Shown here in pieces: positions 1 through 34,855 of a stretch of 34,855 nucleotides of DNA. Origin of the DNA: Caldifarciminota bacterium (GTDB taxonomy: Bacteria > Hydrothermota > UBA3073); the NCBI GenBank assembly GCA_023129165.1, contig JAGMCL010000052.1, forward strand, positions 1 to 34,855, given 5' to 3'. Position 1 is the first letter of the stretch; each line of letters begins with the position of its first letter. Below the pieces are notes generated by a model that was not told the origin of the DNA, did no database searches, and saw only the letters and a list, made by a program, of their open reading frames with translations. A program made the translations under genes and the position numbers.

Positions 1-49
1 TAGGGGAAAAGAGATTTGAAAATTTAAGGGATAAGATAAAGATAGAATA

Positions 50-433
50 ATGGAAATAGAATCAATAATAGAAAAGGCAAAAAAGGCAAGGGAAAACGCA
101 TACGCGCCTTACTCCGGCATTAAGATAGGAACAGCTATATTAACTAAAAGTGGAAAGACATTTACAGGCTGTAACATTGAGAATGCATCATACGGACTAA
201 CAATTTGTGCGGAGATGGTAGCTATAGCAAATGCTATATCAGAAGGAGAAAGAGAATTTGAGCTTCTTGTTATTGCATCCGATGATTTTGCATATCCCTG
301 TGGCGCCTGCAGGCAGGTCTTAATTGAATTTTCTGGTGATATAAAGATAATATTGGTAAATGAAAAAGGAGATATAATTGATACAACAATCAAGAAGCTC
401 CTTCCGCACCCTTTTCATATCTCTCGTAAATAA
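50..433 (+). CDS. cdd: Cytidine deaminase
   Basis: 127 aa; zinc-site motifs NASYGLTICAEMVAI (CAE) and YPCGACRQVL (PCxxC), typical length. Confidence 0.95.
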   Translation: MEIESIIEKAKKARENAYAPYSGIKIGTAILTKSGKTFTGCNIENASYGLTICAEMVAIANAISEGEREFELLVIASDDFAYPCGACRQVLIEFSGDIKIILVNEKGDIIDTTIKKLLPHPFHISRK

Positions 434-447
434 CAACCATTATACTT

Positions 448-921
448 ATGATAAATCCTATTAGATATTTTCTCTCCTTGCCCATGAAAAGACAGATCGT
501 AGATATGGGAGAGATAGCAAGACACTCGAGACACATTGCGGTCATATTCCCAATGAATGATAGTAACATGTCTAAAAGCGATATAGTAAAATTGATTAAA
601 GATGACTTCAGTGGATGCAAGATATATGCAATTGTTAGCAGAGGAAGCGAAGTAATTAATTTCGATGAAATAGTATATCTTGACTCGAATTTAGTCATCT
701 TCGGAAGAAAGTTTTTCAAAACAAAGGAACTTCTAAGAAATCTCCATATCGATATATCGTTTGATTTAAACCAAAAGATAGATATAATAACTTATTTGGT
801 TGGTGCGTCACTAAGAATAGGAATAATAGACTCACCATTTTTTAACGTTGTAGTGAAAGGAGCAAACAATAACCCTAATAAAATGTTCTCTATCTTTAAT
901 AATAATCCTTTGAGTTTATAG
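448..921 (+). CDS. Hypothetical protein, weak resemblance to half of a GT9/heptosyltransferase-like fold
   Basis: 157 aa ORF 14 bp after cdd; IDISFDLNQKIDIITYLVGASLRIGI pattern; no decisive motif. Confidence 0.6.
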   Translation: MINPIRYFLSLPMKRQIVDMGEIARHSRHIAVIFPMNDSNMSKSDIVKLIKDDFSGCKIYAIVSRGSEVINFDEIVYLDSNLVIFGRKFFKTKELLRNLHIDISFDLNQKIDIITYLVGASLRIGIIDSPFFNVVVKGANNNPNKMFSIFNNNPLSL

Positions 922-994
922 GACAAATACGTCTCATGGTAACGATATAAAAGTTTTTATTTTAAAATTATTGCATTTACTCACGGAGGTATAT

Positions 995-1399
995 ATGAAA
1001 GAAGGAAGAGGTGGACTTGCAAATATCCTGATAGCAGGAACTTACCTTAAAGGCAACCTGAAAGCCGATGGTGGTGTAAGGATTGATGGTACTGTAGAGG
1101 GAGAGGTCACTGTTAGCGACACATTCGTTTTAGGAAAGACGGGTGTAGTAAAGGGAACAATAAAAACAAAAGATGCTCTAATTGGAGGTAAGGTTATAGG
1201 TAATATAAAGAGCCAGGGTAAAGTCGAGTTGAAGACTGGTTCTGTTGTAAATGGAGATATAATCTGCAAGAGACTAACTATGGAAGAGGGAGCAATCTTT
1301 GATGGTTTCTGTAAAATGACGGAAGATAAACCTGTTAAAGACAGAAAAATGGTTACACTGAATCAGAAGGAAGTAGAGAAGGAACCAGCAATTAGATAA
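995..1399 (+). CDS. Bactofilin family cytoskeletal protein
   Basis: Track ORF 971..1399; ATG at 995 follows GGAGG. NILIAGTYLKGNLKADGGVRIDGTVEGEVTVSDTFVLGKTGVVKGTIKTKDALIGGKVIGNI beta-helix repeats typical of bactofilins. Confidence 0.92.
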   Translation: MKEGRGGLANILIAGTYLKGNLKADGGVRIDGTVEGEVTVSDTFVLGKTGVVKGTIKTKDALIGGKVIGNIKSQGKVELKTGSVVNGDIICKRLTMEEGAIFDGFCKMTEDKPVKDRKMVTLNQKEVEKEPAIR

Positions 1400-1534
1400 T
1401 ACAATAAACCTATTAGTATATAAAAAATACCTCTGTGTTCTCTTCTATTGAACCCAAAGTTTACCAGAGGTGAGCTACAAGCAAGAAAAACGCTGATAGG
1501 GAATTTGAGTACACAGAGAAAAATAAATATTATC

Positions 1535-1621
1535 TCTCTGTGGCTCCCCTGTTAAATAAAGTACCAGAGATGATTACTTGTACTTAATCTTAGAACTATT
1601 TAACAGGGCGAATCTGTGGTT
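1535..1621 (+). repeat. 87-bp MITE-like element, copy 1
   Basis: Matches reverse complement of 3390-3476 over 87 nt with about 8 mismatches; internal perfect inverted repeat CCCTGTTAAATA (1547-1558) / TATTTAACAGGG (1597-1608). Confidence 0.85.
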
Positions 1622-1661
1622 AGATTTTGCACACTACCTTAATAAATCAGGAGGTAAAATT

Positions 1662-2444
1662 ATGTGCTGGGGATTGGAAAATCGATTAAGTCGCATATTT
1701 CAGAAGGATAATCATACCATTATGCTGGCAGTAGATCATGGATACTTTTTAGGGCCAACATCCGGTCTTGAAGTTCCTAAAAAGACCATTGAACCACTGA
1801 TTTCCTTTGCTGATTCTTTAATGCTAACCAGGGGAATACTTCGCACTTCTATATCCTCTGATATACCTGTTCCTATTGTGCTTAGGGTATCGGGTGGGAA
1901 TAGTATCATTGGTAAAGAACTCTCTGATGAAGACATTACAGTTTCGATGGAAGATGCAATCCGCCTTAATGTCTCTGCAGTGGCACTCTCATTATATGTT
2001 GGAAGTGAATACCAGCACCGCACTATTATCAATCTTTCCAGATTGGTTGATGAAGGTGAAAAATATGGTATTCCAGTTCTGGCTGTCACAGCAGTGGGAA
2101 GAGAAATGGTTCGTGATTCAAAATATCTTGCCCTTTGCTGTCGAATTGCAGCAGAACATGGTGCACACTTTGTTAAGACATACCATTGTAAAGATTTCAG
2201 GAAGGTTGTAGAGAGTTGTCCTGTACCCTTAGTAATAGCAGGTGGTAAAAAGATTCCAGAGAAAGATGCACTACAAGTTGCATTCAATGCAATACAAGAT
2301 GGTGCTTCCGGTGTTGACATGGGGAGAAATATCTTCCAATCAACTCATCCTGTTGCAATGATTAAAGCTGTGCGTGCAATTGTGCATAAGAATACTTCTG
2401 TAGACGATGCATACAATATATTCAACGAATTACAGTCGAAATAA
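1662..2444 (+). CDS. LsrF-like class I aldolase/thiolase (DeoC/FbaB/DhnA superfamily)
   Basis: ATG at 1662 preceded by AGGAGG; the upstream ORF extension lies in the repeat. MCWGLENRLSRIF..TIMLAVDHGYFLGPTSGLE, LMLTRGILR, VIAGGKKIPEKDAL, GASGVDMGRNIFQSTHPVAMIKAV closely resemble LsrF. Confidence 0.9.
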   Translation: MCWGLENRLSRIFQKDNHTIMLAVDHGYFLGPTSGLEVPKKTIEPLISFADSLMLTRGILRTSISSDIPVPIVLRVSGGNSIIGKELSDEDITVSMEDAIRLNVSAVALSLYVGSEYQHRTIINLSRLVDEGEKYGIPVLAVTAVGREMVRDSKYLALCCRIAAEHGAHFVKTYHCKDFRKVVESCPVPLVIAGGKKIPEKDALQVAFNAIQDGASGVDMGRNIFQSTHPVAMIKAVRAIVHKNTSVDDAYNIFNELQSK

Positions 2445-2461
2445 TGACATCTGTGTTTTTC

Positions 2462-2497
2462 TGTCATTGCGAGTGAACGGTGTGAGCGTGGCAATCT
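2462..2497. repeat. Dispersed TGTCATTGCGAG...GCAATCT repeat
   Basis: TGTCATTGCGAGTGAACGGTGTGAGCGTGGCAATCT; same family three more times at 33.6-33.8 kb. Confidence 0.8.
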
Positions 2498-2532
2498 TAT
2501 TCAGTCGGCTATCATAAGGTAAATTTCCAAAC

Positions 2533-2557
2533 TGTAGGAGGGGTTTCCTAACCCCGA
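2533..2557 (+). repeat. TGTAGG-type hairpin
   Basis: TGTAGGA-GGGGTT-TCCT-AACCCC, perfect 6-bp stem. Confidence 0.7.
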
Positions 2558-2594
2558 TTAATTTATCGAGACTGGTAAGTTTCTCCTATCAATC

Positions 2595-3350
2595 TTAATA
2601 CCCTGTTGGTAGGTCTATAAACTCGATATCTATACCAAATTTGGTGTTGATATAACTACCAAGTGCCTTTATACCAGGCGTTTCAGTAGCATAGTGTCCG
2701 GCAAATATACAGTTCATTTTAGCCTCTTTGGCTATCCAGTAGGCACTGTGGCGTGGTTCACCAGTCACAAAGACATCAAATCCCAAATCAATTACCTCTC
2801 TTAGATAACCAATTCCTCCCCCGCTTATATATCCTATGGTCCTAATTCTATCCTGACCAAACTTCCAGGAGATAATCTGTGTTTTAAACTCACTATTTAT
2901 CTTATCTATCAACTCCTCTATATGAATAGACTGTTCTAATATTATCTCTTTTCCTAAACTTATTCCACCCTCTATACCAAAACCTATACCTTCCTTCCCA
3001 CCAAATAACTTCACCGCCTGAGCATTGTTACCAAGTTCATGATGGACATCAAGAGGTAAGTGACATGAGTACAATCCTATATCGTTATCAAGTAGAAATT
3101 TTATTCTCTCATACAGCACTCCTGATATAGGAGATGCACCTTCCTTTCTAAAAAGACCATGATGAACGAGGAGTAGATTTGCGCCTCTATTCTTTGCTTC
3201 TAAAAAAGCCTCAAGCGATGCATCGACTGAAAGGGCTATCTTTTCAATATCACCTTTATTATCTACCAATAATCCATTTACAAGGACATCATCAATTTTA
3301 TTTACCTGTAGTAGTTGGTTTATTGTTTCTGCCAATTCTCTTGATTTCAT
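2595..3350 (-). CDS. Nif3-like dinuclear metal center protein (YbgI family)
   Basis: Start MKSRELAETINQLL; NLLLVHHGLF, SCHLPLDVH, GGGIGYL, FVTGEPRHS, NCIFAGHYATETPGIKALG motifs. Confidence 0.93.
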   Translation of the reverse strand: MKSRELAETINQLLQVNKIDDVLVNGLLVDNKGDIEKIALSVDASLEAFLEAKNRGANLLLVHHGLFRKEGASPISGVLYERIKFLLDNDIGLYSCHLPLDVHHELGNNAQAVKLFGGKEGIGFGIEGGISLGKEIILEQSIHIEELIDKINSEFKTQIISWKFGQDRIRTIGYISGGGIGYLREVIDLGFDVFVTGEPRHSAYWIAKEAKMNCIFAGHYATETPGIKALGSYINTKFGIDIEFIDLPTGY

Positions 3351-3389
3351 ACCCTCCCCTTGCCTTCTTCCTCGTATTGTCAAAAAACT

Positions 3390-3476
3390 AACCACAGATT
3401 CACCCTGTTAAATAGTTACAAAATTGAGTACAAGTAATCACTCCTGGTACTTTATTTAACAGGGGAGCCACAGAGA
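3390..3476 (-). repeat. 87-bp MITE-like element, copy 2 (inverted relative to copy 1)
   Basis: Reverse complement aligns without gaps to 1535-1621. Confidence 0.85.
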
Positions 3477-3525
3477 ATGTTAAGTATTAAGGAATTATAA
3501 AAGATTCTTCTCCCTCCCCTCCCTG

Positions 3526-3542
3526 CCCCGCCACAGGCGGGG
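3526..3542. repeat. GCCCCGCC-GGCGGGG hairpin
   Basis: CCCCGCC ACA GGCGGGG; family members at 12325 and 31364. Confidence 0.75.
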
Positions 3543-3573
3543 TGAATGACCTCTTATAAGACCAAATTCTTTA

Positions 3574-3630
3574 TGTAGGGACAACCCTTGCGGTTGTCCG
3601 TCTACGGACAGGGACAAGCCCTGTCCCTAC
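3574..3630. repeat. Head-to-head pair of TGTAGG-type hairpins
   Basis: TGTAGGGACAACCCTTGCGGTTGTCC followed by GGACAGGGACAAGCCCTGTCCCTAC. Confidence 0.8.
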
Positions 3631-3667
3631 TAGCTTTAACCTATGAAATTACCTAACTCATTGTTTG

Positions 3668-3721
3668 GAGAGCACAGACCTGCCTGCCGCAGGCAGGGAA
3701 TTAATTTTTCTCTGTGCTCTC
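3668..3721. repeat. Hairpin with nested CCTGCC palindrome
   Basis: Outer perfect 11-bp arms GAGAGCACAGA (3668-3678)/TCTGTGCTCTC (3711-3721) enclosing CCTGCCTGCCGCAGGCAGG (3679-3697). Confidence 0.8.
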
Positions 3722-3741
3722 TGTGGTTTATTTCATATTTT

Positions 3742-5721
3742 TTACAGTATCCTCTTTTTTACCATAGATTGTAACTTCCTTATTCTATCCCTTACCTTGA
3801 TTGCTTCCTCAAATTTTTCCTCATCCGCAAGTTTACCCATAATTTTTGTCAGTTTGCTTATCATCTCCATACCTTCTATGCCTTCTAAAATTTCATACAC
3901 CTCTCCTTTTTCTTTTATATGTGTATCTGCTATGGATGTGGAACGGAGAATCTCCTCCTTCGTTTTATATATGGTCTCTGGAGTTATGTTATGTTTCCTG
4001 TTATATTCTGATTGTGCCCTACGTCTTCTCTCCGTCTCTTCTATAGTTTTCATCATAGAATCTGTGATGTTATCAGCATACATTATTACTTCTCCATTCA
4101 CATTCCTTGCAGCCCTCCCTGCAGTCTGGATAAGGGATGTATATGAGCGCAAGAATCCTTCGTGATCTGCATCTAAAATGGCAACAAGAGATACCTCGGG
4201 TAGATCCAGTCCCTCCCTTAGTAGATTTATACCAACAAGGCAATCAAATTCTGAAAGCCTTAGATCCCTCAGGATGTCTACTCTCTCTATAGCATTTATC
4301 TCAGAGTGTATATACCTTACTTTTATATCTAATCTTGCAAGATAATCTGTCAATTCCTCTGCCATTCTCTTTGTCAGGGTTGTAACAAGAATCCTCTCCC
4401 CTCTTTCCACTCTCCTTTTTATCTCCTCTAAAAGGTCATCTATCTCATTCTTTTTTGGTTTTACAGTAATCTTCGGGTCTTGAATACCTGTTGGTCTTAT
4501 GATCTGCTCAACAATATGGGATGAATTTCTAAATTCAAAATCACCAGGTGTTGCTGAGGTAAAGATTATCTGTGGAACTTTCTCTAAAAACTCATCAAAT
4601 GTAAGGGGGCGGTTATCGAGTGCAGAAGGTAGTCTGAATCCATATTCAACCAGTGTCTCTTTCCTCGAACGGTCACCAAGATACATGCCTATAATTTGAG
4701 GGATAGTAACATGGGATTCATCAATTATACAGAGAAAGTCGTCAGGAAAGAAATCAAGCAGACAGAACGGTCTCGAGCCTGGTTTCCTTCCTGAAAGATG
4801 ACGTGAATAGTTTTCTATACCTGTGCAGTATCCGACCTCTCTAAGTAGTTCTATATCATATTTCGTGCGTCCTTCAAGTCTCTGAGCCTCAAGTAGTTTT
4901 CCCTTATCTTTAAAATACTTCAACCTATCCTCCAGTTCCTGCTCTATGTCTTTTATTGCCCTTTCTAATCTCGTGTGGTCTGTAACAAAGTGTCTTGCGG
5001 GATAAATATGTATCCATTCCCTTTCTTCAATCTTCTTACCTGTAAGTGGATCAATTATAGATATCTTTTCTACAGTATCACCAAAAAAATCAATTCTAAC
5101 ACCACCCTCCTCATATGCCGGACGAACCTCAACCACATCACCCTTTACCCTGAATGTTCCCCGGAGAAAATCAAGGTCATTTCTCGCATAATGGATGTCA
5201 ACAAGCCCCTTTAACAGCTTCTTTCTCGAGATTAATTCGTTCTTTTTTACCCTTACCACATGTTTTTTATAATCCTCTGGGGAACCAAGTCCGTATATAC
5301 AGGATACTGATGCAACGATAACTACATCACTTCTCTCAATGAGCGCACTTGTAGCCCGTAGACGTAATTTATCTATTTCGTCGTTTATGGAGGCGTCCTT
5401 CTCTATATAGAGATCTGTTGCAGGTAAATACGCCTCAGGTTGATAATAATCGTAATAAGAGATAAAATACTCAACCGAGCTGCCCGGGAAAAACCCACTA
5501 TACTCGCCGAATAACTGCGCAGCAAGAGTCTTGTTATGAGAGATGACGATTGTGGGTTTATCCACCCTCGCTATAACGTTAGCTATTGTGAATGTCTTGC
5601 CAGAACCTGTTATGCCCAGAAGTGTCTGGAACTTATAACCCTTATTAATCCCCTCTACAAGCCTATCCACTGCCTGTGGTTGGTCCCCAACGGGTGCGAA
5701 TCTTGATACAAGTTCAAACAT
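3742..5721 (-). CDS. uvrB: Excinuclease ABC subunit B
   Basis: 659 aa; [92 protein letters not shown]-like, C-terminal UVR motif. Confidence 0.99.
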
Positions 5722-5723
5722 GA

Positions 5724-6932
5724 TTATACAATATCAGTTAACAGGTCTAAGTAATCTGAAAGCAGTCTTGTTATCAGAAAGTTCTCTCGCACCATATTTT
5801 TCGCCTTTCTACCAACATCTTCTCCAATACTTGGGTTCTTTAAAATTTTAACGATGCTTTCCACATAACCCTCCCTATCGTAAGGATCGTGTAAGAATCC
5901 GTTTATTCCATCTTTAATCTGGAGTGGTATACCCCCTACATTTGAAGCAACAACTGGTTTACCCTTCCAGAGCGCCTCGGTTACAGCAAGACAAAATCCT
6001 TCTCTTGTTGATTTCTGGACTATCACAGAGGAAAATCTCTGGATAGAATTCACAAGAATATCATTGTTACCCATAACGAATATAACATCGCCCATTTCTA
6101 CCCTTTTTTTTGCCTTGCGGTAGACTCTGGAGTATATTTCAATACTCTCCGGGTCGTCAGTAGCCAGGTTATAGCAGTAAAGCAACCTGCAATCCACCTT
6201 CTTTTTTACATGTTCGTATATTTTCAATAAACCCTCTGGGTCTTTCCAGGGATCCATCCTTGACACCTGAGTAATAAGAGGTTTATCCGTTGGTATGCCT
6301 GCTTTCTTGATGTATTTGGAAATGACTTTTTCAGGAAGCTCCCTGTTTTTCAGGGAAAGGGGATCAATTGCTGGATATATTAGTCTTTGTCCCACGGGTA
6401 AATCTACCTTCTTATATTTTTCACTGGAAAAGATAATCATATCGTACTTTAGCATGTACCCCTTGAGGTAGTTCCACAATTCCTGATGAGGATCGGATAA
6501 GTCTATATGGCATCTCCAAATCCATGGCTGGCGCTTCTTATAAAATTTTATAAGTGGGAGCGGTTGGGGATCATGGCTTATTACACAATCATGGTCTATA
6601 TGTGTAAATACAGAAAATTTTTCATTCGCCTGTGTATATAATCGCTTTTTTATCTCAGAGAGGTTTATCTTGTCTCCCTGAAGTGCATTGTGAATTTTCT
6701 TGGTTATTGTAAAAAAATCAGGGTTCCCATGTAGTATCCTCCATCCAGTATCGACACCAATATCATTCATTAGTGCCACCAGAGGAGCCAGTATTTCTGC
6801 AACTCCTCCGCCCTGATAAGTAGAATTAATATGTAATATATGCTTCCCGTAAAGACTTCTTGCTTTCTTATATATCATGGATATAATCTCATCTCCCACA
6901 ATGCTCCTATAATCTTCTAAATATTGTCTCAT
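5724..6932 (-). CDS. GT4 glycosyltransferase, trehalose synthase TreT-like
   Basis: 402 aa; [79 protein letters not shown]; next to trehalose/ABC genes. Confidence 0.9.
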
Positions 6933-7101
6933 TTTTACACCCCCCTATTTAATATTAATCTCCTGGATATGACTGTAATTGGTGATCAGTTATCGGTAAT
7001 CAGTAAATCCGTTTTCTCTGCTTTTGTCCATAATCCACAACCCCAGTATTTTAGTAATCCATTACTCCCAGATTAAATGAAATTCACATTTTGGATATTT
7101 G

Positions 7102-7929
7102 TCATTGCTTCACTGCTCCTCTTGTAAGCCCCTGAACAATACGTCTCTGGAAAAATATGGCTATTAGTATAACAGGAATGGAAGAGACTACTGAAGCTGC
7201 CATTATATATCCCCATGGTAGCTCACCATGAAGACCTTGAAAAAGGGCAATACCCACGGGAACAGTCCTCGTTCTAAAATCCGTTGTCAACATAAGAGCA
7301 AAAAGGAATTCATTGAAGGAAAACATAAAAAGGAGTAAAACAGCTGAGAGAAATCCAGGTAGAGTGATTGGTAAAATCACTTTAAAAAGTATCTGAAACT
7401 TATTTGCACCATCTACCATTGCAGCCTCGTCTATCTCTCCCGGTATTTGGGAAAAGTAACTTAATAGTATCCAAAAGGCAAGAGGAAGACTAAATGCAAT
7501 ATAAGGAAAAATAAGAGCATTATACGTATTTATCCATCCAAGATTGCTCATAAGCTTAAAAAGATAGCCCACAACACTTATTTGTGGGAACATAGATAAT
7601 GCGAGAACAGATACAACGATTACTACTTTGCCTGGGAAATTAAACCTCGATACAGCATAAGCAGCGAGAACACCTATGATTGCACTGAAAATGGCTGTAA
7701 TTCCTGAAACGATTAGACTGTTTTTCAGGTAATCAAGGAAGTGGAGATTCTTTAGCCTTACAATATCAATATAATTTTTTATTGTAAATCCATAATTTCC
7801 TCTTACAAGAAAATCAGGGCTTTCGCTGAAGGAAATACAAACCATCCATGCAAAAGGTAATAAACAGAAGGTTAATAGAAATATTATGCCTAATATCAAT
7901 AATATTTTCCTATGGCTTTCCTCTCTCAT
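7102..7929 (-). CDS. Carbohydrate ABC transporter permease (MalG-like)
   Basis: 275 aa, six predicted TM segments; EAAxxDGAxxxxxxxxIxLP loop (DEAAMVDGANKFQILFKVILPITLP). Confidence 0.93.
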   Translation of the reverse strand: MREESHRKILLILGIIFLLTFCLLPFAWMVCISFSESPDFLVRGNYGFTIKNYIDIVRLKNLHFLDYLKNSLIVSGITAIFSAIIGVLAAYAVSRFNFPGKVVIVVSVLALSMFPQISVVGYLFKLMSNLGWINTYNALIFPYIAFSLPLAFWILLSYFSQIPGEIDEAAMVDGANKFQILFKVILPITLPGFLSAVLLLFMFSFNEFLFALMLTTDFRTRTVPVGIALFQGLHGELPWGYIMAASVVSSIPVILIAIFFQRRIVQGLTRGAVKQ

Positions 7930-8789
7930 AATGCTATCTCTTTAAATCTCCCAATCTTTATATATAAAGCAACAATGGAAAATGCTATAATAAAAAGGAA
8001 AATTGAAACAGTAGAGCCATAGCCGAAATCACCCATTAAAAAATATTTATAACTATAAAGAGAAACAGACGTTGTAAAGCTGCCTGGACCACCTCCTGTA
8101 ATCACATAAATAACATCAAAAACCCTGAGAGCGTCTATAGTTCTGAAAATCAAGGCAACAATAACTACAGGCTTAATCACTGGTAAAGTAATCCTAAATA
8201 ATCTCTGTATGAGGTTTGCACCATCAATTTTTGCTTGTTCATATAGAGATTCCGGAACAGACTGCAAACCTGCAAGAATTATGATAGCAACAAAGGGTGT
8301 TGTCCTCCAAGAATCTGCTAATACAAGGGAGAGAAAGGCACTTCCCGAGCTTCCAAGCCAGTTTATAGACAAACCAGAAATTTTTTCCAAAACACAATTA
8401 GCAAGTCCATAGTCATATCTATAAATCAATTGCCAGATCCTTGCGCCAACAACACTCGGAATTGCCCATGGAAGTAGCGAAATTCCTCTCATAATACCTC
8501 TTAAACGAAAACTTTCGTTAAGCACAAGGGCTATAATCATCCCTGCGACCATTTCTAATAATACCGAGGTAAAAGAAAAAATTAGAGTGAACCACAAAGA
8601 TTGGCCAAACTGGGGATCTTTAAATAACCTGATATAGTTCTCTAATCCTACGTACTTTCTGGGCAGAAACGATATATCCTGCCACTGACTCACCCAGAAA
8701 GTACCAATGACTGGTAATAACATAAGAAAAAAAACAAAAATAATAAGAGGTAACATAAAAGAAAAAGCCTCTCTAACCTCTCTACTCAT
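7926..8789 (-). CDS. Carbohydrate ABC transporter permease (MalF-like)
   Basis: 287 aa; EQAKIDGANLIQRLFRITLPVIKPV, LPWAIPSVVGARIW, ITGGGPGSFTTSVSLY. Confidence 0.93.
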   Translation of the reverse strand: MSREVREAFSFMLPLIIFVFFLMLLPVIGTFWVSQWQDISFLPRKYVGLENYIRLFKDPQFGQSLWFTLIFSFTSVLLEMVAGMIIALVLNESFRLRGIMRGISLLPWAIPSVVGARIWQLIYRYDYGLANCVLEKISGLSINWLGSSGSAFLSLVLADSWRTTPFVAIIILAGLQSVPESLYEQAKIDGANLIQRLFRITLPVIKPVVIVALIFRTIDALRVFDVIYVITGGGPGSFTTSVSLYSYKYFLMGDFGYGSTVSIFLFIIAFSIVALYIKIGRFKEIAL

Positions 8790-10056
8790 GATATCTCCTT
8801 ATAATTTCTTCTATCTCTTTATCTGCCTGTTCCAGGGCTTTATTGGGTGCCATTTTTCCTGATATTGCAGCATTTACATATCTCTGCAACACCTCAGAAA
8901 CAAGAGTATAGTACGGGAAGTTTGGTCTTGCTACAGCATGAGATGATGCCTTTTTCACTACCTCCATATAAGGCATCTTCTTTTTTACATCAGGGTCGTC
9001 ATAAATGTCTCTCCTCGATGGATTCCAGCCCAAACTTAAACAAAGCTTCTTCTGAATTTCATAAGATAGTATAAATTTCATGAGTTCCCAAGCCTCACTT
9101 TTGCAGTCAGAATACTTTGATATCCCAATGTGCCAACCACCAAGAGCAGCGGCATTTTCTCCACCCTTAAACCGCGGAAGCAACGTAATTCCTACCTTTT
9201 CTTTTATTGGTGAATTTTCACTTCTATGAAGCTTCCATGCATATGGCCAGTTTCTTTCAAAAAGAGCATTCCCACCTTCAAAAAACGCTCTCACCTCCTC
9301 TTCTCTCATTTCTGTGAATGTATTTGGAGGTGAAATTTTATATTTGTGTATTAAATCTCTCATAAATTGAAGAGACTGGATATTTTCCTTAGAGTCGACT
9401 GTAATATTTCCACAACTATCCATTATGTCTCCCCCATTGGAAGCGATAAATTCAATAAAGTTGCATATAAGACCCTCGTATTGTGCTCCTTGCCAGACAA
9501 ATCCAAAGAAACTGGGATTATTTTTCCTTTCCTCATCCTGAATCTTACTCGCATATTGTTGAATATCTTGCCAAGTTTCGGGTATTGAACAGTCATATTT
9601 TTTAAGAAGGTCTTTTCTAAAATATAGGAGCCCACAATCTATATAGACAGGCAAAGATATAACCTCTCCTTTATATACATCTACCCCGCAAACAACTGTT
9701 TCAAAAAATTGTTTTATATCAAAACTATCACTTTCGATGTTGTTATTCAAAGGCAAAAGCCAATTAGAAGCAGCAAATTGTGCAACCCAAGCAACATCCA
9801 TTAGAAAGATGTCCGGATCCTTTTCACCTGCCTTTAATGGTATTACCAAACTCTGTCTTCTCAAGTCTGTATCAGTAGGTTGTCTTAATAATTTGACTGT
9901 CCTATGGGTCTTTCTTTCAAACTCTCTTATGATTTCTTCCCAATAATCTATTTCGTTTGGAGCTCCTCCAACTGCAAATGTTAGAAAATGTTCGTTCTTA
10001 GTACAGCCTGTAAAAAAAACAAATGAAATGATAACTAATAAAAATAATCTCTTCAT
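8782..10056 (-). CDS. Extracellular sugar-binding lipoprotein (ABC transporter)
   Basis: 424 aa; lipobox FFTGC; family 1 solute-binding pattern (DIFLMDVAWVAQFAASNWLLPL, GGWHIGISKYS). Confidence 0.9.
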   Translation of the reverse strand: MKRLFLLVIISFVFFTGCTKNEHFLTFAVGGAPNEIDYWEEIIREFERKTHRTVKLLRQPTDTDLRRQSLVIPLKAGEKDPDIFLMDVAWVAQFAASNWLLPLNNNIESDSFDIKQFFETVVCGVDVYKGEVISLPVYIDCGLLYFRKDLLKKYDCSIPETWQDIQQYASKIQDEERKNNPSFFGFVWQGAQYEGLICNFIEFIASNGGDIMDSCGNITVDSKENIQSLQFMRDLIHKYKISPPNTFTEMREEEVRAFFEGGNALFERNWPYAWKLHRSENSPIKEKVGITLLPRFKGGENAAALGGWHIGISKYSDCKSEAWELMKFILSYEIQKKLCLSLGWNPSRRDIYDDPDVKKKMPYMEVVKKASSHAVARPNFPYYTLVSEVLQRYVNAAISGKMAPNKALEQADKEIEEIIRRYHE

Positions 10057-12263
10057 TGTGCAGCTCCAATTTTTTTTATTAATTTCCTTACCTTCAAATA
10101 TGAACCAAGGTTGAATTTTGCTTTTGAAACACCATAGCCCACTTTAATTGAATAAGCATGTTCAGGTAATATATCAAATATATCCTCATCAGTCAAATCG
10201 TCACCTATCGAAAGTATGAAGTCCCATCTTAATTTTGACAACCAGTATAAGGCTGGTCGAGCTTTATTTACTCCAACATTCTTGATTTCAATAACCTTAT
10301 TTCCTTCCATAACACAAATATCTAAATTAGTAATTAAATGTTCAAGGTCATCTCTTAACTCACCAACTCTAATTGAAGTCAACTCAGGATCTGCTTTCCT
10401 ATAGTGCCAGACTAAAGAATATTCTTTTTCTTCAAGAAAAGAACCTGGAGTTCTATCCACATATAACTCAAGAACAGACCTTATTTCCTCCTTCCAATTA
10501 TTCCTCAAAGGTTCTATCATATTCCACTTACTATCTTCTTTTATCCAGACTCCGTGTTCAGCACTCAATGATATATTCAGGTTTCCAAACCATTTATCTA
10601 ACGTTTTTCTGTCTCTTCCACTTATTATAACAACCTTATTTCGTCTATCTTCTGTAAGCGTCTTGAGAAGACATAAAATCTCTTTATCGGGTTCTGCTTT
10701 TTCAGGTCTTGTAAAAAAAGGAATTAGTGTTCCATCATAATCTAATAATAACAACCTCTTAGTACTCCTTCTGTAATCTACAATTATATCTTCTTCAATC
10801 TTCTTACTTAAATGTCTCGAGAAGAGATTCTGTTGAAGTTTCTTTGTCTTATATAATCCATCTATAAAATCATTAGCCCATTGGGTTACATTATATCGCT
10901 TTAACCTCTTTTGCATAGTCTTATTACACGTAACCTGTTCAATCTCCGACATCTTCAATGCTTCAAACAATGCCTGAGAGACCTCCTGCTTATCGTTTGG
11001 ATTCACAACAAGTGCCTCACAGAGTTCTTTGACTGAACCAGCCATTTCACTAAGGATTAGAACACCTCTACCATTGGTTTTGCTGGCAATATATTCCTTG
11101 GCAATTAGATTCATTCCATCCCGCAAAGGGGTTACCAGTGCAACATCAGCAAGGTTATAAAGAGATGCCAAACTGCTATAAGACAAAAAGCGATACAGAT
11201 ACCAGATAGGAAGCCAACCAAACGTCCCATGTTTGCCATTTATTCTACCAACCATTTCATCTACCTCTTTTTTTAGTTGTATATAGGTTTCCACACCCGT
11301 TCGAGACGGTACTGCAACCATTATTAGGGTAACCTTATTCTTGTATTCCGGATACGTATCAAGAAAATGATCAAATGCCTTAAGACGCTGGGGTAAACCT
11401 TTGGTGTAATCGAGCCTATCGACAGAGAGGATTATTTTTTGATCTTTCACTCTTTTACGCATTCTGTCCGTTTCTTTTTTTACAGCTTCATTATTTGCTG
11501 AATCAGCAAATCGCATATAATCTATTCCCATTGGAAAGGCATCAACTTTTACAATTCTATTACCAACAGTTATCGTATTTAGAACATACTCATAACCTAA
11601 GAGGCGTCGTACACTACTTAGAAAATGCCTTACATAGTCGTAGATATGAAATCCAATTAGATCTGCGCCTAATATGCCCTTTAATACCTCTTTTCTCCAA
11701 GGAATAAGACGAAATATTTCGAATGAAGGGAATGGAATATGAAGGAAAAAACCAATTTTGGCATTCGGTAATTTTTCTCTTAAACACATTGGCAAATACA
11801 TAAGATGGTAATCATGAATCCAAATAATATCGTCGGGTTTTGCAATTTTTACAATCTCATCACAAAATAATTTGTTCACCTCCTTATAGGATGACCAAAA
11901 ATCCTTATTATATACTGTATAATGGGTAAAGTAGTGGAAGAGCGGCCAAATAGTTCGATTGGAAAAACCATGATAGTACATTCTAATGTCTTTTCTGGAT
12001 AAAAAAATCGGGTGACTATCCCAATCAGTTATCAATTCCCTCCTAACACTATTTTTTTCTTCTCCGCTAATCTTTTCTGAAGATACCCCACACCATCCTA
12101 TCCACATGCTATTATACGATTGATAAAATGCACCTAAACCGGTAGCCAATCCGCCCACACTACGACGTAAACGTAAATTACCTTTCCTGCGTTCAATTGT
12201 TATAGGCAAACGGTTCGACACTATTAATAACCTATGTCTACTCCCCTCATCTTCTTTTATCAT
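10053..12263 (-). CDS. Bifunctional trehalose-6-phosphate synthase / phosphatase (OtsA-OtsB fusion)
   Basis: 736 aa; N-terminal GT20 (LIVSNRLPITIER, IWIHDYHLMYLP, GADLIGFHIYDYVRHF, VDRLDYTKGLPQRL) and C-terminal HAD phosphatase (LLLLDYDGTLIPF, VVIISGRDRKTL, SIGDDLTDEDIF). Confidence 0.97.
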   Translation of the reverse strand: MIKEDEGSRHRLLIVSNRLPITIERRKGNLRLRRSVGGLATGLGAFYQSYNSMWIGWCGVSSEKISGEEKNSVRRELITDWDSHPIFLSRKDIRMYYHGFSNRTIWPLFHYFTHYTVYNKDFWSSYKEVNKLFCDEIVKIAKPDDIIWIHDYHLMYLPMCLREKLPNAKIGFFLHIPFPSFEIFRLIPWRKEVLKGILGADLIGFHIYDYVRHFLSSVRRLLGYEYVLNTITVGNRIVKVDAFPMGIDYMRFADSANNEAVKKETDRMRKRVKDQKIILSVDRLDYTKGLPQRLKAFDHFLDTYPEYKNKVTLIMVAVPSRTGVETYIQLKKEVDEMVGRINGKHGTFGWLPIWYLYRFLSYSSLASLYNLADVALVTPLRDGMNLIAKEYIASKTNGRGVLILSEMAGSVKELCEALVVNPNDKQEVSQALFEALKMSEIEQVTCNKTMQKRLKRYNVTQWANDFIDGLYKTKKLQQNLFSRHLSKKIEEDIIVDYRRSTKRLLLLDYDGTLIPFFTRPEKAEPDKEILCLLKTLTEDRRNKVVIISGRDRKTLDKWFGNLNISLSAEHGVWIKEDSKWNMIEPLRNNWKEEIRSVLELYVDRTPGSFLEEKEYSLVWHYRKADPELTSIRVGELRDDLEHLITNLDICVMEGNKVIEIKNVGVNKARPALYWLSKLRWDFILSIGDDLTDEDIFDILPEHAYSIKVGYGVSKAKFNLGSYLKVRKLIKKIGAAQ

Positions 12264-12324
12264 ATTCCCCCAATATTATTTATTTTGTAATATGCTCTAT
12301 GTCTTACAACTCTCTTCCCTCTTC

Positions 12325-12343
12325 GCCCCGCCAAAGGCGGGGC
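12325..12343. repeat. GCCCCGCC-GGCGGGGC hairpin
   Basis: GCCCCGCCAAAGGCGGGGC, 24 bp beyond the sppA stop. Confidence 0.75.
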
Positions 12344-12366
12344 TCCCACCATTTAACATTTTCCCC

Positions 12367-14586
12367 TTATCTCTCCTTCACCTCGAGGATGTAAGGCATC
12401 ATATATAGATACTCAGAGGAAAGGAGCGAACTAATTGACGATAAATAATTGTCTAAATCAAATGGGGAACCCATCATGTCAAAACCAAATCCTGTCTTCG
12501 GTTTGGGATATATATCGACATCTCTATCTTTAATATTTGCCATTCTCTGTGCCTCATCCAGTGCATCGAGCAAGCCTCCTATTTCATCTATAAGCCCTAA
12601 CTCCTTTGCCTTAATTCCACTCCATATCCTTCCCTCTCCAATGGAGTGTATATATTCTTTTGAAGTATCCCTCTCTGATGCAACAAGATTGATAAACCTA
12701 TCATAATACCATTCAACAGATTTTTTGATTCTCTCACGTTCATATTCATCCCACTTATGTATCTCAGACATTATATCTGCATGCTTACCCAATTTTAATA
12801 TATCCCATGATATTCCAATTTTATCATAGAGCTCCTTAAAAATAAAGCTTATCCAGAAAACACCTATTGAGCCGGTAAGTGATGTATTGTCTGCAAAAAT
12901 TTTATCCCCATATAGGGATATTATATATCCGCCTGAACCTGCAACACCTCCCATTGAGATTATAACAGGTTTATCCTTACTTATATCCCTTACGACATTT
13001 GTAATTAGTTCTGATGCTAACGCATCTCCCCCTCCAGAGTTTACCCTAAAGACTACCGCCTTTATATCTTCATCATCCCTTATACCCTCAAGCGTTTTTA
13101 CCATATCATCTGAGCCCATATAACCCTGTGATGATTTACCCTGAATTATATATCCATCCGCAATAACAAGCGCTATCTTCTCTTTATCTGTTCTCCATTC
13201 TCTCTTTACTGTTTTTACCTTCACGAATTTCCTTACTTCAGTATTTAATAAAGAATCTAAATCCTTCTCTTCCAGTGCAGCATCTATCAATCCAGCTTCT
13301 ACTGCCTCATCGCTATTAAAGAAAATACCTTCATCAATGAGTTTTTGCAGGCTATCTGTTGACATACTCCTTGCCTCAGCGATAATCTCAATTGTAGGAT
13401 AATAAACATCTTCAAGATACTCGATATACTGAAGGCTGTCTTCCTCTGACATATCCTCTCTTTCAAATGTCTCTGGAGCAGATTTAAATCTACCTATTCC
13501 TTCAACCTGAGCCTCTACACCTATTTTTTCCATTGTACCCTTAAAATATATCCTCCTGATATGTATCCCGGGAATCACAACATCTCCAATTGGATGAAGG
13601 AATATCGAATCTGCCACAGATGAGAGGTAGAGAGAGCCCAGACCATAAAATAGCGAGTATATATATATTTTCTTACCACTTGCCTTAAATCGACTCAGTT
13701 CATTCCTTATCTCCTCCCATTTGCTCATATGCATCAAAGAACCTTTTAATTCCAAAACCAGACCTTTACAGGCATCATCCTCTGAAAGTTCCTTTATCTG
13801 AGATAACAACCTATAAAAGGGCGCATCAATCTTCTCAAACAAAAATTGACTTCTTTTAAGCTCAGGATAAGAACCTTCTATCTTTAGCTCTGCAAGGCAA
13901 GGTTTGGGTTTTATGAAGGTTGGATATTTCTCGTTTGATAGGACTAAACCTGCATTATAAGTTTCGTTATCATCATTTTTACCATATCTGCCACCTAAAC
14001 CGATATTACCAAAAGAGACGGAAATACCTGCATTCCATACATCCTCATTACCATAACCCTCTATGAAAATTCCATTCACAGGTTCTACCTTCAATCCCAC
14101 TAAATAATCCGAAGACTCATCCTCAACATTGTAGTTATAATCAAAACTTAGTGTTATTCTATCAGTACCTGGTCTAATGGCAATACCAGACTTGAGTAAA
14201 AAATCATCTCCTATCTTATCACCCACCAATCCGAGTGAAAGAAATCTGTGGGGTCTTACCGTTGTTCCGATAAGGTAGCCCTTTGTATCACCAAATTTGT
14301 ATCCATAACCCATATGTAACCAATCACATATTCGAGCTCCACTTGAAAGCACATAACTTGTTTGTTCACCCCTTATAACTGTTCCAAAACCCAGATTACC
14401 AAGCGAAAGACCAATAGTATGAGAAGTATCTACATCACTAAAACTTCCAAGATAAGATAATTCAAGCCCTGGAGATACTGCAATCCCTGACGGATTTACA
14501 AACGACGAAAACGACCTCTGAGTTGTTGATACACTTACATCAGCAAATAGTGTAATCACAACAGACATCAGGATGTTAGCAAACAT
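12367..14586 (-). CDS. SppA-type signal peptide peptidase (S49) with N-terminal beta-barrel-like domain
   Basis: 739 aa; catalytic Lys region GIGRFKSAPETFEREDMSEED and catalytic Ser region GGVAGSGGYIISL, VNSGGGDALASE, TGSIGVF; residues ~1-220 are Gly/aromatic alternating strands. Confidence 0.92.
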   Translation of the reverse strand: MFANILMSVVITLFADVSVSTTQRSFSSFVNPSGIAVSPGLELSYLGSFSDVDTSHTIGLSLGNLGFGTVIRGEQTSYVLSSGARICDWLHMGYGYKFGDTKGYLIGTTVRPHRFLSLGLVGDKIGDDFLLKSGIAIRPGTDRITLSFDYNYNVEDESSDYLVGLKVEPVNGIFIEGYGNEDVWNAGISVSFGNIGLGGRYGKNDDNETYNAGLVLSNEKYPTFIKPKPCLAELKIEGSYPELKRSQFLFEKIDAPFYRLLSQIKELSEDDACKGLVLELKGSLMHMSKWEEIRNELSRFKASGKKIYIYSLFYGLGSLYLSSVADSIFLHPIGDVVIPGIHIRRIYFKGTMEKIGVEAQVEGIGRFKSAPETFEREDMSEEDSLQYIEYLEDVYYPTIEIIAEARSMSTDSLQKLIDEGIFFNSDEAVEAGLIDAALEEKDLDSLLNTEVRKFVKVKTVKREWRTDKEKIALVIADGYIIQGKSSQGYMGSDDMVKTLEGIRDDEDIKAVVFRVNSGGGDALASELITNVVRDISKDKPVIISMGGVAGSGGYIISLYGDKIFADNTSLTGSIGVFWISFIFKELYDKIGISWDILKLGKHADIMSEIHKWDEYERERIKKSVEWYYDRFINLVASERDTSKEYIHSIGEGRIWSGIKAKELGLIDEIGGLLDALDEAQRMANIKDRDVDIYPKPKTGFGFDMMGSPFDLDNYLSSISSLLSSEYLYMMPYILEVKER

Positions 14587-14713
14587 ATGCCCTCCTCTGA
14601 TTTATATAGTATTGTAAAAAATCTCTTATGGATTTTCTCTTAATTCGTTAGCTAACGAATAATCCACTGCTTCTTATATGGTTATCAATTTTTGACTTGC
14701 CTCCTCCTGATTC

Positions 14714-14758
14714 TTGTAGGGGTCGGATTCCTGCCCGACGGCAGACGGGTATCCGACC
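14714..14758 (+). repeat. TGTAGG-type hairpin with insert; T-tract follows
   Basis: TTGTAGG-GGTCGGAT-TCCT-[GCCCGACGGCAGACGGGT]-ATCCGACC then TGTTTTTTTT. Confidence 0.7.
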
Positions 14759-14770
14759 TGTTTTTTTTAT

Positions 14771-14790
14771 GGGTTCGATAAATCGAACCC
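14771..14790. repeat. Perfect 9-bp-stem hairpin adjoining CCTACA
   Basis: GGGTTCGAT AA ATCGAACCC CTACAT; reverse complement begins ATGTAGGGG. Confidence 0.7.
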
Positions 14791-14973
14791 CTACATTTTC
14801 ACTTTCTTATTCTTTTCTATACGGATCCTTCGGACATATTATTTTTGACAGTACCTTTTATATGTATTATTAAATCATTAAATGCATTGTTTATTATAAC
14901 CTTAAATTCCCCAAAAGTCAAGTGAAAATGATGACCAATAGTTCGTAATTAAAGTTGCTTTGTATAAAAATTC

Positions 14974-15002
14974 TTGCAAAATTAAAAAATTTATGGTATA
15001 AT
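14974..15002 (+). promoter_or_regulatory. Sigma70-type promoter copy 1
   Basis: TTGCAA (14974-14979), 17-nt spacer, TATAAT (14997-15002). Confidence 0.65.
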
Positions 15003-15038
15003 ACTATATAATCGTAGATTATCTTTATCGATATATAT

Positions 15039-15136
15039 GGCATAGTATTTTAAATAAACTGTTATCTACGTATTGAGTCACCAACCATAGATAATGAAAT
15101 TTGGTTCTTCTCTAATTTAGTTTATAAAATACTGCC
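15039..15136. repeat. Imperfect inverted repeat ~98 bp
   Basis: GGCATAGTATTTTAAATAAACT (15039-15060) pairs with AGTTTATAAAATACTGCC (15119-15136); inner TTATCTA/TAGATAA arms. Confidence 0.6.
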
Positions 15137-15300
15137 AGTCGACAAATAAATAAGGTCAATTTACCTTGAATACCTACTTGTTGTTTATTTCCGCGCATAA
15201 CCATTTGTAGGCACAGATTCAATCTGTGCTTACTTACAAAAATTGAAAAGACGTGATATAATTATGAGAGAAATAAGCAAAGAATTTAGGAAACTAAAAT

Positions 15301-15707
15301 ATGAAAGATTCAGTTATAGATAACCAGACAATTGTTCCGATAGAGATAATTGAAAAACGGATCTATCTATTCCGTGGGAAAAAAGTTATGATTGATTCAC
15401 ATTTAGCCGAACTCTATGGTGTTCAAACAAAAGTTCTTGTCCAAGCTGTTAAGCGAAATATAGACCGATTCCCTAAAGATTTTATGTTCCAGCTTACCAA
15501 AGATGAATTTGACGCTTTGAGGTCACAAATTGTGACCTCAAACGAGGGACGTGGTGGTAGACGCTATCCTCCTTACGCCTTTACCGAACAGGGCGTTGCA
15601 ATGCTTTCTAGCGTTTTACACAGCAAACGCGCCATTCGGGTCAACTTATGGCACCACCCGAAAAGCCCCACCGGAAAATTGGATTTCATAAAGAGAATGA
15701 AAGATGA
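15301..15707 (+). pseudogene. ORF6N-domain protein, internal deletion plus frameshift
   Basis: Intact ORF6N N-terminus ([46 protein letters not shown]...[24 protein letters not shown]); then +1 frame encodes the usual C-terminus [20 protein letters not shown] (15648-15707). Track ORF 15301..15753 reads through in the wrong frame. Confidence 0.8.
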
Positions 15708-15757
15708 TGGTCTGGTTGTTCTTTTTAGGTGTTCGGCTCTTTCTCTCCTATAAAACC

Positions 15758-15786
15758 TTGCAAAAGTAGAAAAATTGTAGTATAAT
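15758..15786 (+). promoter_or_regulatory. Sigma70-type promoter copy 2
   Basis: TTGCAA (15758-15763), 17 nt, TATAAT (15781-15786); similar in spacer sequence to copies 1 and 3. Confidence 0.65.
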
Positions 15787-15857
15787 GAGAGTTAGTTTAG
15801 GTTTTTCCGTTCTGTTTCGTGTCGAAAAGCAGAATAAGAGATGGAAATTGTTCTGTT

Positions 15858-16130
15858 TGATTAAATGACTGACAGATAAAAGCAGTGATGTATGTAAAAG
15901 AAAAAGGATGGATTACGAATAAGGAATATAGAGAAATGTTCGCAACGACAGACAGAACTGCTCTTAGGGATTTAATCGTTATTTGTGAAAAAGGCATTTT
16001 TCAAAAGGTAGGTAAGACTGGAAGAAAGACTGAATATATCATATCCCGACAGAAACCCGACAAACCCGACAATTGCCTCATAAACGCCTCAGAAACGACC
16101 CAAAGGTGTCAAAAGGGATCAAAGGGGTAA
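15858..16130 (+). pseudogene. C-terminal remnant of a COG2865-type (AlbA_2/HATPase_c_4) transcriptional regulator
   Basis: *LND*QIKAVMYVKEKGWITNKEYREMFATTDRTALRDLIVICEKGIFQKVGKTGRKTEYII parallels the C-terminus of 19707-21182 (GLNDRQIEALRLMVNEGKALTNIKYRELFNVSNQTFVRDM) with two in-frame TGA codons. Confidence 0.75.
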
Positions 16131-16247
16131 TAAAGGGGCGCCAAAGGGGCAGGAGCCACATGAACCTAAAACGACCTGAACGAACCAAAAATGAGCCAAA
16201 AAATACCTGAAACTTTATGTCCCTAAAAATAAAAAATGTCCCTAAAA

Positions 16248-16360
16248 ATGTCCGAAATCAGTAATCACTGGACAAAACTTATACGGGGCTGGCGATGGGT
16301 GAGTCTACTGCTTATTCTTACTCCCTACTACTTACTATTGACTTCTCACTGCCCTTCTTA
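16248..16360 (+). pseudogene. 5' remnant of a second hsdS gene
   Basis: MSEISNHWTKLIRGWRWVSLL... matches intact hsdS start MSEISNHQTELPGGWRWGKLGEV, with the same upstream ATGTCCCTAAAAA(T)AAAAAATGTCC context. Confidence 0.75.
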
Positions 16361-16388
16361 AGGTAATTTGTTTATTGCCAAAAAAAAC

Positions 16389-16417
16389 TTGCAGAAATAA
16401 GAAAGTTGTGGTATAAT
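16389..16417 (+). promoter_or_regulatory. Sigma70-type promoter copy 3 (hsdR)
   Basis: TTGCAG (16389-16394), 17 nt, TATAAT (16412-16417), 38 bp before hsdR ATG. Confidence 0.75.
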
Positions 16418-16455
16418 GTATAAATTACTCCTAATAAATGATATAATTATCTAAT

Positions 16456-18789
16456 ATGCATCTTAGTGAAGCAGATACAAGAGCGAAACTGATAGACCCT
16501 GCTCTCCATCTCTGTGGATGGACAGAAGACCTTGTAAGACGTGAAGAAACTGAGAGAGGTATTGATATTATAGATGGAAAACCACGCAGAAGAAGAAGGG
16601 GACGAATAGATTATATTCTACGCATTAAAGTTAATATTAACTCACAACCCATCGCAGTTGCTTTAATAGAAGCTAAGAAAAGCGATGACCCACCTGATAA
16701 AGGACTCGAACAAGCAAAGAAGTACGCAAGACTAAATAATGTGCCTTTTGTATATTCTTCCAATGGTCATCTTTTTGTGGAATATAACAACTTTACAGGT
16801 AGAACTTCTCATCCTTATCCTCTAGATAAGTTTCCTACACCATTTGAACTATGTCAGCGTTATGAAAAAGGGATTGGTATTTCACTTAATAAAGAAAATG
16901 CAAAGCCACTTCTTATCCCGTATCCAGGAGGTGAAGCAAGCCGTCGTTATTATCAGGATGCGGCAATTCGTGCTACACTCGAGAAAATTACACAGGGGAA
17001 AAAACGGATGCTTCTATTTCTTGCTACAGGCTCCGGGAAAACCTTCATTGCGGTTCGTCTTTTGAAGAAGATTGCAGATGCAGGGCATTTACATCGTGCT
17101 TTATTTCTTTGCGACAGGGATGAGCTCCGAAATCAGGGACTTTCAGCCTATCAAAATATTTTTGGTGCTGATGCTGCTTCTGTATCTACTGCAAATCCAC
17201 AGAAAAACGCAAGGATTTTAATAGCAACATATCAAACTCTTAATGTAGCAGGCGAGAACGAAGATGCTAAATTCTTACTCGATAACTATCCTGAAAACTA
17301 TTTCAGTCATATAATAATCGATGAATGCCATAGGAGTGCCTGGGGTAAATGGAGTATTGTACTAAAAAGAAATTCTAATGCGATTCAAATAGGACTTACA
17401 GCCACTCCACGTTACTGGGAAGGTGGTAGTAAGGAGGAAAAAAAAGTAGACAAAGAGATAACTGCCAACAACCTTCAATATTTTGGTGAACCAATTTACG
17501 AATACTCAATGTCACAAGGAATTGAAGATGGTTATCTCCCTGCTTGTGAGGTGATAAGACGCGATGTGAACCTCGATATAATAGGTGTTACACGAAATGA
17601 TATTAAAGTATTAGGTGCAAGAGATGCTACAACAGGTAAGCAACTTACACCCGACGAAACCCGTGAGATTTACGAAGCTACATCCTTTGAGGATATTATT
17701 CAATTGCCTGACAGAGTAGAAACAATGTGTAAAGACCTTTTTAAAATGTTCCTTCAAACGGGTGGACCTCACCAGAAGACGGTTATTTTTTGTGTACGTG
17801 ATACCCATGCAGATGCCATTGCCTCTGAAATAAATAATCTTTATGCTGAGTGGTGTTATAGAAATAAGCAAAAAAGATATGAGCCTTATGCATTCAAATG
17901 CACTGCTTCTGTGGGAGGAAGCAAATATATAGCAGATTTACGCGGCTTAGAGCGAAGTCATTTTATCGCTACTACAGTTGATTTAATAACTACAGGAGTT
18001 GATATACCAATATTACGTAATGTAGTATTCTTTAGATATATCCGCTCTCCAATATACTTTCAACAAATGATGGGAAGGGGATCAAGAATTCATCTTCCTA
18101 CAAATAAACTGATGTTTCGGGTTTATGATTATACGGATGCTACAAGACTGTTAGGAGAAGAGTTTAAGTCAAAACCCTCACCCACACGAGAAAAAAAGGA
18201 AACAGAAGAGGGAGAAAAAGAAAAAATAATCCGAGTAGAAGGATTTGATGTTCGAATTAATCCTGCCGGAACTTATATTGTCACTGAAAAAGAAGGAAGA
18301 TTATCGATGGTTACAGTAGAGGAGTACAAGCAGACTATTGCAGAGCACTTGGTTGAAAATGTCAAAACATTAGACGACCTTCGTCACCGATGGATAAATC
18401 CAGAGGAACGGGGAGAGCTTATAGATTCCCTTCCCGAAGACGGACGAGGAATAAGAATGCTGCAGGAACTTCTGAATCGAAAAGAATATGACCTTTATGA
18501 TTTAATGGCAGAAATCGGATTTGGTGTATCTCCTAAAAGTCGTGAGGAAAGAGTTGAAGCTCTTCAATATAAACATGCTGACTGGTTTAAACATTTACCC
18601 TCAGAAACAGCAAAAACATTGTTTGCACTTGCAAGGCAATTTAAAAGGGGGGGTACAGAAGAGTTAGAAAATCCCTATGTATTTGATGCCCCAGATGTTG
18701 TTAAAGCGGGTGGACATCAAGCCTTAAAAGTACTCGGTGAACCAAAAGACATTATTATTGAGATGAAAAGGAGGTTATTTGCAGCCTGA
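16456..18789 (+). CDS. hsdR: Type I restriction endonuclease R subunit (EcoEI-like)
   Basis: 777 aa; nuclease core RIDYIL...AVALIEAKKSDD, Walker A LATGSGKTFIAV, IIIDECHRSAWG, GLTATP, QMMGRGSRIH, EcoEI_R_C-type C-terminus. Confidence 0.96.
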   Translation: MHLSEADTRAKLIDPALHLCGWTEDLVRREETERGIDIIDGKPRRRRRGRIDYILRIKVNINSQPIAVALIEAKKSDDPPDKGLEQAKKYARLNNVPFVYSSNGHLFVEYNNFTGRTSHPYPLDKFPTPFELCQRYEKGIGISLNKENAKPLLIPYPGGEASRRYYQDAAIRATLEKITQGKKRMLLFLATGSGKTFIAVRLLKKIADAGHLHRALFLCDRDELRNQGLSAYQNIFGADAASVSTANPQKNARILIATYQTLNVAGENEDAKFLLDNYPENYFSHIIIDECHRSAWGKWSIVLKRNSNAIQIGLTATPRYWEGGSKEEKKVDKEITANNLQYFGEPIYEYSMSQGIEDGYLPACEVIRRDVNLDIIGVTRNDIKVLGARDATTGKQLTPDETREIYEATSFEDIIQLPDRVETMCKDLFKMFLQTGGPHQKTVIFCVRDTHADAIASEINNLYAEWCYRNKQKRYEPYAFKCTASVGGSKYIADLRGLERSHFIATTVDLITTGVDIPILRNVVFFRYIRSPIYFQQMMGRGSRIHLPTNKLMFRVYDYTDATRLLGEEFKSKPSPTREKKETEEGEKEKIIRVEGFDVRINPAGTYIVTEKEGRLSMVTVEEYKQTIAEHLVENVKTLDDLRHRWINPEERGELIDSLPEDGRGIRMLQELLNRKEYDLYDLMAEIGFGVSPKSREERVEALQYKHADWFKHLPSETAKTLFALARQFKRGGTEELENPYVFDAPDVVKAGGHQALKVLGEPKDIIIEMKRRLFAA

Positions 18790-19690
18790 AAAGGAGACAT
18801 TTAATTTTCTTGTTGAAAATGCAATCTACCCAATGATTAGCAAGAAGGGAAAGGTCTTCTTTAAATATCCGAAGAAAGGAATGTTAACTGAGGCTAAAGC
18901 AAGAGAAATTATTGAACAATTGGATATTAAGACCAGAAACGACTGCAAAAAATTAAGGGAAAAAATCAGAAACCTGAGGTCTGCATTCAGAGAAAATCGT
19001 CCTATAAGCAAATGGATTAAAGAGGAAAGACCAAGGGAGATGCTGGTTATGCATGGTTCCAAATCACTCCCTTTATCAAAGCTTCTTGCAATAATATTAA
19101 GGACAGGAAGGGAAGGAATAAGCGCAGAAGAACTATCAAAAAGGTTATTAAATAAATTTGGTGCATTAAGAAAGATAGATACTGCATCAATTTCTGAAAT
19201 ACGTACAATAGAAGGAATAGGTCTTGCAAAAGCAGCACAAATAAAAGCTGCACTTGAACTTGGTAAAAGGCTGTATAAAGAAACTGCTGTAAGGAAGAGA
19301 AAGATAACAAAACCAGACGAACTTATTGAATATGTTGCAGAATATTACGGTCCCTATTTAAGGGACTCTGTTAAAGAGTTTTTTTATGTCGTACTTCTGG
19401 ATATAAAAAATAAACCTATTGATAACGTGGAAATAAGTAAGGGTAGTATAAATGCAAGTGTGGTAGATCCAAAGGACATTGTAAAAGAAGCAACTATAAG
19501 GTCAGCCTCATCAATAATTTTGGTTCATAATCATCCATCAGGTGAGACAGACCCATCTGAAGAGGATAAAAGATTAACAAAATCAATTATAGACGCCTGT
19601 GAGCTTATTGAGGTAAAAGTATTAGACCATATAATCATTGGAAAAAATCAAGAAGATTATTTTAGTTTTGCAAAGAACGGATTGATATAA
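18779..19690 (+). CDS. RadC-like JAB/MPN protein with N-terminal extension
   Basis: 303 aa, TTG start after AAAGGAGG, overlapping hsdR end; KLLAIILRTGREG, HhH IRTIEGIGLAKAAQIKAALELG, metal site VHNHPSGETDPSEED. Confidence 0.93.
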   Translation: MQPEKETFNFLVENAIYPMISKKGKVFFKYPKKGMLTEAKAREIIEQLDIKTRNDCKKLREKIRNLRSAFRENRPISKWIKEERPREMLVMHGSKSLPLSKLLAIILRTGREGISAEELSKRLLNKFGALRKIDTASISEIRTIEGIGLAKAAQIKAALELGKRLYKETAVRKRKITKPDELIEYVAEYYGPYLRDSVKEFFYVVLLDIKNKPIDNVEISKGSINASVVDPKDIVKEATIRSASSIILVHNHPSGETDPSEEDKRLTKSIIDACELIEVKVLDHIIIGKNQEDYFSFAKNGLI

Positions 19691-19706
19691 TAGAGATTTT
19701 TTTATT

Positions 19707-21182
19707 ATGAAAAAATATAAGATATTTGTAAGCGGTGTTCAAAGAGAGCTTGCAGAAGAGCGACTTGCAGTAAAGGAAGTAATTACTCAAAACGCTCTCC
19801 TCAAAAAATACTTTTCTATCTTTCTTTTTGAAGACCTTCCAGCTAAAAGTAAACCCGCAGAAAATGTCTACCTTGGAAAAGTCTTGGAGAGCGATATCCT
19901 GCTATTGTTATTAGGAAAGGAGTATGGGCAACCTGGTTCTGATGGTCTTTCAGCTATCGAAAGGGAATTTAGAAAGGCTTTAGAGCGGAATTTGAAAATT
20001 CTTGCTTATTTGAGCAAAGAAAGGGATTCTGCTAGAAACAGAAGCCTTAGAAATCTCATAAAAGAGATAAGAAGTTCATGCAGTGGATACATTTATAAAG
20101 AATTCAATGATATTCCTGACTTAAAAGAGTCTGTTTTTAACAGCCTTGTGGAACTCCTGGAGGATGAAGGTATCCTTGCCAAGCTCCCCTTTGATTCTAC
20201 GATTTGCGAAGATACAACTTATGAAGACATAAATGAAAAACTTGTAGAGAACTTTCTGAAGTATAGAGCAATAAAACTAAAAGTGGAAGTTCCTGAGATA
20301 TCCATAAGAGATTTTTTAATAAAGACTATTAAAGCGGTTCGGGAATTAGACGGAGTCTTTAAGCCAACTAATGCAGCGATTTTTTTCTTTTGTAATTACC
20401 CTCAAGAATTTATTTCTCAAAGCAGTGTAAAGGTAGCGAGATACAGGGGAAATACAAGAATAGAATTTATTGATTCCCATGAACTTACTGGTCCATTTTA
20501 TAAAATCCTTGATGATGTAGAAATGTTTTATAAAAGGAACACACGATTAGCCAGTAAGATAGTGGAATTTAAGAGAGTGGATATTCCCGAGTATCCTTTC
20601 GAGGCAATAAGAGAAGGAATAGTCAATGCAATGGCTCACAGAGATTATCTCCGCATTGGCTCTAATATTCAGATGGACATCTTTGACGATAGAATAGAGG
20701 TGACCAGCCCCGGAGGACTTCTTCCAGGGTTGGACATTAAAAATCTGGAAGGGGTTCATGAGACAAGAAACAAAAGGATTTGCAAAATCTTTCACGAAAC
20801 TAAAGATATGGAAAGATATGGGACTGGCATTGTTAAGATGAAGAATTGGATGACAGAACACGGGTTGAAGCCGCCAATAATAACTCAACCAGGCGATTTC
20901 TTCAGAATTACTTTTTATGGTCCTGGCGATAATATTTTAGATTTAGTTCCCAGTATACCTGAAGAAAGGCAAACTGATTTAAAAGAATTGGGTTTAAATG
21001 ACAGACAAATAGAAGCATTAAGATTGATGGTAAATGAAGGGAAAGCCTTAACAAACATAAAATACAGAGAATTGTTTAATGTTAGCAATCAAACATTCGT
21101 TAGAGATATGCGACTACTGTCCAAGTTGGAATTTGTTACTTCCGAAGGTAAAGGTCGGTCTTTGCAATACAAAGCAAAATAA
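19707..21182 (+). CDS. DUF4062 + COG2865-type ATP-binding/HTH protein
   Basis: 491 aa; N-term MKKYKIFVSGVQRELAEERLAVKEVI...VLESDILLLLLGKEYG (DUF4062); C-term FEAIREGIVNAMAHRDY...DRIEVTSPGGLLPG...ERYGTGIVKM (HATPase_c_4) plus winged helix. Confidence 0.88.
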   Translation: MKKYKIFVSGVQRELAEERLAVKEVITQNALLKKYFSIFLFEDLPAKSKPAENVYLGKVLESDILLLLLGKEYGQPGSDGLSAIEREFRKALERNLKILAYLSKERDSARNRSLRNLIKEIRSSCSGYIYKEFNDIPDLKESVFNSLVELLEDEGILAKLPFDSTICEDTTYEDINEKLVENFLKYRAIKLKVEVPEISIRDFLIKTIKAVRELDGVFKPTNAAIFFFCNYPQEFISQSSVKVARYRGNTRIEFIDSHELTGPFYKILDDVEMFYKRNTRLASKIVEFKRVDIPEYPFEAIREGIVNAMAHRDYLRIGSNIQMDIFDDRIEVTSPGGLLPGLDIKNLEGVHETRNKRICKIFHETKDMERYGTGIVKMKNWMTEHGLKPPIITQPGDFFRITFYGPGDNILDLVPSIPEERQTDLKELGLNDRQIEALRLMVNEGKALTNIKYRELFNVSNQTFVRDMRLLSKLEFVTSEGKGRSLQYKAK

Positions 21183-21340
21183 CAATGTCACGAAACAAGT
21201 CCAAATGTCACGAGAATGTCATGAAAAAGTATGTCACGAAAAGTGAGAGAATGTCACGGAATGCGTCACGAAAAAAGTATTCATAAGGGCGGAAAAATAA
21301 CTTACGGAATGTCCCTAAAAAATAAGAAATGTCCGTAATA

Positions 21341-22534
21341 ATGTCCGAAATCAGTAATCATCAAACAGAACTTCCGGGAGGCTGGCGGTGGGGTAAATTG
21401 GGGGAGGTGTGCGATCGGACGAAGAATCGAGATCCAAGAGATAAACCGGAGAAGACTTTCCAATATGTTGACATATCGAGTATTGATAATCGTCTAAAGC
21501 GAATTACAGAGGCCCGGACAATTCTTGGGAAGGATGCACCTAGTCGAGCAAGACAAGTCATCAAGACAAATGATGTTCTTGTAGCTACAACACGCCCGAA
21601 CTTAAATGCAGTTGCACTTGTGCCAAAGAATCTTGATAACGAAATATGTAGTACAGGATTCAGTGTTTTGAGGCCGTCGAAATTTGTTAATCCCTTGTTT
21701 TTGTTTCTCTTTGTTCAGAGTAAATATTTTATTAATATCATATCAGGACAAGTAAGAGGTATGATGTACCCAGCTGTAACCGATGGTCAAGTTCGTAATG
21801 TGTTCTTGCCTCTTCCTTCTCTCTTTGAACAAAAGCGCATCGCTATAAAAATTCAGGAACTGATGCAGGAGGTGGAGCGTGCACGGAATGCTTGCGAAAA
21901 GCAGTTAGAGGCAGCCAAATCCCTCCCTGCCACCTATCTCCGAGAAGTCTTTGAAAGCGAAGAGGCAAAGAAATGGGAAAGGAAGAAGTTGGGGGAGGTG
22001 TGTAAGGTTATTATGGGTCAATCTCCACTGGGACATACTTATAATGCAAAAAGTAAAGGCTTACCATTTTATCAAGGGAAGATCGAGTTTGGTAAAGTGT
22101 ATCTGAAGCCACCTTCAACTTGGTGTACGGAACCTCAAAAGATAGCCGAACCTAATGACATATTAATTTCGGTTAGAGCTCCTGTTGGACCAACTAATAT
22201 GTGTAATATTAATTGCTGTATTGGTCGAGGTCTCGCTACTTTACGACCTAAAAAAAGCATAGAATCATGGTTTGTATTCTATTGCCTTCGCGTTATTGAA
22301 CCAGAAATCTCCAAGATAGGACAAGGATCAACCTTTTCTGCAATCTCTAAATCTCAAATCCAAGATCTTGAAATTCCTATCCCTTCTCTCTCGATTCAGC
22401 AATGCATCGCTTTAGAACTCAAAGAAAAAATGGCAGAGGTGGAGAAACTTTGTAATAGGATTGAAGAACAATTAGAAGCAATAAATGCCTTACCACAAGC
22501 AATTTTAAGGAAAGCATTCAGAGGAGAGTTATAA
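21341..22534 (+). CDS. hsdS: Type I restriction-modification specificity subunit S
   Basis: Track ORF from 21329; ATG at 21341 matches the conserved MSEISNH start. Two TRDs (GWRWGKLGEVC..; WERKKLGEVC..) and two helical repeats (EQKRIAIKIQELMQEVERARNACEKQLEAAKSLP; IQQCIALELKEKMAEVEKLCNRIEEQLEAINALPQAILRKAFRGEL). Confidence 0.95.
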   Translation: MSEISNHQTELPGGWRWGKLGEVCDRTKNRDPRDKPEKTFQYVDISSIDNRLKRITEARTILGKDAPSRARQVIKTNDVLVATTRPNLNAVALVPKNLDNEICSTGFSVLRPSKFVNPLFLFLFVQSKYFINIISGQVRGMMYPAVTDGQVRNVFLPLPSLFEQKRIAIKIQELMQEVERARNACEKQLEAAKSLPATYLREVFESEEAKKWERKKLGEVCKVIMGQSPLGHTYNAKSKGLPFYQGKIEFGKVYLKPPSTWCTEPQKIAEPNDILISVRAPVGPTNMCNINCCIGRGLATLRPKKSIESWFVFYCLRVIEPEISKIGQGSTFSAISKSQIQDLEIPIPSLSIQQCIALELKEKMAEVEKLCNRIEEQLEAINALPQAILRKAFRGEL

Positions 22535-22544
22535 AATTAGCACA

Positions 22545-23216
22545 ATGGATAATAGGTTATATAAGAAATTACTATCGATAGATGTTTTAAAAAGAGCATG
22601 GCAGCTTGTTAGGAATGATGGTCGTGGGAATTTTATTCAATTTTTAATCTTTCTTGTCCTTTTAGGAACTTGTATTTTCGGGATCATAAATGTAAAGCAA
22701 CATAGTAAATACTATCGTAACTCAATTAGACCTTATGTTAAATGTATACCAAGAAGAGGTATAGAGATCAATGATGGATATGTTCGTTATGAGTATTTTA
22801 TAGAAAACAAAGGGAAAACACCGGCATATAAAGTTAAGTCTTATTCTACTCCCACTTCTGAAGAAGTTTTCCCTGTTGATACATTTATTAGGAAAATAAA
22901 AAAAGACCCGGGCCCTCTCAGAAGTATTATATTTCAAGAAGATACAATGTATGGCTCTTCAAATAAAATTCCTACAACATATGGAGACAATAAACCCATC
23001 TCGAGAACTGACATAATACAAAGCATAAAAGAGGGAGAACGAAAACTATATATTCATTTCTACTTTGAATTCATAGATGTTAATGGAAAGCAATATTTCC
23101 TTAGAAGTTCTTATTTACTGACAGATTTCAAGGAATCTAAAGAGATTTGCGATTGTAATTGGGCTATGATAGATGTATCAGAAACCCCAATAATAGTCAA
23201 AAACTCTAATGATTAA
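22545..23216 (+). CDS. Hypothetical membrane-anchored protein within RM operon
   Basis: 223 aa; TM FIQFLIFLVLLGTCIFGII near N-terminus, then predicted beta-rich domain (YVRYEYFIENKGKTPAYKVKSYSTPT); 10 bp after hsdS. Confidence 0.85.
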   Translation: MDNRLYKKLLSIDVLKRAWQLVRNDGRGNFIQFLIFLVLLGTCIFGIINVKQHSKYYRNSIRPYVKCIPRRGIEINDGYVRYEYFIENKGKTPAYKVKSYSTPTSEEVFPVDTFIRKIKKDPGPLRSIIFQEDTMYGSSNKIPTTYGDNKPISRTDIIQSIKEGERKLYIHFYFEFIDVNGKQYFLRSSYLLTDFKESKEICDCNWAMIDVSETPIIVKNSND

Positions 23217-23280
23217 CGAAGAGAATAAATAGAGTTATCCAATACTTAGAAACTCTAAAAATGAGAAGATAGGAGGAGAA

Positions 23281-24789
23281 ATGCCTAAAACCAACTCCCG
23301 CAAAATTACCACCCCGCAATCACTGAATACCTACATAAAGGGTATATGTGATATTATGCGGAGGTCGGGAAGGGCGGGGGCTCTCCAGTATGTGCCTGAA
23401 CTTACCTGGATGCTTTTCCTTCGCATTCTTGATGAAAAAGAGGAAAAAGAAACAGAACATACTAAGGCATTAGGTAGAGAATTTACTCCTTCACTCCAAT
23501 ATCCATATCGCTGGCGAGATTGGGCTGCACCTGATGGAAAGAAAAGAAAAGAGTTACAAGAGGGAACATTCGGAAGATTTATGAGCTTTGTTGATGGTGA
23601 CTTGCTGCCTACCCTCAAAAAATTAAAGGATAAACCTGGTTCAACTCCTCGTCAGAAGGTTGTCAGTCAAGTCTTCTCCTCTTTTGAGAAAACGGGTATT
23701 GATACCGAACGCAATCTTTTAGATATACTTGATAAAATTCATGAACTCTCCCTGGAGCAAGTTGAAGAAACCCACATGTTCACACTCTCCCAGGTCTATG
23801 AGGGACTGATACAGAAAATGGGTGAGAAAAACAACGACGGTGGACAGTTTTTTACACCAAGAGAGGTTATTCGTGTTATGGTTAAAGTGATTGACCCGAA
23901 GATTGGAGAAACCGTTTATGACCCCTGCTGTGGAACGGGTGGGTTTCTGGCTCAGGCATATCTACATATGAATAAAAATGCAACAATAGCAGATGACATT
24001 GAAACCCTCAAGATTAGAACCTTCTACGGTAGAGAGAAAGAAAATCTTGTTTACCCCATTGTCCTTGCAAATCTCGTGCTTCATGAGATAGATGAACCAC
24101 ATATATGGCATGGCAACACGCTAACAGGTCATGAGGTTTATGGTGGACTTTTCCAGGGTGCACCCGTCCTCTTTGATTTAGTGCTTACTAATCCTCCATT
24201 TGGTGGTAAAGAGGGAAAAGATGCTCGGACTCATTTCGCCTATAAAACCAGCTCAACACAGGTATTATTTTTACAGCATGTTATTGACAACCTTAAAAAT
24301 GGTGGTAGATGTGGTATTGTAATGGATGAAGGTGTTTTATTCCGAACAAACGAAAAAGCCTTTGTTCAGACCAAACGCAAACTCCTAAGTGAGTGCAACC
24401 TCTATTGTATTGTAAGTCTCCCTCCCAAGGTATTCCTTAATGCTGGTGCTATGAGTAAAACTAATCTTCTATTTTTTGTCAAAGGCGAATCCACTAAAGA
24501 AATATGGTATTATGACCTGTCTGATTTAAATGTAACAAAAAGGCAGCCCTTAACTATGCATCAATTTGAGGAGTTCTTTAAATTACTACCAGAAAGAAAA
24601 GAAAGTGAGCACTCCTGGAAGGTTCCAATAGAAGAAATAGAAGAGAAAAATTACGATATTAAAGCAGTTAATCCAAATAGAAAGATTGAAGAAGATACAC
24701 GAACACCAGAGGAATTAATTACACTTATTGAATCGGAACAAAAAGAAATTCTAAAAGCATTGGAAAAATTGAAAAATAAAGGTTTGTGA
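23281..24789 (+). CDS. hsdM: Type I restriction-modification methyltransferase M subunit
   Basis: 502 aa; GGQFFTPREVIRVMV, YDPCCGTGGFLAQAY, DLVLTNPPFGGKEG, preceded by AGGAGG. Confidence 0.97.
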   Translation: MPKTNSRKITTPQSLNTYIKGICDIMRRSGRAGALQYVPELTWMLFLRILDEKEEKETEHTKALGREFTPSLQYPYRWRDWAAPDGKKRKELQEGTFGRFMSFVDGDLLPTLKKLKDKPGSTPRQKVVSQVFSSFEKTGIDTERNLLDILDKIHELSLEQVEETHMFTLSQVYEGLIQKMGEKNNDGGQFFTPREVIRVMVKVIDPKIGETVYDPCCGTGGFLAQAYLHMNKNATIADDIETLKIRTFYGREKENLVYPIVLANLVLHEIDEPHIWHGNTLTGHEVYGGLFQGAPVLFDLVLTNPPFGGKEGKDARTHFAYKTSSTQVLFLQHVIDNLKNGGRCGIVMDEGVLFRTNEKAFVQTKRKLLSECNLYCIVSLPPKVFLNAGAMSKTNLLFFVKGESTKEIWYYDLSDLNVTKRQPLTMHQFEEFFKLLPERKESEHSWKVPIEEIEEKNYDIKAVNPNRKIEEDTRTPEELITLIESEQKEILKALEKLKNKGL

Positions 24790-24797
24790 GATATAAT

Positions 24798-25009
24798 ATG
24801 ATAAAACCTAACCCTTTCACTCCAAAGTCTGGTTTGGAGCAGAAAATCTTTTTCAATAGGGAAGATGAGATAAAATTGCCGATATTGAGATAAAAAGTTT
24901 GAATGTTTATCTTCGTAGGTTGGTAGAGAAAGGAATCTTAATAGATATTATGCGTGGCGAATATAAATTAAAAGACATTCTATTGTGTGAATACCTGAGA
25001 AGAAAATAA
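24798..25009 (+). pseudogene. AAA ATPase (ATPase_2-like) with internal deletion
   Basis: N-terminal MIKPNPFTPKSGLEQKIFFNREDEIKLPILR* then, after frameshift, C-terminal IEIKSLNVYLRRLVEKGILIDIMRGEYKLKDILLCEYLRRK*. Confidence 0.65.
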
Positions 25010-25349
25010 CAAAAATTACAAATCAAGCCTAATGTTGTAATTTCTGTAATTTTAGACATTGATGAAGCGGGGTTAGACCCACAAAAAGAATCTAAAGTTC
25101 TAATCGCACCATAGTGGCGTTTGAATTTAAAATTGACAATTGACGATTGAAAATTTTCCTAATCACACCAGGAAAGGAGTAATTCAGGTTTAAGTCTTTA
25201 AATTACAGACCTACCTGTCTGTAGGTAAGTAAGGGTGAAGTAAAACTGCCGTAATTACGGAATCATAGATTCGCGAATAGGTTAGTTCCGATTGCGCCGA
25301 GAATCGTAATTAAGGAAGTTACTATTTTCGTTGACAGAACTAAAGAAAA

Positions 25350-25385
25350 CTATATTTCTGTTTTCTACAACAAACAGAAATATAG
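25350..25385. repeat. Perfect 14-bp inverted repeat upstream of fic
   Basis: CTATATTTCTGTTT-TCTACAAC-AAACAGAAATATAG, 51 bp before fic ATG. Confidence 0.8.
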
Positions 25386-25436
25386 AAATCTATAATTTCG
25401 TTTGTAGGTCTTAATAAATTTCTCTTTAGTGAGATT

Positions 25437-26576
25437 ATGAGATCAGGAAGACACATCCAGCAACTACAAGGAGACTTGTCTTATCTGGCATTTATGCCGA
25501 ACTTTTTGCCACCAAAGCCTCCAATTAAGATAGATAAGGTAATGTTAGACTTGCTTTCTAAAGCCGATAGATTCATAGGACGATTAGATATGATAACTGA
25601 AGTATTACCAGACCCTGATTTTTTTATATTTATGTATATTAGAAAAGAAGCCACATCCTCAAGTCAGGTAGAAGGAACACAAGCCACTTTTGCTGATGTC
25701 TTGAAAGTTGAGGCTAACATTAAAGATCCAGCAATTCCTGATGATGTCCAGGAAATATTGAATTATATCGAAGCAATGAACTATGGCATTAAGAGACTTG
25801 GGAGTTTGCCATTGTCCTTACGTTTGATTAGAGAAATCCACCAACTCCTTTTACAAGGAGTCCGCGGAAAATATAAGAACCCCGGTGAGTTTAGGAAAAG
25901 TCAAAATTGGGTTGGTGGTAGAACAATAAATACGGCGAGTTATGTCCCACCTCCAGTATCAGAATTACCACTACTTTTAGATAACCTTGAGAAATTTTTC
26001 TATGATAAATCACCAATGCCAATTTTAATAAAAACTGCCTTAATTCATTCTCAATTTGAGTTAATTCATCCCTTTTTAGATGGCAATGGTAGAGTAGGTA
26101 GGTTACTTATTACTTTTTATCTTTGTCAACAGGAGATATTACAAAGACCATTACTCTATCTTTCTGATTACTTTAAAAGATATAGAAGTGAATACTATGA
26201 TAAACTAAGTACAATTCATAAAAAGGATAATTTGGAAGATTGGATTAAGTTTTTCTTGGATGGAGTGATAGAAATTTCAAAAGAGGCTGTTAATCTATCA
26301 CGGAAGATAGTTAATTTAAGAGAACAAGATGTGAAAAAAGTCTCCAACCTGGGAAAATCAATCAAAAGTGCTTTATCCCTTTTAGAATCGCTTTACAAAT
26401 CACCAATTATTACCGTAAAATCAGTCGAAAAAGCTACAGGATTATCTCCTTCTAATGCCAACGCTTTGGTTGAAAAATTTGGAAATTTGGAAATACTAGA
26501 GAAGGTCGGAGAAAGGAAACGAAATAGGAGATTCGTTTATAAGAAATATTTGAATTTATTTGAAATAAGTCCTTAA
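25437..26576 (+). CDS. Fic family protein (putative AMP transferase)
   Basis: 379 aa; HPFLDGNGRVGRLL catalytic motif, SSSQVEGTQAT inhibitory-helix-like SxxxEG motif, C-terminal HTH (SVEKATGLSPSNANALVEKF). Confidence 0.95.
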   Translation: MRSGRHIQQLQGDLSYLAFMPNFLPPKPPIKIDKVMLDLLSKADRFIGRLDMITEVLPDPDFFIFMYIRKEATSSSQVEGTQATFADVLKVEANIKDPAIPDDVQEILNYIEAMNYGIKRLGSLPLSLRLIREIHQLLLQGVRGKYKNPGEFRKSQNWVGGRTINTASYVPPPVSELPLLLDNLEKFFYDKSPMPILIKTALIHSQFELIHPFLDGNGRVGRLLITFYLCQQEILQRPLLYLSDYFKRYRSEYYDKLSTIHKKDNLEDWIKFFLDGVIEISKEAVNLSRKIVNLREQDVKKVSNLGKSIKSALSLLESLYKSPIITVKSVEKATGLSPSNANALVEKFGNLEILEKVGERKRNRRFVYKKYLNLFEISP

Positions 26577-26580
26577 ACAT

Positions 26581-26685
26581 ATGCTTAAATTTACCGAACT
26601 AAATACAGTTGAGCGTCCCATAGTTGAACAGTGGTATTGTAATATCATAAAGATGTTAAATGTTAAATGTGAAAATAAATTGTGA
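26581..26685 (+). pseudogene. Possible 5' remnant of an hsdR-type gene
   Basis: MLKFTELNTVERPIVEQW resembles N-termini of type I R subunits, then loses similarity and stops. Confidence 0.3.
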
Positions 26686-26773
26686 GGGTTCTAATCGCCG
26701 CACAGGTCAGTAATATTAGTCTACGCATCAGCCCCGCAAATGCGAGATTTCCACTTTGTTCCAACAAACTGAT

Positions 26774-26794
26774 GCCTGCCTACCGCAGGCAGGC
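26774..26794. repeat. CCTGCC palindrome
   Basis: GCCTGCCTACCGCAGGCAGGC flanked by CAAACTGAT / ACTCCAAATT. Confidence 0.8.
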
Positions 26795-26929
26795 ACTCCA
26801 AATTAGTCTTAATTGCACAATAGTAATACAAGGAAATAGTAAGAAGCAAAACAGAGCCCACGAAATATTATAAATTACTGTAATACTCTACTGCGACAAT
26901 ACTGTGACATTTACTGTGACATAATTATT

Positions 26930-26953
26930 GAGGTCGGGAGACCTCTCCCACAA
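26930..26953. repeat. TGTAGG-type hairpin (reverse orientation)
   Basis: Reverse complement TTGTGGGA-GAGGTC-TCCC-GACCTC. Confidence 0.7.
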
Positions 26954-26994
26954 AGTTGGTATTGGAATTTATTTTATCACAATAGCAAACTACT

Positions 26995-27015
26995 GCCTGC
27001 CTACGGTAGGCAGGC
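26995..27015. repeat. CCTGCC palindrome
   Basis: Perfect arms GCCTGCCTAC/GTAGGCAGGC flanked by CAAACTACT / GCTCCAGTT. Confidence 0.8.
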
Positions 27016-27121
27016 GCTCCAGTTCTAACGCTTATTAAACGATATGCTGGTATTGTTTAATAAAGGAAGTGATTATTTAACGAATGTTAAATAAAGAATG
27101 GGATATCAAAAGGAAGGTAAG

Positions 27122-28321
27122 ATGAGAAAGAAAAGCTTCTTTTGGTCTGTTTACACAGCTGTGGCGCTCTCTTATATAATAGGATATGCAAATATTATAC
27201 CGATACCCGAGCCGGATTATCCTCTTCATGGTATTGGGTTCGGCACACGTGCGATTGGGATGGGGGGTGCATTCGTAGCAATAGCGGATGACCCATCTGC
27301 TATCTGGTGGAATCCAGCAGGACTTTCGAAGATTGATAAGTTAAGTATATATGGAGAGATGTCGTATCTATATGAGGAAGGTGAATTACCATACGGATAT
27401 TACTACGGTCCTTATGATTCTGGAGACCGCTATACATCTTACTCAAAAGGCACTTTTTTACCAAGGGCTGTTGTTCTGACTATTCCTTACAGGGATATTG
27501 GGATTGGAATAGGTGCCTATGTTCCCTATTGCACTATTAAGGAAGATGGAGAGTTTACCTGGAAGGATGAGAAAATAATACCTGCCGAAAAGGGCAAGGT
27601 TAGACGGGTGGAGATTGCCATAGCATCGGGTAAAAACAGTGCATTTAATCTTGGTCTGACTATTGGATACCAGTGGCTTACTACAGAAGAGAGGTCATTC
27701 TATCACAAGGTGTATGATGGGACAGAGAGTGTCCATTGGTATAAAGAGGAGTTTGAAGGTAAGGGATTCTCAGCGAGTATAGGTGGGATCTGGAAGGTTA
27801 GTGGAAATTCCAGTATCGGCATCACAATGGGTACACACACACCTTTAAAAGGAGAAAAGAAATACCAGAATTATTACTATCACTCACGGCATGATACGGT
27901 CTATCGGGACACAACCTACATCGGAGAAACGGAAGAAGAGCGTTCCCTTCCAAAATTCGTGCGGCTGGGAGCATTTATTGAAAACGAAAAGGGGACAATA
28001 ATAGCCGTTCAAATTGATTTCCTCCGCCGGGATTATTATCCTTATGTTTATCCTGCTGGATGGTATGAACCCCTCTTTGGCTTGGGAGAAGCTCAGCTTA
28101 GTTTGGGGATTGAGCAATCCATGAATGAGAGTATTGCTTTAAGAGCGGGAGTTTATTCCTCTCCAAAGGGTAGCTATTACAATGGGGATGTATTTACTTT
28201 CACCTCTGGGTTTACTGTAAAATGTCGAAGTTTTAGGTTTGAAGGTGTGATTGAAAACATGCTGGGAGGGGACGATAAAGTGCGAATTGGCTCACTCTCT
28301 GTTCTTTACGAGTGGTTATAG
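27122..28321 (+). CDS. PorV/OmpP1/FadL-like outer-membrane beta-barrel protein
   Basis: Track ORF 27098..28321, start ATG 27122 after AAGGAAGG; GFGTRAIGMGGAFVAIADDPSAIWWNPAGLS signature. Confidence 0.9.
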   Translation: MRKKSFFWSVYTAVALSYIIGYANIIPIPEPDYPLHGIGFGTRAIGMGGAFVAIADDPSAIWWNPAGLSKIDKLSIYGEMSYLYEEGELPYGYYYGPYDSGDRYTSYSKGTFLPRAVVLTIPYRDIGIGIGAYVPYCTIKEDGEFTWKDEKIIPAEKGKVRRVEIAIASGKNSAFNLGLTIGYQWLTTEERSFYHKVYDGTESVHWYKEEFEGKGFSASIGGIWKVSGNSSIGITMGTHTPLKGEKKYQNYYYHSRHDTVYRDTTYIGETEEERSLPKFVRLGAFIENEKGTIIAVQIDFLRRDYYPYVYPAGWYEPLFGLGEAQLSLGIEQSMNESIALRAGVYSSPKGSYYNGDVFTFTSGFTVKCRSFRFEGVIENMLGGDDKVRIGSLSVLYEWL

Positions 28322-28360
28322 AATTCGAACGAATCGGTTTTTCATTTTGAAATTATTTTC

Positions 28361-28383
28361 GGGACTTGGAAGTCCCTCCTACA
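28361..28383. repeat. TGTAGG-type hairpin (reverse orientation)
   Basis: Reverse complement TTGTAGGA-GGGACT-TCCA-AGTCCC. Confidence 0.75.
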
Positions 28384-28403
28384 ATTTAAAGTTATGGAAA
28401 TGG

Positions 28404-28573
28404 GGGTCAGGCTAAGAGATAAGAGATAGAAAATAATCTCACTCCTTTGCCACGAGATATCAGATGATAAAAATTTCCTTCATATTCTATCCTCAGTTTC
28501 CTGGACATATTTTTATTTTACTATAACTTTCCCCCTATGTCAAGCAATTATCTCTTATCTTTTAGCCTGACCC
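28404..28573. repeat. Inverted repeat pair GGGTCAGGCTAAGAGATAAGAGAT / ATCTCTTATCTTTTAGCCTGACCC
   Basis: About 27-nt arms (28404-28430 and 28547-28573) with few mismatches, ~116-nt interior. Confidence 0.75.
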
Positions 28574-28584
28574 GCAATAAAATT

Positions 28585-31125
28585 ATGTTTAGATTATATA
28601 GACTAATCCTATTTATAGCCATCTCATCCTCCCTGTTTGGAAGGGCATTATCCTTAGAAGAGGCAAAGGTATGCAACCCTGAGGTTGAGAGGTTGATTGA
28701 ATGTGCAAGTGGAGATGAAAAAGAGTGGGTGGATTCACTCCTTCAATATATGCCAACCATTGACCTTGTAACCCTGAATGCCGATTCTTTTCTTCTTGAC
28801 TTGAAAGCCCTACAAATTAATCTTGACTCGCTTTCCTGGACAAAGGTAATTCCTCAAGAATTTTTCGACCACTATGTTCTTCCATATCGGGTGTCACAAG
28901 AGCCATTGGAGTATTTTCGACTCCATTATGGAAGAGAGCTCTTCGAACGTGTTCGAGACTGTTCTGATTTAAAAAGTGCAGCACTCTCCGTAAACGAATG
29001 GGCTTATGAACAGATGAAATATGAACCAACTTCCAGATGGGACCAATCTGCAGGTCAGACTATTAGACGAGGCATTGGACGGTGCGAGGAGATGGCTATA
29101 CTTTTTATAAAAGCATGCAGGTCAGTAGGTATCCCAACAAGAATGGTATCTTCACCCTGGTGGCCATTCACCAACTCAAATCATGCATGGGTAGAGGTCT
29201 GGACAGAAGACGGATGGCATTTTCTTGGGGGTGCTGAGATGACTGCATTAGATAATACCTGGTTTAGAAAGGCAGTCAGAAGAACAGCAATCATAAAAGG
29301 TGTTACGTGGGGAGAATTTACTAAATCAGAAAAGATGGTATATTATAAAGGAGATGAATATGCAGTTCTCAATCTAACATCTAACTATAGTGATACAACA
29401 GGTCTATCTATAACTGTAATGGATACCGATGGAGCACCTGTAGAGAGTGCAGATGTCTGGATATCGGTCTTCAACTACTCATCACTCCGCTCTGTTGCCC
29501 ACAAATACACTGATGAGTTTGGGGAGGTTCATTTTGTCGTTGGAAAGTGTGACCTATTTATTTCCTGTGGGAAGGACTCACTCTGGGATTATGATATACT
29601 GCGATTTTCAGAAGGTAATACAACAAGCAATATCTCCCTCGTAATCGAGAAGATTTCGATACCAGATACATCCTTCTGGCTCAGGGTAAAGGATAAAGAT
29701 GATGTTCCAGGAGATACGACCTATAAGCCTCCAGAACTATCCTATGTTCTTCATGATCTCCATCAGGAACAGCTAACCGCTGTAGAACCTGAGATTTTAA
29801 AAGAATTACCAGACACATCTTTAGAATATCGTCTTTTAAAAAACCTGAATCGCTCTCGTGGAAATCGAGAAACATTGATGAACTTCTGGAGAAAGTATAA
29901 GGAGGAACCTGAGCTTTTATTATCCTTATGGGATGTTATGCACACAAAGGACCTCGTTGCGGTTGACAGCAACACTATGCAGAAAATTATAGATTTGTTA
30001 AAGGATAGGCGAGAGCATGTTGACAACTATGAGTACCTGGATTCATTATTCTTCAAATATGTTGCAAATCCAAGGATTCTATGGGAGAATTTGTCTCAGG
30101 TTCCTGTATCAATCGAGAATCCATTCTTGGAACTTGCAGGTAAAAAGCCAAATGAGATTGCAGATTATGTGGTGAGATATATCCAGAAAGAAATAGATAC
30201 GCTAAGTGATAAGAACTATTTTGGTGGAAAAATGAATCCTTATCAAACACTCACAGCGGAGACAGGCAGCTCAATTGAGAGACTGACCCTCTTTGTAGAG
30301 GCGATGAGATCGGTTGGAATACCTGCACGCATATACTGGGATTATAAAAGTGCAGAATACTATGATAATGATTGGGTAACAGTAAAATTCGATACTACAG
30401 AAGAGATAGAAACCCAGGAGACAGTGATAGCCGCAAGATTCATACAAAATGATGTAACAAGAACAGATGTTAGATACTATTATGATTTTTCAATATGCCA
30501 GATCGAGGATGGAGTATTTAAGGACATTACCCCCCCAATGGATACATCAATGGGTATTGTCTCTTTTACGGTTCCTACTGGAGAGTATTGTTTTATTACA
30601 GGTTTTCGTCAGGCAAAGGGAGATGTCTTTGTCAGGGTTAATCCAGTTAAGACAGAGGAAGATACTGTTCTGATTACGGTAGAATTGGGGTTCCCGCCAA
30701 TAGATGCAATCGGCTCATTTGACTTACTCATAAGGGACTTTCAAGGACTTACTGACGTTGACATAAAAGATACAGATGGTTTTGTCCTCTCTCAATCCGA
30801 TTGGCAGAATGGTAATATTATTATTGCTTTCCTTGACCCTGAGAAGGAAAGTTCAATATCAACTACCAAAAGACTTGCACTAATTAATGATATTCCTTTT
30901 TTGATTTTTATAAAGACCGATAAGAGGGATAACGCATTACATTTTTGTGTTGAAAATAAACTTAAGGGCAGGATATTTTATGGGGATGAGGAAAGCCTGA
31001 AAGAGATATTAAAATTCCATGAACTCCCTTCAATTCTATTCCTGCGGGATGGAAAGGCAATACTCTGGACAGAGGGACTTAATCTTGAGATTTCAAATAT
31101 GATAAGGCAAATAAAAGACAATTGA
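28585..31125 (+). CDS. Secreted transglutaminase-like protein with two TG-fold domains
   Basis: Track ORF from 28537; ATG 28585 gives signal peptide MFRLYRLILFIAISSSLFGRA. TG triad GIGRCEEMAILFIKACRSVGIPTRMV / NSNHAWVEVW; second TG-like copy GSSIERLTLFVEAMRSVGIPARIY. Confidence 0.88.
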   Translation: MFRLYRLILFIAISSSLFGRALSLEEAKVCNPEVERLIECASGDEKEWVDSLLQYMPTIDLVTLNADSFLLDLKALQINLDSLSWTKVIPQEFFDHYVLPYRVSQEPLEYFRLHYGRELFERVRDCSDLKSAALSVNEWAYEQMKYEPTSRWDQSAGQTIRRGIGRCEEMAILFIKACRSVGIPTRMVSSPWWPFTNSNHAWVEVWTEDGWHFLGGAEMTALDNTWFRKAVRRTAIIKGVTWGEFTKSEKMVYYKGDEYAVLNLTSNYSDTTGLSITVMDTDGAPVESADVWISVFNYSSLRSVAHKYTDEFGEVHFVVGKCDLFISCGKDSLWDYDILRFSEGNTTSNISLVIEKISIPDTSFWLRVKDKDDVPGDTTYKPPELSYVLHDLHQEQLTAVEPEILKELPDTSLEYRLLKNLNRSRGNRETLMNFWRKYKEEPELLLSLWDVMHTKDLVAVDSNTMQKIIDLLKDRREHVDNYEYLDSLFFKYVANPRILWENLSQVPVSIENPFLELAGKKPNEIADYVVRYIQKEIDTLSDKNYFGGKMNPYQTLTAETGSSIERLTLFVEAMRSVGIPARIYWDYKSAEYYDNDWVTVKFDTTEEIETQETVIAARFIQNDVTRTDVRYYYDFSICQIEDGVFKDITPPMDTSMGIVSFTVPTGEYCFITGFRQAKGDVFVRVNPVKTEEDTVLITVELGFPPIDAIGSFDLLIRDFQGLTDVDIKDTDGFVLSQSDWQNGNIIIAFLDPEKESSISTTKRLALINDIPFLIFIKTDKRDNALHFCVENKLKGRIFYGDEESLKEILKFHELPSILFLRDGKAILWTEGLNLEISNMIRQIKDN

Positions 31126-31262
31126 GTTTGTTGAGTTTTCACAGTTTATTGAGTTTCTTGAGTTATTGGGTCTTACGGTCGTAGTGTCATACCGTCTTTA
31201 TAATAACTTAATTACTATTTCTATCGGCAAATATCTGCGCTAATTTGCGTTCAAATGTTATC

Positions 31263-31285
31263 GCGACTAGGAAGTCGCTCCTACC
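31263..31285. repeat. TGTAGG-type hairpin (reverse orientation)
   Basis: Reverse complement GGTAGGA-GCGACT-TCCT-AGTCGC. Confidence 0.75.
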
Positions 31286-31363
31286 TTTTCTTTTTTCTCC
31301 TAAGTTATTCTAAATTGCTAATTGCTAATTTTGCATTGATAATTGATTTTATCTTCTTTTTTC

Positions 31364-31382
31364 GCCCCGCCAAAGGCGGGGC
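31364..31382. repeat. GCCCCGCC-GGCGGGGC hairpin
   Basis: GCCCCGCCAAAGGCGGGGC, identical to 12325-12343, 6 bp beyond the PEPCK stop. Confidence 0.8.
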
Positions 31383-31387
31383 TCCTA

Positions 31388-33298
31388 TCATTTATCATTT
31401 GACATTTTACATTTTCCCTTCTCCCACCTATCAGGTGTAATATAATCTCCGTACTTCTCCCTTGCTCTGTTCAAACGTTTCTTTTCCTCTTCTAAAATTA
31501 TAAACAACACTGGGGGTGTATCAGTAACAGTGGTCTCATATATTTTCTTAATTCTCTCAATCTTTGAAAGGCTTTCGGGCACCCTGATGGTAAATTGTTT
31601 TATGTAATCCTCCCTTGAATATATCTTGTTCAACAGCTCTTTAAAGATTTTCCTGAGGTCATCGTACATGGGTATATATCCTGTGGGAGTCTTTAATGCA
31701 CCAACCTCATTATGTACACGTAATTCCATCCACTTGAGCCAGACACCCTTGTCAACCCTCTCGTTCGTAAAATTTCCATTTCTGTCCTTAAGGAAATAGT
31801 TAACCCCAAATATCTTAGGTGGCTTTTCCATAGAACTGCCGAATTTCAAATTCATATCTACGTATCTGCCAATTGGCACGGAAAGAAAATCCAAATTTGA
31901 CATTGGATTAAATTGTCTAACACCTTCTTTACCAAGTGTGGCAGCAGTTGTTTCTGATTCGAGTGATGCACCTTTGGTTATTATTCCATGTGTCCAGTCG
32001 AATGCCTCCTCTACAGGAACCCATGTATCTGAATCCCTGCCCCCATATATCATCCCACCTATCTCAACCCCGTTTGGGTCGTTCATCTTAGAGTCCATGT
32101 TTCTTAAACTCCTCAGTTTAATTGTAAATCTTGCGTTTTTATGTGAGGGTGTAACCTCGTTACCCTCTGTATCCTTTTTACCAGGTACCCATTCACCTGA
32201 ATGGTTTTTACCCTTCTCAGGCACATCACCATCTTTACCAATCCAGTATACACCTTTATCTTCTGTAGTTAGAATATTTGAGAATATAATCTCGTTCGGT
32301 GAATGTAAAGCATTCCATATTATTGGGTCATCCTTAGAATTTACACCCATTATTATCCCAAAAACACCTGACTCTACATTAACTGCATATGCCTTATCCC
32401 CTCTCTTCCTGATATAGGCTATGTCATCACCAACTATGGTTTCATGAGGTATCATGGCTGTTGAGGTCTTTCCACACAAAGAAGGGAAGGCACCAGTAAA
32501 GTATGTAGTCCCTTTATCTGGTCCATGTATACCCATTAAAAGCATGTGCTCTGTGAGCCATCCCTCCTTTTCGGCTCTATGAATAGCCAAACGCATAGCA
32601 AGTTTCTTCAATCCTATCGTATTACCACCATACTGTGTGTTAACTGAATATACAACTGCGTCTTCAAAATCAATGTATACCCTCCGCTTATTTATGTTCT
32701 TACTTACCTTTCTTTCATCCAACTCACCGGCGCTGTGGACAAATTTAAAAAACCATGCCGAATTACCATGCCTTTTAAACTCCTCATATCCGTTTCTATA
32801 GAGCAAATCTTCACTGTGTGCCACATAAGCAGAATCGGTAAGCTGGATACAGGGAATGGAGAACTCTGAATTGGTTGGACCAAGACAGAAAAACCTTATA
32901 TAGAGTTCATGTTCACTCATTATATCCTTCATGATTTCATGAATCTCCTGGAGACCTTCATGTTTATCAATTGCATTTAAGTTGGGACCTAAATCTACGC
33001 CCTTTGGGACGAGAAATTTAGTGTGTCCTTTATCCCTTGCCTGGTCAAAGTATCCATCAAAATGAACAGAATGTCCCTCTATTGCCAGCTTCATTTCCTC
33101 ACCATTCCTAATCGCAGCCTCTCTGACATATCTTAAATCTTCTTCAGAGTCTGTTGAAATAAATACCTTATCTGGATTACACAACTCTATATACTCTGCC
33201 ACAAACTTGTGCAAATAGGGATTATCTATTGCCTTAAGCTTGTGATAATTTCTTTTACCCAATCTGTTTTCAAGCAACTCTATTATATTTTCAGGCAT
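31388..33298 (-). CDS. pckG: Phosphoenolpyruvate carboxykinase (GTP)
   Basis: Start MPENIIELLENRLGKRNY after GGGGAGG; GAFPSLCGKTSTAM (P-loop-like), VGDDIAYI, FGVNYFLKDRNGNF. Confidence 0.96.
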   Translation of the reverse strand: MPENIIELLENRLGKRNYHKLKAIDNPYLHKFVAEYIELCNPDKVFISTDSEEDLRYVREAAIRNGEEMKLAIEGHSVHFDGYFDQARDKGHTKFLVPKGVDLGPNLNAIDKHEGLQEIHEIMKDIMSEHELYIRFFCLGPTNSEFSIPCIQLTDSAYVAHSEDLLYRNGYEEFKRHGNSAWFFKFVHSAGELDERKVSKNINKRRVYIDFEDAVVYSVNTQYGGNTIGLKKLAMRLAIHRAEKEGWLTEHMLLMGIHGPDKGTTYFTGAFPSLCGKTSTAMIPHETIVGDDIAYIRKRGDKAYAVNVESGVFGIIMGVNSKDDPIIWNALHSPNEIIFSNILTTEDKGVYWIGKDGDVPEKGKNHSGEWVPGKKDTEGNEVTPSHKNARFTIKLRSLRNMDSKMNDPNGVEIGGMIYGGRDSDTWVPVEEAFDWTHGIITKGASLESETTAATLGKEGVRQFNPMSNLDFLSVPIGRYVDMNLKFGSSMEKPPKIFGVNYFLKDRNGNFTNERVDKGVWLKWMELRVHNEVGALKTPTGYIPMYDDLRKIFKELLNKIYSREDYIKQFTIRVPESLSKIERIKKIYETTVTDTPPVLFIILEEEKKRLNRAREKYGDYITPDRWEKGKCKMSNDK

Positions 33299-33601
33299 AT
33301 TATTCCTCCCCAATTTAAGATGTAATATGTCAAAGAATAGCATACCATAATATGTGGATAAAATTGGTTTCTATTATAACACCAATTTCTCAAAATGTCA
33401 ATCTTTTTATATACTTCCAATCTCATTTAACCTCTTAAATAACACAAGAATTTACTTTCTATAATTTAGTTGATTCAAAATACCTACGAGCATATGAATA
33501 AACTCTTAAATTTAGGAATTAATAAATTTTTCTATAATCGCAGGGCTTACATGCCTAACAGCAGTCAGTAAGCCTTGTCGTATATTCTCTCTATTGCAAT
33601 G

Positions 33602-33808
33602 AGATTGCCACGCTCCTGTTAGTCGCTCGCAATGACAAATAAGTCATTAAATGGTAGGCGTAGACTTTATGCCTGCGAAGGAACGAATGAGATTGCTGCG
33701 CTCACTTCGTTCGCTCGCAATGACCGGGGTTGGTATCTGTCATTGCGAGGAGTCCGTCGCACTTCTTGACGGACGACCTGCCTACCGGCAGGCAGGCGAA
33801 GCAATCTT
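33602..33808. repeat. Cluster of three TGTCATTGCGAG/GCAATCT repeats, both orientations
   Basis: AGATTGCCACGCTC..TCGCTCGCAATGACA; AGATTGCTGCGCTCACTTCGTTCGCTCGCAATGAC; TGTCATTGCGAGGAGTCCGTC..GACGGACGA[CCTGCCTACCGGCAGGCAGG]CGAAGCAATCT. Confidence 0.8.
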
Positions 33809-33910
33809 GTCACTTAGATTCTATGGAATACTATATTTTAATCTTATTCTTTTAATAATCTGATAATTGGCTTTTTCAAATTTATTTTCTTAATGATATA
33901 CCTAAAATAC

Positions 33911-33939
33911 TTGACAAGTCAAAAAAAATGTGATATAAT
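33911..33939 (+). promoter_or_regulatory. Consensus sigma70-type promoter of thiC
   Basis: TTGACA (33911-33916), 17-nt spacer, TATAAT (33934-33939). Confidence 0.85.
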
Positions 33940-33977
33940 AGTCGTGCTTTTAATTTCCTTACTCAAAATAACCCACT

Positions 33978-34855
33978 ATGACTTTGATAGAAAACGCCAA
34001 AAAGGGTAAAATTACCTCAATTTTCAGGACAATAGCTGAGGAAGAGGGACAATTACCTGAATACATAAGAGAGGGCATATCAAATGGAACTATAGTAATC
34101 CCCTCTAATAGTAAAAATCCACCCAAAAGAGCCGTTGGTATAGGTAAGGGATTGCGGACTAAAGTTAATGCAAATATAGGTACATCACCTGATATTGCTG
34201 ATATAGATACAGAGATTAAGAAGGCACGCATTGCTGATAAATATGGCTCAGATACAATAATGGATTTGTCAACTGGTGGTAATCTTTCTAATATTAGAAA
34301 GAAGATCAGAGAGGAATTCCCAGGACCACTTGGAACTGTTCCCATCTATGAGATAGCCTGTAGAAAGGCTCAAAAAGAAATAGATTTCAGAGATGCAGGT
34401 GAAGAGGAGATAATTGACATAATTGAGGAACACGCAAGAGATGGTGTCGATTTCGTAACGGTGCACTGTGGAGTTACAAGAGGCGTTGTCGACCTACTCA
34501 AAAGCCATGGAAGAGTTATGGATATAGTCTCTCGTGGAGGGTCTATTCTTGCTGCATGGATGGAATATAATAAGAAAGAAAACCCTTTATATACATATTT
34601 TGATAGACTTATTGAGATAGCAAGGGAATACGATCTGGTTCTTTCACTCGGTGATGGACTTCGTCCCGGCTCAATTATTGATTCGACAGATAAACCTCAG
34701 ATAGAAGAAATGATAGTGCTTGGTAAATTAAGAGACAGGGCACTCAAAGCAGGTGTCCAGGTAATGATAGAGGGACCTGGACACATTCCAATTCATGAAG
34801 TAGAAATGAACGTAAAGATAGAGAAAAGCATTTGCAAGGGTGCTCCATTCTATGT
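33978..34855 (+). CDS. thiC: Phosphomethylpyrimidine synthase ThiC (5' part, runs off window)
   Basis: Open from ATG 33978 to window end; VNANIGTSPDIADIDTEIKKARIADKYGSDTIMDLSTGGNL, VPIYEIACRKA, DFVTVHCGVTR, SRGGSILAAWM, SLGDGLRPGSI, IEGPGHIPI. Not in ORF track because the 3' end is missing. Confidence 0.97.
   Translation, partial: MTLIENAKKGKITSIFRTIAEEEGQLPEYIREGISNGTIVIPSNSKNPPKRAVGIGKGLRTKVNANIGTSPDIADIDTEIKKARIADKYGSDTIMDLSTGGNLSNIRKKIREEFPGPLGTVPIYEIACRKAQKEIDFRDAGEEEIIDIIEEHARDGVDFVTVHCGVTRGVVDLLKSHGRVMDIVSRGGSILAAWMEYNKKENPLYTYFDRLIEIAREYDLVLSLGDGLRPGSIIDSTDKPQIEEMIVLGKLRDRALKAGVQVMIEGPGHIPIHEVEMNVKIEKSICKGAPFY

What the first reader, a model, noticed from the sequence alone, without database searches (positions are those of the whole stretch)
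16456..24789. Expanded type I RM operon: hsdR-radC-DUF4062/HTH-hsdS-TM protein-hsdM
Three non-canonical genes are embedded among hsdR, S and M on one strand, with overlaps or short gaps (hsdR/radC overlap 11 nt; radC/DUF4062 16 nt; hsdS/TM protein 10 nt). The added parts (JAB/MPN metalloprotein, DUF4062 sensor-like plus ATPase/HTH regulator, membrane-anchored protein) could make a regulated or abortive-type RM defence. This is the best candidate for an undescribed composite system in the window.
Basis: partly seen in the sequence, partly recalled or inferred. Interest (0 to 1): 0.75.

Follow-up and report, generated by a model that had tools for sequence, protein, structure and literature searches.

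The report
Restriction operon carrying swappable defence cargo
A bacterial DNA-cutting defence operon (type I restriction-modification) carries extra genes in two exchangeable slots; one extra is a probable NAD-destroying cell-suicide enzyme, and its gene is followed by short repeats that look like its own DNA docking sites, a feature I found no description of.

Summary
The six genes are real. They are not a fixed six-part machine. In a 147-genome phylum survey (WOR-3 relatives) the hsdR-hsdS-hsdM chassis is conserved, with cargo slots between R and S and between S and M. hsdR-radC-DUF4062 is co-inherited in three species; six close hsdR relatives lack that pair. Slot 2 changes every time: 223-aa membrane protein here, complete Gabija, OLD nuclease, PDC-S19, Panacea plus STAND, or Fic elsewhere. 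So this is 'embedded defence' in a type I RM operon, a known kind.

The DUF4062 protein is a TIR-like NADase candidate: its profile matches Swarozyc KpSwz, and E85 aligns with catalytic E97 (PMC13174449). DUF4062 sits on the HATPase_c_4-wHTH body that elsewhere carries Schlafen AlbA_2.

New observation: genes of this family often end in an array of gene-specific ~9-nt direct repeats spaced 9, 11 or 20 bp (window 21185-21273). Arrays occur at 59/115 3' ends versus 34/300 controls and 12/108 5' ends. Among close homologues the unit changes with the wHTH recognition helix. A held-out sample was weak (8/28). Docking or autoregulation is inferred.

The parts
16456..18789 (+). hsdR, EcoAI-like type I restriction subunit
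   Evidence: ResIII, SWI2_SNF2, EcoEI_R_C, HSDR_N; PADLOC REase_I 8.7e-95; NF046051 480.7 bits, below its 550 cut-off
16389..16417 (+). probable hsdR promoter (TTGCAG, 17 nt, TATAAT); one of three copies of a 38-nt repeat (14965, 15749, 16380)
   Evidence: repeat family D2; L008 has a similar sequence upstream of hsdR; promoter hits as a whole are no more frequent than in shuffles
18779..19690 (+). RadC-family JAMM protein with ~75-aa N-terminal extension; slot 1 cargo
   Evidence: RadC 6.8e-40, UPF0758_N 1.7e-20; HNHPSG...PS..D motif invariant in 9 RadCs; 2qlc match
19707..21182 (+). DUF4062(TIR-like NADase)-HATPase_c_4-wHTH protein; slot 1 cargo
   Evidence: DUF4062 4.4e-16, HATPase_c_4 4e-24; KpSwz match 2.4e-11, E85 aligned to E97; model with TIR-like beta-alpha topology, mean pLDDT 79.5
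21185..21273 (+). array of six direct repeats, unit TGTCACGAAA, starting at +3,+23,+34,+49,+69,+81 after the DUF4062 stop
   Evidence: more repeats than all dinucleotide shuffles; the spaced repeat pair occurs once in the 3-Mb genome
21309..21352 (+). second repeat array (ATGTCCCTAAAA, ATGTCCGTAATA, ATGTCCGAAATC; spacing 20, 12) overlapping the hsdS start codons
   Evidence: sequence; unit like the array of the homologue L169
21329..22534 (+). hsdS specificity subunit, two target-recognition domains
   Evidence: Methylase_S, 2 stretches; only 39% identical to the L005 allele while hsdR and hsdM are 94-97%
22545..23216 (+). 223-aa protein, one N-terminal TM helix plus predicted beta-sandwich; slot 2 cargo, unknown function
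   Evidence: no Pfam/PADLOC/NCBIfam match; model H28-60 then strands, pLDDT 65; rare relatives not beside RM genes
23281..24789 (+). hsdM, N6-adenine methyltransferase
   Evidence: N6_Mtase 3.4e-64, HsdM_N
16225..16299 (+). 75-nt remnant of an hsdS 5' end upstream of hsdR, 81% identical to 21318-21392
   Evidence: family D1; similar hsdS remnants in L005 and L008
15885..16130 (+). 81-aa remnant of a second HATPase-wHTH gene (wHTH end only)
   Evidence: matches residues 440-490 of the DUF4062-protein profile, 78 bits
15301..15753 (+). ORF6N-domain gene, apparently truncated; flanking cargo
   Evidence: ORF6N 3.9e-36; PADLOC PDC-S05 4e-48
25437..26576 (+). SoFic-like Fic adenylyltransferase downstream of hsdM; flanking cargo
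   Evidence: PADLOC SoFic 2.6e-118; Fic_N, Fic

Best explanation
An EcoAI-like type I RM operon serves as a chassis with two cargo slots. HsdRSM cuts unmethylated incoming DNA (inferred from homology). Slot 1 holds RadC and a one-protein abortive module: a DUF4062 (TIR-like NADase) effector on a HATPase_c_4 switch and a winged-helix domain. Proposed mechanism: the wHTH binds the repeat array directly after its own gene, which anchors the protein and may control its own level or the downstream hsdS-TM-hsdM genes. An infection cue acting through the ATPase domain then lets the TIR-like domains assemble and deplete NAD+, killing the infected cell if restriction fails. Slot 2 holds interchangeable cargo, here a membrane-anchored protein. 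Shown: gene content, chassis and slot turnover, catalytic Glu, arrays and their spacing. Inferred: NADase activity, the trigger, wHTH-array binding, and the role of RadC and of the TM protein.
For: Chassis and cargo: (Gabija, OLD, PDC-S19, Panacea/STAND and Fic in slot 2 of orthologous operons). Window versus L005 stays alignable through hsdR-radC-DUF4062 (93%) and again from 12 nt inside hsdM, with everything between the hsdS 3' end and hsdM replaced. NADase: profile match to KpSwz 2.4e-11, E85 invariant in ten homologues and aligned to E97, TIR-like topology, plus published experiments on KpSwz (PMC13174449). Same body with AlbA_2 instead of DUF4062 in slot 1 of G117 and beside radC-hsdR in G146; such Schlafen-HATPase-wHTH proteins are BREX-linked backup effectors (PMC12839542). 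Arrays: 59/115 versus 34/300 and 12/108, 11-bp spacing 71% versus 5%; DUF4062 subgroup 14/17; unit follows wHTH among close homologues, 12/12 versus 13/49, Mantel 0/1000.
Against: No activity was measured. The KpSwz match stops at about residue 177, so its portal-binding AUX domain is not shared and the trigger is unknown. wHTH and array are adjacent DNA and could be swapped together without binding each other; among distant pairs recognition-helix similarity did not predict shared units significantly (Fisher 0.08, permutation 667/2000). A held-out phylum gave arrays in 8/28 genes versus 5/27 5' ends. The RadC role is unknown.
Confidence: 0.55

Rival explanations
1. A single integrated six-component system: RadC, DUF4062 protein and TM protein are working parts of the RM enzyme complex or its regulated variant.
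For: Tight spacing on one strand; radC and DUF4062 co-inherited with hsdR in three species under purifying selection.
Against: Orthologous operons keep other cargo or none; the TM gene is in no sibling operon; slot 2 can hold a complete stand-alone system such as Gabija.
Confidence: 0.12
2. The DUF4062 protein is mainly a transcriptional regulator of the operon, with DUF4062 as a sensor and no killing activity; the array is its operator for hsdS-TM-hsdM, balancing modification against restriction.
For: The array lies in the largest gap of the operon, just before hsdS; a wHTH is present; RM operons with dedicated repressors are known (PMC12255303).
Against: The catalytic Glu is invariant and DUF4062 is an experimentally shown NADase family (PMC13174449). 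Similar arrays follow AlbA_2-type genes outside RM operons, and orthologous operons without the gene have no array before hsdS.
Confidence: 0.2
3. The repeats are an RNA element (for example an RNA antitoxin as in type III toxin-antitoxin loci, or a translation control element) rather than protein docking sites on DNA.
For: Arrays sit in the 3' untranslated region next to a possible toxin; repeat-RNA antitoxins exist (general knowledge).
Against: Units are ~9 nt with 9/11/20-bp spacing, near one and two DNA turns; the unit tracks the wHTH among close homologues.
Confidence: 0.13

Closest known systems
Embedded defence genes in type I RM ('guilt by embedding', Payne et al. 2024 preprint as cited in PMC12255303 and PMC12988326; DarTG2 in the EPEC RM island, PMC12255303)
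   Same: Stand-alone defence genes lie between hsd genes of an RM operon; the site is proposed to act as a recombination hotspot.
   Different: R-S-M order with two slots, WOR-3-type hosts, and RadC plus DUF4062-HATPase-wHTH as cargo.
Swarozyc (KpSwz), DUF4062 NADase, PDB 10wc/11cq/11cv, PMC13174449
   Same: DUF4062 domain with the catalytic Glu, followed by a winged-helix-containing part; phage defence by NAD+ depletion is the likely output.
   Different: The match ends at about residue 177; a HATPase_c_4 module lies between effector and wHTH; the trigger may differ; embedded in an RM operon; 3' repeat array.
Schlafen AlbA_2-HATPase-wHTH effectors (PMC12839542; DIP2311, PDB 3lmm)
   Same: Same HATPase_c_4 and wHTH body, same place in an RM operon in G117; many carry 3' arrays.
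   Different: RNase-type AlbA_2 is replaced by the DUF4062 NADase domain.
EcoAI/FtnUII-type type I RM
   Same: HsdR, HsdM and HsdS domain content.
   Different: HsdR scores below the NF046051 equivalog cut-off; gene order R-S-M with cargo.

Membership tests
Type I restriction-modification | HsdR translocase-nuclease, HsdM N6-MTase and two-domain HsdS together | tested here: met
   HSDR_N barely over its cut-off (25.6 vs 25.1)
Type I restriction-modification | Site-specific methylation and cutting | not testable with these tools
   needs a methylome and plating assays
EcoAI/FtnUII HsdR equivalog (NF046051) | score over the curated cut-off of 550 bits | tested here: not met
   480.7 bits; called EcoAI-like only
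Embedded defence in type I RM | cargo inside the hsd operon, replaced by known defence systems in orthologous operons | tested here: met
Swarozyc / DUF4062 NADase | DUF4062 TIR-like domain | tested here: met
   59.3 bits vs 24.7 cut-off; KpSwz profile match 2.4e-11
Swarozyc / DUF4062 NADase | catalytic Glu (KpSwz E97) | tested here: met
   E85 aligned to chain position 82, taken as E97, and invariant in 10 sequences
Swarozyc / DUF4062 NADase | portal-binding AUX domain | tested here: not met
   match ends at residue 177; HATPase_c_4 follows instead
Swarozyc / DUF4062 NADase | NAD+ hydrolysis and abortive infection | not testable with these tools
   needs expression, NAD+ and phage assays
Schlafen AlbA_2-HATPase-wHTH effectors | AlbA_2 effector domain | tested here: not met
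   no SLFN_AlbA_2 match; DUF4062 in its place
Schlafen AlbA_2-HATPase-wHTH effectors | HATPase_c_4 plus C-terminal wHTH body | tested here: met
   DIP2311 3lmm best fold and profile match
RadC / JAMM | RadC domain with HxH...S..D metal motif | tested here: met
RadC / JAMM | enzymatic activity or repair role | not testable with these tools
   needs biochemistry or a deletion

The most novel reading that the evidence does not exclude
The DUF4062- or Schlafen-HATPase-wHTH effectors include a self-addressed class of abortive-infection proteins: each gene carries at its 3' end a private array of short direct repeats (9/11/20-bp phased) that its own winged helix recognises, and recognition helix and repeat unit evolve together as a swappable cassette. 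Loss or masking of the docking DNA, or competition for it, could be part of how infection is sensed.
Probability: 0.4. Interest if true: 0.75.

Novelty: new variant of a known kind. Interest (0 to 1): 0.58.

Why it matters
It shows a type I RM operon working as a cargo carrier in an uncultured lineage, with a complete Gabija in the same slot of a sibling operon. It places the recently described DUF4062 NADase on the Schlafen-type ATPase-wHTH body. The 3' repeat arrays give a cheap, directly testable handle on how a large, poorly understood effector family is regulated, and possibly a recognition code between wHTH and repeat unit.

Tried and rejected
Fixed six-gene system: rejected because of cargo turnover. 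TM protein as RM component: relatives are rare and not next to RM genes. hsdR chassis in Omnitrophota: no match at 1e-100 in 237 genomes, though the tool warns that an empty answer proves little. Repeats as a property of hsdS: orthologous hsdS genes without the DUF4062 gene have none upstream. Repeats as an AT-rich artefact: composition-preserving shuffles, 5' ends and control genes do not show them at this rate. Universal wHTH code across distant homologues: not significant. Replication in the phylum of G151 (Elusimicrobia): weak. Legionella plasmid DUF4062-HATPase proteins: no RM neighbours. Payne 2024 and the bacterial Schlafen preprint are not held, so novelty of the arrays is judged only against the papers searched.

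Full report
Observation. The window lies on contig C102 of a 3.0-Mb, 153-contig genome, probably a candidate division WOR-3 relative: the nearest named relatives are WOR-3 MAGs, L005 at 87% and L006 at 73% identity of the DUF4062 protein. The surroundings are ordinary chromosome (uvrB, trehalose genes, S49 peptidase, PEPCK).

Chassis and cargo. I searched 147 genomes of the phylum with the DUF4062 protein, RadC and HsdR, fetched the neighbourhoods and annotated them with iterated profiles. Orthologous hsdR genes (56-97% identity) sit in an R-S-M order. Slot 1 (R to S) holds radC-DUF4062 in G000, G143 and G072; AlbA_2-HATPase-wHTH in G117; a 23S-IVP-family protein in G012 and G110; a 285-aa protein in G107; nothing in G070 and G109. 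Slot 2 (S to M) holds the 223-aa TM protein here, 355 aa in G143, GajA+GajB (Gabija) in G072, an OLD nuclease in G109, DUF3644/PDC-S19 in G107, Panacea-type gene + PDC-S60-like + STAND in G012, Fic in G110 and a 199-aa protein in G070. In G117 the contig ends inside hsdS, so its slot 2 is unknown. Neither radC-DUF4062 nor the TM gene is therefore a required part of the RM system.

Traces of turnover. Window and L005 align at 93% from 16381 to 21392 (hsdR, radC, DUF4062 and the first codons of hsdS). Within hsdS only two islands align, at 80-82%, and alignment resumes at 93% 12 nt inside hsdM. A 75-nt hsdS start is duplicated upstream of hsdR (16225-16299 versus 21318-21392, 81%), and hsdS-start remnants follow the DUF4062 gene in L005 and L008. 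The 81-aa ORF at 15885 matches the wHTH end of the HATPase-wHTH family and looks like a lost gene. The TIR-like part of the DUF4062 gene has dS 0.75 versus 0.27 in the rest and 0.15 in hsdR, which suggests recombination of the effector half.

DUF4062 protein. A ten-sequence alignment gave an AlphaFold model with a five-strand alternating beta-alpha N-terminal domain (mean pLDDT 79.5). The same profile hits KpSwz (10wc) at 2.4e-11 over residues 2-177 and DIP2311 (3lmm) over the HATPase part. E85 aligns with the Glu at KpSwz chain position 82; taking the chain to begin at residue 16 (the paper uses a 16-C construct) this is E97, the catalytic residue (PMC13174449). Fold search finds 3lmm first and, weakly, nucleoside deoxyribosyltransferases and the SARM1 TIR domain. 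I therefore read DUF4062 as effector, HATPase_c_4 as switch, and wHTH as DNA-binding part.

Repeat arrays. The 146-nt gap after the DUF4062 gene contains six copies of TGTCACGAAA at +3, +23, +34, +49, +69 and +81; the spaced repeat pair occurs only here in the genome. Across 115 non-redundant HATPase_c_4 genes from the window's phylum, the phylum of G147 and a few plasmids, 59 3' ends beat 100 of 100 dinucleotide shuffles, against 12/108 5' ends of the same genes and 34/300 control 3' ends. Among array genes, 71% have a 9-mer pair 11 bp apart (controls 5%) and 58% one 20 bp apart (controls 7%). By effector class: DUF4062 14/17, AlbA_2 36/67, neither 9/31. In DUF4062 homologues the scaffold of positions is largely kept while the unit changes: VSNQTFVRD goes with TGTCAYGAAA in the window, L005, L006, L007 and L009; VANKTAATD with TTACACGAT in L163, whose HATPase part is 88% identical to L007. 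Among close pairs, those with nearly the same recognition helix share a unit in 12/12 cases, those with a different helix in 13/49; a partial Mantel test gives 0/1000 permutations. Limits: wHTH and array are contiguous and can be swapped as one piece; the partial correlation is not confined to the recognition helix; distant pairs show no significant code; a held-out set from the phylum of G151 is weak, 8/28 versus 5/27, although one gene there (L243) has nearly the same scaffold at +2, +22, +34, +49, +69, +81 with another unit. Pairs of genes are also not independent of each other.

RadC. The metal motif HNHPSG...PS..D is invariant in nine sequences. The ~75-aa N-terminal extension is shared with RadCs outside RM loci in G099, G100, G101 and G103, so the extension is not RM-specific. 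RadC or a RadC fragment lies within 5 kb of an hsdR-like gene in seven genomes: G000, G143, G072, G146, G136, G134 and G093. From the density of RadC hits I would expect about 0.2 by chance (rough estimate, my arithmetic). Its role is open; RadC genes are mentioned in antirestriction modules of mobile elements (PMC12458937), so a restriction-moderating role is a possibility I cannot test.

TM protein. One helix and a beta-sandwich in a low-confidence model (pLDDT 65); a handful of alignable relatives, none with RM genes alongside; a copy split over two frames lies on contig C133 of the same genome. It is best treated as slot-2 cargo of unknown function.

Verdict. New variant of a known kind: an embedded-defence type I RM operon carrying an NADase candidate on a Schlafen-type body. 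The repeat arrays are the part I could not find described; the novelty search covered only the held open-access library.

Noticed in passing
L092:15144-19042 (G072): Complete Gabija system (GajA 688 aa, GajB 611 aa) lies exactly between hsdS and hsdM of the orthologous operon.
   Followed up: yes
L005 after 17809: A Fic-like gene is followed by repeats of the type ACTGTGACATTT, so 3' arrays may extend to other wHTH-bearing proteins; the window's own Fic gene shows none by eye.
   Followed up: no
window 14965-15002, 15749-15786, 16380-16417: Three copies of a 38-nt promoter-like element (CTTGCA...TATAAT); one lies just upstream of hsdR.
   Followed up: partly
window 21309-21352: The two possible hsdS start codons (ATGTCC) are themselves units of a repeat array like that of another DUF4062 homologue, as if a former occupant's array became the hsdS start.
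   Followed up: partly
window 19707-20171: The TIR-like part of the DUF4062 gene has about three times the silent divergence of the rest of the gene against L005, suggesting effector-domain recombination.
   Followed up: partly
L008:4153-10097 (G145): ORF6N, two different DUF4062-HATPase genes with different arrays, an hsdS remnant and hsdR in a row: successive cargo acquisitions preserved side by side.
   Followed up: partly
L235:8254-8849 (G000 contig C133): Paralogue of the 223-aa TM protein split over two reading frames, away from RM genes.
   Followed up: partly
L221 (G136:C2): Another type I RM locus with a RadC gene, a RadC fragment and Fic upstream of hsdR; RadC recurs near RM loci.
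   Followed up: partly
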